Shown: positions 1 through 64,000 of the stretch, one piece after another
How the letters are laid out: each line of letters starts with the position of its first letter
Numbering within the stretch: position 1 is the first letter of the stretch
Assembly: GCA_027487815.1 (NCBI GenBank)
Contig: JAIYCW010000072.1
Coordinates: 124,001 to 188,000, forward strand
DNA length: 64,000 nucleotides
From: Burkholderiales bacterium
GTDB lineage: Bacteria; Pseudomonadota; Gammaproteobacteria; Burkholderiales; Burkholderiaceae_E
Direction: 5' to 3'
Made by a program: the position numbers and the translations under genes
Notes under the pieces: generated by a model
What the model saw: only the letters and a program-made list of their open reading frames with translations
What the model was told of the DNA's origin: nothing
Database searches by the model: none

Positions 1-3000
1 GCGATCAAGCTCGTCCGGAGTCACAGCTTGTGCATCATCAAGCGCAGTTGCATCTTCGAGCTGGGCCGCTGCCCGTCCACCCATCACAGCCAGACTGCGC
101 ACAATTGCATGCGGCCGCACGATATCCAACATGCCAACATAATCGGATGACAGGCGGATCTGTGAACGCTGTCCGTGTCCGATGAGAAGAAAACGCACAG
201 GATCATTCAGATCCGCCAAGTTGTAAGAGTTGCGCAAGGTCTCAATCCGCGTGCGTACACCAGATTCTTCGGCCAGCACCACGATCAAGGGCAGCGCCAG
301 GTGAGGCAAGTCAGCCTGCAGATCTTCGAAGTGGCGATACCGAGTGGTGTGTACCTTCAACCCCGTGAGGAATTCGCTCAGCAAGCTGCTGTCATAGCGT
401 TCACTAGCAATCACCACGCATCGCATGGCGCTAATATTCTCTGGGAACACCGCGCCGTGCTCTTCTGAAGCTTCAAGGGGTAACACGAAGCGAAACGTGG
501 AGCCTTGATCATATTGGCTCTCCACAGTGATCGATCCACCCATCAGATCGGCCAGCCTTCGGGTGATGGCCAAGCCCAGACCCGTGCCACCAAAGCGCCG
601 CGTGGTGGAGCGCTCAGCCTGCATGAAGGGCTCAAACAAATCGACCAGCGCTTCTGGCGCAATGCCGATCCCGTTGTCAATAACCGAGAAGGCCACCTGA
701 CGCCGTTCGCCAGGCTCAACGCGCACCACCAATTGGACCCGGCCGCGCCGTTGGGCCCTACGGCCGGAAAACTTGATCGCATTGCTCAAAAGATTATTGA
801 GGATCTGGCGCACCCGATTGCCGTCGATCAGGAGGTGGCTGGGAACCTCGGGCGAGATCATGAGGTTTAGCTCAACATCTTGCGCCAGTGCATTCATATG
901 CAGTGATGCGCAAATCGATTCGAGCAACTGCCAGATCGGAGTAGAGGTGGGATCAATTTCAAGGCGATCTGCCTCGATCTTCGACAAGTCCAGAATATCG
1001 TCGATGATATCGAGCAGCGCGCGGGATGATTCCAGAATGGTGCGGGTTGATTCGTTGGCTTCATGGCCCAAAGGAGCGGCTGCAAGTAGCTCGGCCATAC
1101 CGATAATGCCGTTCATTGGTGTGCGGATCTCATGACTCATGGTCGCGAGAAAAGCGGATTTTGCGCGGGTGGCCGATTCGGCAGCATCGCGCGCCTGGGC
1201 AAGCGAGCGCATGGCATTGCGTTGAGCCGAGATATCCATCACCGTACCGATCAGTCCGAGAACCTTGCCGCTCTGATCAACCAATGTGGATTTGCACACC
1301 TGGACATCCATAACGATGCCGTTTGCCGTGGTCTGGGTCAGTTCGTAGGTATGGGTACCCGGCGATTGCAAAAGCTTTTGATCCACCGATTCATGGATCG
1401 CCACCGCCTCAGCATCCAGCAGATCACCGACAACATGACCCATTCTTGTTGCAGGATCCGGACTGAATAGCTCCTGATAGATCCGATTCATTTTTAGGTA
1501 GCGGCCCTGAGTATCTTTCAGGACTACCGGGATCGGAATACCTTCAAACAGGGCGTCGTTCAGCCGCAAGCTGTCTTCAAGAGCGATGCGCTGAAGAGTT
1601 CGCTCGGTCACGTCTCGGCCAACACCTTCATAGCCCAAGAAGATGCCCAGCCGCGAATAACGTGGCCGGCCATCAATTTCGACCCACTGCTTGCCTCCGT
1701 CTGGCGTTTCCACCGTGTAAGTGATGCTTCGAAATGGCAGGCGTTGATCCAGCGTGGCGTGGAATGCCTCCCAACCTGCTTCGGGAGGCTCACATCCATC
1801 GAGTTCGTCCCGGCGTTTGCCCAGCAATGCTGGTTTGAATGCACTCTGAGCGCGCGCACTCCTGGTTTGAAGGCCGCAGAATCGATGCTCCTCATCGGTT
1901 TGCCAGAACCAATCACCCGACAGCTCTGCGCGTGCACGCCATTGCGACTCTGACTCTCGCAGCTCGGTGACGTCGACATGCGTTCCGCAAACCCAAAGTG
2001 GTTGACCATGGGCATCGCGCTGGGTGACTCGTCCCCTTGCCAGCATGCAGACCCAGTGCCCCTCGCGATGCTTGATGCGAATCTCATACTCGAAATTTGA
2101 AGTTTCACCACGCAAATGCGCAGTCATCAATCGAGTGGCTGCTTTGAGATCTTCGGGATGAGTCATGTCAGACCAGCGCTGCATGTTCATCGGCCCAAGT
2201 GTTTCAAGCTCATAGCCCAACGCTTGTGCCCAATGGGCATCCAGTTTGACCTCGCCAGTCTGGATGTTCCACTCGCCTGCCCCGCCCCGTCCGCCTTCCA
2301 GGATGCTTTCCAGCCTGGCTCGCTCCCGCTCAAGCGCAATCGCACCCAGGCTCACTTCGGTAACGTCAGTGGCGACCAGCAGGAATCCTTCGGACTCATC
2401 ACCGTTTATCGTGGGTTGACATTGCACCTTCACAAACACTTGGCGTCCGCTTGGTGTTGTCCAACTTAACGGGCCGCTGTAATGGACAGTGTCGGCAATT
2501 GCAGACTCGATCTGCATGATGCCCGCATCGGAGCGAAGATCTGTCTTCAGAACATCAATCAGCGAACGCCCGGCAATACTCGGATTGGCCAGCTCGGTTG
2601 TGAGCTCGAAGCCGGGGTTGCTCCATAAAATTGAGCCTTTCTGGTCCGTCATGACTACCGCATTGGTGATTTTCTGGCTCACCTGAGCCAGCCGTCGCAA
2701 GTCCTTGGTCATGCGATTGGCGAGGGTGAGAGCCTGGAGCCGGCCATTGAGCACGAGCCAGGTGCATCCGCCCATCAGGAATGCAATCATTAGCCCGAGT
2801 AGTCCGATCATGTAGGGTAGTGCGCGCCCCGCGGTGACATCGCTTTCACGAGTCGAATGGATGGCGATGGTAAACAGGCGGCCACCTACCGCAATGGCCT
2901 CATCCTGGCTCAGACGGGAGTCTAGGGTGCCTTGGGTGGTGTGGCGGTAAATGAGTTTGCCCGAATCGAGCTGCATGCTGTCATACACAGTAAACCCAAG

Positions 3001-3690
3001 GGTTGGCAGCAATGCGCTCACGCCAGAGCCCAAAAGATCCCGCACGAGAATGGGCGCAAACATCAAGCCCGCTGGTTCGGCATCGGGAATAGAGCTTTTG
3101 GTTCGACCGGCATCGGTCTTGGTGTACACCGGCAGGAAGATGTAAACAGCGGGTTCGGTACCCTGATGAGTATTGATCTGCACTACAGACGATGCGCCAA
3201 AACTTCGATTGGCGATTGCGAGGTCGATAGCAAGCTTGAGCTCCGGACTGGATGCCAAGTTCGTATCCCGGGCCGGTATTTCGCTGTTCATCGGTTCGAA
3301 GTGGCGCACCCTGAAGCTGCCAGGTTCTGTTTGGCGCTCAACATAGCCAAAGCCCACAACCCCGGGCATATCACGCTTTAAATTGATGGAATCAACATAG
3401 CTGCGCAGATCTCGGGAACTCAACCCCTTGGGGTGCGAAAGGTAAAGGCCGCGTGCGCCGTTAAGCCCGAGCTCGACCCTTTGAAACCGGTCCTTGATCT
3501 GGCGAACAAGCTGTGCGGACTGACGCTCGAAGGCAGCGTTGGCTTGCCGGGTCTGAGCGCCTTCGGTAGCGACCAAGGCGGTCCAGGCCATGACCAGTCC
3601 AAACAGACTGACTGCCGCGGCCCAAAGCCATGCGTGAGCGGGGTGCATGACCCGATGACCGGAGAGGTCCGCGCTTGGGTTGGGGGTCAT
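1..3690 (-). CDS. Hybrid sensor histidine kinase with CHASE and four PAS domains (partial, C-terminus beyond the left edge)
   Basis: The reading frame is open from the ATG at 3690 to base 1, giving at least 1230 residues. A membrane segment at about 19-42 and another at about 291-314 flank a periplasmic CHASE-type sensor domain. Four PAS/PAC modules follow, starting near residues 335, 455, 580 and 707. The phosphoacceptor H-box reads SHEIRTPMNG with His near 853. The ATPase domain shows the N box (ILNNLLSNAIKFS), DNGIGI and GGTGLGL. After it comes a receiver-like fold with no visible phosphoacceptor Asp (IVVLAEESG), so a true receiver or Hpt domain probably lies beyond the edge, as in BarA-type kinases; that is inference. 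It is a membrane sensor whose signal is unknown. Nothing links it to the neighbouring soe genes except orientation. Confidence 0.9.
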   Translation of the reverse strand, partial: MTPNPSADLSGHRVMHPAHAWLWAAAVSLFGLVMAWTALVATEGAQTRQANAAFERQSAQLVRQIKDRFQRVELGLNGARGLYLSHPKGLSSRDLRSYVDSINLKRDMPGVVGFGYVERQTEPGSFRVRHFEPMNSEIPARDTNLASSPELKLAIDLAIANRSFGASSVVQINTHQGTEPAVYIFLPVYTKTDAGRTKSSIPDAEPAGLMFAPILVRDLLGSGVSALLPTLGFTVYDSMQLDSGKLIYRHTTQGTLDSRLSQDEAIAVGGRLFTIAIHSTRESDVTAGRALPYMIGLLGLMIAFLMGGCTWLVLNGRLQALTLANRMTKDLRRLAQVSQKITNAVVMTDQKGSILWSNPGFELTTELANPSIAGRSLIDVLKTDLRSDAGIMQIESAIADTVHYSGPLSWTTPSGRQVFVKVQCQPTINGDESEGFLLVATDVTEVSLGAIALERERARLESILEGGRGGAGEWNIQTGEVKLDAHWAQALGYELETLGPMNMQRWSDMTHPEDLKAATRLMTAHLRGETSNFEYEIRIKHREGHWVCMLARGRVTQRDAHGQPLWVCGTHVDVTELRESESQWRARAELSGDWFWQTDEEHRFCGLQTRSARAQSAFKPALLGKRRDELDGCEPPEAGWEAFHATLDQRLPFRSITYTVETPDGGKQWVEIDGRPRYSRLGIFLGYEGVGRDVTERTLQRIALEDSLRLNDALFEGIPIPVVLKDTQGRYLKMNRIYQELFSPDPATRMGHVVGDLLDAEAVAIHESVDQKLLQSPGTHTYELTQTTANGIVMDVQVCKSTLVDQSGKVLGLIGTVMDISAQRNAMRSLAQARDAAESATRAKSAFLATMSHEIRTPMNGIIGMAELLAAAPLGHEANESTRTILESSRALLDIIDDILDLSKIEADRLEIDPTSTPIWQLLESICASLHMNALAQDVELNLMISPEVPSHLLIDGNRVRQILNNLLSNAIKFSGRRAQRRGRVQLVVRVEPGERRQVAFSVIDNGIGIAPEALVDLFEPFMQAERSTTRRFGGTGLGLAITRRLADLMGGSITVESQYDQGSTFRFVLPLEASEEHGAVFPENISAMRCVVIASERYDSSLLSEFLTGLKVHTTRYRHFEDLQADLPHLALPLIVVLAEESGVRTRIETLRNSYNLADLNDPVRFLLIGHGQRSQIRLSSDYVGMLDIVRPHAIVRSLAVMGGRAAAQLEDATALDDAQAVTPDELDR

Positions 3691-3746
3691 GGCTAAGCAA
3701 AAACAAAGGTCATTTGCCCATATCGACCACTCCAGCCGGACACTAA

Positions 3747-3763
3747 AGGTCTTCTGAAGACCT
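3747..3763 (-). terminator. Possible weak terminator hairpin between soeC and the kinase gene
   Basis: The perfect inverted repeat AGGTCTT / AAGACCT with a 3-nt loop lies in the 178-bp gap. Read on the minus strand it is followed only by TTTAG, so a classical U-tract is lacking. It could end the soe transcript or be a regulatory site for the kinase gene. Confidence 0.3.
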
Positions 3764-3868
3764 CACTCTTCAAGGGGCCGCTATGGGGCGCTTTTGCCAA
3801 GGTGAGCGGTAGACATGCGAGTAGGCAGTCGGCTTGGTTACCTTCTTCGCCGTCTGCTTGGCCGGGGT

Positions 3869-4786
3869 TTAGCTGACCTTTTGGTAGTAGAGATTCTGGG
3901 GATGGCGCGCCTGCGCGAAAAACATCCACCGATCCGCCACCAAGCCCGGTAATTGCAACGCACACGCCAGGATCGCCCAACGCGGCTCCTTCAGCATCAG
4001 TCCGACGCCAAGCGCCACTAGAGGCCCCAAATAGCCAAAGCCGTGTAACCACCAGCGGATTCGGCCGATCAATAGGGCCGAGCGCCCATGAAAAAACTCG
4101 CGGGTATTAAATGCCCCGGCGGACATGCCCATCGAGGTTTGCGTCAGCCGTGCACCGGGGATGCCAGTGGCGCTGCTCAAATTGGAACGTGGCACCAGGC
4201 GTTTGTTATTCGCAAACATCCAGCATCGCACTAACCATGCCGCCAACGTAGCTGAAAATGCAATCCACAATCCGTGAGCCGCGCCATAGCCAAACAACGC
4301 GAGCATGGCCACCAATACCGTGAGCCCGCTGGCTGCACCGCTCAGGATAAACATCGCTGGCGTGGCTGCCTGAGCCCATTCCTCGATGAAACGGATACAG
4401 GCATAGATCATGGCGGTACACCACCACAGCACGAGGGCCAGCGCCACTACCACCAAGCCGATGGGGAAGGTGGAAGGTTGGCCACCACCGATCCACCACC
4501 AAAGCGCGAGGGCTGCAATAAATGCCGGCATCACAATTACTTCGCGCGAAAGCCAACTGGTGCGCCACATCAACACCGCACGCCAGGCGCGCTCGGGTCG
4601 GCCCAGGTGAAAAAATGAAGCCGCGAGCCCGGCCACGCTGAGCGCCAAGGCAAGCCCCACCACTGGGCGATGCAATTCAAGCGCCCACGCTGTGCCGCGC
4701 CAAGCGCCCAGAGTGAGCCCCACCACCAGGCCTTGAGCAATGCCTATCCAGGTAGTGAACAACACCACTGACCATGCCGGATTCAT
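3869..4786 (-). CDS. soeC: DmsC-family membrane anchor subunit, probable SoeC of sulfite dehydrogenase
   Basis: This is a 305-residue, very hydrophobic protein with about eight membrane segments and the DmsC-type opening (NPAWSVVLFTTWIGIAQGL). Proteins of this family anchor the molybdenum and iron-sulfur subunits to the cytoplasmic membrane and pass electrons to the quinone pool. It is the last gene of a three-gene run soeA-soeB-soeC. The start follows the soeB stop by about 10 nt and has a good GAAGGA ribosome site. The specific SoeC call is inferred from the xsc-pta context; on sequence alone it could anchor any DMSO-reductase-type enzyme. Confidence 0.8.
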   Translation of the reverse strand: MNPAWSVVLFTTWIGIAQGLVVGLTLGAWRGTAWALELHRPVVGLALALSVAGLAASFFHLGRPERAWRAVLMWRTSWLSREVIVMPAFIAALALWWWIGGGQPSTFPIGLVVVALALVLWWCTAMIYACIRFIEEWAQAATPAMFILSGAASGLTVLVAMLALFGYGAAHGLWIAFSATLAAWLVRCWMFANNKRLVPRSNLSSATGIPGARLTQTSMGMSAGAFNTREFFHGRSALLIGRIRWWLHGFGYLGPLVALGVGLMLKEPRWAILACALQLPGLVADRWMFFAQARHPQNLYYQKVS

Positions 4787-4798
4787 ATTGAGTCCTTC

Positions 4799-5602
4799 TT
4801 ATCGTTTGATGTCATAGGCTTGGCCCAGCTCGCGCTGGCTTTCATCCTGAGCCGCTTGCACCATCGATGTGATGCTACGCGGCAAATAATGATTCGCGGG
4901 CTTGGTGTCCCACTCGGGCATCAAGGCATAGCCACCGCGCTCGCGAATCACCCGCGACACATCGGAGTTGGGATCCTTCACATCGCCAAACAGCCGCGCA
5001 TTGGTGGGGCATGCTTTGACGCAGGCCGGTTGCCGGTCTTGCGGCGGCAAGAGCTCGTCATAGATGCGGTCTACGCACAGGGTGCATTTCGTCATCACCT
5101 GGCGCTTTTCATCCAGCTCACGAGCGCCATAGGGGCAGGCCCACGCGCAATACTTGCAGCCGATGCACTTGTCATAGTCGACCAGCACGATGCCATCTTC
5201 CTTGCGCTTGTAGCTTGCTCCTGTGGGGCAAACTGGCACGCATGGCGGGTCTTCGCAGTGCAGGCAGCTCTTGGGGAAGTGCACAGTTTCCGTGGCAGGA
5301 TAAGCCCCGGATTCATAAGTCTGAACACGATTAAAGAAGGTGCCGCTGGGATCAGCGTCATAAGCATTCAGATCCGAAAGCGGGCCGGCACTGCCGCTCG
5401 TGTTCCACTCCTTGCATGAAGTCACACAAGCATGGCATCCAACGCAAACATTCAGATCGATCACAAGCGCGAGCTGTTTGGCCAGCGTGGGTTCGACCGG
5501 CTTGGCCGACCCCGAGGAGCCGCGGACCGCAGCTACTGGGGCTGCATTGACCAAAGCTGATGCGCCTTGCCCCTTGAACCAGCGTTTGATCTCGCGAATC
5601 AT
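4799..5602 (-). CDS. soeB: 4Fe-4S ferredoxin-type electron-transfer subunit, probable SoeB
   Basis: The protein has 267 residues from the ATG at 5602, which overlaps the soeA stop in an ATGA. An upstream in-frame extension is possible but would overlap soeA by over 100 nt. Four cysteine clusters are visible: C53-x2-C56-x2-C59-x3-C63 (CVGCHACVTSC), CLHCEDPPCVPVCPTGA, CIGCKYCAWACPYGA and CTLCVDR...CVKACPTNA. This is the DmsB/NrfC/PhsB pattern binding four cubane clusters. It should carry electrons from the molybdenum subunit to the membrane anchor. The second cluster motif (PPCVPVCPTGA) is typical of cytoplasmic-side complexes. Its role in sulfite oxidation is inferred from neighbours. Confidence 0.85.
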   Translation of the reverse strand: MIREIKRWFKGQGASALVNAAPVAAVRGSSGSAKPVEPTLAKQLALVIDLNVCVGCHACVTSCKEWNTSGSAGPLSDLNAYDADPSGTFFNRVQTYESGAYPATETVHFPKSCLHCEDPPCVPVCPTGASYKRKEDGIVLVDYDKCIGCKYCAWACPYGARELDEKRQVMTKCTLCVDRIYDELLPPQDRQPACVKACPTNARLFGDVKDPNSDVSRVIRERGGYALMPEWDTKPANHYLPRSITSMVQAAQDESQRELGQAYDIKR

Positions 5603-8508
5603 GACCGGGCTCCTGCAGTGATGTTGAGGTGAGCGGATTGAACCTGCGGCCAGGACTCTTGCGCTTCCTCGGGCGAGGCGGCTCGCAGTCGCACCCGAAC
5701 GTCGTACCAACCCGCCTGCCCGGTGATGGGGTCGGCATTGGAGAGCATGCCGGTGGCCTCGCCCGCCTGGCTGTAGAGTTTGAGCTCTTCAGTGATCAGG
5801 TGATTGAGCAAGAAGCCCTTGCGCGATTCATCGGCTTGATCGCTCAGATTCCAGGCGCCTTTGCCTTTGCCAATTGCATTCCAGGTCCACACGGTGCCGG
5901 GCTCAGTCGCCTCGGAATGGCGCACCATGCAGCGCACTTTGCCCCATTGGCTTTCCACCCAAGCCCAGCCGCCATCGGCAATGCCTGCCGCAAGTGCGGT
6001 GGCGGGATTAACGAACAAATAATTGTGACTATGAATCTGCCGCAGCCAGGCATTTTGCGAATCCCAGGAGTGATACATCGCCATCGGCCGCTGGGTGATT
6101 GCATTAAGCGGGAAGGCCTTGAGATCCGTCACCGATTCTTCAAGCGGGGGATACCAAAAAGGCAGCGGATCAAAGTAGGTATGTACACGCTGGCGTAAAT
6201 GCTCGGGGGGTTGGCGCCCAGTTGTTTTGCCTTGCGCAGCCAATCGAAACGATTGCAGCACATCGGAGTAGATGGCCAGCTGAATGGCATCATTGCGCTG
6301 CCGAAATCCATTGGCTTTGCAGAAATCGAGGTAGCCACGATTCCAATTGCGCATGTACTGCATCGACTCGGGCATGGTGTAATGAAACACGCAATTGTTC
6401 TTCGCATACATCTCCCATTGCTTGGGATTCGGTGCACCGCGTAAATGCTGAGTGCCGTCCTCGCCTCGCCATCCCGCCAAAAAGCCAATGCCCGGCTGGT
6501 GCTCAAAGCGAACAATGAAGTCAGGATAGTCCTTGAACTTGCGGGAGCCCTCAGCGGTCGTGAACGCTGGAAACTTGAGCCTGGAGGCGAGCTCAACCAA
6601 CACTTCCTGAAACGGTTTGCATTGCCCGAGTGGCTCCACCACTGGTACTCGCACCGCATCCACCGGCCCATCAAATTCAGAGATGGGTCGATCCAGCAGG
6701 CTCATCACATCATGGCGCTCCAGATAGGTGGTGTCTGGCAAAACCAGATCCGCAAACCCCACCATCTCGGAGGCAAAGGCATCGCACACCACGAGGAAAG
6801 GCAGTTTGTATTCGCCCGCCTGTTCGCCCTCGGTGTGCCGCGCATTCAGCATGTCGCGCACTGCCATCGTATTCATTGAGCTGTTCCAGGCCATGTTGGC
6901 CATGAAGATCAGCAAGGTATCGAGGTAATAAGGATCGCCACGCACCGCATTCGTGATCACGTTATGCATCATGCCGTGCGCTGATAGTGGATGCTCCCAG
7001 CTAAAGGCATGATCAATACGAATCGGGGTGCCATCAGAATTAAGCGCGAGCTCTTCGGGGTTGGCAGGAAAGCCCAGCGGCGCGGCAGGCAACGGTGTGT
7101 TGGGCTGAATCTGCTCGGGTGAGTGAATCGTGCGGTAGTTGGGCGCGATATGGCGCGGATAGGGCGCCTTATGGCGAAAGCCCCCCGGCCGATCAATCGT
7201 GCCAAGGATGCTCATCAATATGGCTAGCGCGCGCGTGGTTTGAAATCCATTGGAGTGGGCTGCTAGGCCACGCATGGCATGAAACGCGACCGGCCTGCCG
7301 ATCACCTCCTGATGCTCGCCGCCCCAGGCATCGGTCCAGGCGATGGGCAAGCTGAAAGCATGGTCAAACGCGGCCATCCCCATTTCTTGCGCAAGCTTGA
7401 TGATGCGGGCTTCGGTAATGCCAGTGATCGTGCTCGCCCATTGGGGAGTTTGGCTCGCCACCTGCTCTTTGAGCAAGGTGAATGCAGTGACAACGCGAGT
7501 GCCATCGGCCAACACATATCGGCCTTCAAGCGCAGGGCTCACGCCCGGCTGCCAGGGGCTGACCGCGCTTTGTGTATGCTCATCCCAGATCAGCTTGTTA
7601 TGCGGATTGCGGCCATCGCCTGATGGCCCGGCAAGCGGATCAAAGGCAAACAGCCCCTCGCGCAGGCCATCATCTTCTACTATGAGTTGCGGGCAGTTCG
7701 TATAGCGTTTGAGAAAGTCATGATCGATGCGATCGGTGCGAATCAGCTCATGGATTAACGCAAGCAATAGAGCGCCGTCGGTGCCCGGTTTGATCGGGAT
7801 CCATTCATCGGCAATCGCCGAGTAGCCAGTGCGCACCGGGTTCACAGAGATAAAGCGCCCGCCCGAGCGCTTGAACTTTGCAAGCGCCATTTTCATCGGA
7901 TTGCTGTGATGATCCTCAGCAGTGCCCAGCATCACAAAAAGGCGCGCGTGATCGAGGTCGGGTCCGCCAAACTCCCAGAAGCTCCCGCCGATCGTGTAGA
8001 TCATGCCAGCGGCCATGTTCACCGAGCAAAAGCCACCGTGAGCCGCGTAGTTGGGAGTGCCGAACTGCCGGGCAAACAAGGCGGTGAGCGCTTGCATTTG
8101 ATCGCGACCGGTAAAGAGCGCAAAGCGCTTGGGATCTGTAGCGCGAATTTTGCCCAGGCGCTCGCCCAGCATGCTGAAGGCCTGTTCCCAGCTGATGGTT
8201 TCATATTCGCCATCGCCGCGATTTGTACCTGCTTTTCGCAGCAAGGGCTGGGTTAAGCGCGCCGGGGACTTCTGTTTCATGATCCCGGCCGAGCCCTTGG
8301 CACAAATCACGCCCTTGTTCAGCGGATGATCAGGATTGCCATCGATGTAATGCACTTCGCCATCGCGCAAATGCACGCGGATACCACAGCGGCAAGCGCA
8401 CATATAACAGGTGGTGGTTTTGACCTCAACTTTGGCCTGAGGTGCGGGCTTGGTTAGCGGGTCGTGCAATGGCTGGCGGGAAAAGAGCTTGAACACCCAG
8501 GTCTCCAA
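5599..8508 (-). CDS. soeA: Molybdopterin oxidoreductase catalytic subunit, probable sulfite dehydrogenase SoeA
   Basis: This 969-residue DMSO-reductase-superfamily protein has an N-terminal 4Fe-4S motif C34-x2-C37-x3-C41-x27-C69 (CYMCACRCG ... GVICAKG). The molybdopterin-binding core follows, and the C-terminal dinucleotide-binding domain includes HSHNYLFVNPATA. I see no Tat signal, which fits SoeA, a cytoplasmic membrane-bound enzyme that oxidises sulfite to sulfate with quinone as acceptor. The start is a TTG at 8508, about 60 nt from the divergent LysR gene; no in-frame ATG lies nearby. The position beside xsc and pta, whose product is sulfite, is the main reason for choosing SoeA over thiosulfate, polysulfide or tetrathionate reductases, which share this architecture. 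Confidence 0.82.
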   Translation of the reverse strand: METWVFKLFSRQPLHDPLTKPAPQAKVEVKTTTCYMCACRCGIRVHLRDGEVHYIDGNPDHPLNKGVICAKGSAGIMKQKSPARLTQPLLRKAGTNRGDGEYETISWEQAFSMLGERLGKIRATDPKRFALFTGRDQMQALTALFARQFGTPNYAAHGGFCSVNMAAGMIYTIGGSFWEFGGPDLDHARLFVMLGTAEDHHSNPMKMALAKFKRSGGRFISVNPVRTGYSAIADEWIPIKPGTDGALLLALIHELIRTDRIDHDFLKRYTNCPQLIVEDDGLREGLFAFDPLAGPSGDGRNPHNKLIWDEHTQSAVSPWQPGVSPALEGRYVLADGTRVVTAFTLLKEQVASQTPQWASTITGITEARIIKLAQEMGMAAFDHAFSLPIAWTDAWGGEHQEVIGRPVAFHAMRGLAAHSNGFQTTRALAILMSILGTIDRPGGFRHKAPYPRHIAPNYRTIHSPEQIQPNTPLPAAPLGFPANPEELALNSDGTPIRIDHAFSWEHPLSAHGMMHNVITNAVRGDPYYLDTLLIFMANMAWNSSMNTMAVRDMLNARHTEGEQAGEYKLPFLVVCDAFASEMVGFADLVLPDTTYLERHDVMSLLDRPISEFDGPVDAVRVPVVEPLGQCKPFQEVLVELASRLKFPAFTTAEGSRKFKDYPDFIVRFEHQPGIGFLAGWRGEDGTQHLRGAPNPKQWEMYAKNNCVFHYTMPESMQYMRNWNRGYLDFCKANGFRQRNDAIQLAIYSDVLQSFRLAAQGKTTGRQPPEHLRQRVHTYFDPLPFWYPPLEESVTDLKAFPLNAITQRPMAMYHSWDSQNAWLRQIHSHNYLFVNPATALAAGIADGGWAWVESQWGKVRCMVRHSEATEPGTVWTWNAIGKGKGAWNLSDQADESRKGFLLNHLITEELKLYSQAGEATGMLSNADPITGQAGWYDVRVRLRAASPEEAQESWPQVQSAHLNITAGARS

Positions 8509-8560
8509 TATGTTTAGCCAATAGTAGGGATTGCAGCCAAAAAGAAAAAGCGGACAATAC

Positions 8561-8568
8561 TGTTAACA
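8561..8568. promoter_or_regulatory. Palindrome in the soeA/LysR divergent region
   Basis: TGTTAACA is a perfect 8-bp palindrome directly against the ATG of the LysR gene, inside the 60-bp region shared with soeA. It could be part of a LysR-type autoregulatory site (T-N11-A boxes), but the short length makes this weak. Confidence 0.3.
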
Positions 8569-9516
8569 ATGAATAGAAAAATCGCTCAATCAAATATTGC
8601 AGAGAAAGCTGCGGATCGATCTGATGCCCGTATCCGCATCACCTTGAGACAGCTTGAGGTGTTTGCCGCCACCGCGCGTTCGGGGTCGACCCGGGCTGCA
8701 GCATCCCATGTGGCGCGTTCGCAATCAGCAGCGAGTTCGGCCCTGGTGGAGCTTGAGCAAACGCTTGGCACGCCACTGTTTGATCGGGTGGGGCGTCGGC
8801 TGGTGCTCAATGCCCAGGGGGAAGCATTGTTGGCAGCCTCCATGCTGGTGCTGGATGCCACGCGTGAGATCGAAGGCCGATTTGGCGGGCAGCTGGCAAC
8901 CCCTTTGCGGCTCGCAGCAAGCCTGACGATTGGCGAGGTGCTGTTGCCCGAGCTTTTGGTGCTGTGGCGCGAGCAGTATCCCGAAGCGGCCGTCCAACTG
9001 ACCATCGGCAACACGGCGCAAGTCGTGCAGTCGGTATTGGCATTTGAAGTGGATATGGGGTTTATTGAAGGCGCGCGTACCCATCCCGACTTACGTATTC
9101 GGCCCTGGCTAGTCGATCGTTTGGTGGTGGTAGCAGGCCCCTCGCATCCTCTGGCCAAGCGTCGGTTGGTCTCGGCGAAAGCACTGGGTGAAGCCTTGTG
9201 GGCGCAGCGTGAGCACGGCTCGGGCACCCGTGAAGCGGTTGACCGGTGGTTGCTTGAGCATGTGGGCGCGGTCAAGGTTGGATTTGAGGTGGGCAGTGCG
9301 GAGGCGATCAAGCGCCTGGTTGCCCGCGGAGTAGCGCTGGCATGTCTATCCCAACATGCGGTGGCTGATGAAATTGCCTCCGGGCGTTTGGTGGCTTTGA
9401 AAACAGCGCCAGCACCTGCACAACGTCGATTGGCTATCGTAATGCGCAGGGATCGCCCGCTGGGCGCTTCCGCCAAAGCATTCCTGCAACTTTGTGAAGG
9501 GGCTGGTGGCCCTTAG
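8569..9516 (+). CDS. LysR-family transcriptional regulator, divergent from soeABC
   Basis: The protein has 315 residues. The N-terminal winged helix is at about 24-85 (LRQLEVFAATARSGSTRAA ... SQSAASSALVELEQTLG), followed by the periplasmic-binding-type effector domain. Its best-preserved effector-domain stretches are in the CysB/CbbR-like class (EHGSGTREAVDRWL). It is transcribed away from soeA across about 60 bp, the classical layout of a LysR activator and its target, so it probably controls sulfite oxidation. Its effector may be sulfite, acetyl phosphate or a sulfonate; this is inference. There is no Shine-Dalgarno before the ATG, so the true start may lie slightly downstream near the TTG of ITLRQLEVF. 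Confidence 0.85.
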   Translation: MNRKIAQSNIAEKAADRSDARIRITLRQLEVFAATARSGSTRAAASHVARSQSAASSALVELEQTLGTPLFDRVGRRLVLNAQGEALLAASMLVLDATREIEGRFGGQLATPLRLAASLTIGEVLLPELLVLWREQYPEAAVQLTIGNTAQVVQSVLAFEVDMGFIEGARTHPDLRIRPWLVDRLVVVAGPSHPLAKRRLVSAKALGEALWAQREHGSGTREAVDRWLLEHVGAVKVGFEVGSAEAIKRLVARGVALACLSQHAVADEIASGRLVALKTAPAPAQRRLAIVMRRDRPLGASAKAFLQLCEGAGGP

Positions 9517-9530
9517 CAGATCACCTGCAG

Positions 9531-10466
9531 TCAGGACTTCGCCGGCAGGGCTGCCATCGCGATAGAAGCCAGGCGGGCCAGGGCAGAGTCCGAACGCGAG
9601 GTCAATACGATGGGCACGCTCGCCCCAAGCACCAGGCCCGCACAATCTCCGCCGCCAATATAGTTGAAGCTTTTGTAAAGCATGTTGCCAGCGTTGAGAT
9701 CGGGCATGAGCATCAGGTCAGCATCGCCAGCCACTTCGGAGTCCATGCCCTTGATCCGAGCCGCTTCAGATGACACTGCATTATCAAATCCGAAAGGGCC
9801 TTCGATTATCGCTTCGGGCCATCGGCCTTGATGGTGTGCTGCGACCAGCATTTGCGCATCCAGGGTGGCTTGAATATGCGGGTTAACAGACTCCACCGCG
9901 GCAACAATAGCCACCTTCGGGCGGGTAATACCCAGCGAATTCAAGGCGCGCAGGGCATTTGTGAGGATATGTTCTTTGGCCGCGAGGTCAGGGGAGATAT
10001 TCACCACACAATCCGCGAGACCCAGGAGTTTCGGATAGCGCGGAAGATCAAACACGAAGAGATGACTGATGCGGGTGTCGGTTCGCATTCCGCTGGATCG
10101 GCTGACAACAGCAGCCATCAACTCATCGGTGTGCAATGAGCCCTTCATCAGGGCCCGTACTTTTCCAGAGCGCACCAACTCAGTCGCAAGCTGGGCGCTT
10201 GCGGCAGGGGCTGCGTTGGCGGGCTCCATGATTTCCATCGCACCGATATTCAGACCGGCCGCATCGGCGGTCGACTGGATCAATGCCCGCGGCCCAATCA
10301 ATACCGGTGCAACAAGCCCAAGCTCTTGAGCCTGAATGGTCACCTCGAGAGCCATCGCATTGCCTGGATACACCACGCCCAGAGGCAGTGGATGGCCTCT
10401 GGTGTGCGCACGCGCCCGGTCGATCAGGGCAAGCAGCCGGGGATGGCTGCCCGAAGAGTCAGACAT
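9531..10466 (-). CDS. pta: Phosphate acetyltransferase (PTA/PTB family)
   Basis: This 311-residue single-domain protein belongs to the phosphate acetyl/butyryl transferase family. It opens with a PLGVVYPGNAMALEV segment and carries the conserved C-terminal region MLMPDLNAGNMLYKS. It converts acetyl phosphate and CoA to acetyl-CoA and phosphate. The gene overlaps the end of xsc by 8 nt (ATGTCTGA), so the two are translationally coupled. Acetyl phosphate is the Xsc product, so Pta completes sulfonate carbon recovery. The protein is the short form, without the N-terminal DRTGG/P-loop region of E. coli Pta; the short form often accompanies xsc. Confidence 0.9.
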   Translation of the reverse strand: MSDSSGSHPRLLALIDRARAHTRGHPLPLGVVYPGNAMALEVTIQAQELGLVAPVLIGPRALIQSTADAAGLNIGAMEIMEPANAAPAASAQLATELVRSGKVRALMKGSLHTDELMAAVVSRSSGMRTDTRISHLFVFDLPRYPKLLGLADCVVNISPDLAAKEHILTNALRALNSLGITRPKVAIVAAVESVNPHIQATLDAQMLVAAHHQGRWPEAIIEGPFGFDNAVSSEAARIKGMDSEVAGDADLMLMPDLNAGNMLYKSFNYIGGGDCAGLVLGASVPIVLTSRSDSALARLASIAMAALPAKS

Positions 10467-12267
10467 AGTCCTTGTACTTATCCAGGAAGCGCACTGGTTT
10501 GCTCAAGGCGTCACGCCGGAACGGATCGCCAAGCTCCCGGGTGCACATGATTTCAAGCACGCAGCTTTTGCCATCCTTCATTTGCATCTCGATAGCTTTT
10601 TGAAGCGCAGGCCCGACTTGATCAAGCTGATCGACCCGAATGCCCTGAGCACCCATCTCGCGGCCCAGGGAAGCAAAATCGGGGTTATCGAGCTCGCCCG
10701 CAACAAAGCGGCGGTTATAAAAATCCACCTGGTTTTTCTTCTCCGCACCCCATTGCCGGTTGTGGAACACGACCCCAGTCACTGGAATATTGTGGCGGGT
10801 AGCAGTAAGCATTTCCACCATACTCATCGACCACGCGCCGTCGCCTGAATAAGCAATCGCAGGGCGATCCATCGCGGCCAGCTTCGCGCCAATGATTGTA
10901 GGCAGGGCATAGCCGCAATTGCCAAAGCTCATCGGGGCGAAGAAACTGCGTGGCTCTTCAAAGCGCAGGTAGCTGTTGGCCACCGAGTTGATATTGCCAA
11001 TATCCGTGGACACCATTACGCGCTTGGGCATTGCTTTTTCAAGCTCGCGCAGCACCTGGCGCGGATGGAGCCAATTGCCGGGCTCTTTGTTTTGCTCCTC
11101 AATCATGTCCAGGCTGTAAGCATCACGCTCATGGGTCCAAGCGCTCAGTTCGTCTTCCCAGGCCGACTTTTCAGCAGCAATCTTCTGTGCCCGCTCGGCC
11201 TTGGATGCATCGCACACCAATGCGCGATCCTTGAGAAGGCCGAGAATCGCTTTGGCAGCCGCGCGCGCATCCGCGCAAATGCCGACGGTGATCTTCTTGA
11301 CCAGCCCGAGATTGGTGTGATCCGCTTCGATCTGAATGATCTTGGCTTGCTTGGGCCAATAATCCATCCCGTGTTGAGGCAATGTGCCAAAGGGCCCCAT
11401 ACGCGAACCCAAAGCGACCACTACATCGGCTTGCGAAACCAGCTTCATCGCTGCTTTCGAGCCTTGATAACCCAGCGGACCACACCATAAGGGGTGGCTT
11501 GCAGGGAACGAATCATTACGCAAATAGCCGTTAACGACTGGCGCACCCAAACGCTCTGCCAAAGCCTTGCATTCCTCCACAGCGTTGCCCATAACCACGC
11601 CGCCGCCAGCCAGGATCACTGGAAATTTTGCCTGTGCCAATAAATCAGCCGCGGCACGCAAGCTGGCTTCACCACCCGCGCCAAGCTCCACAGGCAATGG
11701 CATTGGAATTTCAGTGGTGATTTCACCGTAAAAGTAATCGCGCGGAATATTCAGTTGGGTCGGGCCCATTTCGGACAAGGCTCGATCGAAGCAGCGCCCG
11801 GTGAACTCGGCCATGCGCTTGGGGTTGGTCACATGGCCTTGATATTTGGTGAACTCCTGAAACATCGGCAGCTGATTGGCTTCCTGAAAGCCTCCAAGCC
11901 CCATGCCCATGGTGCCGGTTTCGGGGGTGATCATCACTACCGGGCTGTGCGCCCAATAGGCTGCGGCAATTGAGGTCACGCAGTTGCTGATACCGGGGCC
12001 ATTCTGGCCAATCACCACGCCATGCCTGCCCGACACGCGCGCATAGCCGTCAGCCATGTGCCCAGCGCCTTGCTCATGCACTACCGGGATGAGCTGGATA
12101 CCAGCGGGCGCAAAAATATCCATCGCGTCCATGAAAGCCGAACCCATGATGCCGAAGATATGCTTCACGCCGTGGGCCACCATGGTTTCCACGAATGCTT
12201 CGGATGGGGTCATTTTTTGTACGCCTGCGGCTACTTTGCGGCCGTCGGCAGTGGTGTATGTTGACAT
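10459..12267 (-). CDS. xsc: Sulfoacetaldehyde acetyltransferase
   Basis: The protein has 602 residues from the ATG at 12267, which follows a strong AGGGAGGC ribosome site; a longer in-frame ORF exists but has no such signal. It is a thiamine-diphosphate enzyme that cleaves 2-sulfoacetaldehyde with phosphate into acetyl phosphate and sulfite. Visible features are the PYR-domain glutamate (VVHEQGAGHMADGYARVSG), the Xsc-like PSEAFVETMVAHGVKHIFG opening, and the PP-domain ThDP motif beginning GDGAWSMSM and ending in N about 28 residues later. Acetolactate synthases share the fold, but the pairing with pta and sulfite dehydrogenase genes and the whole-length pattern point to Xsc. It is the convergence point of all C2-sulfonate routes here. 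Confidence 0.95.
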   Translation of the reverse strand: MSTYTTADGRKVAAGVQKMTPSEAFVETMVAHGVKHIFGIMGSAFMDAMDIFAPAGIQLIPVVHEQGAGHMADGYARVSGRHGVVIGQNGPGISNCVTSIAAAYWAHSPVVMITPETGTMGMGLGGFQEANQLPMFQEFTKYQGHVTNPKRMAEFTGRCFDRALSEMGPTQLNIPRDYFYGEITTEIPMPLPVELGAGGEASLRAAADLLAQAKFPVILAGGGVVMGNAVEECKALAERLGAPVVNGYLRNDSFPASHPLWCGPLGYQGSKAAMKLVSQADVVVALGSRMGPFGTLPQHGMDYWPKQAKIIQIEADHTNLGLVKKITVGICADARAAAKAILGLLKDRALVCDASKAERAQKIAAEKSAWEDELSAWTHERDAYSLDMIEEQNKEPGNWLHPRQVLRELEKAMPKRVMVSTDIGNINSVANSYLRFEEPRSFFAPMSFGNCGYALPTIIGAKLAAMDRPAIAYSGDGAWSMSMVEMLTATRHNIPVTGVVFHNRQWGAEKKNQVDFYNRRFVAGELDNPDFASLGREMGAQGIRVDQLDQVGPALQKAIEMQMKDGKSCVLEIMCTRELGDPFRRDALSKPVRFLDKYKDYV

Positions 12268-12286
12268 GATGCCTCCCTGTAAAAAG

Positions 12287-12303
12287 CGGAATAAATTGTT
12301 CCA
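12287..12303. promoter_or_regulatory. 17-bp palindromic operator upstream of xsc
   Basis: CGGAATAAATTGTTCCA is an inverted repeat (GGAA-N7-TTCC) 20 bp upstream of the xsc start. It differs at only 3 of 17 positions from the site at 23588-23604 before the GMC oxidoreductase gene. The likely reader is an IclR-family protein from this locus. Further TGGAATGA half-sites lie at about 12369-12400 on the iclR side. Confidence 0.6.
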
Positions 12304-12413
12304 AAATCCTGTTTCAGAGTGCAATATAGGAGGGTTCAGGTCGCAAGTCAATCGTAGATTCGAATTTATGGAATGAATTGTATTAAATTCTGGAATGACT
12401 TAGACTTTCACCC

Positions 12414-13256
12414 ATGCGACTGGTTCAACCCAATTCAATCTCGACTGCCGAGATGCCCGACCCGGATACCGAATCTCCCGCGCTGCGGCAATTTGTGCTT
12501 TTGGAGGCGGTGGCAGCGCGCGATCAGTTGTTTTCACTGCAAAGCCTGACTGAGATCACTGGCTGGCCCAAGCCCACAGTGCATCGCATGCTGGGGCAAC
12601 TTGAAAAAGCCGGTTTGATTCAGCGCGAAGGTGATGGGCGGCACTATGGCATTGCGCCGCGATTGCGTCGCCTGGCTTTGAATTTGGTCAGCCATGACAC
12701 CTTGGCCAGCGCCCGACATCGTGTGTTGCGTCAGCTTGTGAGTGAGCTTGGCGAAAGCTGCAACCTGACCACGATGGTGGATGGTGAGGTGATGTATCTG
12801 GATCGGGTCGAAACCGTTGCGCCTTTGCGCTTTTATTTGCAGCCTGGATCGCGCGTGCCTGCCCATTGCTCCGCCACTGGCAAGCTTTTTCTGGCTCAAA
12901 TGAGTGCGGCCCAGCGCCGCCGCTTGCTCGCCCATGCTGAGCTTGAGCGCTACACAGAAAAAACCCTGGTGCAGCTTGAGGCGCTTGAGCAAGAGATCGA
13001 GCAAGTGAAGAACGACGGTTTTGCTATCGACAATGAAGAGTTTTTGCCGGGCTTATTGTGTCTTGCAGTGCTGGTACCCGATGCAAGCGGCCGGTCCAGC
13101 TTGGGCCTGGCAGTGCAAGCTCCAATATTGCGTTTCACGCCTGCCAGGGCCAAGGAGTGCTTGCCAGCGTTGCAAAAAGCAGCCCAAGCGCTTGCCCGCA
13201 TTCAAGGCGAGGGCCATATAGAGAGCCATAGTGCTTCGGAAGTAACCCACTCATGA
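12414..13256 (+). CDS. IclR-family regulator, divergent from xsc, first gene of a CobS/CobT-like operon
   Basis: The protein has 280 residues. The N-terminal winged helix is at about 28-80 (SLTEITGWPKPTVHRMLGQL) and the C-terminal effector domain has GESCNLTTMVDGEVMYLDRVE and HCSATGKLFLA. IclR proteins are dimeric repressors or activators that bind small carboxylic or sulfonic ligands. It is divergent from xsc across 146 bp that carries a palindrome, so xsc-pta is its probable target. Its stop overlaps the start of the CobS-like ATPase by 4 nt (ATGA), so regulator and chaperone-like pair are co-translated. Alternative starts exist at the later Met residues. Confidence 0.9.
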   Translation: MRLVQPNSISTAEMPDPDTESPALRQFVLLEAVAARDQLFSLQSLTEITGWPKPTVHRMLGQLEKAGLIQREGDGRHYGIAPRLRRLALNLVSHDTLASARHRVLRQLVSELGESCNLTTMVDGEVMYLDRVETVAPLRFYLQPGSRVPAHCSATGKLFLAQMSAAQRRRLLAHAELERYTEKTLVQLEALEQEIEQVKNDGFAIDNEEFLPGLLCLAVLVPDASGRSSLGLAVQAPILRFTPARAKECLPALQKAAQALARIQGEGHIESHSASEVTHS

Positions 13257-14191
13257 ATCAGTCCGCCGATACCCTTGCCCTGTTTGGCATTCAATCGACC
13301 CTTGCGGTGCCCTGTTTTGATACGGCCAATGCGCACGTTCCGGAGCGTGACCCGGCTTATCGGTTTCAGCCCGAGGTGACCCAGGCGATCCTGACCGGGC
13401 TTGCCACCAATCGTCGAGTGCTTATTCAGGGGCGCCATGGCACCGGCAAGTCCACTCATATCGAGCAAGTGGCTGCTCGCTTGAACTGGCCATGCGTGCG
13501 TATCAACCTGGATGGTCAGATCAGCCGCCTGGATTTGATCGGGCGCGATGCGGTTGTGCTGCGCGATGGCAAGCAAGTCACTGAATTTATTCCCGGCATG
13601 TTGCCCTGGGCGATGCGCCAGCCGATGATTCTGGTGTTTGATGAATATGACGCGGGTCGCCCGGAGGTGATGTTTGTGATTCAGCGCTTGCTCGAGCGCT
13701 CGGGCAAGCTCACCTTGCTGGATCAAAATGAGGTGATTACCCCGCATCCCTTGTTCAGGCTTATGGCCACCAGCAATACCGTGGGGCTGGGCAATCTCAA
13801 TGGCCTGTATCACGGCACCCAAGTGCTGAATCATGCGCAACTGGATCGCTGGAACATTGTGGCCACACTGGATTATCTGGCTGTGGATGAGGAAGTCGAG
13901 ATTGTCGTGGCACAGGTGCCTGAGCACGACACAGTTGCAGGGCGCGCTTTGGTGCGCGCCATGGTGGAGGTGGCTGCACTGACTCGCAGTGGATTTGGTG
14001 TGGGCGACCTGTCTGCACTCATGTCGCCGCGCACAGTGATCAATTGGGCAGAAAACATCGTCAGTTTTCGCGATGTCGCCCAGGCGTTTCGTTTGTCCTT
14101 TCTGAATAAAACCGATGCTGCCGAATGGCCCCTTATTGCCGAGTATTACCAGCGCTGCTTTGATCAAGAGCTCAATCTGACTGCAGCATGA
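13253..14191 (+). CDS. CobS-like MoxR-class AAA+ ATPase
   Basis: This 312-residue ATPase has Walker A GRHGTGKSTHIEQVAARLNW, Walker B (LVFDEYDAG) and sensor 1 (LMATSNTVGLG). The stretch from Walker A through VMFVIQRLLE matches the pattern of CobS, the AAA+ subunit of aerobic cobaltochelatase, closely. CobS works with CobT to drive metal insertion by CobN. No CobN or any other cobalamin gene is in the window. The gene sits between an IclR gene and a CobT-like gene, with 4-nt overlaps at both ends, beside xsc. Its client is unknown. It could remodel or metallate an enzyme of the sulfonate pathway, or be a moonlighting cobaltochelatase part; both are inference. Confidence 0.85.
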   Translation: MNQSADTLALFGIQSTLAVPCFDTANAHVPERDPAYRFQPEVTQAILTGLATNRRVLIQGRHGTGKSTHIEQVAARLNWPCVRINLDGQISRLDLIGRDAVVLRDGKQVTEFIPGMLPWAMRQPMILVFDEYDAGRPEVMFVIQRLLERSGKLTLLDQNEVITPHPLFRLMATSNTVGLGNLNGLYHGTQVLNHAQLDRWNIVATLDYLAVDEEVEIVVAQVPEHDTVAGRALVRAMVEVAALTRSGFGVGDLSALMSPRTVINWAENIVSFRDVAQAFRLSFLNKTDAAEWPLIAEYYQRCFDQELNLTAA

Positions 14192-15876
14192 GCAGCATGC
14201 TGCGTGATCTGAGCGCGGCTACGGTGCGAAGCCTGAGTGGGCAGTCGGGCGTTTTTTTCCGTGGTGATCGCTTGGTGCTGGGCGAAAAAGTGATGGCGTT
14301 TCGGGCTGCGCATCTCATGGCAGGGTCAGATGAGCCAGCGCAAACACCAGCGCGTGGTCTGGCAGACGCTCACGCGATGCGCTTGCTGTTTAGCGATCTT
14401 GCGATCCATGCGCAGTCCCGCCCAACCAAAGCGGTTAGTGCTTGGCTGATGGATGCATTCGAGCAGTTTCGGGTGGAGTCCCTGGTGCCTGCCGGCTGGC
14501 CCGGAAGTCGGGCAAATTTGCAGGCATGTTTTGAGGCATGGTCCCTGGGTTTTTTCGATAGTGGCTTATGCGAAACCCAGCGTGGGCTTGTGCTGTACAC
14601 CGTTGTGCAAATGGTGCGCTCGCGCCTGACCGGTGAGCCGGTGGTGAGTGCCACCGAAGACTTTATTGAAGGGACACGGGCCAAGCTAAGCCCGATATTG
14701 GGTGGCCCGATAGCACACCTGCGCAAATTGAAGAATGACCAAGCAGCGTTCGCACTTGCGGCCGCAAAGCTAGCTATGCTGGCGAGTGAATGGCTGGACG
14801 ATGATGGCCTCGCCGAGCCAGCAAAGAATGCTGATCGCGTTGCTGAGGAGGCTCGGCAATTCACACTCTTGCTCCAGCTCGACGAAGCTGCAGACGACAA
14901 GCCCATCAGCCTGATTGGGGGACGAAGCGCCTGGCTTGACGCGCAGGCTGGGCAATACCAGGTGTATACCCGCGAGTTTGATCGCGAAGTAAGTGGGCAA
15001 GACCTCGCCCGCGAGGCGCAGCTTCGGGAATGGCGCGCACAACTCGATCAAACGATTGCCGGGTTAGGCATCAACGTGAATCGGTTGGCGCGGGCGCTAC
15101 TTACCCGGCTTGCCGTGCCTGTGGCCCACGGCTGGCAAGATGCTCAGGAACTTGGCCGCATTGATGCACGCAGGCTCGCACAGTTGATTGCATCGCCGCA
15201 AGAGCGCCACTTGTTTCGTAACGAACCAATCGTGCCCCGGGCGCAGTGTGTGGTTAGCCTGCTGATCGACTGTTCAGGCTCCATGCGCCAACATCAAATT
15301 CGCATGGCTTGTATCGCAGATCTGTTGGCGCGTGCGCTTGATCTCGCTGGCATACCGAGCGAGATTCTGGGATTCACCACCGGCACGTGGAATGGTGGCC
15401 GCGCCCTGCAGCGCTGGCGGGCGGCAGGCGAACCAGCACGGCCAGGGCGTTTGAATGAACAGACCCATATCGTATTCAAGGACGCATCAACCCCCTGGCG
15501 TCGGGCTCGTCTATCGATTGCAGCGCTGCTCAAAAATGAGATGTACCGCGAAGGGGTGGATGGCGAGGCCGTGCTGTGGGCCGCTGGCCGCTCACGAGCG
15601 CTGCAGGCCGAGCGAAGAATGTTGTGGGTATTCTCCGATGGCTGCCCAATGGATGGCGCAACTTCGGCTGCCAATGATGAGCATTACCTTGATCACCATT
15701 TACAGCAGGTGGTGGCCCAAATTCTGGGCAGCGGTGATATTGCTTTGGGCGGTGTGGGCTTGGGGCAAGACCTCAGCTTTTACTACCCGCGCCATCACAT
15801 GCTCAATCTTGAAGAAGAGCTTCACTTGCATAGCTTCTTGCCGATGATCCAGCTTGCAGGGTCTGCTCGACCTTAG
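14188..15876 (+). CDS. CobT-like von Willebrand factor A protein, partner of the CobS-like ATPase
   Basis: The protein has 562 residues. The C-terminal half is a VWA domain with an intact MIDAS motif D-x-S-x-S (LLIDCSGSM, near residue 360). It is followed by the CobT-typical GFTTGTWNGG, PGRLNEQTHIVFK, APWRRAR-like TPWRRARLSI, DGEAVLWA and FSDGCPMDG segments. The N-terminal half has no recognisable domain and lacks the long acidic linker usual in CobT. It overlaps the ATPase gene by 4 nt, as expected for a MoxR-ATPase/VWA chaperone pair. It ends against the convergent IclR gene, their stop codons sharing bases (TTAG). Function is as uncertain as for the ATPase. Confidence 0.85.
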   Translation: MSSMLRDLSAATVRSLSGQSGVFFRGDRLVLGEKVMAFRAAHLMAGSDEPAQTPARGLADAHAMRLLFSDLAIHAQSRPTKAVSAWLMDAFEQFRVESLVPAGWPGSRANLQACFEAWSLGFFDSGLCETQRGLVLYTVVQMVRSRLTGEPVVSATEDFIEGTRAKLSPILGGPIAHLRKLKNDQAAFALAAAKLAMLASEWLDDDGLAEPAKNADRVAEEARQFTLLLQLDEAADDKPISLIGGRSAWLDAQAGQYQVYTREFDREVSGQDLAREAQLREWRAQLDQTIAGLGINVNRLARALLTRLAVPVAHGWQDAQELGRIDARRLAQLIASPQERHLFRNEPIVPRAQCVVSLLIDCSGSMRQHQIRMACIADLLARALDLAGIPSEILGFTTGTWNGGRALQRWRAAGEPARPGRLNEQTHIVFKDASTPWRRARLSIAALLKNEMYREGVDGEAVLWAAGRSRALQAERRMLWVFSDGCPMDGATSAANDEHYLDHHLQQVVAQILGSGDIALGGVGLGQDLSFYYPRHHMLNLEEELHLHSFLPMIQLAGSARP

Positions 15877-16628
15877 AACGTTTTGGAAAGCTGGTTTGCA
15901 GTCTTGCGGATTGCGGGCAGAAATTTTTGCAAATCCTCCAGGCTCATCCGCCCCACAGGAGCCTGCACTGCCAATGCGGCTAGCGCTTGTCCCTGAGTGT
16001 TGAGCACAGGTACGGCCAGAGCTATCAAGCCGCGGATATGTTCGCCGCGATTAATCCCCACTTGTTGCTTGGCAGTGCGTTTGAGTTCGGCCTCCAATGC
16101 CTTGCGATCGGTGATGGTGTTTTCCGTGTAAGCGCGGCGCGGCAAGACTTCCAGCAAACGCTTTTTCTGCGTCTCAGGCAGCAGGCTAAACAAAAGCTTG
16201 CCACTGGCGCTGGCATGCAAGGGCACATGCGAGCCCGGGACCAGATTCACCCGCAACTCCCACTGTGTTTCAACCCGATCAAGATAGATCACATCCGAGC
16301 CCACCAGGGCTGCGAGATTGCAGGTTTCTCCGATCCGCTCAACCAGGGCCTGCAATAGGGCATGCCGCTCGGTGCGGGTGGTGCCATTCATCAGCGCACT
16401 CAAGGCAAACTCCTCTACCCTCTTGCCCAGCAGCAAGCGCTTGCTGCCAGTGTCGCGCACCACAAGCCCCGCCTGAACCAGCAAACCCACCACACGGTGC
16501 ACGGTTTGTTTGGGCAATTCTGTGGCTCGCATCAAGTCAGCCTGCAGGCACCCATTGGGCATCGCACCAATCACTTCCATCACCCTGAACGCCCGTAAAG
16601 CGGCGGCATTGGATTGACTGCTCAGCAT
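15873..16628 (-). CDS. IclR-family regulator, divergent from the sau-like operon (SauR candidate)
   Basis: The protein has 251 residues. The helix-turn-helix is near 30-60 (LMRATELPKQTVHRVVGLL) and the effector domain has GETCNLAALVGSDVIYLDRVE and SASGKLLFSLL. It is read away from the Bug-sauS-sauT-SulP-GST operon across 113 bp. In Cupriavidus necator the sulfoacetate genes sauSTU are controlled by the IclR protein SauR, so this is the positional SauR candidate. The effector is not visible from sequence. Its start is the ATG at 16628; no alternative start is needed. Confidence 0.88.
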   Translation of the reverse strand: MLSSQSNAAALRAFRVMEVIGAMPNGCLQADLMRATELPKQTVHRVVGLLVQAGLVVRDTGSKRLLLGKRVEEFALSALMNGTTRTERHALLQALVERIGETCNLAALVGSDVIYLDRVETQWELRVNLVPGSHVPLHASASGKLLFSLLPETQKKRLLEVLPRRAYTENTITDRKALEAELKRTAKQQVGINRGEHIRGLIALAVPVLNTQGQALAALAVQAPVGRMSLEDLQKFLPAIRKTANQLSKTF

Positions 16629-16708
16629 GACTCGCGCCTTTCTTTATGTCCAGACTACATTAAAAAATGGGACTTTTGTATTTGCTTTTGAGCCTAGACT
16701 AGCTGGCA

Positions 16709-16725
16709 TATAAGAACGAATTCGT
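16709..16725 (+). promoter_or_regulatory. Possible -10 box and palindromic operator before the Bug-sau operon
   Basis: TATAAG at 16709-16714 resembles a -10 element, and the perfect 10-bp palindrome ACGAATTCGT sits at 16716-16725, just downstream. This placement fits repression by the divergent IclR protein. The -35 element is not convincing. Confidence 0.35.
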
Positions 16726-16741
16726 AGCAAGGAGACCATCG

Positions 16742-17743
16742 ATGAGCACTTTTTTCAAGCGTCGCAAGGTGTTGGGTTTGGCCGGAGCCAGTGCCGCATT
16801 GGCGGGCCTCGGTAGCACTTCAAGCAGCTGGGCACAAGGCGCGGGGGATTATCCCCGCCAGCCCATCAAGATGATCGTGCCTTACCCACCAGGCGGTGGC
16901 ACCGATGTGATCGCCCGTATCCTGCAACAGCGGGTTAGCCAATCGCTGGGTCAGCAAGTGATCATCGAGAATCGGGGTGGCGCGGGCGGATCAATCGGCT
17001 CATTGGCAGTCGCAAAATCACCGAATGATGGCTACACAATCTTGTTCACGCTTTCTTCGCACACGATCAACCCCGCCATCATTCCGCGATTGGGGTTTGA
17101 TTCGATTGCTGATTTTGAGCCGATTGTCATGGCGGCTTCGCTGCCCCAGTTGTTGGCCGCCACGCCCAGCTTTGCCCCCAACACGGTAGCCGAGGTGGTG
17201 GCTGCTGCGCGCCGAGCCCCGGGCAGCCTCTCCTTTGCCTCGGTGGGTAACGGGTCGCCGGGTCATCTGGCCGGTGAGTTGATGATGCTTCGCACCGGCA
17301 CGCAGATGAATCACGTGCCTTATCGAGGTGGCGGCCCAGCGGTCACGGACGTCATGGCCGGTCAGGTTCCGCTTCTCTGGGTATCGATTCCCGCCGCTGC
17401 CCAGTTCGTCAAGCAGGGCAAATTGAAGGCCTTGGCCGTGTCCACTGTTAAGCGCAGTGCCGCCTTTCCCGAGGTGCCCACCATGCAGGAGGCGGGCATC
17501 AGCGATTTCGAAGTTGACAGCTGGTATGCCGCCTTTGCGCCAGCCAAAACTCCGGCGCCGATTATCGAGCGTCTCAACAGGGCGTTCAATGAAGCGCTCA
17601 ACAGCGCCGATGTGAAAGAAAAGCTCCTTGCTCAGGGCAGTGAGGCCGTGGGTGGCGCTCCGTCAGTACTGGCTCGTGTTGTGGCGCAGGAAATTCCGAA
17701 ATGGGCCAAGCTGGTGAAGGATGCCAATATCAAGCCTGATTGA
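16742..17743 (+). CDS. Bug-family periplasmic solute-binding protein (tripartite tricarboxylate type), orphan
   Basis: The protein has 333 residues. Its N-terminal signal has a twin-arginine look (KRRKVLGLAGASAALAG) and a likely cleavage after SSWAQG. The mature part opens with the Bug signature YPRQPIKMIVPYPPGGGTD and continues with ENRGGAGGSIG. Bug proteins bind carboxylated ligands in the periplasm and normally feed a TctA/TctB permease. No TctAB genes are nearby, so this is an orphan. A good AAGGAG site precedes the ATG. It leads the operon with sauS and sauT, so it may bind sulfoacetate for uptake or for sensing; that is inference. Confidence 0.88.
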   Translation: MSTFFKRRKVLGLAGASAALAGLGSTSSSWAQGAGDYPRQPIKMIVPYPPGGGTDVIARILQQRVSQSLGQQVIIENRGGAGGSIGSLAVAKSPNDGYTILFTLSSHTINPAIIPRLGFDSIADFEPIVMAASLPQLLAATPSFAPNTVAEVVAAARRAPGSLSFASVGNGSPGHLAGELMMLRTGTQMNHVPYRGGGPAVTDVMAGQVPLLWVSIPAAAQFVKQGKLKALAVSTVKRSAAFPEVPTMQEAGISDFEVDSWYAAFAPAKTPAPIIERLNRAFNEALNSADVKEKLLAQGSEAVGGAPSVLARVVAQEIPKWAKLVKDANIKPD

Positions 17744-17817
17744 TTGAAGGTCACTTTGTCAGTCGCGGTCATATGAGCCGCGATAGTCGAATCAGTAAAA
17801 AACCAAATGAAATTTCT

Positions 17818-19233
17818 ATGAGCGAAGCAAGGCAAACCGCCGAAAATGATCCCGTTGTGGAGGCTCTTGTGCAACGCGCTCGCGCAGCGCAAGCCACCAT
17901 TAATCAGGCAAGTCAATCACGGGTCGATGAAATTGTGGCTGCTGCTGCCTGGGCGATCCTGGAGCCACAGCGCAATCGTGTGCTGGCTGAGCTTGCAGTT
18001 CACGACACCGGCATCGGCAATGTGGCCGACAAGATCAGCAAGAATCATCGCAAGACGCTTGGGCTGTTGCGCGATCTTCATGGCCGCATCACTGCAGGTG
18101 TCATCAGTGCGGATGCTGCTACCGGCATTACGGAAATTGCCCGGCCAGTAGGTGTGGTGGCGGCCATCACGCCTTCGACCAATCCAGGCGCCACGCCCGC
18201 CAACAAGATTCTCAATGCACTCAAGGCCCGCAATGCCGTGATCGTTGCGCCCAGCCCCAAGGGATGGTCGACTTGCGCTCAGCTCCTTGCCTATATGCAT
18301 GAGCAACTTGACAGAGTAGGAGCCTCACGCGATCTGGTGCAGTGCCTGCCCAACCCGGTCACGAAAGCTGCAACCGTGCAACTGATGGCTTTGAGTGATC
18401 TGGTGGTGGCGACTGGCTCGCAGGCCAATGTAAAAGCCGCGGCAAAAAGTGGTACGCCGGCATTTGGTGTGGGCGCGGGTAATGTGGCTGCGATTGTGGA
18501 TGAGAGCGCAGATATTGAAGCGGCCGCGCAGCGGATTGTGACCTCCAAGACTTTTGACAATGCCACCAGCTGCTCTTCAGAAAACAGTGTCGTGGTTGTA
18601 CGTTCGCGTAAGGCCGCTTTGATTGAAGCGTTTGCCCGTCTGGGCGCGTTGGTCGTGCCACCGGTGCATAAGGCCGCGCTTGAAGCGGTCATGTGGCCCG
18701 ATGGAAAGTTATCGGCTGCGGTGATTGGGCAGGCTGCTCCGGTGATCGCCCGGCTCGCAAATCTGCCATCGGCCTTGCATGAAGCGCGGGTGTTGCTGGT
18801 GGAGGAAACAGGCGCTGGTCCGGCATTTCTGTTTTCCGGCGAAAAGCTCTCGCCAGTGCTCACGCTATATACGGTTGAGGACTTCGATGAGGCGTTGCAA
18901 ACTGTCGATCGGATCTACGCTTTCCAGGGCGCCGGACATTCGGTTTCCTTGCACACTACTGATCCCCATCGCCCCTTGCGGCTGGGACTTGAGTTGCCAG
19001 TCACGCGGGTCATCGTGAATCAGGTGCATTGTGTGGCCACCGGAGGAGCATTCGACAATGGTTTGCCGTTTTCTCTATCGATGGGGTGCGGCACCTGGGG
19101 GCGCAATAACTTCTCCGAGAATATGAATGTGCGGCACTATATGAACATCACTCGTATTGTGCAGCCGATTGCTCCCCAGATACCTACCGAAGCTTCGCTT
19201 CTCGCCCCCCTGTTTGATAAATACGGCCGGTAG
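17818..19233 (+). CDS. sauS: Acylating aldehyde dehydrogenase, probable sulfoacetaldehyde dehydrogenase SauS
   Basis: The protein has 471 residues from the ATG at 17818; in-frame upstream starts at 17773 and 17740 are possible but lack a ribosome site. It belongs to the CoA-acylating aldehyde dehydrogenase family: cofactor region ITPSTNPGATPANK, GVGAGNVAAIVDESADI, and the catalytic cysteine in NATSCSSENSVVV. In C. necator, SauS reduces sulfoacetyl-CoA with NADPH to sulfoacetaldehyde, the Xsc substrate. The next gene, a CoA ligase, starts directly after the stop. An acetaldehyde or succinate-semialdehyde role is possible on family grounds, but the order with the ligase and xsc favours SauS. 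Confidence 0.85.
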   Translation: MSEARQTAENDPVVEALVQRARAAQATINQASQSRVDEIVAAAAWAILEPQRNRVLAELAVHDTGIGNVADKISKNHRKTLGLLRDLHGRITAGVISADAATGITEIARPVGVVAAITPSTNPGATPANKILNALKARNAVIVAPSPKGWSTCAQLLAYMHEQLDRVGASRDLVQCLPNPVTKAATVQLMALSDLVVATGSQANVKAAAKSGTPAFGVGAGNVAAIVDESADIEAAAQRIVTSKTFDNATSCSSENSVVVVRSRKAALIEAFARLGALVVPPVHKAALEAVMWPDGKLSAAVIGQAAPVIARLANLPSALHEARVLLVEETGAGPAFLFSGEKLSPVLTLYTVEDFDEALQTVDRIYAFQGAGHSVSLHTTDPHRPLRLGLELPVTRVIVNQVHCVATGGAFDNGLPFSLSMGCGTWGRNNFSENMNVRHYMNITRIVQPIAPQIPTEASLLAPLFDKYGR

Positions 19234-20769
19234 ATGAGCCAGAGCGCAACGATCCAACCCAAAGGCACCATTGCTGATTTGATCGCGCGGCAAGCCGCAA
19301 CGCGGCCCGAGGCTGTGTATTTCATTGATGCCGATAGCAGTTTGCAACTTACGTTTGCTCAGTTACAAAGCTACTGCCTCGCCATGCAGGGGCGGTTTGC
19401 AGCTTTTGGATTAAAGCCCGGTGACACCGTATCAGTTGTGATGCCCAATGGGCCTGCTGCATTGCTGTGTATTTTGGGCTGTCTTTACAACGGATTGCGC
19501 GTAAATCCAGTCAATCTGCTTTCGCAGCCTGACGTGCTGGCTTATGTCATTGAGCATTCGGATTGCGCCTTGCTCATTGCCGATGGTCTGTGGATGGAGC
19601 GTTGTGACGCTGCTTTGCAATCGAGTGCTCGAGTGATCAAGCGCTGGGAAGTGCCGCACGCGGGCGAATTGATCTCCGACCTTCAAGCCGACTCGTCCGA
19701 AACAAGTGGATGGCCTGTCGTTCAGTCGGATCAGCAGGCACTATTGATGTACACCTCAGGTACCACCGGCAAGCCAAAAGGGGTGATGCATACCCAGGCC
19801 ACGCTTTTTGCCAACGCGCGGGCGATCAGCGTCGAGCACGGCTTGAGCTCTGCGGATCGTGTCACTGCCGTTCTGCCGCTTTATCACATCAACGCGTTCG
19901 CCGTTACCATGTTGAGCCCTCTATTCCATGGAGGCAGCCTGGTCATGCCTGCGAAATTCTCGGCCGCGGGATTCTGGCCGATGGTGATTCGGCATCAATG
20001 CACCTGGCTGAATGTGGTGCCTACAATGATCAGTTATTTGCTCGAGGGATCGGTTCCCGAGCGTAGAGCATTGGCGCAGGTGAGGTTTTGCCGCTCTGCG
20101 TCAGCTGCATTGCCGCCCGAGCATCATCTGGCTTTTGAGGCAAAGTTTGGCATCGGCATCATAGAAACCATGGGCCTGACCGAAACCGTGGCGCCTTGCT
20201 TCAGCAATCCATTGGAGCCTTCGCAGCGTAAGCTGGGATCCGTGGGGCGTGCCTCGGGTTGTGAGGCGCGCATTGCCGATGATCAAGCCCGCACCCTGCA
20301 AGATGGAGTGATTGGCGAGATTCTCATCAAGGGCCCTCAGGTGATGGCCGGGTATTACAAGAACTCGCAAGCCACGCAAGCCGCTTTCTTTCCAGGAGGT
20401 TGGTTGCGCAGCGGTGATCTCGGACGCCGCGATACCGATGGCTTTTTCTTTGTCACTGGTCGTATCAAGGAGCTGATCATCAAAGGTGGCGAGAATATTG
20501 CCCCCAGGGAGATTGATGAAGCCGTATTGCAGCATCCCGCAATTCTTGATGCCGCAGCTGTGGGTATTCCAGACAAACATTATGGCCAGGAAATATTGCT
20601 CGCCGTCATGCTCAAACCGGGGGCTCAGCTCGATGAAGCCAGCCTTCATGAATTTTGTATTGCCAGGCTTGGAAAATACAAATCTCCGAAGGTGATTCGC
20701 TTTGTGGAGGATTTGCCTCGCGGTCCCTCGGGTAAGGTTCAACGGCTGAAGCTTGCCGAGCTTGCCTGA
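19234..20769 (+). CDS. sauT: Acyl-CoA ligase (AMP-forming), probable sulfoacetate-CoA ligase SauT
   Basis: This 511-residue member of the ANL superfamily has the P-loop LLMYTSGTTGKPKGVMHTQ near 170. Other motifs are the A5 region ETMGLTETVAPC, the A7 hinge region (WLRSGDLGRRDTDGFFFVTG) and the C-terminal lysine motif GPSGKVQRLK. It activates a carboxylate through an adenylate to a CoA thioester. SauT makes sulfoacetyl-CoA from sulfoacetate, ATP and CoA. The ATG abuts the sauS stop (TAGATG), so the two enzymes are made together. Substrate choice cannot be read from the sequence and rests on the gene neighbourhood. Confidence 0.85.
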   Translation: MSQSATIQPKGTIADLIARQAATRPEAVYFIDADSSLQLTFAQLQSYCLAMQGRFAAFGLKPGDTVSVVMPNGPAALLCILGCLYNGLRVNPVNLLSQPDVLAYVIEHSDCALLIADGLWMERCDAALQSSARVIKRWEVPHAGELISDLQADSSETSGWPVVQSDQQALLMYTSGTTGKPKGVMHTQATLFANARAISVEHGLSSADRVTAVLPLYHINAFAVTMLSPLFHGGSLVMPAKFSAAGFWPMVIRHQCTWLNVVPTMISYLLEGSVPERRALAQVRFCRSASAALPPEHHLAFEAKFGIGIIETMGLTETVAPCFSNPLEPSQRKLGSVGRASGCEARIADDQARTLQDGVIGEILIKGPQVMAGYYKNSQATQAAFFPGGWLRSGDLGRRDTDGFFFVTGRIKELIIKGGENIAPREIDEAVLQHPAILDAAAVGIPDKHYGQEILLAVMLKPGAQLDEASLHEFCIARLGKYKSPKVIRFVEDLPRGPSGKVQRLKLAELA

Positions 20770-20842
20770 GGCCGGTCTGATCCCGGTCCGGTCCTTTGAA
20801 TCGACCGAGGTGCCTTAAACTTCCCGGTATGGAGCAATCTTG

Positions 20843-22105
20843 ATGAACCAGCGTTGGCTGCCGATCTTGCGCTGGCGTGCGGAAATGCAAATGCCTGGCG
20901 CCATGCGAGCGGACGCCTTGGCGGGGCTGGTGGGTGCAGTGGTCGTATTGCCTCAGGGCATCGCGTTTGCAACCCTTGCGGGAATGCCTGCGCAATACGG
21001 CCTGTATTGCGCGATGGTGCCTTGTATTGTGGCTGCGCTTTTTGGATCCAGCCGCTTGATGGTCACTGGCCCGGCCAATGCGATTTCACTGACTACCCTC
21101 GCCTTGATCGCACCGCTTGCGGTACCCGGAAGTGATCGCTACATCGAACTGGTATTGACGATGTCCTTGCTGGTGGGGCTGGTGCAACTTGCATTGGGAT
21201 TTGCGCGTCTTGGCAAACTAGTCGATTGGGTGCCGCATTCGGTCATTGTTGGTTTTACTTGCGGCGCCGCGTTATTGATTGCGTCCAGTCAGATCGGTAG
21301 TTTGTTTGGCGTGCAAATTGCGCGCGGCCTAAGCCCGTTTGAAGTGATTCGCGCGCTTATCGATCGCTGGCATCAAGTGGCCTGGCCGCCCGTAATGATC
21401 GCGCTTTTGACTCTCGCGAGCTTCTACCTTGCCAAACCCTTTGATCGTCGGGTGCCTGCGATGCTGGTGGCCGTCATCGTCGGCAGCCTGGGTGCATGGG
21501 CGCTGTATCGCTGGGGTCCTGCGGGCTTGGCACCCATACCGTATGTTGAGGCCCTGCCCAGTCCTTTGCCAGCATTCAGTGTTCCCCAGCTGGATCTGGA
21601 GTCGCTGCGAGCGCTGTTCGCTCCGGTGCTGGTCATGACCTTGCTCGCGCTCACCGAAGCAGGTGCGATAGCCCGCTCGGTAGCACTCAAGCATCGGGAT
21701 TCGCTTGATAGCAACCAGGAGTTTATTGGTCAGGGCATGGCGAATGTGGCCGGTGCGTTTTTCTCGGCCTACCCAGCCAGTGGGTCGTTTAATCGTTCGG
21801 CCGTCAATATGATGTCTGGTGCGAAGACTCCTCGGGCCGCTTTGTTCGCGGCCTTGGTGCTTGTGCTTTTACTTAGCGTGCTGGCTCCCGCAGCGCGCTT
21901 TCTGCCGTTTGTAGTGATCTCGGCCTTGCTAGTGATCGTGGCGATTGGCCTGTTTAATCTAAAGGAGATCCGTGAGGTGTGGGGGCACGGCCCATCCGAG
22001 TGGATTCCTATGCTCATTACTTTTGTGGCAACGGTTGGATTGTCGCTGGAATGGGCGATATTGCTTGGCATACTTGCGGCCATGCTATTTAAGAAAAGGG
22101 GCTGA
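20843..22105 (+). CDS. SulP-family anion transporter lacking a STAS domain
   Basis: The protein has 420 residues with 11 or more membrane segments. It carries the SulP patterns VVLPQGIAFATLAGMPAQYGL, LMVTGPANAIS and the helix-8 region LLALTEAGAIARSV. It stops right after the membrane domain, whereas SulP proteins usually carry a cytoplasmic STAS domain of about 100 residues. The family moves sulfate, bicarbonate and organic anions. In this operon it could import sulfoacetate, the role of SauU in C. necator, or handle the sulfate produced; both are inference. A TTG three bases upstream of the ATG is an alternative start. Confidence 0.85.
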   Translation: MNQRWLPILRWRAEMQMPGAMRADALAGLVGAVVVLPQGIAFATLAGMPAQYGLYCAMVPCIVAALFGSSRLMVTGPANAISLTTLALIAPLAVPGSDRYIELVLTMSLLVGLVQLALGFARLGKLVDWVPHSVIVGFTCGAALLIASSQIGSLFGVQIARGLSPFEVIRALIDRWHQVAWPPVMIALLTLASFYLAKPFDRRVPAMLVAVIVGSLGAWALYRWGPAGLAPIPYVEALPSPLPAFSVPQLDLESLRALFAPVLVMTLLALTEAGAIARSVALKHRDSLDSNQEFIGQGMANVAGAFFSAYPASGSFNRSAVNMMSGAKTPRAALFAALVLVLLLSVLAPAARFLPFVVISALLVIVAIGLFNLKEIREVWGHGPSEWIPMLITFVATVGLSLEWAILLGILAAMLFKKRG

Positions 22106-22107
22106 TC

Positions 22108-22773
22108 ATGTTGGAGCTGTTCTTTGCACCTGGCGCATGTTCATTTGTGCCGCATGTCGCGCTTGAGCGCATTCATCAAAGTACCGGGGTTGATTTCACG
22201 CCGATGCTCATCAAGCTGCATCGCAGCGAAAATCACACTCCGGAATTTCTCGCCCTCAATCCTGAAGGCCAGGTCCCGGTATTGAGAGAATCTGGCGATG
22301 TGATCACTCAGATTGTGGCGATTTGCGAGCATCTGGATCGAAGCGCGCCGTCATTGCAACTGTTGCCTTCTCAAGGGTTGGCTCGATCGCGGGCACTGTC
22401 GAGCTTGGTGTGGATCAACAATACTGTCCACCCCACTTTCACCCATTTCTTCATGCCCGCCAAGTTCACCGATGATCCGGCTGCACAGGCAGCAATTCGT
22501 CAGTTCAATGCAGTCAAATATCGCAAGCATCTCGAATCGATCCAGGCGCAATTGCCCGCGTCCGGTTCGTGGGGCCGCCCAGGTCTGGAAGGCGTAGGCT
22601 TTCTGGATGCATATGCGCTGACACTTTGGCGCTGGGGCGGGTTCACGGGCATTGCCCCGGAGAGCCTGCCTGCTTATCGATTGTTTGTAGACAGGATAGC
22701 GTTGGATCCAGCCGTGGCAGCGGTTGTTGAGCGCGAACGCATTACTCTGCACACCTACAAAGCTCCGGCATAG
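22108..22773 (+). CDS. Glutathione S-transferase family protein
   Basis: The protein has 221 residues. The N-terminal thioredoxin-like domain (LELFFAPGACSFVPHVALE) has the cis-proline region LNPEGQVPVL, and an alpha-helical C-terminal domain follows (TLWRWGGFTGI). The pattern is closest to the beta-class bacterial GSTs. It follows the SulP gene by 2 nt, so it is the last gene of the Bug-sauS-sauT-SulP operon. No GST step is known in C2-sulfonate breakdown. It may handle sulfite-glutathione adducts or a reactive aldehyde, or act on a related substrate; this is speculation. Confidence 0.85.
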   Translation: MLELFFAPGACSFVPHVALERIHQSTGVDFTPMLIKLHRSENHTPEFLALNPEGQVPVLRESGDVITQIVAICEHLDRSAPSLQLLPSQGLARSRALSSLVWINNTVHPTFTHFFMPAKFTDDPAAQAAIRQFNAVKYRKHLESIQAQLPASGSWGRPGLEGVGFLDAYALTLWRWGGFTGIAPESLPAYRLFVDRIALDPAVAAVVERERITLHTYKAPA

Positions 22774-22780
22774 GGAGTGA

Positions 22781-23578
22781 TTAAAGCAGGCGTCCCATGG
22801 CGATAGCCGCCGCTTTAAGGCGGGGCAGCGCCTTTTCAGCTCCTTTGAGGCTCAGCCGCGCGGTGGGTGCATGCATGGCGAGGGCTGCGCGCAATTGCCC
22901 CGCGCTATCCACCACCGGAACAGCCACTGCAATCAACCCGGCAATGAACTCTTCGCGATCCATCGCGTAGCCTTGCATTGCAATTTTTTTGCACTCGCGG
23001 GTAAGAGCGGATTGAGTGGTAATGGTGTTGGGAGAAAACACCTCGAGCGTAATTTGCTCGCGCAACAACGTGGCTTCGGGCGCTGGCAACAAGCTCAGGA
23101 ATAACTTTCCACTGGCGGTGCAATGCAGCGGTACATGCGAGCCGACCTCGAGCGACAGGCGCAAAGGCCAGCGTGCTTCTACTCGGTCGAGATAAACAAT
23201 TTGCGCACCATCAAGCGTGGTGAAGTTGCAGGTCTCGCCAAGCTCGTTGACCAAGGCCTCAAGCACCGTATGGCGCAGGCCACGCACATGATCATGATTC
23301 AGGGTGTCAAAAGCCAAAGTGCGCAGCGCAGGCCCAACAACAAACGCCTTGGCATTGAGATCACGAGTCAGGAAGCCGGTTTCGGCGAGCCGGGTGCACA
23401 GGCGGTGGGCTGTGCCTTTGGGTAAGGCAAGCGCCTCGCAGATATCGGCAAGCGCAACTTCCCGGCCGGCTCGTGCCACGAACTGGAGCACGGCAAGCGA
23501 GCGATCAGCGCTTGAAGAGCCGCTATCCTCGGAATTTTTTTCTGGAACGTTGCGTTCCATTTTTGTTTTATGTACCAT
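22781..23578 (-). CDS. IclR-family regulator, divergent from the GMC oxidoreductase-TRAP operon
   Basis: The protein has 265 residues from the ATG at 23578. Another ATG at 23560 overlaps the palindrome at 23543-23559, and a TTG at 23608 would extend it. The helix-turn-helix is ALADICEALALPKGTAHRL. The effector domain has GETCNFTTLDGAQIVYLDRVE and HCTASGKLFLSLL, much like the two other IclR proteins in the window. Two palindromes at its 5' end indicate autoregulation and control of the divergent operon. By analogy with IseR, it would answer to isethionate; that is inference. Confidence 0.87.
   Translation of the reverse strand: MVHKTKMERNVPEKNSEDSGSSSADRSLAVLQFVARAGREVALADICEALALPKGTAHRLCTRLAETGFLTRDLNAKAFVVGPALRTLAFDTLNHDHVRGLRHTVLEALVNELGETCNFTTLDGAQIVYLDRVEARWPLRLSLEVGSHVPLHCTASGKLFLSLLPAPEATLLREQITLEVFSPNTITTQSALTRECKKIAMQGYAMDREEFIAGLIAVAVPVVDSAGQLRAALAMHAPTARLSLKGAEKALPRLKAAAIAMGRLL
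23543..23559. promoter_or_regulatory. 17-bp palindromic operator at the start of the third IclR gene
   Basis: TGGAACGTTGCGTTCCA is an inverted repeat (TGGAACG / CGTTCCA around TTG). It overlaps or directly precedes the iclR start codon, where binding would block the iclR gene itself. Confidence 0.6.
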
Positions 23579-23587
23579 AAACTCAAA

Positions 23588-23604
23588 CGGAACAAAATGT
23601 TCCA
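23588..23604. promoter_or_regulatory. 17-bp palindromic operator between the third IclR gene and the GMC gene
   Basis: CGGAACAAAATGTTCCA is an inverted repeat centred about 72 bp upstream of the GMC gene's GTG start. It matches the site before xsc at 14 of 17 positions and is 45 bp, about four helical turns, from the palindrome at 23543. Confidence 0.65.
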
Positions 23605-23667
23605 GCAAAGAATAAAGTTCATTATGCCCCGAGCTGGCATGGTGGCGTCAACGGGAGACGACGCAAA

Positions 23668-25356
23668 GTGGATTCGCTTGAGAGCTTTGACTACATTGTG
23701 ATCGGTGGCGGGTCGGCGGGATGCGTGCTGGCAGCGCGTCTGTCTGAAGACCCCAAAGTTCAGGTGTTGCTGCTTGAAGCGGGTCCGCCCGATACCTCAA
23801 TCTGGATTCATTTGCCCATCGGCTACGGCAAAACCATGTGGAGCCCGAAGCTCAACTGGTGCTTTGAAACCGACCCCGATCCCAATATGCACAACCGCCG
23901 GATCTATTGGCCGCGCGGCAAGACCTTGGGTGGATCCAGTTCGATTAATGGTCTGATTTACATTCGTGGTCAGGCGCAGGACTATGATCTTTGGGCCGCG
24001 CAAGGCAACGCCGGGTGGGGCTATCGTGATTTGCTGCCCTACTTTATCAAGTCAGAGTGCAACCAACGTGGGGCCAATGCTTTTCATGGCGATCAGGGCC
24101 CTTTGGCGGTTTCGGATATTGGTGCTCCCCATCCACTAATCGAGGCTTTCATCGCAGGTGCCCAGGAAAGCGGCGTGCCTCGTACCGATGATTTTAATGG
24201 CGCGCAGCAGGAAGGTGCCGGCTACTATCAGCTCACAACCTGGAAGGGTTTGCGATGCAGCACAGCGGTGGCCTATCTCAAGCCAGCGCGAGCCCGCAGC
24301 AATCTGGTGGTGAAAACGCAAGCCCATGTGCTTAAGCTCAAGTTAAATGGCAAGCGTGTTGTTGGGGTGCACTATCGTCATCAAGGCCAGGATCGACTGA
24401 GTATGGCAAGTTCGGAGGTGCTGCTGTGTGCAGGAGCAATTCAGTCGCCGCAGATTCTGCAGCTCTCGGGTATCGGGCCTGCGGCGCTGCTCAAGCGCCA
24501 TGGCATTGACCTCGTGCATGATTTGCCAGGCGTAGGGGAGAACCTCCAGGATCATCTGCAAGTGCGGTTGATTTATGAATGCACTCAACCCATCACCACC
24601 AATGATCAGCTCAACTCCTGGCTGGGCCAGGTGAAGATTGGCTTGCAGTGGTTGTTCATGCGTAGCGGGCCGCTTGCCGTGGGGATCAATCAGGGCGGCT
24701 GCTTCATGCGTGCCTTACCCGAGGAGTCTGAAACGCCGGATATCCAGTTTCACGTCGCCACCCTGAGTGCCGACATGGCAGGTGGCAAGGTGCATGACTT
24801 CTCGGGCTTCACCTTATCGGTGTGTCAGTTGCGCCCTGAATCGCGTGGCCGGGTAGCGATACGCAGCGCTGATCCCTTCGAGCCGCCCTCGATGGTCTCC
24901 AACTACCTCGATACTGATCTTGATCGTCGCACTGTGGTGGCTGCCTTGAAGGCGGCGCGCCGAATAGCACAGTCCAATGCAATGAAGCCGCTGGTGGCGC
25001 GTGAGGTTAAACCGGGTTTGCAGGCGGATAGTGATGAAGCATTACTCGACTATGCCAGACAGGCGGGAGCCACCATTTTCCATCCAAGCGGCACTTGCAA
25101 GATGGGCCACGACTCAATGGCGGTTGTTGATGAGCGTCTTAGGGTACATGGAGTACTTGGGCTGCGGGTGGTGGACTGTTCGGTGATGCCTACCTTGATT
25201 AGCGGCAACACCAATGCGCCGATTGTGGCGATGGCCGAGAAGGCCGCCGACCTGATCCGCGCTGATGCACAAAAAAGAATATTGAAAGACACGCAACCCA
25301 TAAGCGTGCGGCTGACTGAAGAAGATGAAACCCTTGTGGATTTGCAACTGAAGTAA
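23668..25356 (+). CDS. GMC-family FAD oxidoreductase, candidate isethionate dehydrogenase IseJ
   Basis: This 562-residue choline-dehydrogenase-like flavoprotein starts with GTG. The FAD-binding fold is DYIVIGGGSAGCVLAARL. The GMC signature 1 is GKTLGGSSSINGLIYIRG, signature 2 lies in GAIQSPQILQLSGIGP, and the catalytic region is FHPSGTCKMG with NTNAPIVAMAEKAADLI near the end. GMC enzymes oxidise alcohols to aldehydes. In C. necator, IseJ of this family oxidises isethionate to sulfoacetaldehyde. The reasons for suggesting that role here are the TRAP transporter downstream, the IclR gene upstream and the operator shared with xsc. Choline or another alcohol remains possible. Confidence 0.85.
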   Translation: MDSLESFDYIVIGGGSAGCVLAARLSEDPKVQVLLLEAGPPDTSIWIHLPIGYGKTMWSPKLNWCFETDPDPNMHNRRIYWPRGKTLGGSSSINGLIYIRGQAQDYDLWAAQGNAGWGYRDLLPYFIKSECNQRGANAFHGDQGPLAVSDIGAPHPLIEAFIAGAQESGVPRTDDFNGAQQEGAGYYQLTTWKGLRCSTAVAYLKPARARSNLVVKTQAHVLKLKLNGKRVVGVHYRHQGQDRLSMASSEVLLCAGAIQSPQILQLSGIGPAALLKRHGIDLVHDLPGVGENLQDHLQVRLIYECTQPITTNDQLNSWLGQVKIGLQWLFMRSGPLAVGINQGGCFMRALPEESETPDIQFHVATLSADMAGGKVHDFSGFTLSVCQLRPESRGRVAIRSADPFEPPSMVSNYLDTDLDRRTVVAALKAARRIAQSNAMKPLVAREVKPGLQADSDEALLDYARQAGATIFHPSGTCKMGHDSMAVVDERLRVHGVLGLRVVDCSVMPTLISGNTNAPIVAMAEKAADLIRADAQKRILKDTQPISVRLTEEDETLVDLQLK

Positions 25357-25367
25357 AGGAGACGGCG

Positions 25368-26510
25368 ATGAAGTTGATCAACCCCTTAAGCACCCTGCGC
25401 AAGGTGCTTGCGTTTGGAGCGGTAGCGCTGATGGTCGGGCCGGTAAGCGCCCAGGCGCCTGCGCCTGCAGCAGCGCCCCCGGGGCAGGTGTACCGGATGA
25501 AAATCCAAACGGCTGTGCCCACAGCGAGTATCTATTTTGATTTGATGAAGCGCTTCGGCGAACGGGTCGACAAGATGTCCAACGGTCGTATCAAGATGGA
25601 GATGCTGCCCGATGGCGCGGTGGTGGGTGCCTTTGAGATTCTCGATTCGGTGGACAAGGGCGTGGTGGATGGTGGCTTTGCCTGGACCCATTACTGGTCG
25701 GGTAAAAACACTGCCGCTGCATTGTTTTCCAATCCCGCAGCCGGCGGTGGCACGGGCATGGATCAGCTCTCGCACATGGCCTGGCTCTATCAAGGCGGTG
25801 GCAATGCGCTGTATCAAAAGCTGTTTGCCGATGGCCTGAAAGTGAACATCCAGCCCTTCATGATGCAGCCCATGGGCCCAGATCCTTTGGGCTGGTTCAA
25901 GGCGCCGATCAAGTCACTTGAAGACTTTCGCAAGCTGAAGTATCGCTCACCCCCTGGGTTGACTGGCGAGATATTCAAGGAGATGGGCATCACTGCTGTA
26001 GCCATGCCAGGCGGAGAGATCGTGCCTGCAGCGCAGCGCGGGGTGATTGATGCTGCTGAATGGATCGGGCCTGCTGATGACATGATTTTGGGCTTCCAGA
26101 ATGTGTTCAAGCACTACTACCTGCAAGGCTTGCATCAGTCCACAGACGTGGGCGAGTTTTTGATCAACAAGACAGTATGGAACCGCTTGCCTGCTGATTT
26201 GAAGGCCGTGGTCGAAGGCGCAGTGATGGCCACAATTGCCGAGACCTACACCTTCAATGTGCATCGCAATGCGGTGGCGCTCGATAAGCTGAAGAAGGAT
26301 CACAAGGTCACGGTGCATGACACCCCCAAGGAGTTCTTCGCAGCTTTTGTGAAGGCCACCAACCTGGTGTACGACCGCGAAGCCGGCCGCAATGCACTTT
26401 TCAAGGAAGTGCTTGAATCGCAGCGTGCTTTTGCCAAAACCGTGGTGCCCTACTGGACCAAGATCAATGGTCTGTACTACAACCTCGGCGTTGATTCGCC
26501 CAACGACTGA
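25368..26510 (+). CDS. TRAP transporter solute-binding protein (DctP family)
   Basis: The protein has 380 residues with a Sec signal (about 1-28, ending PVSAQA) and a DctP-type fold. Visible features are SNGRIKMEMLPDGAVVGAFE, EDFRKLKYRSPPG, the family's conserved arginine region, and a WIGPADD segment typical of TakP-like members that bind oxoacids. It catches its ligand in the periplasm for the DctQM permease encoded next. It follows the GMC gene by 11 nt with an AGGAG site. Isethionate is the expected ligand if the GMC enzyme is IseJ; sequence alone does not settle it. Confidence 0.9.
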   Translation: MKLINPLSTLRKVLAFGAVALMVGPVSAQAPAPAAAPPGQVYRMKIQTAVPTASIYFDLMKRFGERVDKMSNGRIKMEMLPDGAVVGAFEILDSVDKGVVDGGFAWTHYWSGKNTAAALFSNPAAGGGTGMDQLSHMAWLYQGGGNALYQKLFADGLKVNIQPFMMQPMGPDPLGWFKAPIKSLEDFRKLKYRSPPGLTGEIFKEMGITAVAMPGGEIVPAAQRGVIDAAEWIGPADDMILGFQNVFKHYYLQGLHQSTDVGEFLINKTVWNRLPADLKAVVEGAVMATIAETYTFNVHRNAVALDKLKKDHKVTVHDTPKEFFAAFVKATNLVYDREAGRNALFKEVLESQRAFAKTVVPYWTKINGLYYNLGVDSPND

Positions 26511-26529
26511 ACGAAGGCTCGGCAATACG

Positions 26530-27084
26530 ATGACTACTGGCTTTCTTCGACTGGCTCAAGGTCTCGACCAAATAGCAATCTGGTCTGGAAAGCTGGTGGC
26601 CTGGCTGATTATTCCGATGGTGCTTTCGCTGACCTATGAAGTGGTGGCGCGTTATTTGTTTAACGCGCCCACCCTCTGGGCTTACGACGTGACCTTCATG
26701 ACTTACGGCACCTTGTTCATGCTGGGAGCAGCGTTTACTTTGCAGCGCAAGGGTCATATCCGCACTGATTCGTTTTACTCAAACTGGTCCCCTAAAACCC
26801 AGGCGACAGTTGATCTTGTATGTTACCTGGTGATGTTCTTTCCCTTTATTGCCGTGTTCTTTTATTTTGGCTGGGAATACTTCACCAAAGCGTTCACCAC
26901 TGGCGAGCGCTTCGTCAGCAGCCCGTGGATGCCAATCACCTGGCCTTTCAAGGCAGTGATGCCTTTGACTGGTCTGCTGCTGGGGCTTCAGGGAATTTCC
27001 GAGATGTGTAAATGCCTGCACACATTAAAAACCGGTCAATGGCCAGTTGAGGTCAAAGATGGCGTAGAGGCGGTGCAGATATGA
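26530..27084 (+). CDS. TRAP transporter small permease (DctQ family)
   Basis: The protein has 184 residues from the ATG at 26530; a longer in-frame reading would overlap the binding-protein gene. Four membrane segments are visible, with the DctQ pattern EVVARYLFNAPTLWAYDVT near 37. It joins the binding protein and the large permease. Its stop overlaps the DctM start by 4 nt (ATGA), so the two permease parts are translated together. Confidence 0.9.
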   Translation: MTTGFLRLAQGLDQIAIWSGKLVAWLIIPMVLSLTYEVVARYLFNAPTLWAYDVTFMTYGTLFMLGAAFTLQRKGHIRTDSFYSNWSPKTQATVDLVCYLVMFFPFIAVFFYFGWEYFTKAFTTGERFVSSPWMPITWPFKAVMPLTGLLLGLQGISEMCKCLHTLKTGQWPVEVKDGVEAVQI

Positions 27085-28397
27085 GCCATGAATGGATTGG
27101 TCTGATCGCGCTTGCGATGTTGTTTATCGTTATCTTTATCGGGTTTCCAATTGCCTTCACGCTTGGCGCAGTGTCAATCATCACCGGCCTGATTGCCTTT
27201 GGCCCCATGGTGTTTGATCTGGCGGTGTTGCAAACGTTTGGGGTGATGAAAGACACCGTGTTGGCTTCCATCCCGTTCTTTTTGTTTATGGGATTTTTAC
27301 TCGAGCAATCCGGGCTGATGGAGCGCTTGTTTACCGGTGTTCAGCAACTGTTGTCGGGTGTGCGAGGCTCGCTATATCTGGCAGTGCTGATTACGGCAAC
27401 GATTTTTGCTGCAGCCACCGGTATCGTAGGCTCATCCGTTACGCTGCTTGGCGTGATGGCCGCGCCTTCGATGATTCGCAGCGGCTACGATGCCAAGATG
27501 AGCGCAGGCGCCATTACCGCAGGCGGCACGCTTGGCATCCTGATTCCGCCATCGGTCATGCTGATCGTCATGGGCCCGGTAGTGGGCATCCCCGCCACTG
27601 ACCTGTTTGCCGCAGCCATTATTCCAGGCCTGCTGCTGTCTACGATTTTTACGGTGTGGTGCTTGGTGCGGTGCTGGATCAACCCTGCCTTAGGCCCAGC
27701 TTTGCCGATGGAGATGCGCCCGAAAAAGCTGATGCCGGTAGTGATTGATCTGATGATTGGTGTGGTGCCGGTGATCGTTGTGATTCTGTCTACCTTGGGG
27801 GTGATTCTTGCTGGGATTGCTACTCCAACAGATGCAGGAGCGGTCGGATGTGCTGCCACCTTTATTCTCACTTTGCTCACACGCAGTATGAGCCTCAAGA
27901 AGCTCAAGAAGGCCGCGTTCTCCACGCTTGAGGTGTCCAGCATGATCTTGCTGCTGGTGGCTGCTTCCAATCTCTTTGGTGCGGTGTTTTCCCGGCTGGG
28001 CAGCGCTGAGTATCTCGCGGGCTTATTGACTGGTCTGTCCTTGCCCCCTACCTTGTTGTTGATTGTTATTCTGTTGTTGGTGTTTGTGTTGGGATGGCCT
28101 CTCGAATGGGTGCCGATTGTGTTGATTGTGATCCCGATCGTTTTGCCATTGGTGCAAGCGGCGGGTATTGATCTGCTCTGGTTCTGCACCCTGGTGGCGG
28201 TTACCTTGCAAACCGCTTGGCTTTCGCCACCAGTCGCGCTATCGGCTTACTTTCTCAAAGGCGTGGTGCCGCAATGGGAGCTGAAGGATATCTATAGCGG
28301 CATGGTGCAGTTCATGGTGTTGCAGTTACTTGGAGTTGGGCTGTTGCTGATGTTTCCTGAGCTTGCAACCTGGCTGCCACGGATGAACGACAAATAG
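27081..28397 (+). CDS. TRAP transporter large permease (DctM family)
   Basis: The 438-residue protein has about 12 membrane segments. DctM patterns include VLASIPFFLFMGFLLEQSG, GGTLGILIPPSVMLIVMG and TPTDAGAVGCAATF. It is the sodium- or proton-coupled channel of the TRAP system. With DctP and DctQ it completes a three-part uptake system transcribed with the GMC dehydrogenase. The operon ends here; a hairpin follows at 28426. Confidence 0.92.
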   Translation: MSHEWIGLIALAMLFIVIFIGFPIAFTLGAVSIITGLIAFGPMVFDLAVLQTFGVMKDTVLASIPFFLFMGFLLEQSGLMERLFTGVQQLLSGVRGSLYLAVLITATIFAAATGIVGSSVTLLGVMAAPSMIRSGYDAKMSAGAITAGGTLGILIPPSVMLIVMGPVVGIPATDLFAAAIIPGLLLSTIFTVWCLVRCWINPALGPALPMEMRPKKLMPVVIDLMIGVVPVIVVILSTLGVILAGIATPTDAGAVGCAATFILTLLTRSMSLKKLKKAAFSTLEVSSMILLLVAASNLFGAVFSRLGSAEYLAGLLTGLSLPPTLLLIVILLLVFVLGWPLEWVPIVLIVIPIVLPLVQAAGIDLLWFCTLVAVTLQTAWLSPPVALSAYFLKGVVPQWELKDIYSGMVQFMVLQLLGVGLLLMFPELATWLPRMNDK

Positions 28398-28425
28398 CCT
28401 GAACCGCCCGCAGACCGACCGGTGC

Positions 28426-28446
28426 CCGCTTATCGCAGATAGGCGG
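28426..28446 (+). terminator. Hairpin after the TRAP operon
   Basis: CCGCTTATC / GATAGGCGG forms a 9-bp stem (one G-U pair) with a 3-nt loop, 28 nt after the DctM stop. No U-tract follows, so termination is uncertain. Confidence 0.4.
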
Positions 28447-28479
28447 TCAAGCCTGCCCGATGTCTGGTCGATGCCCTGT

Positions 28480-28513
28480 GACGAAGTGCCTGGATTGCTG
28501 CCTATACTTCGTC
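28480..28513. repeat. 8-bp inverted repeat with an 18-nt spacer upstream of the DUF1800 gene
   Basis: GACGAAGT at 28480-28487 and ACTTCGTC at 28506-28513 are exact inverted copies in the 188-bp gap. They could be an operator or a second hairpin. A GC-rich hairpin CGCCGC / GCGGCG follows at 28525-28542. Confidence 0.35.
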
Positions 28514-28585
28514 CCATGAGGTGACGCCGCAGCATAGCGGCGCAACAAGTTTGAACATAGCCAGGGCGACCGTGAGGATAGGTCC

Positions 28586-30454
28586 ATGTCGCCCCAAGAA
28601 GTTATAGCGCAGCCTGATGCCGCGCTGAAGAACGCCACCGATGACTCAAGCACTCGACTCGCCAGCGTGGGTGCATTTGCGACCCTCGCACTGAGCTTGG
28701 CGGCTTGTGGTGGATCGGGTTCAGGGGCGTCCTCGCTCAACGACCCGAATCAAGGCGGCATGCCCGAATCCAAATCCGGGCCTGCCTCATCCACCACTGC
28801 GCTCAAGGCCGCGCCACTACCCGCGGCCCAGCAGCCAACGGTTGCAGACACCGCGCGATTTTTGGCCCAGGCCAGCTTTGGTGCTACTGGCCAGGCAGAG
28901 ATCAGCGCGGTTCAGCAAGCTGGATTCGAGGCTTGGTTGAACCATCAAATGAGCCTCGGCACCTTCGCCCATCTCGACTATCTGGAAGCGCGCCGTCAGG
29001 TACGCCAGGTCGAACTCAACAGCAAAGCGATGGCTGGTCCGGGGGGGTCGGACGAGCAACCGATGACGCCGCTAGCGGCGCCAGAGATGGCCTTTTTGTC
29101 GGAAGAATGGAGTTATGAAGCGATCTGGCAGCAGTGGCTTTATGACCCTGGCCAATTACGCGCTCGCATGGCCTTTGCCTTGTCGCAGATCATGGTGATC
29201 TCCAATATCGCGCCTGATATTCCGCCTCTGGCCATGTCCTCATACATGGATATGCTGAACCGCAACGCGTTTGGCAATTACCGCACGCTGCTAGAGCAAG
29301 TCACCCTGCATCCTGCCATGGGCTATTACCTCAACATGCTGGAGAGCGAGAAGGAGGATCCCGAGGAGGGCACGCATCCAAATGAAAATTATGCACGCGA
29401 AGTACTGCAGTTGTTTTCGATTGGATTATTGAAACTCAATATTGATGGCAGCCCGCAGCGCGACAGTGCAGGGCGCACTATTCCGACTTACGATCAAGCA
29501 GTGGTGCAGGGATTTGCCAAGGCTTTCAGTGGGTGGAGTTTTGGTGGGCGAAATACCACCCGTGCCGATATGTTTAGCCACGGCGAAGATAACTGGATCG
29601 TGCCGATGCAGGCCTGGCCCAGCAAGCACGATACCGGTGCCAAGCTTCTTCTGGATGGCCGCAGTCTGCCTGCTGGCCAATCCGCGCAAAAGGATATGGC
29701 CGATGCCCTGGATGTGATTTTTAATCATCCGAACGTCGGGCCCTTTATTGGTCGGCGGTTGATTCAGCGCTTTGTGACCAGTAACCCTTCGCCTTCTTAC
29801 ATCGCGCGTGTTGCAACTACGTTCAACAACAACGGACAAGGCGTACGGGGCGATCTGGCGGCGGTCATTAGAGCTGTTCTTCTTGATCCCGAGGCCCGCG
29901 ATATGGCCACTGCGCAATCTGCAAATTTTGGCAAGCAGCGCGAGCCGGTCATCCGCTTTGCAAACATGTTGCGTGCATTAGGTGCCACCTCCAAGAGCGG
30001 CCGAAATGCGATTCACTATCTGGACAGCGCAGATAACGCGATTGGTCAAAGCCCTTTGCTATCGCCTTCAGTGTTTAACTTCTACTCCCCCGATTTTCGT
30101 AACCCCGGTGCAATTGCCAATGCGGGGTTGGTGTCGCCCGAGTTTCAAATCACTACCGAAACGACCGTGGTGGGTGGCTTGAACTTCTTTGCACGACTGA
30201 TCAACGAACACGGCTATGGGTGGGATGAGTCGCGCATTGAATTGAACTATAAGCCGCTGGAAGCGATGGCGGCTTCTTCAATCGCTTTGGTCGATTGGGT
30301 GAATCTGATGTTTGCCAACAGCATGATGAGCGCGGCTTCGCGAGCCTCAATTCTTAAAGCGATCAACGCGATTGCCCCGACCAACCCTACCCAACGGGTA
30401 AAGGCAGCGTTGGTTTTGAGTGCTATCAGCCCCGACTTTGTAGTGCAGCACTAG
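28586..30454 (+). CDS. DUF1800 family lipoprotein
   Basis: The protein has 622 residues. A lipobox-like site (LSLAACGG) lies near residue 46 after a hydrophilic lead-in of about 25 residues, longer than usual for a lipoprotein signal. The DUF1800 domain follows (RFLAQASFGATGQAEI, RMAFALSQIMVIS, NENYAREVLQLFSIG, FIGRRLIQRFVTSNPSP). Its biochemical function is unknown. DUF1800 genes nearly always stand beside a DUF1501 gene, as here (9 nt apart), so the two products probably act together outside the cytoplasm. Confidence 0.85.
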   Translation: MSPQEVIAQPDAALKNATDDSSTRLASVGAFATLALSLAACGGSGSGASSLNDPNQGGMPESKSGPASSTTALKAAPLPAAQQPTVADTARFLAQASFGATGQAEISAVQQAGFEAWLNHQMSLGTFAHLDYLEARRQVRQVELNSKAMAGPGGSDEQPMTPLAAPEMAFLSEEWSYEAIWQQWLYDPGQLRARMAFALSQIMVISNIAPDIPPLAMSSYMDMLNRNAFGNYRTLLEQVTLHPAMGYYLNMLESEKEDPEEGTHPNENYAREVLQLFSIGLLKLNIDGSPQRDSAGRTIPTYDQAVVQGFAKAFSGWSFGGRNTTRADMFSHGEDNWIVPMQAWPSKHDTGAKLLLDGRSLPAGQSAQKDMADALDVIFNHPNVGPFIGRRLIQRFVTSNPSPSYIARVATTFNNNGQGVRGDLAAVIRAVLLDPEARDMATAQSANFGKQREPVIRFANMLRALGATSKSGRNAIHYLDSADNAIGQSPLLSPSVFNFYSPDFRNPGAIANAGLVSPEFQITTETTVVGGLNFFARLINEHGYGWDESRIELNYKPLEAMAASSIALVDWVNLMFANSMMSAASRASILKAINAIAPTNPTQRVKAALVLSAISPDFVVQH

Positions 30455-30463
30455 GAGCCTGCG

Positions 30464-31864
30464 ATGAGAGATTCGGATAGAGCGATTGATTTGGCGCGCC
30501 GCCGCTGGCTGCAGCAGACCGGCATCAGTAGCGCGGCGATGGGACTGATGGGCTTGGGAGGCCTGGAGCTCATGGCCGCTGCAGCCGGACAGTCATTGGG
30601 TGATGTGCAGGCCCAAAGCGCCAACGACTATCGGGCGCTGGTATGCATCTTCATGTTTGGCGGTAATGATGCCAACAATATGGTGGTGCCCACGGATACC
30701 TCCCGCTATGCTCAATATGCGAGGGCCAGGAGTGTGCTGACCCTTAATCGGGATGCGCTGCTCCCAATCACAACTAACACCGGCGCTGCGACTTATGGTC
30801 TGCATCCTGCGATGGCCGGAGTCCAACGATTGGTGAATGCTGGCAAAGCGGCTGTTGTGGCTAATGTCGGGCCGTTGATGGCACCCACCACGCTTGCGCA
30901 GTATCAGGCCCGCTCGGTGCCGCTGCCCATGAATCTGTTTTCGCACAGTGATCAGCAGGCGCAATGGCAGTCATCAATCAGTGATGGCACCGGACGCACT
31001 GGATGGGCGGGTCGAAGCGGTGAGCTGTTGCAAACGCTCAATACCAATCGTGGCTCGACTTGCATCTCGCTGGCGGGCAATAACCTCTGGGAGGTTGGCC
31101 CAACCATAACTTCGTACAAGGTCTCTCCAAGCGGTAATTTCGGATTTGATTTCTATCGGGGTGCTGCGGCTACTGATCCGATGTCGGTGGCAGTCAATGA
31201 AATGCTGGCCGCGCAACGTGCGCATGTGTTTGAGCAAGCCTGGCTCGGCACAATGGAGCGCGCACTTGAAAATCAGCGGGTGTTGTCGCAGGCGCTTAGT
31301 GGATCACAGTTTGCCAACACCTTTCCCAACAGCGGGATCGGCAATCAGCTGCGCATGGCGGCACGCTTGATCAGCGCACGCCAGGGTCTGGGGATGAAAC
31401 GGCAAACAATCTTTTGTTCGATAGGTGGGTTTGATACCCACGGCGATGACCAGCTGCAGCGCCAGCAGCAAAACCTTGGAGAGATCAGTGATGCGGTATC
31501 AGCGTTTTATGATGCAACAGTGGCGCTCGGCGTCGCCGAGCAGGTCACAACCTTCACTGCTTCGGACTTCGGCCGCAACCTTCCATCCAACGGTCAGGGC
31601 TCGGACCATGGTTGGGGCTCGCATCACCTGGTCATCGGTGGCGCGGTCCGGGGGGCGAGCCTGTATGGCACATTCCCGGAGTTGGTAGTCAACGGCCCGG
31701 ATGATGCGGGCACCGGCGTATGGATACCGACAACCTCGGTCGATCAATACGCGGGCACGCTGGCCAAATGGTTTGGTGTAAGTGCCACCGATATGACCAC
31801 CGTGATACCCAACCTCAGCCGGTTTGCTGCAAGCGATTTGGGAATACTCGCGGGGGTGGCTTAA
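30464..31864 (+). CDS. DUF1501 family secreted protein
   Basis: The protein has 466 residues with a Tat-like signal (ARRRWLQQTG then a hydrophobic stretch to about 45). The DUF1501 domain, a member of the alkaline-phosphatase/sulfatase superfamily, shows FMFGGNDANNMVVP, HPAMAGVQRLVNAGKAAVV, FDTHGDDQLQRQQ and DHGWGSHHLVIGG. Enzyme activity is not established for the family. It is paired with the DUF1800 gene. Its stop codon overlaps that of the convergent TerC gene. Confidence 0.85.
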   Translation: MRDSDRAIDLARRRWLQQTGISSAAMGLMGLGGLELMAAAAGQSLGDVQAQSANDYRALVCIFMFGGNDANNMVVPTDTSRYAQYARARSVLTLNRDALLPITTNTGAATYGLHPAMAGVQRLVNAGKAAVVANVGPLMAPTTLAQYQARSVPLPMNLFSHSDQQAQWQSSISDGTGRTGWAGRSGELLQTLNTNRGSTCISLAGNNLWEVGPTITSYKVSPSGNFGFDFYRGAAATDPMSVAVNEMLAAQRAHVFEQAWLGTMERALENQRVLSQALSGSQFANTFPNSGIGNQLRMAARLISARQGLGMKRQTIFCSIGGFDTHGDDQLQRQQQNLGEISDAVSAFYDATVALGVAEQVTTFTASDFGRNLPSNGQGSDHGWGSHHLVIGGAVRGASLYGTFPELVVNGPDDAGTGVWIPTTSVDQYAGTLAKWFGVSATDMTTVIPNLSRFAASDLGILAGVA

Positions 31865-32640
31865 GCCTGATGGCTGTTTGGGCTACTTTGGCCGTCTTGG
31901 CGCGCGCGCTCATCGGCAAGAGTGCTGAGCACAGACTTCTTGGCTCGGCTCCGGATATTGAGCACCTCCACTCCCAGCGAGAAGGCCATCGCAAAGTACA
32001 CATAGCCCTTGGGAATCTTGGTGCCAAAGCCTTCGGCAACCAACACAACGCCGACCACCACCAGGAAGGACAGAGCAAGCATCTTGATAGAAGGATGCCG
32101 CGATACAAATTGACCGATCGGCGTGGCAAATACCATCATCAGGCCCACCGAGGCGACCACTGCAGCAATCATGATGCGTACATCATCGACCATGCCCACC
32201 GCAGTAATGATGGAGTCGAGTGAAAACACCAGGTCAATAATCATGATCTGAAGGATGACTCCAGCAAATGTCGCTCGTGCTACTTGAGCGATGTTCGCGT
32301 CTTCCCCTTCTACTGAATGGTGAATTTCGGTGGTACTTTTCCAAACCAAAAAAAGTCCGCCCAGAATCAGGATCAAATCACGGCCAGAGATCGGTTGGCT
32401 GAACACAGTAAAGAGCGGCTTCACCAGCCCGATGATCCAGGCCAGGACCAAAAGCAGGCCAATCCGCATGAACATCGCCATGAACAAGCCGATCCGGCGG
32501 GCCATCTCGCGGCGCTCGGGTGGCAGCTTGTCGACCAGGATGGAGATAAAAATGATGTTGTCTATGCCCAGCACCAGCTCGAGGGCGGTCAGTGTGGCAA
32601 AAGCAATCCAGGCTTCGGGACTTGAGAGCAGTTCAATCAT
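31861..32640 (-). CDS. TerC/YgdQ-family integral membrane protein
   Basis: The 259-residue protein has about seven membrane segments and the family patterns ELVLGIDNIIFISIL, LVFSLDSIITAVGM and FVSRHPSIKMLALSFL. The two membrane-embedded acidic motifs (GIDN and SLDS) are characteristic. TerC-family proteins are linked to manganese and other metal export or to tellurite resistance. It stands alone, read toward the DUF1501 gene. Confidence 0.9.
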   Translation of the reverse strand: MIELLSSPEAWIAFATLTALELVLGIDNIIFISILVDKLPPERREMARRIGLFMAMFMRIGLLLVLAWIIGLVKPLFTVFSQPISGRDLILILGGLFLVWKSTTEIHHSVEGEDANIAQVARATFAGVILQIMIIDLVFSLDSIITAVGMVDDVRIMIAAVVASVGLMMVFATPIGQFVSRHPSIKMLALSFLVVVGVVLVAEGFGTKIPKGYVYFAMAFSLGVEVLNIRSRAKKSVLSTLADERARQDGQSSPNSHQA

Positions 32641-32736
32641 GACAAGCGGCTCGAAAAGGGGGTTGGCGTGGTGCGACTATCCGCTTCATACTACTGACTA
32701 ACGGTTTCCGAATGTACCAAGAATCGCGAGTGACTC

Positions 32737-33549
32737 ATGAAGAAGATTAAAGAGAATGTCAGGAATGAGAGTGTCAGTAAAGTTGCAGTCGTGACTGGCG
32801 GTGCCCGTGGTATCGGACTCGCCATAGCGCGCTGGTTTCTTGCACATGGCTATCAGGTCGCGATATGGGATATTGATGAGAAGAACCTTAAGGCTGCTCG
32901 CGCTGAACTGAACTCGGAAGATGTGTTGGCTGTGAGTTGTGACATATCCAGCCCGAAGCAGGTGCAAAGCGCGGTTAGAAAAGTGACCAAGCGTTTCGGG
33001 CGTATCGATACTCTCGTCAATAACGCCGGGGTCGCGATCTTCAAGCCCTTGTTGGAAATCAGCTGGAAGGATTGGCGCAGCATCATGGATGTGAATCTGG
33101 ACGGCGCCTTCCTATGTTCGCAAGCTTGCGTGCCGGTGATGATTGCGGGAGGGGGAGGCAGTATTGTCAACGTCGCTTCAATCTCGGGCCTGCGGGCAAG
33201 CACCTTGCGGGTTGCGTATGGCACAAGCAAAGCTGCCCTGATTCACCTCACCAAACAACAGGCTGCGGAGTTGGGTGAGGTTGGTATTCGAGTGAACTGC
33301 ATCGCCCCGGGGCCGGTGCTCACTGAGATGGCCAAGCTGGTACACAGCACCTCGATCATCCAGGATTATTTTGATGCGATGCCATTGGCTCGATATGGCA
33401 CGCCGGAGGAAATTGCCGATGGAGTGGGCTTTTTGTGTAGCGATGCTGCACGATTTGTCACTGGCCAAACCCTGGCAGTGGATGGCGGCTTCGACGCTTC
33501 GGGGATTGGCTTGCCAACGCTTCGTAAAGTAACGGTAAGGCCAAGGTAA
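32737..33549 (+). CDS. Short-chain dehydrogenase/reductase
   Basis: The 270-residue SDR has the NAD(P)-binding TGGARGIGLAIARWF, the NNAG motif (LVNNAGVAIF), catalytic Ser in NVASISG, the YxxxK motif (YGTSKAALIH) and the PG motif (IAPGPVLTEM). The aspartate after beta-2 (IWDIDEKN) suggests a preference for NAD(H). The substrate is not predictable. It is a single gene with its own start and no obvious operon partner. Confidence 0.9.
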   Translation: MKKIKENVRNESVSKVAVVTGGARGIGLAIARWFLAHGYQVAIWDIDEKNLKAARAELNSEDVLAVSCDISSPKQVQSAVRKVTKRFGRIDTLVNNAGVAIFKPLLEISWKDWRSIMDVNLDGAFLCSQACVPVMIAGGGGSIVNVASISGLRASTLRVAYGTSKAALIHLTKQQAAELGEVGIRVNCIAPGPVLTEMAKLVHSTSIIQDYFDAMPLARYGTPEEIADGVGFLCSDAARFVTGQTLAVDGGFDASGIGLPTLRKVTVRPR

Positions 33550-33618
33550 AGCAAAGGTAAAGCACTTCAGGCCTGCCGTACCCCCGCTCTTTACTCCGCT
33601 CTGGTATCCGACACTTGT

Positions 33619-33927
33619 TTAGGCGATTTGAGATTCTCGAGTAACCACATGCAGATCAATGGCCTGCATGGATGGCAAAGTCTTGAGATCGAAGTTGGCC
33701 TGTAATACCAGCCACGAAGTAGCGTCATCACCAAAGTACTTGGCGAGTCTTGCCGCAGTATCAGCTGTCACCGAGCGCCGCTCCTTGACTATCTCATGCA
33801 CTCGGGTAGCGGGCACATTAAGTGCCAACGCAAGGGCGTTAACGCTCAGGCCAAGAGGCAGCAGGTAGTCTTCGCGCAAAACTTCTCCTGGGTGAACCGC
33901 CCGCATTCGATTAGTTAATTTTTTCAT
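33619..33927 (-). CDS. higA: HigA-type XRE antitoxin, orphan
   Basis: The 102-residue protein has the HigA pattern HPGEVLREDYLLPLGLSVNA. It is followed by the helix-turn-helix ALALNVPATRVHEIVKERR and a WLVLQANFDL tail. HigA neutralises the RNase HigB and represses the operon. In higBA the toxin gene precedes the antitoxin, but only 15 bp separate this gene from the upstream CoA-transferase gene and 69 bp lie downstream. No toxin is therefore encoded here. It may be a relic or a stand-alone regulator. Confidence 0.85.
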   Translation of the reverse strand: MKKLTNRMRAVHPGEVLREDYLLPLGLSVNALALALNVPATRVHEIVKERRSVTADTAARLAKYFGDDATSWLVLQANFDLKTLPSMQAIDLHVVTRESQIA

Positions 33928-33942
33928 CGCCTTCCTTTCAGT

Positions 33943-35463
33943 CTATGCCCGCAACAGCTCCGGCCCACAATGTGGCAACACATCGCGCTCCAAATTCGCA
34001 TGCGGTGCAACTTCAATCAGCCTTAGGCGTGGCTCGCCTTGGTGCAATACCAAATCGAACACGGCAAGATCGGTGATGTAGCGCACCTGGGTGCCTTGCT
34101 CCAGGGCATAGCGGCCATTAAAGGACAGGTGCTCAACCCGGGGCAGCAGCTTGCTGCGGCCGCGGTTCATGAAGCTGCCAAGAAACACCAGCGATCGGCT
34201 CGATTGGGTAATGTTGATGAAGCCACCAACACCTGCGAGAAGCCGGTGATTGCCTTGACCAAAAAGGCTCACATTCACATTGCCTTGCCAATCAAACTGC
34301 GCCATGCCCAACATGGCCAGATCAATGCCCCCGCCATCATAGAAGTCGAATTGCGCTGGCTCGTCCACCACGGCTTGCGGAAAGCGGCTCGCGCCAAACG
34401 ATAGTCCGTCTGCTGGGGTGCCTCCAATCGGGCCGGCCTCCACGGTGAGGGTGTATTGATCAACCCCTGCCGCATGCGCAATGGCTCCGACACCTGCAGG
34501 CATTCCAACGCCCAAGTTCACCACGCTGGGGTGTTGACGCACAAGTTCGAGCGCGGCGCGGCGTTGAATTGCAAGACGTTGGCTTGCAGCATCCGCTGGA
34601 TCGCTGGCTTCGAGTGCAGCGGGTAGTGCGATAAGTCTGCTGACATCGGGTTCCACCCCAATCGGTGCCGCACTGACATAGTCGAGATTCATGGCCTCAC
34701 CGAAGGTCATGTGGTGCTCGATGTCATCGGGCGCGACTTCAACAATGTAGTCCACCAATATGCCGGGCACTTTAACCAAGTGTGGATGCGCATGCTGGTC
34801 GACCCGCTTCTTTACTTGGGCTATGACCTTGCCACCTGAGTTACGCGCCGCTTGTGAGATCGCGAGCAACTCATGATGAAACGGTTCATGCTCGCAGCTC
34901 AGATTGCCCAGCGCATCAGCGCATGTGGCTCGGATCAGCGCAAAGTGGATCGGCATCGGCTTATAACGAAGCCAGGGCTGCCCATCAATATCAATGCGTT
35001 CGACCAGATCATCCACGGTGCAGGCATTGAGCTTGCCGCCGTCATGCGTGGGATCAACGAACGTGTTCAGGCCGATGCGGGTGATTACGCCTGGGGTTTT
35101 CGCAGCAATTGCGCGATACAGGTGGGTGATCACACCTTGAGGAAGATTCCAGGCTTGCGCTAGATTGTCTGTGGCCAGTTTGGCGAGCTTGGGAGCGCTG
35201 CGCCAATGGCCACCGATGATGCGGGTCGTCATGCCGGGATGCCCGAAGTGATTCACGCCGCGTGCTCCACGGTCCCCCTGGCCCGCTGAATAGATCAGCC
35301 GTAAATCCCGGGGGCTATCGGTGGCAAGGAAGCGCTGCTCAAGCGCGCGTGTGACGGCCTCGGCATGCCCCACGCCCACAAACCCTGCGCTTGCAACTGT
35401 TGCGCCAGAAAACACAAGCTCAGCGGCTTGCTCGGCAAAGATCCATTGCGGACGATGTTGCAT
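33943..35463 (-). CDS. Acyl-CoA:acetate/acetoacetate CoA-transferase (YdiF/propionate CoA-transferase type)
   Basis: The 506-residue protein fuses the alpha and beta halves of family I CoA-transferases. The first half has SGATVASAGFVGVGHAEAV and LIYSAGQGDRGARGVNHFG. The second has the catalytic glutamate in TVEAGPIGGTP and the QFDFYDGGGIDLAMLGMAQ segment. It moves CoA between short-chain acids through a glutamyl-CoA intermediate. The DUF1840 gene lies just upstream on the same strand (6 nt), so they are probably co-transcribed. The acid partners are not known. Confidence 0.88.
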   Translation of the reverse strand: MQHRPQWIFAEQAAELVFSGATVASAGFVGVGHAEAVTRALEQRFLATDSPRDLRLIYSAGQGDRGARGVNHFGHPGMTTRIIGGHWRSAPKLAKLATDNLAQAWNLPQGVITHLYRAIAAKTPGVITRIGLNTFVDPTHDGGKLNACTVDDLVERIDIDGQPWLRYKPMPIHFALIRATCADALGNLSCEHEPFHHELLAISQAARNSGGKVIAQVKKRVDQHAHPHLVKVPGILVDYIVEVAPDDIEHHMTFGEAMNLDYVSAAPIGVEPDVSRLIALPAALEASDPADAASQRLAIQRRAALELVRQHPSVVNLGVGMPAGVGAIAHAAGVDQYTLTVEAGPIGGTPADGLSFGASRFPQAVVDEPAQFDFYDGGGIDLAMLGMAQFDWQGNVNVSLFGQGNHRLLAGVGGFINITQSSRSLVFLGSFMNRGRSKLLPRVEHLSFNGRYALEQGTQVRYITDLAVFDLVLHQGEPRLRLIEVAPHANLERDVLPHCGPELLRA

Positions 35464-35469
35464 AAGCCC

Positions 35470-35787
35470 TCAAACGCCCCAGGTGATTTCGCGCCCCGCT
35501 TGGTGGGAGCGTTCGAGCAGTTCAATGAATGGCACAAGACGTTGGGCGAGGCTGACCCGTTGCGACGCGGTCTCATCATCTTGCGTAGCACTGACCTCCG
35601 GGGCAGGCGGTCGGGCGCGGGATTGTTGGGCAGCTTCGCGCAGCAGGCGTAAGGCCTCAGGCATGTGTTCGGGCACAATGATGCCTTGGGCGCCCGGTGT
35701 TTTGCCAATCAGGCGCAGCACTTCTTCGGCCACCGCTTCGGTCATTACCACGGTGCCCGCCACTCGGGACTTGAATTCATAAATCAT
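35470..35787 (-). CDS. DUF1840 family protein
   Basis: The 105-residue protein has the family opening MIYEFKSRVAGTVVMTEA and the GIIVPEHMPEALRLLREA segment. DUF1840 is a small conserved proteobacterial family of unknown function. Its start codon overlaps the start of the divergent lipoprotein gene by 2 bp, so each promoter must lie inside the other gene. Confidence 0.8.
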   Translation of the reverse strand: MIYEFKSRVAGTVVMTEAVAEEVLRLIGKTPGAQGIIVPEHMPEALRLLREAAQQSRARPPAPEVSATQDDETASQRVSLAQRLVPFIELLERSHQAGREITWGV

Positions 35788-36373
35788 GATCAGCTTTGCT
35801 CCTTCGGCGCGTCAGGATAGGCGCACCCCCTGGACTATTGTAGGGCTGCTGCTACTTTTTCTTGTAGGGTGTGCGCCCGAACTTAACTGGCGTGAAGTGC
35901 GCAACGTTAACGATGGCTATCAGGTGATGCTGCCCGATAAGCCCTCGAGCATGCAGCGCAGCATTCAGCTGCTGGATCAGAAGGTCGAGATGGCCATGAG
36001 CGGCGCTCAGGCTGCCGAGGTGGCCTATACGATAGGTTCGGTAAGCGCTTCGAAGATCGATGCCAGTCAGCGCCAGGCGATGTTGCAGGCGATGCGCGAT
36101 CAAATGGTGCGCAATATTCAGGGCAAGGTCTCGCTACAAAAGGATGTCAATGTCCCGATCCTGGATGCCCAGGCTCGTCAGGCCGGCGTGGCTCCAGCGC
36201 AGCTTGTGTATGTCGAGGGGCGCCATCCGAACGGCAAGGTGGTTCAGTTCAGGGCGGTGTTTGGCGAGCATCAGGGGCGTTTGATTCAAGCGGTGATGCT
36301 GGGCCCGCAAATCAATGACGAGGCAGCCCAGGTGTTTTTTGAATCCTTGCGCTGGATGATGGCCCCGTCTTGA
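35786..36373 (+). CDS. Conserved hypothetical lipoprotein
   Basis: The 195-residue protein has a hydrophobic signal ending in a lipobox (LFLVGCAP, Cys near 29). The mature part (VNDGYQVMLPDKPSSMQRSI) resembles uncharacterised betaproteobacterial lipoproteins; no domain is recognised. It overlaps the following MFS gene by 4 nt in a TTGA, so it is co-translated with a transporter. It may be a periplasmic or outer-membrane accessory, which is only a guess. Confidence 0.75.
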   Translation: MISFAPSARQDRRTPWTIVGLLLLFLVGCAPELNWREVRNVNDGYQVMLPDKPSSMQRSIQLLDQKVEMAMSGAQAAEVAYTIGSVSASKIDASQRQAMLQAMRDQMVRNIQGKVSLQKDVNVPILDAQARQAGVAPAQLVYVEGRHPNGKVVQFRAVFGEHQGRLIQAVMLGPQINDEAAQVFFESLRWMMAPS

Positions 36374-37668
36374 AACCTGTGTCTTCCATAGCGCAGCCTG
36401 TGAACAGCACATATCACCTGCGGGGCCTGATGGCCGCCCAGGTGTTTGCAAGCTTTGCGCTGGCTTATCTCATGTCGTATGCGTTGAGGGCCGTCAACGC
36501 GGTGGTAGCCCCTGCGCTGATCGCCGAATTTGGCTTGACCAATGCCCAGCTGGGGTCGCTCACCAGCGCTTACTTCCTCGGCTTCGCTCTGTTGCAATTA
36601 CCCCTGGGGGTATGGCTGGATCGATACGGATCGCGTCGCACTCACGCGGTATTGCTGTTGATCGCTACCGCCGGGGCGGCGGTATATGCCAGCGCAGCTT
36701 CGGTGGAGGCGCTGTGGATCGGACGCGCACTGATTGGTGTTGGTGTGGCGGGTGCGTTGATGGCTGCGTTGAAGGCCTATCGCTTCTGGTTTCCAGAAGC
36801 GCGTCAGCAGCAGTTGGTAGCCTGGATGCTGGTGGCCGGCTCCTCGGGCGCCTTGGCCAGCACGGTGCCGGTTGAAATGTTGCTGCCGATAGTGGGGTGG
36901 CGCACAGTGTTTTGGGGCTGCGCAGCCATACTGGCGCTTGCGGCAGCGGCGGTGTATTTCGGGTTGCCGCGTGATGAGGAGCGCAACAGTGCAGCGCTGG
37001 TGGCCAGCCGCAAGGGGCAATCGGTGTGGGCTGGATATCGTGTGGTATTTGGCGCATCGCGGTTTTGGCGCTTTGGCATCGTGTCGGTGATGGTGCACTC
37101 GGGCTTCATCGCCTTGCAAAGCTTATGGGCCGGGCCTTGGCTTAATCAGGTTGTGGGCTTGAGCACCGGCCAAACCGCGCAGGTGCTGTTTGCTTTTAAT
37201 CTGGTGCTCATGGCGGGCTTTATGGTGCTGGGCGCGGTTGTGGCCCGAGTGCAGGCAGCAGGCTGGCGCATAGAGTGGATCATGCTGGGCTGCTGTCTAG
37301 TGATGGTAATCAGTCAGTTGGGCATTGCGCTGCAAACCTCGAGCAGTGCCTGGGTGTGGTGGTTGGTTCTGGCAGCGGCTTCGGTGCCGTTGACGATGGT
37401 GCAAACCCATGTGAGCACGACGTTTGATGTGCAATACACCGGGCGCGCCTTCACTGCCTACAACCTGCTGCTGTTTGCAGGGATTTTTGTGGAGCAATGG
37501 CTTTTCGGTGTCATGATCGATGTGTTCAAGCGTGGTGGCGCCGAGGGCCCAGAGGCGTTTCGATTGGCCATGGTTTGGTTTGTTGCTGCTCAAGCGGCGG
37601 TGTTGGTTGTTTTTGTGGTGTGGACCCGCCTTGAGAAACCCTCGGCTGTATTGCAAAAAGTGGGATGA
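36370..37668 (+). CDS. Major facilitator superfamily transporter
   Basis: The 432-residue protein has 12 membrane segments. The MFS loop 2-3 motif is GVWLDRYGSRRTHAV, and the N-terminal domain resembles the nitrate/anion or OFA-like uniporter group. It starts with a TTG that overlaps the lipoprotein stop. It ends in an ATGA overlap with the GNAT gene. Substrate unknown. Confidence 0.88.
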   Translation: MKPVSSIAQPVNSTYHLRGLMAAQVFASFALAYLMSYALRAVNAVVAPALIAEFGLTNAQLGSLTSAYFLGFALLQLPLGVWLDRYGSRRTHAVLLLIATAGAAVYASAASVEALWIGRALIGVGVAGALMAALKAYRFWFPEARQQQLVAWMLVAGSSGALASTVPVEMLLPIVGWRTVFWGCAAILALAAAAVYFGLPRDEERNSAALVASRKGQSVWAGYRVVFGASRFWRFGIVSVMVHSGFIALQSLWAGPWLNQVVGLSTGQTAQVLFAFNLVLMAGFMVLGAVVARVQAAGWRIEWIMLGCCLVMVISQLGIALQTSSSAWVWWLVLAAASVPLTMVQTHVSTTFDVQYTGRAFTAYNLLLFAGIFVEQWLFGVMIDVFKRGGAEGPEAFRLAMVWFVAAQAAVLVVFVVWTRLEKPSAVLQKVG

Positions 37669-38447
37669 GTATGCAAGAAGTCCATGATCAAGAAGTCAAT
37701 GATTCGACTCAGTCCGATCAGCCCCTGCATAAGCAAGGCAATGCACCGCAAGGCGCGGCACTGCACAGCTTCACTCCAAGACGGGTGATGATGGATTGGC
37801 CCGGCATTGGCCCGGTGCAGATCCGGGCGTTAGGGCCTGCAGACTTCGAGATCGAGAAAGCTTTTGTGCATTCGTTGGGGCGCCAGGCGATTCATCAGCG
37901 CACACTCGGGGCGATTGGCAATCCCACCGACGATCAGATTCGACAATTGGTGGGCATACCTCACGGATCGCATATGGCGCTTGCCATGATCGTGGGCTCA
38001 GCCCAGGGCCCGCAAATCGTTGCCGTGGCGCGTTATGGCCCGGCGCAAGATGATGAAGTTGTGCCATCACTGGCAAGCGTGAATCGACTGAGCAGCATGG
38101 CCAACAACATGAGTCCGGCGCTTGATGATGCAGAAGTGACGCTGACTACTGCACCTGAGGTGGTGCGTCTGGCCGATCCGCTGGATCCGCCAAGCGCGGA
38201 GTTTGCAATTATTGTTGCCGAGGGCTGGCAGGGATTGGGTATTGCGCGAGCCATGCTCAGTCGTCTTGAGCGGGTGGCCTCGCGCGCCGGGTACCGCAGC
38301 ATGATCGGGCAGACGTTTTTCGGGAATGACTCGATGTTGGGTCTGGCGCGCAAGCTGGGCTACCGAACCTCCAACGAACCGGGGGAGCCTGGAATCAAGC
38401 GGCTGGCCAAGCGGCTTGTCGGACGTGGCTTTCGACGTCAGGCGTGA
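37665..38447 (+). CDS. GNAT-family N-acetyltransferase
   Basis: The 260-residue protein has an N-terminal extension of about 45 residues with no recognised fold. The GNAT domain follows. Its acetyl-CoA-binding motif A is EGWQGLGIARAMLSRLERVA, preceded by the beta-4 strand EFAIIVAE. The C-terminal half resembles PatZ/Pat-type protein acetyltransferase domains, but no CoA-ligase domains are attached. It is the last gene of the lipoprotein-MFS-GNAT run. It overlaps the convergent exporter gene by 10 nt. Confidence 0.85.
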   Translation: MSMQEVHDQEVNDSTQSDQPLHKQGNAPQGAALHSFTPRRVMMDWPGIGPVQIRALGPADFEIEKAFVHSLGRQAIHQRTLGAIGNPTDDQIRQLVGIPHGSHMALAMIVGSAQGPQIVAVARYGPAQDDEVVPSLASVNRLSSMANNMSPALDDAEVTLTTAPEVVRLADPLDPPSAEFAIIVAEGWQGLGIARAMLSRLERVASRAGYRSMIGQTFFGNDSMLGLARKLGYRTSNEPGEPGIKRLAKRLVGRGFRRQA

Positions 38448-39457
38448 GGTACGGGGCTGGGTTGGACGGGCCTGCGAAACACCCGGATAGCCGCGACCAC
38501 ACCCACAAGCAAGAACACGATCCCGAGCCACGCTGAGAGTGGCGGCCACTCGTCTCGCAAAATGTAGGCATAGGCCAATGCTGCCAAAGTTTCAAACACG
38601 ATCAGTTGCCCGCCAAGCGCGGTTGGGAGCAATTGACTGGAGCGATTCCAAAGCAAGGTGCCAAGCCAGGAAGCGCAAAGCCCGATCAGGATCATCATGC
38701 CGAGGTATTTCAGTGGGGTCGAGCCGAGGGGCCAATCAAAGCGGCCGAGCTGCGTGTCGGGCAGTGCCAAGCTGATCAGCCAAAGAGTCAGCATGAGTAT
38801 CAATGCGAGGGGCAGAGTGGTGAGGCCTTGCGCTGTGGCCCAAGCCGAGGAGTTGGTGTTGGTGTGGCTTTGAAGCCATCGCGCATTACGAATCGGGTAC
38901 CAAGTCCAGCAAGCTACAGCACCGATCGCAAGCAATGCCCCGAACATCCTCGATCCCCAATCACTAGGCGCTTGTGCTCCAGCATGCAGTTCGCTGTACT
39001 GGACCAAGCCCACACCGACTGCAATAAGCAACAGTGGCGGAGCCAAGCGTATCCAGGCTACCGAGCGGTCTCCCAGGTTGGAACACACAGCAATCACTAC
39101 CGGCAAGGTGCCGATCAACATGGTGGGCACCGGTGCCCCGCTGGTTTGGATCGCTGCGGCCAACAGGCCGTAGTAAAGGAGGTTGCCGATCAGCGAGAGC
39201 TTGACGGCTTCTATCCAATCCTGGCGTTGGAGTGTTTTGAGTGCGCCCCAATCAAGCCTCGCCAGCGCGATCGATAGTAGACCGAAGGCCAGATAGCGCC
39301 CCGCGGTAAGCACGCTGGCGGGGTAGTCGGGAAGCATCAGGGGCGCAACAAATACCATGCCCCAAAGCATGCCCGCCGCAAGTGCGCAAGCTACGCCCCG
39401 CGCCAAGGCGCCTGCAGATGGATTCAACTCTGGGCTCTCAGGCTTCGAAACGCACAA
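38438..39457 (-). CDS. EamA/DMT-family transporter
   Basis: The protein is about 339 residues if started at the TTG at 39457, which overlaps the upstream AMACR gene by 20 nt. An ATG at 39541 would give 367 residues but an overlap over 100 nt. Ten membrane segments form two EamA repeats (AAGMLWGMVFVAPLML; MILIGLCASWLGTLLWNRS). Such carriers export amino acids or metabolites. It is probably co-transcribed with the AMACR-like gene. Confidence 0.82.
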   Translation of the reverse strand: MCVSKPESPELNPSAGALARGVACALAAGMLWGMVFVAPLMLPDYPASVLTAGRYLAFGLLSIALARLDWGALKTLQRQDWIEAVKLSLIGNLLYYGLLAAAIQTSGAPVPTMLIGTLPVVIAVCSNLGDRSVAWIRLAPPLLLIAVGVGLVQYSELHAGAQAPSDWGSRMFGALLAIGAVACWTWYPIRNARWLQSHTNTNSSAWATAQGLTTLPLALILMLTLWLISLALPDTQLGRFDWPLGSTPLKYLGMMILIGLCASWLGTLLWNRSSQLLPTALGGQLIVFETLAALAYAYILRDEWPPLSAWLGIVFLLVGVVAAIRVFRRPVQPSPVPHA

Positions 39458-40475
39458 TGCGGTGTGGTTGGATGAAAGGCGTGGATCGATGCAGCTGATT
39501 AGCCTGGTTATGGGGATGCTGAGCGGCTTCCAGGAGATCAAGCACCGGGCTCAGGCAGCAGTCCACAGATTCAGCCAACTGCGCCCATTCATCGCGGGTT
39601 TTGCCTGCAAAGCATCGGGTGAATTGATCAGCGGCATGGGCCCAGGTTTTTGGTTTGTATTGATCCTGCAATTCAAGCGAATCGGTGAGGCCTGTGATGC
39701 GCAGCAGCTCGCGATAGAACTTGGGTTCGAGTGCTCCCACCGCCACATGTTTGGCATCCGACGTGGCGTAAACCCGGTAAAACGGCACACTGCCATCCAG
39801 CAAGTTGGTAGCCCGCCCCAGTTTCCAAAGGCCGCCTGCCACCATGCCATAAAACATCGGGGTGAGCCCCACCGTTCCGGCGAGGATGCTGGTGCTGACC
39901 ACGCCACCGCGCTGGTGAATGGAGCGTTGCACGAGTTGGGCGAGCACCCCAACCACCAGGTGCATCGCACCGCCACCAAAATCAGCAACGAGATTGAGGG
40001 GCACCACGGGCTCGTTGCTTTTGCCGATGCTGTGCAGCACTCCGGCCATCGCCAGGTAATTGATGTCGTGCCCGGCACGAGGTGCAAGATCTCCCCGGTC
40101 TCCCCAGCCGGAGAGGCGGCCGATAACAAGCTTCGGGTATCGCTCCAGCAAATCTGCAGGAACCAAGCCGAGCCTCTCAAGCACGCCAGGCCTGAAGCCC
40201 TCGAGCAATACATCCGCTTGGTTCAACAAGTCATGTAATGCGCTCATCGCCTCGGGCGTTTTGAGGTTCAAGAGGCGCACGGCCTTGCCTGCATTGAGCA
40301 AATCAAACTCGGACGACATTGCAACACCCAAACCAGGATCATCCGGCGGCGACACGCGAGTGACCTCAGCGCCCAATGACCGAAGCAACTGGCCGGCGAA
40401 GGGTACCGGACCAATCGCATGAAGTTCGATGACTTTCAGGCCTTGAAGTGGGGAGGTTTGTTCGATGAGGGTCAT
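39438..40475 (-). CDS. CaiB/BaiF CoA-transferase family protein, alpha-methylacyl-CoA racemase-like
   Basis: The protein has about 345 residues from the ATG at 40475; starts at 40484 and 40517 are alternatives. It has the family III CoA-transferase opening GLKVIELHAIGPVPFAGQLL and the NLKTPEA, LLEGFRPGVLERLGL blocks. The motif GRLSGWG...AGHDINYLAMAGVL holds the His and Asp pair used by AMACR. It probably isomerises 2-methylacyl-CoA thioesters in branched-chain or sterol side-chain breakdown, though other CaiB activities cannot be excluded. Confidence 0.85.
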   Translation of the reverse strand: MTLIEQTSPLQGLKVIELHAIGPVPFAGQLLRSLGAEVTRVSPPDDPGLGVAMSSEFDLLNAGKAVRLLNLKTPEAMSALHDLLNQADVLLEGFRPGVLERLGLVPADLLERYPKLVIGRLSGWGDRGDLAPRAGHDINYLAMAGVLHSIGKSNEPVVPLNLVADFGGGAMHLVVGVLAQLVQRSIHQRGGVVSTSILAGTVGLTPMFYGMVAGGLWKLGRATNLLDGSVPFYRVYATSDAKHVAVGALEPKFYRELLRITGLTDSLELQDQYKPKTWAHAADQFTRCFAGKTRDEWAQLAESVDCCLSPVLDLLEAAQHPHNQANQLHRSTPFIQPHRIVRFEA

Positions 40476-40535
40476 GGGATGCATATCGAATTCGACGAGG
40501 GATTCGAAGTGTGCCACGACTCGCAGGTGTGCAAC

Positions 40536-42065
40536 CTAGGGGGCATGCAATCGATATTGCAGGGCTTCTGCAATCATTGGCGCTTCGATATCCTTAGTGC
40601 CCGCGAGATCGGCGATAGTGCGAGCCACTCTCAGGATTCTGGTGAGGCCGCGCGCGGAAAGATGCAACTTTTGGGCGGCGCGTGCGAGCAGGGTTCTTGC
40701 GGAGTCGTTAAGCGATTCGCTGAAATCCGGCGCTCCGGCTCCCGCCCACCCATTGGAATAGGGCTGACGGTCACGTTGCCGGGATCGCGCAGGAGTCACA
40801 CGAGAGCGAATCGTGGCGGTGCTTTCACCTAACTGGGCGTTGAGCAAATCGGCAGGCTTGGCGGGCTGCAACTCAAGCTGCAGATCAAAGCGATCCATCA
40901 AGGGGCCTGAGACTCGCAGGCGATAGCGTTGGACTTGATCAGCTGTGCAGCGGCAGGCGTGATGTGGGTCCCCCAGGTATCCACAGGGGCAGGGATTCAT
41001 CGCAGCAATCAACAAAAATCGGGCGGGGAAACTTACCTTGTGCATGGCTCGGGTAATGCTTATCCGTCCGGACTCCATCGGTTCACGAAGCGCTTCAAGC
41101 GCCGAGCGGTTGAGCTCGGCAAACTCATCAAGAAACAACACACCTTCGTGAGCCAGGCTGATTTCTCCCGGCCTGGGGTTGGAACCGCCTCCGACAAGCG
41201 CGCTTGCTGAGGCGCTGTGATGCGGGCTGCGATAGGGCCGCGCCCCCCAGCGATGGGTTTCTTCCTGTCCGGCCAGGCTAAAGAGCGCAGCGCTTTCTGC
41301 GGCTTCATCTTCTGTCATGGGAGGCAGCAATCCGGCAAGCCGCTCGGCAAGCATGGTTTTGCCGCACCCCGGAGGCCCAATCAACAGCACTGAATGATGG
41401 CCAGTGGCCGCGATTTCCATCACTCTTCGCGCTCCAGTCAAACCTCGCAGTTGTGCGTAATCCGCTTGAGGCGTTGATGGCTCAGGCGGCTGAAAATGAC
41501 TGGCCTTTGGAATGAACTGGCTGGCTGAATCTGGGGATTTGAGGCATTGCGCCGCCTGTTGCAAGGAATTCACGGCCAAAAGCTTGACCCCGCTAATGGC
41601 ACTCGCTTGAGCCGCGCTGATACTCGGCAAAACCAAGGCTCTATCGAGGCCTTCACGTCGGATCGCCCAGGCCATAGCCACCGCCCCCTGGATGCTTCGC
41701 AGTGACCCGGTGAGTGATAACTCGCCGACTGCTTCAAGCTCATGCAGGCGGTGGCCTGGCAATTGCGCCGATGCCACCAAGATGCCCAAAGCGATGGGCA
41801 GATCAAAGCGACCGGAGCCTTTTGGAATATCAGCAGGTGCCAAATTAACCGTAATACGCCGCTGGGGAAACTCATAGCCCAGATGAATCAGGGCGGCGCG
41901 CACTCGCTCCCGGCTTTCACGTACCTCGGTTTGGGGTAAGCCCACGATATGAAAGGCTGGCAGCCCATTGGCCAGATGCACTTCGACTTGGCATTGCAAT
42001 GCGCTCAGGCCAACCAGCACCCGGCTGCGAACAATCGCCAGGTCGAGAGTGGTTGCGTTGGACAA
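40536..42065 (-). CDS. comM: ComM/YifB-family Mg-chelatase-like AAA+ ATPase
   Basis: The protein has 509 residues from a TTG start. The N-terminal ChlI-type domain has HIVGLPQTEVRESRERVRAA. The AAA+ core has Walker A LIGPPGCGKTMLAERLAGLL, Walker B LFLDEFAELN and the MNPCPCGYLGDP zinc-like segment. The C-terminal helical Mg-chelatase subunit C-like part is RGLTRILRVARTIADLAG. ComM is a helicase that promotes branch migration during natural transformation. The gene is unlinked to chelatase pathways and should not be confused with the CobS-like ATPase at 13253. Confidence 0.92.
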   Translation of the reverse strand: MSNATTLDLAIVRSRVLVGLSALQCQVEVHLANGLPAFHIVGLPQTEVRESRERVRAALIHLGYEFPQRRITVNLAPADIPKGSGRFDLPIALGILVASAQLPGHRLHELEAVGELSLTGSLRSIQGAVAMAWAIRREGLDRALVLPSISAAQASAISGVKLLAVNSLQQAAQCLKSPDSASQFIPKASHFQPPEPSTPQADYAQLRGLTGARRVMEIAATGHHSVLLIGPPGCGKTMLAERLAGLLPPMTEDEAAESAALFSLAGQEETHRWGARPYRSPHHSASASALVGGGSNPRPGEISLAHEGVLFLDEFAELNRSALEALREPMESGRISITRAMHKVSFPARFLLIAAMNPCPCGYLGDPHHACRCTADQVQRYRLRVSGPLMDRFDLQLELQPAKPADLLNAQLGESTATIRSRVTPARSRQRDRQPYSNGWAGAGAPDFSESLNDSARTLLARAAQKLHLSARGLTRILRVARTIADLAGTKDIEAPMIAEALQYRLHAP

Positions 42066-42121
42066 AGCTTTCCCCCATCGTTAGCACGCCAACGATTTCA
42101 AAAAAGTAAAAAGCGAGTGGT

Positions 42122-42406
42122 TTAAGGCTTCGAGGACGATTCGAGCTTGGCGAGCTTGTCTTCAAGCATCTTGACCCGCGACTGCAGCGCCGACAGCATC
42201 GCGGCCTGAATGTCATAGTCTTCACGGGTGACCAGATCCAAGCGCTGAAAGCCTTGCTGAATCACGGCTTTCACATTGCGCTCGATATCGCCAGCAGGAC
42301 TGGAGCGCAGCAAGTCCATGACCCGGCGATGCACTTCAAGCAAAGCCGCTGGAGGCTGGGGCAAGCTACCCAAACCAGGGGTGGAAGTTGAATTGGATGC
42401 GCTCAT
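42122..42406 (-). CDS. ubiK: Ubiquinone biosynthesis accessory factor UbiK (BMFP domain)
   Basis: The 94-residue protein has a Pro/Ser-rich N-terminus. The BMFP region follows (RNVKAVIQQGFQRLDLVTREDYDIQ) with a C-terminal coiled coil (ALQSRVKMLEDKLAKLE). UbiK helps organise the soluble ubiquinone-synthesis complex. It lies divergently from the nitrogen-control operon, the usual place in Burkholderiales. Confidence 0.9.
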   Translation of the reverse strand: MSASNSTSTPGLGSLPQPPAALLEVHRRVMDLLRSSPAGDIERNVKAVIQQGFQRLDLVTREDYDIQAAMLSALQSRVKMLEDKLAKLESSSKP

Positions 42407-42519
42407 GATGATGTCCTGACAAGGTGGTTTGAATGTAGCACGCCTGCTGCGTCTTTAACGAGGGGTTGGGATGAGGCGTTTGGGTAAGCCATTCGGCTAA
42501 AGCATGTCACCCAACCTGG

Positions 42520-42536
42520 CGCACCTCGAAGGTGCG
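42520..42536. promoter_or_regulatory. NtrC-like enhancer site 1
   Basis: CGCACCTCGAAGGTGCG carries the perfect GCACC-N5-GGTGC dyad of NtrC sites. Its centre is about 147 bp upstream of the start expected from the sigma-54 promoter at 42649. Confidence 0.7.
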
Positions 42537-42558
42537 CCCCTGGATTCGCCTCCCGGGC

Positions 42559-42575
42559 TGTTCCGTTTTGGTGCG
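42559..42575. promoter_or_regulatory. NtrC-like enhancer site 2 (one imperfect arm)
   Basis: TGTTCCGTTTTGGTGCG matches TGCACC-N5-GGTGCA except for two bases in the left arm and one in the right. Its centre is near -108, 39 bp from site 1. Confidence 0.55.
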
Positions 42576-42648
42576 TAAAGCCACCTGCCGGTGCAGGGAT
42601 ATCGCGCGTTTTGGAGCAAAACCAAGCCGAAACCCGCCGTCATCCTCT

Positions 42649-42664
42649 TGGCACGGGAAATGCA
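42649..42664 (+). promoter_or_regulatory. Sigma-54 (RpoN) promoter
   Basis: TGGCACGGGAAATGCA fits TGGCAYR-N4-TTGCW with one mismatch, and GG and GC are at the required 12-bp spacing. It lies 52 bp before the porin ATG and serves the porin-glnK-amtB unit. It fills much of the 309-bp gene-free stretch 42407-42715 together with the NtrC sites. Confidence 0.75.
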
Positions 42665-42715
42665 ATGCAAAGCTGTCCGTATCGTTAGCGGTCCGTCAAA
42701 ACCATGGAGAAATCA

Positions 42716-43926
<1,211 letters not shown>

Positions 43927-43962
43927 GGCGCGCCAGAAAACATTCAAAAAGAGGCTTGGAAA

Positions 43963-45567
43963 ATGAAACGTTTAACTTCCCATTTGGCGGCACTGGCAGC
44001 GATGCTGGTGCTGTCCATCACGCCGTGGACGGCAAGCGCCAAAGATGCGTCGCCAGCCATGATCAATGTAGAGAGCAAGGTCATGCTCGCTCAAGCTCCA
44101 GCGCCAGCGGCTGAGGAAAAAAAGGATGCACCAGCAGCAGCCGCACCGGCTGCTGCTCCGGCTGCTGAGGAGAAAAAGGATGCTCCAGCGGCGGCCGCAC
44201 CGGCTGCTGAAGAGAAAAAGGAAGAGCCTGCAGCTGCAGCGCCTCCGGCTCCGAACAAGGGTGATACCGCGTTCATGAGCATCTCCACCTTGCTGGTTAT
44301 CCTGATGACCATCCCCGGGCTGGCATTGTTTTACGGCGGCCTGGTGCGCTCGAAGAACATGCTCTCAGTGTTGATGCAGGTGTTTGTAATCTTTGCACTC
44401 ATCATTGTGTTGTGGACCATTTATGGCTACACCTTGGCCTTTGGTGGCGGAGGCAGCTTCTTTGGAAGCTTCGACAAGCTCTTCCTGATGGGCATCACTC
44501 CTGAATCGGTGGTTGCGACCTTCAGCAAGGGCGTGTATATCCCCGAGTTCACCTTTGTGGCATTCCAGGCGACTTTTGCCGCGATCACTTGCTGCCTCAT
44601 CGTGGGTGCGTTTGCCGAGCGTATGAAGTTCTCGGCGGTGTTGCTGTTCGTGATCCTGTGGTTCACTTTCGCTTACATCCCGATCGCTCACATGGTCTGG
44701 TACTGGGATGGTCCGGACGCTTACACAGCGGCCGACGTGGTCGATAAAGTCAACGCCAACGCCGGTTTGATCTGGCAGTGGGGTGCTCTCGACTTCGCAG
44801 GCGGCACCGTGGTTCACATCAATGCCGGTATTGCTGGCCTGGTGGGTGCCTATGTGATTGGCAAGCGGGTGGGTTACGGCCGTGAATCGATGGCGCCACA
44901 CTCCCTCACCATGACCATGATTGGCGCGTCCTTGCTGTGGGTGGGTTGGTTCGGCTTTAACGCTGGCTCGGCTCTCGAAGCTAACGGCACAGCGGCTCTG
45001 GCTTTTGCCAACACCCTGATTGCGACTGCTGCTGCGACCCTGTCGTGGATCCTCGGCGAGTGGATGAGCAAGGGCAAGCCTTCGATGCTGGGCGCAGCCT
45101 CAGGTGCGGTTGCTGGATTGGTAGCCATCACACCTGCTGCAGGTAACGTCGGCATCATCGGCGGCCTGATCATTGGTCTGCTCTCCGGCATCATCTGCCT
45201 GTGGGGTGTGAATGGCCTGAAGCGCATGCTGGGCGCAGACGATGCACTCGATGTGTTCGGTGTTCACGGTGTGGGCGGCATTCTCGGTGCCTTGCTGACC
45301 GGTGTGTTCAACTCGCCTGGTTTGGGTGGCCCCGGCTTCGTGACTGACTGGGTCACCGTGGCTATCGTTACGCCTGATGCGTATTCGATTGCAGCTCAAG
45401 TCTGGACTCAGGCCAAAGCAGTGTTGCTCACCATCGTCTGGTCTGGTGTGGTCGCCTTCATTGCCTACAAACTGGTCGACATGATTGTTGGCCTGCGCGT
45501 GGCGGAAGATGAAGAGCGTGAGGGCCTGGACATCGTGTCGCACGGCGAGTCTGCGTATCACATGTAA
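43963..45567 (+). CDS. amtB: Ammonium transporter AmtB with a long low-complexity N-terminus
   Basis: The 534-residue protein has a signal-like start (about 1-26). Residues about 45-98 are a repetitive Ala/Pro/Glu/Lys stretch with three copies of AAEEKK(D/E). The Amt core then begins at MSISTLLVILMTIPGLALFYGGLVRSKNML. Twelve further residues typical of the pore are seen in GFNAGSALEANGTAALAF and DVFGVHGVGGILGALLTG, which holds the second pore histidine. It conducts ammonium and is closed by GlnK. The extension is longer than in E. coli AmtB; similar extensions occur in some Burkholderiales. Confidence 0.96.
   Translation: MKRLTSHLAALAAMLVLSITPWTASAKDASPAMINVESKVMLAQAPAPAAEEKKDAPAAAAPAAAPAAEEKKDAPAAAAPAAEEKKEEPAAAAPPAPNKGDTAFMSISTLLVILMTIPGLALFYGGLVRSKNMLSVLMQVFVIFALIIVLWTIYGYTLAFGGGGSFFGSFDKLFLMGITPESVVATFSKGVYIPEFTFVAFQATFAAITCCLIVGAFAERMKFSAVLLFVILWFTFAYIPIAHMVWYWDGPDAYTAADVVDKVNANAGLIWQWGALDFAGGTVVHINAGIAGLVGAYVIGKRVGYGRESMAPHSLTMTMIGASLLWVGWFGFNAGSALEANGTAALAFANTLIATAAATLSWILGEWMSKGKPSMLGAASGAVAGLVAITPAAGNVGIIGGLIIGLLSGIICLWGVNGLKRMLGADDALDVFGVHGVGGILGALLTGVFNSPGLGGPGFVTDWVTVAIVTPDAYSIAAQVWTQAKAVLLTIVWSGVVAFIAYKLVDMIVGLRVAEDEEREGLDIVSHGESAYHM
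44106..44250 (+). repeat. Imperfect tandem repeat inside amtB
   Basis: Three imperfect repeat units encode AAEEKKDAPAAAAPA-like blocks. They differ mainly at synonymous positions, so selection or slippage within a linker is likely. Confidence 0.7.
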
Positions 45568-45603
45568 ATCGAGAAGTTGTAAGCCGATAGTTCTCCAAAC
45601 GAC

Positions 45604-45657
45604 GTGGGCCGCCCCCGGGCCCACTTTGACCCACCGGTCTACCCCGGTGGGTTTTTT
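45604..45657 (+). terminator. Rho-independent terminator after amtB
   Basis: ACCCACCGG (45629-45637) and CCGGTGGGT (45644-45652) pair around a 6-nt loop and are followed by TTTTTT. A second hairpin, GTGGGCC / GGCCCAC, precedes it at 45604-45624. It separates the nitrogen unit from gshA. Confidence 0.93.
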
Positions 45658-45712
45658 ATTGGCTGACCCGATACAATAAGCCGCTCCAATAACAAGTCCA
45701 GGGTTAACTTCG

Positions 45713-47005
45713 ATGGTGCCTCACCTCGTCACCGCACTGAGCGGGCCGCTGCTTGACCTCGAACGTCGCTTGATCGATGCCACTGCGCAAATCGAGCGAT
45801 GGTTTCGCCTCGAATGGCAAGAGCACACTCCGCCTTTTTATAGCTCGGTGGATGTCCGCAATGCCGGGTTCAAGATGGCTCCGGTCGATACCAATTTGTA
45901 TCCCGGCGGGTTCAACAACCTCTCCCAAGAGATGTTGCCGCTCGCAGTGCAGGCCGCAATGGCTTCGATTGAACGTTATTGCCCGGATGCGCGCAATCTC
46001 ATCCTGATTCCCGAGAATCACACCCGCAATACCTATTACCTGCAGAATGTCGCGCGGCTTTCGGTGATCCTGCGCCAAACTGGCCTGAATGTGCGCCTGG
46101 GCTCGCTCAATCCTGAAGTCACTGGGCCCACGAAGATCGATTTGCCTGATGGGCAGAGCCTGGTCGTCGAGCCCATGCAGCGCAAAGGCCGCCGATTAAC
46201 GATTGGCGATTTTGATCCTTGCGCGATTTTGCTGAATAACGATCTCTCTTCGGGCCTGCCCGAAGTGCTGAAGGATTTGCAGGAGCAAACCCTGTTGCCG
46301 CCGCTGCATGCAGGCTGGGCGGTGCGCCGTAAAACCACCCACTTCGCGGCTTATAACGATGTGGTCAAGAAGTTTGCCAAGCTGCTCGATATCGATCCCT
46401 GGCTGCTGAATCCCTATTTCGCGCGCTGCGGTGAGATCAATTTTCAGGAGCGATCGGGCGAGGATTGCTTATCAAGCAACGTGGATCTCCTGCTTAAGCA
46501 AATTCGCGCGAAGTATCGTGAATACAGTATTGATGAAACGCCTTTTGTGATTGTGAAGGCCGATGCGGGCACCTATGGCATGGGCATCATGTCGGTTAAG
46601 GATGCCTCGGAGGTCACCAATCTGAATCGCAAGCAGCGCAACAAGATGTCGGTGGTCAAGGAGGGCCTTGAGGTCTCCGAGGTGATCATTCAGGAAGGTG
46701 TACCCACGATTGAGACGGTTGAAGACTCCACCGCCGAACCCGTGGTCTACATGATTGACCGGTTTGTTGTTGGTGGCTTTTATCGGTTGAATAAAGAGCG
46801 TGGGCGTGATGAGAATCTCAACTCCCCCGGCGCTACCTTCCGGCCCCTGCCTTTTGCCACGTCATGCACGATGCCTGATTGTGATCAGGCCCCAGAAGCT
46901 GCAGCCAATCGTTTTTATTCTTATGGCGTAGTCGGCCGCCTGGCAGCACTCGCCGCATCGCTCGAATTGGAGCGCACCGATCCTGACCAGTCCCTTTATG
47001 GATAA
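45713..47005 (+). CDS. gshA: Glutamate-cysteine ligase (Acidithiobacillus/betaproteobacterial type)
   Basis: The 430-residue protein belongs to the gshA type described from acidithiobacilli and common in Burkholderiales, unrelated in length to E. coli GshA. Visible blocks are FKMAPVDTNLYPGGFNNL, LILIPENHTRNTYYLQNV, IVKADAGTYGMGIMSVKD and YMIDRFVVGGFYRLNKERG. It makes gamma-glutamylcysteine, the first step of glutathione synthesis. gshB follows after 3 nt. Confidence 0.93.
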   Translation: MVPHLVTALSGPLLDLERRLIDATAQIERWFRLEWQEHTPPFYSSVDVRNAGFKMAPVDTNLYPGGFNNLSQEMLPLAVQAAMASIERYCPDARNLILIPENHTRNTYYLQNVARLSVILRQTGLNVRLGSLNPEVTGPTKIDLPDGQSLVVEPMQRKGRRLTIGDFDPCAILLNNDLSSGLPEVLKDLQEQTLLPPLHAGWAVRRKTTHFAAYNDVVKKFAKLLDIDPWLLNPYFARCGEINFQERSGEDCLSSNVDLLLKQIRAKYREYSIDETPFVIVKADAGTYGMGIMSVKDASEVTNLNRKQRNKMSVVKEGLEVSEVIIQEGVPTIETVEDSTAEPVVYMIDRFVVGGFYRLNKERGRDENLNSPGATFRPLPFATSCTMPDCDQAPEAAANRFYSYGVVGRLAALAASLELERTDPDQSLYG

Positions 47006-47008
47006 GCG

Positions 47009-47962
47009 ATGAGCCCGGCCCTCTTGTTCGTGGCAGATCCACTGAGCAGTTTCAAGATCTATAAAGACACCACCTTTGCGATGATGCGCGAGGCGCAATC
47101 CCGTGGCCTGCAGGTATGGGCTTGCGAGCCTCATGATCTGCAAATTTTGCAGGGCAAGGTTTCGGTGCAGGCCAAGTGCATTAACCTCACCGGGCAGGCT
47201 TCCGAGTGGTTTGCGATTGAAGTGCAGGAAGCTGTGGAGATAACGCGGTTTGCGGCCATCATCATGCGCAAGGATCCCCCTTTCGATATGGAGTATCTCT
47301 ACAGCACATTTGTGCTGGAGCGCGCGCAGCAACAAGGCGTGATGGTGCTCAACGATCCGGCGGCCCTGCGCAATCACAATGAAAAGCTCGCAATCACTGA
47401 GTTTCCGCAGCTCACCTCACCGACGTTGGTGACCCGATCCCCGGAAGCGCTGCGAGCCTTTGTACATGAACATGAACATGCGATCTTCAAGCTGCTTGAT
47501 GGCATGGGCGGAGCTTCGATTTTTCGCGCTGATGTGAATGATCCCAATCTTTCGGTGATCATTGAAACCATGAATCAGTTTGGGGCTCGCTCGGTGATGG
47601 CGCAGCGCTATCTGCCTGCGATCAGTCTGGGCGATAAACGCATTCTTCTCATTGACGGCCAGGTGGTGCCCTATTGTTTGGCGCGTATTCCGAAGGCGGG
47701 CGAGGCGCGCGGCAATCTAGCGGCCGGTGGTACCGGGGTGGTTCAGCCCCTGAGCCCCAGAGATCGGGAGATCGCTGGCACGCTGGCTCCCATCCTCGCT
47801 GCACGAGGTTTGTTTTTGGTGGGGCTCGATGTGATTGGCGACAGTCTCACAGAAATCAACGTGACCTCACCCACCTGCTTCCAGGAAATCACCCAGGGCA
47901 GCGATTGTGATGTCGCGGCGATGTTTGTTGATGCCTTGATGAAACGGCTGCAGCGAGCATGA
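47009..47962 (+). CDS. gshB: Glutathione synthetase
   Basis: The 317-residue ATP-grasp enzyme has MRKDPPFDMEYLYSTFVLE, the glycine-rich LLDGMGGASIFR and the C-terminal EINVTSPTCFQEI. It joins gamma-glutamylcysteine and glycine. It follows gshA after 3 nt and overlaps the PTS-IIA gene by 4 nt, as is usual in Burkholderiales. Confidence 0.96.
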   Translation: MSPALLFVADPLSSFKIYKDTTFAMMREAQSRGLQVWACEPHDLQILQGKVSVQAKCINLTGQASEWFAIEVQEAVEITRFAAIIMRKDPPFDMEYLYSTFVLERAQQQGVMVLNDPAALRNHNEKLAITEFPQLTSPTLVTRSPEALRAFVHEHEHAIFKLLDGMGGASIFRADVNDPNLSVIIETMNQFGARSVMAQRYLPAISLGDKRILLIDGQVVPYCLARIPKAGEARGNLAAGGTGVVQPLSPRDREIAGTLAPILAARGLFLVGLDVIGDSLTEINVTSPTCFQEITQGSDCDVAAMFVDALMKRLQRA

Positions 47963-48375
47963 TCGGCGTGTTGGTGATTTCGCATGAACCGCTTGGCACA
48001 GCCCTTTTGGGATGCACGCGCCATATCTTCGGGCGTTTGCCGCCGCAATTGGCCGCGCTTGATGTGATCCCGGATGAAGACCCTGCAGAAGCCACTCGTG
48101 CTTCCCGCGAATTGCTTTCGCGCATCAACGATGGCAGCGGCGTGCTGGTATTCACCGATGTATTTGGTGCAACACCCTCACGCATTGCGAGCGCGCTTGC
48201 CGAGCCCAATCGGGTTGCGGTGATCGCTGGTGTGAATTTGCCTGTGCTTGTCAAAGCGCTGTCCAATCGCCGCTTGCCTCTGGAAGAAGCCAAGCAGTTG
48301 GTGATGGAGGCTGGGCGCAGCGCGATTTTCGAAGTTCTTACCCCGGTGGCACAGGCCACAGAATCTGGATCATGA
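47959..48375 (+). CDS. PTS mannose-family IIA component, regulatory type
   Basis: The 138-residue EIIA-Man-like protein has the likely phosphorylated His9 (VISHEPLGTALL) and the domain signature LVFTDVFGATPSRIAS. No IIB, IIC or IID genes are nearby. With HPr and EI it forms a regulatory phosphorelay, not a sugar uptake system. Overlaps on both sides (ATGA) tie it to gshB and ptsH. Confidence 0.93.
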   Translation: MIGVLVISHEPLGTALLGCTRHIFGRLPPQLAALDVIPDEDPAEATRASRELLSRINDGSGVLVFTDVFGATPSRIASALAEPNRVAVIAGVNLPVLVKALSNRRLPLEEAKQLVMEAGRSAIFEVLTPVAQATESGS

Positions 48376-48638
48376 CGACGCTTGATGTGCAAATTGTTAA
48401 TCGGCTGGGACTGCATGCGCGGCCCTCGGCTAAGCTCACCCAGCTCGCCTCAAAGTTTGCGAGTGAAGTCTGGTTGACCAAGAATGGACGCCGTGTGAAT
48501 GGCAAAAGCATCATGGGCGTGATGATGCTGGCGGCTGCAAAAGGCTCAACCCTCACGATCGAAACCAAAGGCGCCGATGATGAGCAAGCGGCTCAGGCCA
48601 TTGCTTCCCTGATCGCCTCCGGGTTCGAGGAAGAGTGA
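48372..48638 (+). CDS. ptsH: Phosphocarrier protein HPr
   Basis: The 88-residue protein has the phosphohistidine His15 in NRLGLHARPSAKLTQLA and Ser46 in the regulatory site GKSIMGVMML. It accepts phosphate from EI and passes it to IIA proteins. Ser46 is the HPr-kinase site, so control by HprK is possible if that gene exists elsewhere. Confidence 0.96.
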   Translation: MTTLDVQIVNRLGLHARPSAKLTQLASKFASEVWLTKNGRRVNGKSIMGVMMLAAAKGSTLTIETKGADDEQAAQAIASLIASGFEEE

Positions 48639-50380
48639 TGTTTGCCTTGCACGGCACAGCGCTGGGTGGCGGTATCGTCATTGGGCGCGCGCGCGTGCTG
48701 GAGGCGCAAGGCCTGGATGCCAAGCGCTATCGGATCGAGATTCCCGAAATTGATGCCGAGCTCAAGCGCCTGGATATGGCCTTGTTTCAGGTCCGTGAGT
48801 CGTTTGAGAAACTGCGCACTCAGTTGCCTGTCGATATGCCGAGCGAGGCCAATGCCATGCTTGAGGTGCATGGCATGATCCTCGATGATCCGATGATGAT
48901 TGAGGGCGCCAAGCGTTTGATTGCTGATGAGCGCTGGAATGCGGAATGGGCGTTTGCCGATCAAGCGGAGCAACTGGCCGCGCAATTTGATGCCCTGGAT
49001 GATGAATACATGCGCGAGCGTTCGCGCGATATTCGTCAAGTGGCCGGCCGGGTATTGAAGAGCCTGAAGCTTCAATTGTCGGCCCCGGGTAATGATCCGC
49101 AACTCGCACTGGATAATGATCTTGGCGATGCGGCCATCGTGGTAGCTCCGGATATCTCGCCCGCCGATATGCTTAACCTAAAGAGTGCTTTGGGCTTTGT
49201 GATCGACCTTGGTGGCACCACCTCACACACCGCGATTCTTGCGCGCAGTATGGGTGTGCCCTCTATCGTGGGACTGGGCAAGGCCTCAGACCTGATTGAT
49301 GATGATGACTGGCTGATTCTCGATGGTGATGCCGGCATTGTGCTCGTGGCGCCAGACGAAGCTGTGCTTGGGCAATACCGTGAGCGCCAGCAAGAGCAGC
49401 AGCTTGAGCAGCAAAAGCTGCGTCGCCTGATTCACATCCCATCGCGAACTCTTGATGGCATTGATGTGAAGCTGATGGCCAATATCGAATTGCCCAGCGA
49501 AGCCGCGCAGGCGCGTGAGGCGGGTGCTCAAGGTATTGGCTTGTTTCGCTCCGAGTTTTTGTTTCTCAATCGCACCGATCTGCCCGGTGAAGAAGAGCAG
49601 TTCGAGGCCTATCGCGAAGCGCTTCAGGGAATGCACGGCTTCGAAGTCACGATCCGCACGCTGGATGTCGGGGCGGATAAAACTTTGCCGGATGCAGCAA
49701 CGCATGTTGCCCCCAACCCAGCACTTGGTCAGCGGGCGATTCGGTTTTGCCTGGCCCAGCCCGAAATGTTTCTTGAGCAGCTGCGCGCGCTGTTACGGGC
49801 TTCGCCCTATGGTTCTTTGCGTATCCTGATTCCGATGCTCGCGCATCAGCATGAGATTGATCAAACCCTGAAAATGGTTGAGCGTGCCAAAGAGCAGTTA
49901 CGCGAGCGCGGGGAAAAATTTGTGGAAGATGTGCCGATAGGCGGCATGGTTGAAGTGCCTGCAGCAGCGTTAAGCATTGGCCTATTCGCGCGCCGCTTGG
50001 ATTTCCTTTCGATTGGCACCAACGATCTGGTGCAATACACCCTGGCGATTGATCGTGGTGATGCTCAGGTGGCACATCTTTATGACCCGTTTCATCCGGC
50101 CGTGCTGGAGTTGGTGGCGATGACGATTCGCGGCGGGCAAAAGCAGGGTAAGTCAGTGTCGGTGTGTGGTGAGATGGCGGGTGATCCTGCCGCGACTCGC
50201 TTGCTCCTCGGCATGGGCCTGACCGAGTTTTCAATGCATCCGGTGAGCTTGCTTAAGGTGAAGCGAGAGATCCTGTTGTCTGACGTGTCATTGCTGAGTG
50301 CTCGGGTGCAGCGTTTGCTGGGCAGCGATGATCCGATCAAGGTCGAGTCGGCTTTGCGTCGCTTGAGGGAGTCGGCTTGA
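48638..50380 (+). CDS. ptsI: PEP-protein phosphotransferase (PTS Enzyme I)
   Basis: The protein has 580 residues from the ATG at 48638, which shares an A with the ptsH stop; a GTG at 48635 is an alternative. The active histidine lies in [25 protein letters not shown]-binding blocks are [43 protein letters not shown] and the cysteine-bearing VCGEMAGDP. It starts the phosphorelay from PEP. Its stop overlaps the metX TTG start. Confidence 0.97.
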
Positions 50381-51570
50381 GCCTCGGTAATCATGCTCAG
50401 CCCGCGCAGGCGGCAGGTTCGGTGGGCGTGGTGAGTGCCAGTAAGGCACATTTTGTGGAACCCCTGGCCCTGAGCAGCGGCGTGAGCATCGCCAACTACG
50501 ATCTGGTCTATGAAACTTATGGGCAGCTGAACGCGCAGCACACCAACGCGGTGTTGATCTGCCATGCGCTGAATGCCTCGCATCATGTTGCGGGTATTGC
50601 TGCTGATGATCCGAAGAGCATTGGCTGGTGGGACAACATGATCGGCCCGGGCAAGCCCGTCGATACCAACCGATTTTTTGTGATTGGGGTCAATAATCTC
50701 GGGAGTTGCTTTGGCTCCACTGGCCCGATGTTTGCCAACCCAAGCACAGGTAAACCTTACGGCCCGGATTTCCCGGTGGTCACGGTGGAAGATTGGGTGC
50801 ATGCGCAAGCGCGCTTGGCTGATCACCTCGGCATCAAGCGGTTTGCTGCAGTGATGGGAGGCAGCTTGGGTGGCATGCAGGCACAGGCCTGGAGCACGCT
50901 TTATCCCGAGCGATTGGGCCATGCGGTGGTGATCGCTTCCACACCAAAGCTATCTGCGCAAAACATTGCCTTCAATGAAGTCGCGCGGCGCGCCATCATT
51001 ACTGACCCCGAGTTTCATGGCGGCCGGTTTTACGACTTTGGGGTGGTGCCCAAGCGCGGGCTTGAAGTGGCGCGCATGATTGGCCATATCACCTATCTAT
51101 CGGATGATGTGATGGCCGAGCGATTTGGCCGGGCGCTGAAGCGCTCGCATGCCGAGCAAAGTGGTGCTGCAGATGATTTCAAATTCACCTTCGATGTGGA
51201 GTTTGAAATCGAGTCTTATTTGCGCTATCAGGGTGAAAAGTTCTCGCGCTACTTTGATGCCAATACCTATTTGCTGATCACCCGAGCGCTGGATTACTTC
51301 GATCCAGCCGCCGCCTTCGAAGGCGATCTGGTGAAAGCTTTAGCTCCAGCGCAATGCAAGTTTTTTGTTGCCTCGTTTACCACTGATTGGCGCTTTAGCC
51401 CACAACGCAGCCGCGAAATTGTGCAGGCCCTGCTCACCAATCGGCGTGATGTGACGTATGCGGAAATCAATGCACCGCATGGGCATGATGCATTCCTGCT
51501 CGACGATCCCCAATACATGCGCTTGGTGCGGTCTTACTTTGAGCGCATTGCCGCCGAGGTGAGCCGATGA
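50377..51570 (+). CDS. metX: Homoserine O-acetyltransferase
   Basis: The 397-residue alpha/beta hydrolase starts at TTG overlapping ptsI in a TTGA. The nucleophile elbow is [15 protein letters not shown], the acid is in FTTDWRFSP and the catalytic His is in [12 protein letters not shown]. Early motifs [12 protein letters not shown] and [16 protein letters not shown] fit MetX, which acylates homoserine in methionine synthesis. Whether it uses acetyl- or succinyl-CoA cannot be told by eye. It is paired with metW. Confidence 0.94.
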
Positions 51571-52157
51571 TTCCCTTGCGTGCCGACCTGGCCTTAATCT
51601 CCAGCTGGATCGCGCCAGCTTCACGGGTGCTGGATCTTGGCTGCGGTGATGGCACCCTGCTCGCCCATCTGCAGGCCGACAAGCAGTGCACCGGCTACGG
51701 CGTGGAGATTGATGATGATGCGGTGGCGGCCTGCACTGCAAGCGGCGTCAATGTGATTCAGCAGAATATTGAAGCGGGCTTGGGCATGTTTGTGGGCGCG
51801 CAGTTCGATACTGTGGTGTTATCGATGGCGATTCAGGCCACCAAGCGCACCGAGCAGGTGTTGCGGGAAATGGGTGATGTGGCTCGCGAAGGGGTGGTGT
51901 CGTTTCCCAACTTCGGGCGCTGGGATCATGCCTGGGCGATTCTGAAAGGGCGCATGCCTGTGTCCAAAGAGATGCCCTATCAGTGGTACGACACGCCCAA
52001 CCTGCATCTGGCCACCATGCTTGATTTCGAAGATTTGCTCAAGCAGCTCAATCTCGAAATTCTGCAAACCGCCTGCTTGCGAAACGGCCAGCCGGTGAAC
52101 TGGATGGCGAGTCGCCGCGCCACCCAGGTGGTATATCGATTCCGCAAACGCGCTTGA
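51567..52157 (+). CDS. metW: Methionine biosynthesis protein MetW
   Basis: The 196-residue protein has a SAM-methyltransferase-like fold ([35 protein letters not shown]) and the MetW signature [22 protein letters not shown]. It overlaps metX by 4 nt. MetW is known to help MetX activity in several proteobacteria and has no proven methyltransferase activity. Confidence 0.95.
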
Positions 52158-52184
52158 TCAGCGTTTGATGCTTGAGCTTCAAGC
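52146..52184. terminator. Hairpins between convergent metW and the flavoprotein gene
   Basis: AAACGC / GCGTTT (52146-52166) and GCTTGA / TCAAGC (52170-52184) are two short inverted repeats around the 21-bp gap. No T-run follows either, so terminator function is weakly supported. Confidence 0.35.
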
Positions 52185-53588
52185 CACCGTATCAAGTTGA
52201 CTGATCAGCTGCTGCAGCTTGAACATTGCGGGCATGGCGCTATCTCGCATGCGTTTCAGAATCGCACGTTTCTCGGTATCTTCCGGACTGACCTGCGATA
52301 CCAGTCGGCTAAAGCCATCGAGCCGATTGTTGATGAGCCAATCGCGAAGCCCGGGTTGGCCCGACCAGTTCATTTGATTGATCATCATCGCCGCCTGCAT
52401 CCTCAGCCAGTCAGTATCGTGATTGGGCAGGGGCACGACACCACAGAGTTTGTTCTTCTGAGCTTCATCATCCACCGTAGCTTCGATGTGCGCAATAAAC
52501 GCGGCACTAAATACCGGCTGGTAGGGACGCACGGTTTGTGGGGTGATGCGATCGCCAGCGAATACAGGAATCATGGCAAGGTTGGTGATAGCGCTAGCCG
52601 AGCAATCGACAAACAAGGTGTTGGTATCCACGGCTAGCGTGCCTCGATCGAGCTTGACCTCATCCAGGCCGATATGAGTCACCCGACCCAAGCGCACGAT
52701 GTGCTGGATGCGGCGTAGTTGCTCAAGTTCCATCTGGCTGATGGTGGCGCCATGGAACATGCTCGGGCGAATGTTTGGGTCGATTCTGAGGAGGACTCCC
52801 GAAGACTCCAGCCGATCAAACAAATTTTCGATGGATTCTGCTTGAGCGATGGATTCCATCAGGGCGGCCTGGGCACCCAAGGAGTATTCAAAGAACTCCA
52901 TGGTGGGTTGGGTGTTGCGACGATCCAATAACCAGGCATCACGCGATACGATCCAGGTGATTTTTGCGGGGTCAACATGGTGTTCCAGAAGCCACAAGCA
53001 GGCATCAATCCCGGTCTTGCCTCCACCCACAATCACATATTGCGCGGGTTGTTTCTTGATCAAAGGCAAGTGATTCAGGGGCATGAAGTTCACCCCGGGT
53101 GCGATAGAAAAGCTCGGGGTGTGCGTGGCTGGCACCGAGGTGTTGAGGTAGGTGCAATTCACTTCCTTGCGGCTCACCTCCACCGAATAGCGCTGCCCGC
53201 TGGTGATCGATTCAAATTGATGCTCGCCCAGGTAGTTACACATCGGAAAGTACTGCACACGCCCGCTGGGTAAAAACCGCTCCTGCATCACCTGATCAAA
53301 ATAGCTCGACACTTGTGCACCACTGGCCAGATGGCTCAAGCCTTTGTTCCAACCCACCTGATCGATATGGCCGGTATCAAGCTCGCGTGAGCTCACCCCA
53401 TAAAACGCCGAGGGTTGATGCAGCGTGACGAATGGATACGCGACATTCCAGTGGCCGCCGGGCTTGTGATAACGATCCACTATGGTGATTGTGGCATCGG
53501 TTTCTTCGAGCAAAGTATCGGCAAAAGCCATGCCCATCGCCCCGCTGCCGGTGATGAGGTAGTCGGTCTTGACTGCAATCGTATTCAT
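52179..53588 (-). CDS. NAD(P)/FAD-dependent oxidoreductase, flavin-monooxygenase-like
   Basis: The protein has 469 residues from the ATG at 53588 (MNTIAVKTD), preceded by AAGGAGACC; an in-frame extension to 53648 lacks a site. The first dinucleotide fold is DYLITGSGAMGMAFADTL with acidic end VDRYHKPGGHWN. A second is AQYVIVGGGKTGIDACLWLL, fitting FAD and NADPH. The HPGGHWN-like segment after the FAD fold resembles flavin monooxygenases. Substrate unknown. It is divergent from leuA. Confidence 0.8.
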   Translation of the reverse strand: MNTIAVKTDYLITGSGAMGMAFADTLLEETDATITIVDRYHKPGGHWNVAYPFVTLHQPSAFYGVSSRELDTGHIDQVGWNKGLSHLASGAQVSSYFDQVMQERFLPSGRVQYFPMCNYLGEHQFESITSGQRYSVEVSRKEVNCTYLNTSVPATHTPSFSIAPGVNFMPLNHLPLIKKQPAQYVIVGGGKTGIDACLWLLEHHVDPAKITWIVSRDAWLLDRRNTQPTMEFFEYSLGAQAALMESIAQAESIENLFDRLESSGVLLRIDPNIRPSMFHGATISQMELEQLRRIQHIVRLGRVTHIGLDEVKLDRGTLAVDTNTLFVDCSASAITNLAMIPVFAGDRITPQTVRPYQPVFSAAFIAHIEATVDDEAQKNKLCGVVPLPNHDTDWLRMQAAMMINQMNWSGQPGLRDWLINNRLDGFSRLVSQVSPEDTEKRAILKRMRDSAMPAMFKLQQLISQLDTVA

Positions 53589-53629
53589 TAGAGGGTCTCC
53601 TTGGGGTGCAAGTATGCGGCAGGCAGGTG

Positions 53630-53660
53630 ACTTGACAAGTGGCATCACCTAAATCAAGAT
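53630..53660 (+). promoter_or_regulatory. Possible leuA promoter with overlapping palindrome
   Basis: TTGACA at 53632-53637 is a perfect -35 box, embedded in the palindrome ACTTGACAAGT (53630-53640) and flanked by AGGTGA (53625-53630) and TCACCT (53645-53650). The -10 element, CAAGAT at 53655-53660 with 17-bp spacing, is poor. It lies in the 313-bp region without a large gene, 53589-53901. Confidence 0.45.
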
Positions 53661-53666
53661 CGAGGG

Positions 53667-53774
53667 ATGAATTCGATTTTCCGCACCCTCAATAGCCAGC
53701 TGGCCCCTTCGGGCGGCTTGGGTGCGCGCGCCGCCAGCAGCTTGCTGCTTGGCCTGCTGCTACTGCGCCCCTAG
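53667..53774 (+). CDS. leuL: Leucine-rich leader peptide upstream of leuA (attenuator candidate)
   Basis: A 35-codon frame from the ATG at 53667 to TAG ends with [12 protein letters not shown], so seven of eight consecutive residues are leucine, and ten of 35 overall. It precedes the leucine-synthesis gene leuA by 127 nt, the classical set-up for ribosome-mediated attenuation. Leu codons used are mostly CTG with TTG, CTT, CTC and CTA. GAGG directly abuts the ATG, closer than normal for a ribosome site. No sequence family was searched. Confidence 0.65.
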
Positions 53775-53779
53775 GCGCA
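53733..53779 (+). promoter_or_regulatory. Alternative hairpins in the leuA leader
   Basis: The AGCAGC just before the Leu run can pair with the adjacent GCTGCT or with the next CTGCTGCT, so the pairings exclude each other. TGCGCC (53764-53769) and GGCGCA (53774-53779) form a stem across the leader stop codon. No strong U-tract terminator was found before 53902, so the output mechanism is unclear. Confidence 0.4.
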
Positions 53780-53901
53780 TAACTCTTTCCCCATCACCAT
53801 CGAAGCGCCAGCGGTCTGCAAATGACCGAAGGAGAGCCTCGATCAGTATTCCCCCATCATTTTTTGACCACTCTAACGATTTTCACCCAAGGAATTTTGC
53901 C

Positions 53902-55638
53902 ATGTCGATGCCCGATCCGCGTACCAAATACAAACCCTACGGCACCATCGATTTGCCTGATCGTACCTGGCCCAATCAGGTGATCAGCAAACCTCCGATC
54001 TGGTGCAGTGTGGATCTGCGGGATGGCAATCAGGCGCTGATCGAGCCGATGGATTCCGAGCGCAAGCTGCGCATGTTCCGCCATCTGGTGAAAATTGGCT
54101 ACAAGGAAATCGAGATCGGGTTTCCTGCAGCCTCACAAACCGACTTTGATTTTGTGCGCCTGTTGATCGAGAAGAATCTGATTCCTGATGATGTGACTGT
54201 GCAGGTGCTCACCCAGGCGCGTGAAGAGTTAATCGCACGCACAGTAGAGTCACTCGCTGGGGCTCGACGGGCGATTGTTCATGTCTATAACTCCACATCC
54301 ACTGCACAGCGCCGGGTCGTGTTTAACATGGACAAAGCGGGTATCAAGGATATCGCTGTGCAAGGCGCCCGCTGGGTCAAGCAATACACCGAGGCCATGT
54401 CTGCTCGTCATCCAAAAACCGAGTGGGTGTATCAATACTCGCCAGAAAGCTTTACCGGCACTGAAATCGACTATGCCAAAGAGGTATGTGATGCGGTGGG
54501 TGACGTTTGGCAGCCCACGCCAGAGCGCAAGATGATCGTAAATCTTCCTGCCACCGTTGAGCACAGCACACCGAATGTGTATGCCGACATGATCGAGTGG
54601 ATGCACCGGAATCTGAAACATCGCTCGGCGATGATTCTTTCCTTGCACCCGCACAACGATCGAGCATGTGGTGTGGCAGCGGCGGAGCTGGGTGTGATGG
54701 CCGGGGCGGATCGGGTTGAGGGATGTTTGTTTGGCAATGGCGAGCGCACTGGCAATGTGTGTTTGGTGACTCTGGCGTTAAATCTTTACTCCCAGGGCGT
54801 GGACCCTGGCGTTGACTTCTCCGATATCAATGAATCGATTCGGGTGGCCGAGCATTGCAATCAATTGCCTGTGCATCCACGCCATCCCTATGGCGGAGAG
54901 TTGGTATTCACAGCCTTCTCGGGCTCACATCAGGATGCGATCAAGAAGGGCTTGAGTGCTCGCAAGGAAGGTGAGTTTTGGGATGTGCCGTATCTGCCGG
55001 TGGACCCTTCCGATCTTGGGCGCACCTATGACGCGGTGATCCGGGTCAATAGCCAATCGGGTAAGGGCGGGATTGCTTATCTGCTTGAACGTGACTATGG
55101 CATTCAGATGCCGCGCTTGTTGCAGGTGGAGTTCAGCAAGGAAGTGCAGAAGGTGACGGATGCGACCGGCAAGGAGCTGAGCTCGGCGCAGATCAAGGAA
55201 GTGTTTGATAGCACCTATGTGGATAGTGCGCAGCCGCTCGCCTATGTGGATCATGGCCTGATGCACCAGCGTGGGCGGTCCGAGGTCGAGTCGATTGAAG
55301 CGGGCCTTCTCTTCGAAGGCGCACCGGTGACCGTGACTGGGGAGGGGAATGGGCCAGTGGATGCCTTGATGCGTGCTATCCAGCAGCAATTCGGTGTGTC
55401 TGCCAATGTGATGAGCTACACCGAGCACGCTTTGTCGATTGGTGAAGACAGCAAAGCGGCCGCCTATGTGCAGATGCGCTTTGGCTGGGATCAAAGTGCC
55501 TTTGGAGTGGGGATCGATTCCAATATCGTCACAGCTGCGCTCAAGGCGATCATTTCGGCCCTGAATCGGGGGGCGCAGCAAGGCTTCGTGAGTTTTGGGG
55601 ATCAAGCGCCTGCTTTGAAGGCAAGCCGCGTCGCTTAG
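53902..55638 (+). CDS. leuA: 2-isopropylmalate synthase (LeuA type 2)
   Basis: The protein has 578 residues from the ATG at 53902; the frame extends upstream, but family members start at [12 protein letters not shown]. The catalytic domain has [16 protein letters not shown] (metal and acetyl-CoA site), [19 protein letters not shown] and [15 protein letters not shown]. The C-terminal regulatory domain for leucine feedback includes EALAFEG-like [16 protein letters not shown]. It condenses acetyl-CoA and 2-oxoisovalerate, the first step to leucine. Confidence 0.96.
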
Positions 55639-55687
55639 CTGGATCGGGTAGACGCATCCAAAAGCCCAGGGTTTGCGTAAAGGAGGG

Positions 55688-56128
55688 GTGAGTTCAAAAA
55701 CCTACCATCCCTTGCGCGCCCTGATCCTGTGGATCGTGCTTGGCATTGTGGTTGCCCAATCACTGGTGCTGATGCCTATGCGCATGCTCAGCTTGGCGCA
55801 CACCCATGAGAGCACCAGCGGTGATCCAGCTCTGATCGAGCTGGGTTCACGGCCTCATCAACACACGACGGTGGGTGTGCACTCCCACTTTGAGGCCTTA
55901 ATCCACGAGGTCACCGATGATGTAGTTCATTGGCTGTTCCCGCAGGCCCAAGCTTCGGATCTGGCTGATTCAGCAGACGCCAGTGGTACGCAACTTGCGA
56001 GCCCGGCGTTGCAGGGCTCTGCTCCTTCGATTATTCCATCGGATAGCGTATCCAGGGTTGTGCCTCACCGGCTCCTGCCCTTCGCAATCCACACCACCGC
56101 CCCTGAATCCCCGCCTCCGCGAGCCTAG
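55688..56128 (+). CDS. Small His-rich membrane-anchored protein, copy 1
   Basis: The protein has about 146 residues from the GTG at 55688; a TTG at 55673 is the alternative, and AGGAGG lies very close to the GTG. One N-terminal membrane segment (LILWIVLGIVVAQSLVLM) is followed by a His-rich outer part: LAHTH, PHQHTTVGVHSH, then H-x-V. It ends AIHTTAPESPPPR. No family is recognised. The same layout (membrane anchor, LAHxH, HQH-x-GxHSH, IHxAPExPP tail) occurs in the gene at 62044. It precedes the ABC genes and may bind a metal for the transport system; that is inference. Confidence 0.65.
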   Translation: MSSKTYHPLRALILWIVLGIVVAQSLVLMPMRMLSLAHTHESTSGDPALIELGSRPHQHTTVGVHSHFEALIHEVTDDVVHWLFPQAQASDLADSADASGTQLASPALQGSAPSIIPSDSVSRVVPHRLLPFAIHTTAPESPPPRA

Positions 56129-56260
56129 TGCCTGCCCTGGGCCCGACGCTATTTGCTGCGGCCCTATTTCAAGACCCTTGCCAGGGGTTTCGCCCCTAAA
56201 CAGCTTGCGCGCCATGCGTACCGGCTGGGGTATAGCGCGTGTCTACTACGGGAATTCATC

Positions 56261-56974
56261 ATGTTGGTTGCCTCAGAGCTTTGTAAACGCTACGGGACTT
56301 CATTTGCATTGCACCCCTTGAATCTGACTATCGGTGCAGGCGAGGTGTTTTGCCTGCTCGGTGCCAACGGAGCAGGGAAGACCACCACGATTAACTTATT
56401 CCTCGGGTTCACTCAACCCAGCTCAGGAGATGCCAGCGTTGATGGCGTTTCCCTATCGGCCGATCCTGAGCGTGCGCGCCAAGCGATTGCCTATATCCCG
56501 GAAAACGTGATGCTCTATCCAACGCTAAGCGGCATCGAGAATCTGGCGTTCTTCGCCGGTTTGGCTCAGGCGCGTCGCTTGGCTCGCGTCGAGCTTGAAG
56601 AGTTGCTGATTCAAAGCGGCTTGAGCCCGGCGAGCTTTGACAAGCGGGTCGGTAGCTACTCCAAGGGCATGCGGCAAAAGGTAGGCATTGCAATTGCATT
56701 GGCCAAGCGTGCGCGTGCGCTTTTACTTGATGAGCCCACCTCCGGCCTCGATCCATCCGCAGCCAATGAGTTCGGCCATTTGATGCAGCACCTGGCTCGG
56801 CAGGGGCTGGCCATCCTCATGGCCACGCACGATCTATTTCTTGCCAAGCGAATCGCTCATCGCATAGGCATCATGCAAAACGGTGTGCTGGTTGAAGATA
56901 TTGCAGCGCAGGGCATTACTACCGCACAGCTCGAGTCGATCTACCTGCGCCACAGCTACGGGTGTGCAGCATGA
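56261..56974 (+). CDS. ABC transporter ATP-binding protein
   Basis: The 237-residue protein starts at the ATG at 56261; the in-frame upstream ORF extends into untranslated sequence. It has Walker A LLGANGAGKTTTINLFLG, the Q-loop region, signature SYSKGMRQKVGIAIALA, Walker B ALLLDEPTSGLDP and the H-loop ATHD. The type is ABC-2 exporter or NosF-like. It overlaps the first permease by 4 nt, so both are co-translated. Confidence 0.93.
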   Translation: MLVASELCKRYGTSFALHPLNLTIGAGEVFCLLGANGAGKTTTINLFLGFTQPSSGDASVDGVSLSADPERARQAIAYIPENVMLYPTLSGIENLAFFAGLAQARRLARVELEELLIQSGLSPASFDKRVGSYSKGMRQKVGIAIALAKRARALLLDEPTSGLDPSAANEFGHLMQHLARQGLAILMATHDLFLAKRIAHRIGIMQNGVLVEDIAAQGITTAQLESIYLRHSYGCAA

Positions 56975-58422
56975 TGCGATCCATCATTGCGATCGCCATG
57001 AAAGAGTGGCTCATCTGGCGCCGGGATCGTGTTGTCACCAGTCTTGCGATCCTGGCTAGTTTGTTGGCGGTAATTAGCGCGCTGGTCTCGGTGCAGGCGA
57101 CCGAGGCCATCAATGGCGAGCGACGAGCCGGTCAATCTCAAAGCTATCAGCAATGGGTAGAACAAGGGCCAAAGAATCCGCATAGCGCCTCTCATTTTGG
57201 GCAATACGCTTTTAAGGAACTGGGTGCGCTTTCCAGTATTGATCCCGGCGTTAATGCTTTTTCCGGTGTCACGGTATGGATGGAAGCGCATAAGCAAAAT
57301 GATGTGCGCTATCGCCCGGCACGTGATGCGAGCAGCTTGCAAAGGCTCGGAACCCTGACCCCAGCTTTTGTATTGCAAGTGCTCGCCCCACTTCTTTTGA
57401 TTCTGCTCGGGTTTGGCATGTTCTCGGGGGAGCGCGAGCGCGGTACACAATCACTGTGCTCAATCAGTGGCGTGACGCCACAAACGATGCTCGCGGGCAA
57501 ACTCCTTGCCAGTGCTGCGGTGGTCCTGCTGATGGTCCTGCCCGCAATCGCAGTGGTGAGCATTGCAGGAGACTCGCAGGCAGCACATGAACACTCTGCC
57601 CCGGATCTCTGGGCACGCGCTGGATTCATGGCTTTGGCATACCTCGCTTACCTTGGAGGATTTGCCTGCCTTGGTGCGGGAGTTTCCGCGCTCGTAAGCT
57701 CATCGCGAATCGCGCTGGTGATTTTGCTTGGCTTTTGGATCATCAATAGTTTCATGATGCCGCGATGGCTGAGTGATGTGGCTACTCAGCGTTATGCCAC
57801 ACCCTCCGCCATCGAGTTTCAGGAGAGGATTGCTCAAGCGAGAAAAGCGAGCACTGCACATGACGCCACCCATCCCGCTTATCAGGGCTTACTTAGAACC
57901 ACCCTGGCGAGATTCGGGGTGCAGGATCCAAAAGAGTTGCCTTTTGATTTTGATGGGCTAGTACTCAAGCAGGACGATGAATTTGGCTATCGCGTGTTTG
58001 ACCAGATTTATGGGCAGCTCTGGGCTCAGTTCATGCATCAGGAACGCTTCAAGACCTGGGCAGGGTTGGTGGTTCCTGCCTTGGCGATTCAGCAAACCTC
58101 GATGGGTTTGGCAGGCACTGATCTAGCCCACCATTTGCAATTTGCACGAGCCGCTGAGCAGCATCGCCGCACGATTCAAACCCTCACCGCCAATGATTTG
58201 ATCCGTAATCGACGCTTTGGGGATCGGGACTATGTTGCCGGGTCTGAGCTCTGGAAAACCATTCCTCCGTTTGATCATCAGGTGGTGTCGATTCTCGCGC
58301 CAGGCGAGCATCGCACGATGGTCGGCCTCGGGTTTCGAATGTTATTGAGCTGGTTGGCCGCTACCTCGCTGTTTGCCTGGTGGGCAGTGGCGCGTAACCG
58401 CCAATTCGGAGACGCATCATGA
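56971..58422 (+). CDS. ABC-2 permease of the DUF3526 type, copy 1
   Basis: The 483-residue permease starts at the ATG at 56971 within the ATGA overlap. It has an N-terminal membrane segment (VTSLAILASLLAVISALVSV), a large outside part, then a group of hydrophobic segments (VLAPLLLILLGFGMFSGERERGTQSL; LVILLGFWIINSFMMP) and a last one near the end. Such permeases occur with NosF-like ATPases and often near TonB receptors. The cargo is unknown. Confidence 0.82.
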   Translation: MMRSIIAIAMKEWLIWRRDRVVTSLAILASLLAVISALVSVQATEAINGERRAGQSQSYQQWVEQGPKNPHSASHFGQYAFKELGALSSIDPGVNAFSGVTVWMEAHKQNDVRYRPARDASSLQRLGTLTPAFVLQVLAPLLLILLGFGMFSGERERGTQSLCSISGVTPQTMLAGKLLASAAVVLLMVLPAIAVVSIAGDSQAAHEHSAPDLWARAGFMALAYLAYLGGFACLGAGVSALVSSSRIALVILLGFWIINSFMMPRWLSDVATQRYATPSAIEFQERIAQARKASTAHDATHPAYQGLLRTTLARFGVQDPKELPFDFDGLVLKQDDEFGYRVFDQIYGQLWAQFMHQERFKTWAGLVVPALAIQQTSMGLAGTDLAHHLQFARAAEQHRRTIQTLTANDLIRNRRFGDRDYVAGSELWKTIPPFDHQVVSILAPGEHRTMVGLGFRMLLSWLAATSLFAWWAVARNRQFGDAS

Positions 58423-59864
58423 CCCGCAAGGCAGTCACGAGCGAGCTGGCTCGCAGCGAGCTGCGCCTGTTACGCAGCGAAGGCACCGGGCGGTGGATTG
58501 CTCTCATCATGCTCATTGCATTGACCATGGCCATCGCCAATGGCTTGGCCTGGCACAAGCGCCAAGGCGAGATCGTACGAGTTGCGCAAACAGAAGAGGC
58601 GAGCCGCATTGCCCTGCAACTCACCAATTTAGAGAAGATGGCACAGGGTGAGTATTCGCCAAGCTCGGCCTTTACCAATCCAGCCAACGCCTACTGGATA
58701 GGCCATCGGCATGCAGCAAGGTATGCATTCTTGCCGCCCAAAGCGCTTGGATGGTTTGCGATTGGGCACTCGGACCTTCAACCTCCTTATATCAAGGTAT
58801 CGGGTGAAACCAAAGAGAGCTTTGCACTGAATGATGAGATCGAAAACCCTGCGAGTTTATTGACCGGGCGCTTCGACCTCAGTTTTTTTGTAGTGTTTAT
58901 TGCTCCTTTGTTGGTGATCGCACTGACTTACAACATTCTTGCTCTTGAGCGTGAGCAGGGGCGCTTGTCGATGTTGCTTGCGACCTCGGTACCCCTGGGT
59001 CAAGTGGTTCTGGCCAAGGCAGGTGTGCGGCTGGCGCTGGTCCTGCTTCCCATGGTCGTTGTCACTGGAGCGGTGCTGAGCATGCAACCACAGGCTAGCT
59101 TTGGCGAGTTTGTTGTTTGGTCAACCGCAACAATGGCTTACCTTGGATTTTGGGTGCTGCTGGCTTGTGCATTGAATTTGATGCGTACCAGTTCGTCTAT
59201 GAACGCGGTGGCTTTGGTTGGGGCATGGTTAGTACTTGCCGTGATTATTCCCTCAGCGGTGAGCACCTCAATTCATGCCATGTATCCGGTGCCATCGCGT
59301 GCTCAGATGATCAACCAAGTGCGGGCGATACAAACCGAACTTAGCGACAGTTATAGCGCGCAAAGCGCAAGCTTTTCAATCGAGCATGGCATGGATAGTG
59401 CGGAGCAAGGTGTGCTGAGCAAGCGGGATTATCTGATTGCGCGCAAACGTTTATGGGTGCAAGAGCAGGCTGGTCTGCGCATAGAAGCACTGATGCAAAG
59501 CTATCAAGATCAAATTGATCGCAGGCAAAACCAAGTGGCGGATTGGCAGTTTGCCTCGCCGGTGTTGGTGGCTTATGAGGGCTTCAACAGGCTTGCCGGA
59601 ACTCACCCATCCCGATATCGGGAATTCATTGCACAGGTGGATGACTTCCATCGCCAATGGCGCGGATTTTTCGCCCCCAAAGTGCTTAACAACATCGCGC
59701 TTCAAGCGCAAGACTACGATCAGTTTCCCCACTTTTCCTTTCAAGAGCCAACTCGCGATGCGCTCGCACAAGTCTCCATCTTTCTGATCGGCGTGCTTGC
59801 GCCCGGGCTAGTTCTCTTTGGGTTGATCCGCCTGCAAATACGGCGCTTTTATCTTCAGCCCTAA
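58419..59864 (+). CDS. ABC-2 permease of the DUF3526 type, copy 2
   Basis: The 481-residue protein is a paralogue of the preceding permease with the same layout. It has a first segment ALIMLIALTMAIANGLAW, a central block (FVVFIAPLLVIALTYNILALEREQGRL) and a final membrane segment (IFLIGVLAPGLVLFGLIRL). The EREQGRL / ERERGTQ motif is shared by both. It overlaps the first by 4 nt. Two half-permeases with one ATPase fit a heterodimeric ABC-2 exporter-type complex. Confidence 0.82.
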   Translation: MTRKAVTSELARSELRLLRSEGTGRWIALIMLIALTMAIANGLAWHKRQGEIVRVAQTEEASRIALQLTNLEKMAQGEYSPSSAFTNPANAYWIGHRHAARYAFLPPKALGWFAIGHSDLQPPYIKVSGETKESFALNDEIENPASLLTGRFDLSFFVVFIAPLLVIALTYNILALEREQGRLSMLLATSVPLGQVVLAKAGVRLALVLLPMVVVTGAVLSMQPQASFGEFVVWSTATMAYLGFWVLLACALNLMRTSSSMNAVALVGAWLVLAVIIPSAVSTSIHAMYPVPSRAQMINQVRAIQTELSDSYSAQSASFSIEHGMDSAEQGVLSKRDYLIARKRLWVQEQAGLRIEALMQSYQDQIDRRQNQVADWQFASPVLVAYEGFNRLAGTHPSRYREFIAQVDDFHRQWRGFFAPKVLNNIALQAQDYDQFPHFSFQEPTRDALAQVSIFLIGVLAPGLVLFGLIRLQIRRFYLQP

Positions 59865-59903
59865 CGATCAACCTTCAAACCCATCCACTTTACGGACAAA
59901 GAC

Positions 59904-62006
59904 ATGTTACGAGTCGCCATTCGATTGAAGCCCACAATACTGGCCTGCGTTATTCAGAGCCTGATGATGCCGGCGATAACCGCGCAGGCGCAAAGTGTTT
60001 CGTCATCCTCGGGGGCTTTGGCACCGGTCATGGTCAAAGGTCAGCGCTTCCTGGATCAGTCGAGCGCTTATTCCGCCACGACGATTACTGCGGAGGATAT
60101 TCGCACTGAAGCGGTGAGCAATCCTCAGGATTTGTTCCGGCGAGTGCCTGGTGTGGTGATCCGCAACTTTGGTTTGGGTGGCGTGGCCGACGCGATTGCA
60201 ATGCGTGGATTTGGCAGCGGTAGTCATGGCGGTGATATTGGATTGGTGCTCGATGGCATCACGCTCAACGAGGCGTTTTCTCACTCCGACGGGTATAGCG
60301 ACTTCAACGCCATCATTCCGCTTGAGTTGTCCCGAGTCGATGTGTTTCGCGGCCCAAGCTCGGCGCTACACGGCAACTACAACCGGGGGGGCACGGTGTT
60401 CTTTCAAACGCGCAAGGGCGGCAACTACACTTTAGGCGATGCCTCACTGGGTTCTTTTTCCACCCTTGATTCCCAGTTTGCCGTGGGTCGCGAAACTGGC
60501 AAGGGCGCGGGGAGCTCGTCCATTAACCTGGCCGCACAGATTTTTCGAACCGACGGCTTTCGGTCCATGAACTCCGATTTCGAAAAGCAAACTTTCTCCG
60601 GTCGCTATGCGTATCGCTTGACTGACGCAAGTGAGATTGCGCTTTCAACGCGAATCCATCGAAGCGAGGGTGAATCGGGTGCCTACCTCACCGCCAATCA
60701 GTTTGCAGTTGATCCACGCGGCGTGGATGCAAGGGTCATGGGGGATGGCGCAAAGAAAGAGTTCAAAACCCTTCGCCTGGACTTCAATACGCTGATCAAT
60801 CCTGATCTCAAGTTACTCACTTATTTGTATGGCACAACCCAGGAGTTCAACCGATACTTCACTCGCCCGGTAGTGGCGACCCCTAGTGCACCCTGGGCCC
60901 AACGTGATGAACGCTATGACCGGCAGGTGCGAGGCATTGGAGCCAGCTTGAATGGCACCGGTCTGGCCCTTGGTGATAAACGTTTCAACTGGACCGCTGG
61001 GATCGAGAGCTTGAATGAGCAAACTCAGTACCAGTTCTTTGACAACCTTAACAACCGAGTAGTCACGGCAGGGCCGGTAGCCAACCGGACCTTCGAGTAC
61101 ACCGTCAACTCGGCTTTTGTGGAAGGCGATCTTGCGTTGTCCAAGCTGTTTCGCCCCACGCTGGGTGTGCGCTATGACAGCTTTAGCGGAAGTTGCAAAG
61201 TCGATGGCCCCGAAAGTTTGGTGGATGCCGGGGGAGGCCGTCAGGGCCTTTGTGACACGCCGCTTAATGGGGTGAGCCGATTTAGTCCAAAGCTCGGATT
61301 TCGCTCGACTCTGGCGCGCGGGCTGGATTTGCGCGGCAATCTTTCCAATGGGTTCCAGTTAGGCAATGTCCGGGCACTCTTTGCACCCAACGGCGCCATG
61401 GTTCAGCCGAATATCTTCAAGCAACGCGAACTCGGTTTGACTTACTACGGAGTCGCGGGCTTGCGCGCCGATCTGACCTATTTCGAGATTCGATCCAGCA
61501 ATGAGATTCGGGAGATTCCGGCCAACTCCAATCAATTCGTCAACAGCGGAGAGACTACCCGCCGAGGCTCGGAGTTTGCGCTCAACTATGCGCCAGGCAA
61601 CAACTGGGATCTGGGCTTGAACTATGCGATTGTGGAGACTGAAATCACCGCTAATCCGACAGCTTCACTGATAGGCCGTGAGTTAACCAACGTGCCCCGC
61701 ACAAACTCCAATGTCTATCTTGCTTATGCACCTGCACAAGGGCTAGGCGCGCGTATTGATGCTCGGCATGTGGGCTCTTTCGCGGTGAATGCAGACAACT
61801 CGATTCGCGCCGAACCCTACAGCACGATCGATTTAAGCGTGAGCTATCGCGGCAAGCTGGGCAGTAGAAACTATCGGGCTTATCTGGCCGCTAACAACAT
61901 TACTGACCGTACCTTTGCCACTTCCACCTTCATCATTGGCGGGCAGCGGTTGTTTTCTCCTGGTGCAGGGCGCAACTTTTCGCTCGGTGTGCAGGCTGAT
62001 CTTTAA
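59904..62006 (+). CDS. TonB-dependent outer-membrane receptor
   Basis: The 700-residue protein has a signal peptide (about 1-30, ending TAQAQS). The plug domain starts near SSAYSATTITAEDIRTEAV and includes the LFRRVPGVVIRNFG and RVDVFRGPSSALHGNYNRG motifs. A 22-strand barrel follows and ends NFSLGVQADL, which lacks the usual terminal Phe. It imports a chelate across the outer membrane using TonB energy. Being in an ABC operon bounded by His-rich proteins suggests a metal or metallophore, not a proven one. Confidence 0.92.
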   Translation: MLRVAIRLKPTILACVIQSLMMPAITAQAQSVSSSSGALAPVMVKGQRFLDQSSAYSATTITAEDIRTEAVSNPQDLFRRVPGVVIRNFGLGGVADAIAMRGFGSGSHGGDIGLVLDGITLNEAFSHSDGYSDFNAIIPLELSRVDVFRGPSSALHGNYNRGGTVFFQTRKGGNYTLGDASLGSFSTLDSQFAVGRETGKGAGSSSINLAAQIFRTDGFRSMNSDFEKQTFSGRYAYRLTDASEIALSTRIHRSEGESGAYLTANQFAVDPRGVDARVMGDGAKKEFKTLRLDFNTLINPDLKLLTYLYGTTQEFNRYFTRPVVATPSAPWAQRDERYDRQVRGIGASLNGTGLALGDKRFNWTAGIESLNEQTQYQFFDNLNNRVVTAGPVANRTFEYTVNSAFVEGDLALSKLFRPTLGVRYDSFSGSCKVDGPESLVDAGGGRQGLCDTPLNGVSRFSPKLGFRSTLARGLDLRGNLSNGFQLGNVRALFAPNGAMVQPNIFKQRELGLTYYGVAGLRADLTYFEIRSSNEIREIPANSNQFVNSGETTRRGSEFALNYAPGNNWDLGLNYAIVETEITANPTASLIGRELTNVPRTNSNVYLAYAPAQGLGARIDARHVGSFAVNADNSIRAEPYSTIDLSVSYRGKLGSRNYRAYLAANNITDRTFATSTFIIGGQRLFSPGAGRNFSLGVQADL

Positions 62007-62043
62007 TGCATCCAATCGCAATCGGGCTGCGTATTGCTTTTTG

Positions 62044-62505
62044 ATGAAGCGCTTTAGTCCTGGCCAAACGCGTGCCGCTGCCTCTCCGCTCAAAGCGATT
62101 TGGGTATTGCTGGCGTGCGTCATGTTGATTCAGGGGCTGGTCTGGCATCAGGTGGCAATCTCGGGGCTTGCGCACAATCACCCCGTCCAACCTGACTCCT
62201 TAATCCTGAAAGTTGTTAAGCAGAATCAATCAGAGCATCAGCATGATCGGATTGGATTTCATTCGCATGATCGTACGCATTTGATCTTGGAGTCGCAATG
62301 GATGGATCCGGAGTCCCAGGCACTGAACGAGCAATTTGAGCCGCTGAAATTGGCGGTGATCGGGCTGCCGCTGCTCATGCCAGCGGAGCAAACGAATCTG
62401 GTTCGCAGATATGGTTCGGAGGCTCCAGCCCAGCAAATTCAAGCGCGTTATCAATCGATTCATCTTGCGCCTCCAGAAGACCCGCCCAAGCGGCGGCTTT
62501 CCTGA
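62044..62505 (+). CDS. Small His-rich membrane-anchored protein, copy 2
   Basis: The 153-residue protein starts at the ATG at 62044, 37 nt after the receptor stop; the in-frame ORF reaches back into the receptor gene. One membrane segment (IWVLLACVMLIQGLVW) precedes a His-rich part: LAHNHP, EHQHDRIGFHSHDRTH. It ends SIHLAPPEDPPKRR. The shared order of blocks with the gene at 55688 points to a duplicated module. Overall identity between the two is low, so the relation is judged from motifs. Confidence 0.68.
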   Translation: MKRFSPGQTRAAASPLKAIWVLLACVMLIQGLVWHQVAISGLAHNHPVQPDSLILKVVKQNQSEHQHDRIGFHSHDRTHLILESQWMDPESQALNEQFEPLKLAVIGLPLLMPAEQTNLVRRYGSEAPAQQIQARYQSIHLAPPEDPPKRRLS

Positions 62506-62526
62506 ATTCTTTAAGTGAATGGTCAA

Positions 62527-62551
62527 CCCCGCATCTTCAATCGATGCGGGG
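62527..62551. terminator. Hairpin between the convergent His-rich and PEP-CTERM genes
   Basis: CCCCGCATC / GATGCGGGG forms a perfect 9-bp GC-rich stem with a 7-nt loop. It lies between two convergent genes, so it can serve both strands. No T-run follows on either strand. Confidence 0.65.
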
Positions 62552-62561
62552 CTAACGTTGT

Positions 62562-63140
62562 CTAGATCTTGCGGCGGCTAAAGGCAGCCAGACCCAAACC
62601 CAGGCTCAGTAGAGCCAGCGTAGCTGGCACCGGCACCGCAATCGGGCTGAGTGAGAAGTTGTACTTCGCCGCCCCTATCGCATCGGAGTCGAGGGCAAAC
62701 AATACCTCGAGAGTTTCCGATCCTGCATCGGTCATGAAGGTTCCGCTGGAATCCGTGATGATGTCGAAGGGAAGATTATTCAGAAAACTAAAAAGCGTCA
62801 GTGGTGCGGATGGGACGATAGCCTTATCCAAGGGCTCGAATGAAAAGTCGAGTTTGAATTGATAGACCGTGTCGACAAGCAGCTTGCCAAAGCTCACCAC
62901 ATCGCCTGGATCGCGTTCATCGCCCGGGTTCATTCGTGACACCTGGCCTGAGAAGACCACTTGGCTGCCTGCGGCCGAGGTGGCCTGGCAAGCGGGATCT
63001 GCAGGATCAAACAAAACATTGGCAGCGTCGCCTGAAGGGCAGGCTGTTGCCTCGTTAAAACTAACTGGTGCTGCGCTTACGCATTGCACTGCCGCCAGCA
63101 GCGCGACGGCACTGCCAATAGTGGAGCTTTTTTTGAACAT
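62562..63140 (-). CDS. PEP-CTERM domain protein
   Basis: The 192-residue secreted protein has a signal sequence (about 1-23, ending VSAAP) from the ATG at 63140; longer in-frame starts are possible. It ends in the PEP-CTERM sorting signal VPVPATLALLSLGL followed by AFSRRKI. These signals are recognised by exosortase for cell-surface sorting. The middle part has no recognised domain. The matching exosortase gene is not in the window. It lies divergently from the ECF sigma gene. Confidence 0.85.
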   Translation of the reverse strand: MFKKSSTIGSAVALLAAVQCVSAAPVSFNEATACPSGDAANVLFDPADPACQATSAAGSQVVFSGQVSRMNPGDERDPGDVVSFGKLLVDTVYQFKLDFSFEPLDKAIVPSAPLTLFSFLNNLPFDIITDSSGTFMTDAGSETLEVLFALDSDAIGAAKYNFSLSPIAVPVPATLALLSLGLGLAAFSRRKI

Positions 63141-63316
63141 GACGGACTTTCGAAAATGAGGTGAATGAGAGAAGCACACGCCAAAGGGCATATAGGTGTT
63201 ACGCGGTGAATCCATTTTTGGATTCGCTACGTAAGTGCACTACATGACCTATCGATGAATTGGGCTCGGGTTGTCGAGCCGCTTTGGCCTTCCTCAAACG
63301 TGCCCTACCTCACCTC

Positions 63317-63910
63317 ATGATGCGCACCTTGCCGACCGATTTGCAGTTGATCGAATGGCTTAAGCAAGCGGCCCAGCGTAATCCCTTGGCCCTGCGCCTC
63401 CTCTATGACGCCACCAGCACGCGTCTTTACTCCATTGCTTTGCGGGTGGTCGGCAATCGGGAACTCGCCGAGGATGTCTTGCAAGATGCTTATGTGACGA
63501 TTTGGCGTGCGGCCGGTGACTATCGTGAAGCCATCAGCCCGCCCATGGTCTGGATGGGGCTGATTGTCCGCAGCCGGGGGCTGGATCTCCTGCGGCGTCG
63601 ATTGGCCGATCGGTCACTTGGCAGTTCGTCGTGGGACGAAGATTTCCAGGAAAACTATCCGGGGGGCGGCATGGATCCCGTGGAGTTTGTGGATCGCTCG
63701 GAGCAGGCCAAGGCGCTACACCGGTGCCTTAAACAACTCGATACGCGCCATCGGGGTCTTCTCCTGGCAGCCTATTTTAATGAGTCAAGTCATAGCGAGT
63801 TAGCCAAACAATTCGATATGCCTCTGGGGACAGTGAAATCCTGCATTCGCCGGGCTTTAGTTCAATTACGCACTTGCATGAAGAGCGATGGGACAAAGGA
63901 TCTTCCTTGA
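63317..63910 (+). CDS. ECF-family RNA polymerase sigma factor
   Basis: The 197-residue sigma-70 factor starts at the ATG at 63317; a TTG at 63260 would add 19 residues. Region 2 is LRLLYDATSTRLYSIALRVV ... AEDVLQDAYVTIWRAAG, and region 4 is LLAAYFNESSHSELAKQFD then GTVKSCIRRALVQL. Two-domain ECF factors without other domains are usually held by an anti-sigma factor in the next gene. It is divergent from a PEP-CTERM gene and may control its neighbours; that is inference. Confidence 0.9.
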   Translation: MMRTLPTDLQLIEWLKQAAQRNPLALRLLYDATSTRLYSIALRVVGNRELAEDVLQDAYVTIWRAAGDYREAISPPMVWMGLIVRSRGLDLLRRRLADRSLGSSSWDEDFQENYPGGGMDPVEFVDRSEQAKALHRCLKQLDTRHRGLLLAAYFNESSHSELAKQFDMPLGTVKSCIRRALVQLRTCMKSDGTKDLP

Positions 63911-64000
63911 GCACTCAAGTGCAAGGCGGTTTGATGCATCTGTTCTTGACCATGCTGCGTACTACGAGTGGGGTGATGACCAGCGCCCCTCATTCATCAC
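63907..64000 (+). CDS. Unidentified reading frame after the sigma factor gene (partial, runs off the window)
   Basis: From a TTG that overlaps the sigma-factor stop (TTGA) the frame stays open to the right edge, about 31 codons. The fragment is too short to recognise. Its position suggests an anti-sigma factor, but the start is uncertain and another frame may be the real one. Confidence 0.3.
   Translation, partial: MSTQVQGGLMHLFLTMLRTTSGVMTSAPHSS

Follow-up and report, generated by a model that had tools for sequence, protein, structure and literature searches.

A six-gene module in a Burkholderiales bacterium probably devoted to TonB-dependent, ABC-powered transition metal uptake

The analysis of a 64,000-nucleotide stretch of contig JAIYCW010000072.1 from a Burkholderiales bacterium (hereafter, the window) outlined a module of six genes, all on the forward strand, encoding a small His-rich protein (HisN), an ABC ATPase, two DUF3526 permeases (Perm1 and Perm2), a TonB-dependent receptor and a second small His-rich protein (HisC). 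On balance, we favor the interpretation of this module as a system for the TonB-dependent, ABC-powered uptake of a scarce transition metal or metal chelate, with nickel as the most likely substrate. The metal, whether free or as a chelate, would enter the periplasm through the outer-membrane receptor, and the NosF/NosY-like ATPase and the two permeases would then move it onward without an operon-encoded binding protein. HisN and HisC would be anchored, His-only proteins binding metal at the periplasmic face and serving as a buffer, a hand-over point or a sensor.

Organization of the module and its His-rich paralogs

The first gene of the module, encoding the 146-aa HisN (55688-56128, +), has a GTG start, with the longest form of its ORF beginning at a TTG at position 55673. 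A 132-nt gap (56129-56260, +) separates it from the gene for an ABCA/NosF-like ATPase (56261-56974, +; ABC_tran, 99 bits), followed by those for the NosY-like DUF3526/ABC-2 permease Perm1 (56962-58422, +), a second DUF3526/ABC-2 permease, Perm2 (58419-59864, +), and a TonB-dependent receptor of the siderophore/chelate type (59904-62006, +). The DUF3526 scores of the permeases are 95 and 69 bits. The 3' end of the module is occupied by the gene for HisC (62044-62505, +), a 153-aa paralog of HisN with an ATG start internal to a longer mechanical ORF. The arrangement proposed in the initial annotation, with two His-rich proteins bracketing an ATPase, two DUF3526 permeases and a TonB receptor, is borne out by ORF calls, domain profiles and blastp. 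Its description of the genes as tightly overlapping holds for ATPase/Perm1 (13 nt) and Perm1/Perm2 (4 nt), but not for the Perm2-receptor and receptor-HisC junctions, with gaps of 39 and 37 nt, or for the gap after HisN. A 9-bp perfect hairpin (62527-62551, no strand assigned), spotted by eye and absent from the output of the terminator scan, lies between HisC and a convergent PEP-CTERM gene and likely marks the end of the transcription unit. The operon contains no separate substrate-binding protein. Rfam searches over seven relatives' loci and a 20-kb stretch of the window returned no match at gathering scores, indicating that these loci carry no known metal or cobalamin riboswitch.

HisN and HisC align with a blastp E-value of 4e-8 and 41 identical residues in 146 columns (28%), and none of 2000 shuffles reached their local score of 109 (best shuffle, 90). 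When all His residues were masked, the score was attained by just 5 of 2000 shuffles, and hence the kinship of these proteins exceeds their shared His richness. Both present a hydrophobic N-terminal segment, predicted to direct membrane insertion or export (hydropathy maximum 2.6 in HisN and 2.1 in HisC), the motifs LAHxH and HQHxxxGxHSH, and an IHxxxPExPPxR-like tail; in HisN, a PPP lies two residues from the C-terminus. Alignment and shuffles therefore agree with the initial portrayal of a short pair sharing a membrane segment, both His motifs and a Pro-rich tail. The pair does not always travel with the ABC/TonB set, a point that the initial annotation proposed to check. Of 399 genomes of the order, each with up to nine candidates scored, the 398 besides that of the window yielded no convincing relative, and neither did the remaining 26 of the 27 genomes with a module that were searched, where four matches had E-values of 0.02-0.55. 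Neither protein matched any Pfam or NCBIfam family, and tblastn searches with HisC against plasmids returned no match. A match to the HisN/HisC profile in another genome (G198, E 0.005) overlaps an ORF labelled by eye as NAD-kinase-like and was taken as chance. At some of the other module loci, a small protein of DUF2946-like or comparable type takes the place of the pair, whereas many loci showed no such protein.

Relationships of the ABC transporter and the receptor

In the alignment, the ATPase retains the Walker A motif, a signature reading YSKGMRQ, the Walker B motif and the H-loop, all of them intact, and its profile places NosF close, behind the ABCA family. The best solved relative of the Perm1 profile is NosY (E 5e-7), and the first 11 PDB matches to the predicted Perm1 fold are all NosDFY-type permease chains, six of them at E <= 0.001. 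Residues H74, H78, E108 and H110 of Perm1, of which E108 and H110 fall in a low-confidence part of the predicted model, are conserved in all 22 aligned sequences and may bind metal. The NosDFY(L) complex delivers copper to nitrous oxide reductase. The window permeases differ from NosY in being almost twice as long, in being paired and in carrying the DUF3526 domain, and over the whole chain the predicted fold superposes only loosely (TM 0.41, normalized to the query length); furthermore, no NosD or NosL homolog was recognized in the module. The earlier conjecture of a mechano-type ABC complex agrees with the NosY match, as an analogy. The permease fold is of the exporter/NosFY type, which counts against the import reading, and the inward direction of transport is thus a presumed one.

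The layout of the module, with an ATPase and two ABC-2 permeases adjoining a TonB receptor gene, is shared with the Caulobacter ZnuGHI/ZnuK system, described in PMC4176598 as Zur-repressed zinc uptake in C. crescentus; a review (PMC6103462) counts it among the zinc uptake systems of the ABC type. The initial statement that no described system has this exact set was therefore too strong, because the ABC-receptor core follows the known znuGHI/znuK layout (PMC4176598). The window module differs from ZnuGHI/ZnuK in that its receptor is of the chelate type and is encoded downstream within one run of genes, in its two His-rich paralogs, in showing no Zur-like site and in belonging to a branch with NikR-type sites among its members. 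DUF3526 was found in one of 14 control genomes, that of C. vibrioides, as a genome-level match not tied to CC1519/CC1520 (ZnuH/ZnuI).

The receptor contains Plug (73 bits) and TonB barrel (120 bits) domains and, judging from its sequence, appears to be of the chelate type. It scores 143 bits against the TonB-siderophore class, under the cut-off of 223.5, and among solved structures those labelled CntO and FoxA match it best, both with 66.5 bits. It is 34-37% identical to four receptors adjoining modules of the nickel branch defined below, and receptors of the zinc branches resemble it weakly. Using a model trained on 11 receptors from the same loci, a same-strand receptor was identified within 4.5 kb at 22 of 35 module loci, including the window; none was found beside the module in L013, L015 or L017. 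TonB receptors for nickel have been reported (PMC11247825).

Evidence for nickel in the branch of the window

The Perm1 tree places the window inside an 11-row branch with 99/98 support, comprising the window, L012-L017, L042-L044 and L018 and including Nitrosospira, Nevskia and Methylobacter. The window Perm1 is nearest to Nitrosospira/Nitrosovibrio rows (87/87), with a long end branch (1.25), and the ligand of the window may therefore have shifted. The enterobacterial NikR site is described as GTATGAT-[N13/14]-ATCATAC (PMC545781). Scanning of nine branch loci (L012-L017 and L042-L044) identified four perfect GTATGA-N15-TCATAC sites, all at promoter positions, in three of them (L012, L042 and two in L044), against none in 680,394 bases of other loci. 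The same half-sites occur 8 apart upstream of the first gene in L013 and L014, an arrangement also absent from the 680,394-base background. No perfect pairs were found at spacings 9-14 or 16-23, and the separation was lost when two mismatches were allowed (10 sites versus 8 in the background). The perfect N15 site is absent from six of the nine loci; the promoter of L016 lies outside the data, because its contig begins inside the ATPase gene.

Of 10 branch genomes, 8 encode NikR, as against 41 of 369 in the class, and in L044 nikR lies close to the module. In addition, the module of L015 is followed by a gene of the NicO family (nickel), and no Zur-like sites were detected before the modules or receptors of the branch. 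Based on the perfect NikR-type operators in three of nine loci and the enrichment of NikR in these genomes, nickel is the most likely substrate of this branch. The genome from which the window comes, 95.6% complete, has urease; NikR was not found in it, and no NikR-type site was detected in window positions 53600-62600 at up to two mismatches and spacings 13-17, so that the specificity of the window module for nickel is inferred from kinship. The metal or metallophore role put forward in the initial annotation thus draws its support from relatives, through zinc contexts elsewhere and NikR-type operators in the window branch, and not from a NikR or operator of its own. The NikR-regulated nickel importers NikABCDE and NikMNQO (PMC7055735, PMC545781) resemble this system in the NikR-type operator preceding the relatives' operons and in the nickel demand posed by urease, but they are of a different ABC type. 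Neither a nickel role for this branch nor a pairing of NikR with DUF3526 permeases was found in the literature searched.

Alternative interpretations and implications

The similarity to ZnuGHI/ZnuK suggests that the module could instead be a scavenger for zinc rather than nickel, with HisN and HisC as zinc-binding periplasmic proteins, a role that their His motifs would also suit. In other branches, the module is accompanied by a Fur-family gene and then znuC-, znuB- and znuA-like genes (L028 and L030), by merC (L045) or by COG0523-like genes labelled by eye (L029 and L031). A search for the published 13-base form of the Zur site in all module loci except L050 and L052 identified GTTAT-N3-ATAAC-like sites that precede the module or its receptor, a perfect one in L022 and ones with a single mismatch in L045, L046 and L049. 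In C. crescentus, znuGHI is repressed by Zur (PMC4176598). The window branch, however, is set apart from these at 99/98 support and has NikR-type sites, the zinc-branch receptors match that of the window weakly, and window positions 53600-62600 contain no Zur-like site at one mismatch and three at two mismatches, all inside genes; we hence regard a zinc role as doubtful. Even less probable is the handling of a siderophore or other chelate for iron, with the ABC complex recovering or exporting the chelator. The receptor does resemble the TonB-siderophore class, below its cut-off, and is no closer to CntO than to FoxA. The ABC-2 fold is frequent in exporters; in addition, the module is followed by a PepSY_TM protein in L016 and adjoined by a DUF4374 protein in Aureibacter. 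Against this, no chelator biosynthesis gene was recognized adjoining the window module (ten proteins by profile, the rest by eye), and the NikR-type sites of the branch speak against iron.

A different role for HisN, compatible with either nickel or zinc, is that of a leader akin to CutF and CruR, in which the nascent exported chain would sense metal through its His motifs and the ribosome would slow at the C-terminal Pro-Pro tail, controlling expression of the downstream transporter genes; HisC would then be a paralog whose role was lost or changed. Like HisN, the CruR (DUF2946) and CutF leaders are small exported proteins that carry a metal motif and end in Pro-Pro, and they precede metal-transport genes that include TonB receptors (PMC9426467, PMC9973294). 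HisN has an N-terminal membrane segment, His-only motifs and PP within its last 15 residues, and stands first in the module ahead of a 132-nt gap. The filters described in PMC9973294 (<150 aa, PP among the final 15 residues, a gene on the same strand no more than 1000 nt away) would retain HisN, with its 146 aa and 132 nt, whereas HisC has 153 aa and its next gene is on the opposite strand. A small-protein filter over the 267 window ORFs of 60-219 aa was likewise passed by HisN alone, with HisC missed because its mechanical ORF begins too early. Moreover, in modules of this type from Eleftheria (28.9 bits) and L021 (26.4 bits; cut-off 23.7), the receptor is preceded by a DUF2946 protein, the family to which CruR belongs.

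The spacing of these elements argues against such a role. Six HupE-linked His-only proteins, of which two are identical, all have a distance of exactly 41 between the last HxH and the last PP, and the distance from CxxC to PP is 50-53 in four of five DUF2946-like proteins and 62 in the fifth, with a published CruR motif-to-tail spacing of 45; HisN and HisC, with 78 and 74, fall outside these values of 41 or about 50. HisC also retains the tail at the operon end, where a leader would control nothing, and the RNA of the HisN-ATPase gap shows no unusual structure, its predicted fold (56100-56300) being weaker than that of shuffles (z +1.67). HisN and HisC contain no CxxC and do not match DUF2946 (PF11162) at E-values up to 10, and profile comparison with His-only CutF-like or DUF2946-like proteins yielded no significant match, short alignments making this a weak test. 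Composition-preserving alignment gave scattered z values of 2-5 in a few of 26 pairs, too little to establish homology. HisN and HisC thus differ from CruR and CutF in their His-only motifs, the lack of a DUF2946 match, the far longer motif-tail spacing and the second copy at the operon end. We consider the leader role plausible yet not the probable one, and anchored metal-binding proteins slightly likelier than leader peptides.

A broader and rather speculative scenario, which we deem unlikely in its entirety, would see in the modules of the window branch the nickel-handling members of an ABC family that is NosY-like, dispenses with a binding protein and cooperates with TonB receptors. A single type of machine would then serve copper (NosFY), zinc (ZnuGHI) and nickel. 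A duplicated His-only nascent-chain sensor would have replaced NikR in the window lineage, with HisN as leader and HisC as resident metal-binding protein.

These results link DUF3526, an uncharacterized permease domain, to nickel as well as zinc, and both sequence and fold connect it with the copper machine NosFY. How an ABC complex of the exporter type that lacks a binding protein could help metals inward becomes a testable question, and HisN and HisC provide a concrete pair for probing nickel or zinc sensing by His-only leader peptides.

Gene order and paired His-rich proteins in the module

The ORF calls in the window outlined six real genes, all co-directional on the forward strand. The run opens with HisN (55688-56128, +), a His-rich anchored protein whose gene starts 49 bases after leuA, and continues with genes identified by family matches as, in that order, an ABC ATPase, two DUF3526/ABC-2 permeases (Perm1 and Perm2) and a TonB-dependent receptor. 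HisC, the second His-rich anchored protein, is encoded by the last gene (62044-62505, +), directly beyond which lie a 9-bp hairpin and then a convergent PEP-CTERM gene. This PEP-CTERM sorted protein (62562-63215, -) adjoins an ECF sigma factor (63260-63910, +). The alignment revealed that the motifs of the module ATPase are intact, and no substrate-binding protein was found in the module.

HisN and HisC are paralogues. They share 28% identity (blastp E 4e-8), and their alignment score of 109 exceeded that of all 2000 shuffles (maximum 90); with every His masked, the score was reached by 5 of 2000 shuffles. The initial annotation had asked whether these proteins always accompany the ABC/TonB set, which they do not: the HisN/HisC profile detected no convincing kin in the remaining 398 of the order's 399 genomes, with at most nine candidates scored per genome, or in the remaining 26 of the 27 module-bearing genomes searched.

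A module branch associated with NikR-type operators

DUF3526 was present in 6 of 121 relatives' genomes and Perm1 matches at E 1e-20 in 9 of the 369 genomes of the class (own genome included in both counts). The scan of genome contigs yielded 13 named loci and the plasmid collection 12 matching records, 8 of which were examined. Of the 35 module loci, window included, 22 have a TonB receptor on the same strand no more than 4.5 kb away, a rough figure given that 11 receptors from those same loci served to train the search model, that it missed large receptor-like ORFs seen by eye in L019, L022 and L023, that some loci are shortened by contig ends, and that the L031 receptor is on the opposite strand. 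In an Aureibacter plasmid (L057), a receptor and a DUF4374 protein adjoin the DUF3526 module. Because proteins of the DUF4374 type are associated with siderophore uptake, the ABC module may serve further ligands.

The Perm1 tree (33 rows) placed the window in an 11-row branch (support 99/98) together with L018 and nine loci (L012-L017 and L042-L044), its nearest rows being Nitrosospira/Nitrosovibrio (87/87) and its end branch long. We labelled this the nickel branch after NikR sites had been seen in some members, and the label is thus not independent of the sites. Across the nine loci (145,672 bases), GTATGA-N15-TCATAC occurs four times in perfect form, versus none in 680,394 bases of other loci, a background that contained duplicates, overlapping stretches and three short branch-genome stretches (L034-L036) and excluded all L06x and L07x loci. 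The counts were 5 versus 1 with one mismatch and 10 versus 8 with two, so only strict sites are informative. For comparison, the NikR site is given as GTATGA-N16-TCATAC in Escherichia coli (PMC7055735) and as GTATGAT-[N13/14]-ATCATAC in enterobacteria (PMC545781).

The perfect site in L012 ends 45 bases 5' of the receptor start. In L044, whose NikR is Pfam-confirmed, three sites occupy the stretch separating the module side from the tonB/nikR side; two are perfect and the third has one mismatch. In L042, the site lies 33 bases 5' of a 97-aa gene, itself 5' of a tonB-like gene labelled by eye. No N15 site was found in L013 and L014, where a perfect GTATGA-N8-TCATAC lies directly 5' of the module's first gene (7170-7189 and 4910-4929, respectively); this pair is absent from the operator background, and the palindromes are candidate NikR-like half-sites at unusual spacing. 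Neither spacing was detected in L015, L016 (promoter off contig), L017 or L043.

NikR is encoded in 8 of 10 genomes (own and those of the nine loci) versus 41 of 369 in the class, and was found neither in the window's own genome nor in the Methylobacter genome. Taking both 369-genome draws as identical, NikR occurs in 3 of 4 class genomes with a nickel-branch module (two of the three from the same genus) versus 38 of 365 others. Urease alpha is present in 7 of the same 10 genomes, own genome included, and L015 carries a NicO-family gene 3' of Perm2. The nickel-branch module can also adjoin its own energiser genes: ExbB, ExbD and TonB genes in L043 (Pfam), and tonB-like genes by eye in L042 and L044.

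The own-genome urease cluster (contig G000:C35, L074 4808-10322, -; alpha subunit by Pfam) includes a short His-containing membrane protein adjoining a ureG-like gene, both labelled by eye. Just past the window end (G000:C85 188016-192258; L051 16-4258), a run appears to encode DUF4331-type, small and TPR-like proteins (labels by eye) and HupE_UreJ_2 (by Pfam), followed by an ECF sigma/anti-sigma-like pair (by eye); this run may hold a second nickel/cobalt gene near the module.

Zinc-linked branches and the ABC machine

According to PMC4176598, which treats the Zur regulon of Caulobacter crescentus, znuGHI encodes one ABC-2 ATPase and a pair of ABC-2 permeases, is under Zur repression in the presence of zinc and adjoins the receptor gene znuK. 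DUF3526 was detected in one of 14 control genomes, that of C. vibrioides, possibly in znuH or znuI. L028 and L030 share the order receptor, ATPase, Perm1, Perm2, Fur-family gene and znuC-, znuB- and znuA-like genes, the Fur and ZnuA matches being Pfam-confirmed in L028 only. MerC lies inside the run of L045, L031 carries a Fur-family gene (Pfam), and COG0523-like genes were labelled by eye in L029 and L031. A perfect Zur-like GTTAT-N3-ATAAC site lies 5' of the ATPase in L022, and in L045, L046 and L049 one-mismatch sites precede or overlie the start of a receptor or small-protein gene. Five other one-mismatch sites outside the nickel branch are at unsuitable or unexamined positions, and the one inside it (L012) is far downstream.

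NosY, the permease of the copper-delivery NosDFY system, is the closest solved relative of the Perm1 profile (E 5e-7). The first 11 PDB matches of the predicted Perm1 structure (pLDDT 85, pTM 0.85, 18 rows) were all NosDFY-type permease chains, six at E <= 0.001, superposing loosely over the whole chain. Perm1 residues H74, H78, E108 and H110, invariant across all 22 sequences compared from several branches, were taken as extramembrane and as a candidate metal site; the modelled geometry of E108 and H110 is of low confidence, as they lie near or in a part with pLDDT below 50. We infer the direction of transport from context only. The receptor's top solved matches were entries labelled CntO and FoxA, with equal score, followed by YncD/PqqU.

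Small anchored proteins and leader peptides

A search that was partly by eye and not exhaustive identified small anchored proteins combining a His or Cys motif with a C-terminal R-x-PP in at least 7 of the 34 other module loci (L021, L023, L045, L047, L053, L055 and L056); it identified none in the nine loci of the nickel branch. Two, in L021 and L055, passed the cut-off for DUF2946, the CruR family. PMC9426467 describes CruR as an upstream reading frame that senses copper and is presumed to arrest at RAPP. CutF is a related case, and PMC9973294 reports His-only CutF-like proteins beside HupE/UreJ. Among 30 HupE_UreJ_2 loci, taken from a larger set of matches in 63 of 200 relatives, six (L076-L081, two identical) presented an upstream His-only small protein. 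A pattern check located the HupE-like frame 3' on the same strand in five; it missed that of L079, whose position rests on the family match.

The distance from the last HxH to the last PP is exactly 41 residues in all six of these proteins, which hints that arrest may work in a ruler-like manner, whereas it is 78 in HisN and 74 in HisC. Given these spacings and the absence of a family match for either protein, HisN and HisC were not filed as CutF-like. HisN could nonetheless work as a CutF-like leader; for HisC, retention of the tail although the gene ends the operon argues that the finished protein has a function.

Searches confined to open-licence papers returned no description of NikR paired with DUF3526 permeases. 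By sequence placement, the window's module belongs to a branch linked to nickel through its relatives' operators. It is a ZnuGHI-like, NosY-like metal module with a His-rich anchored pair seen so far only in the window.
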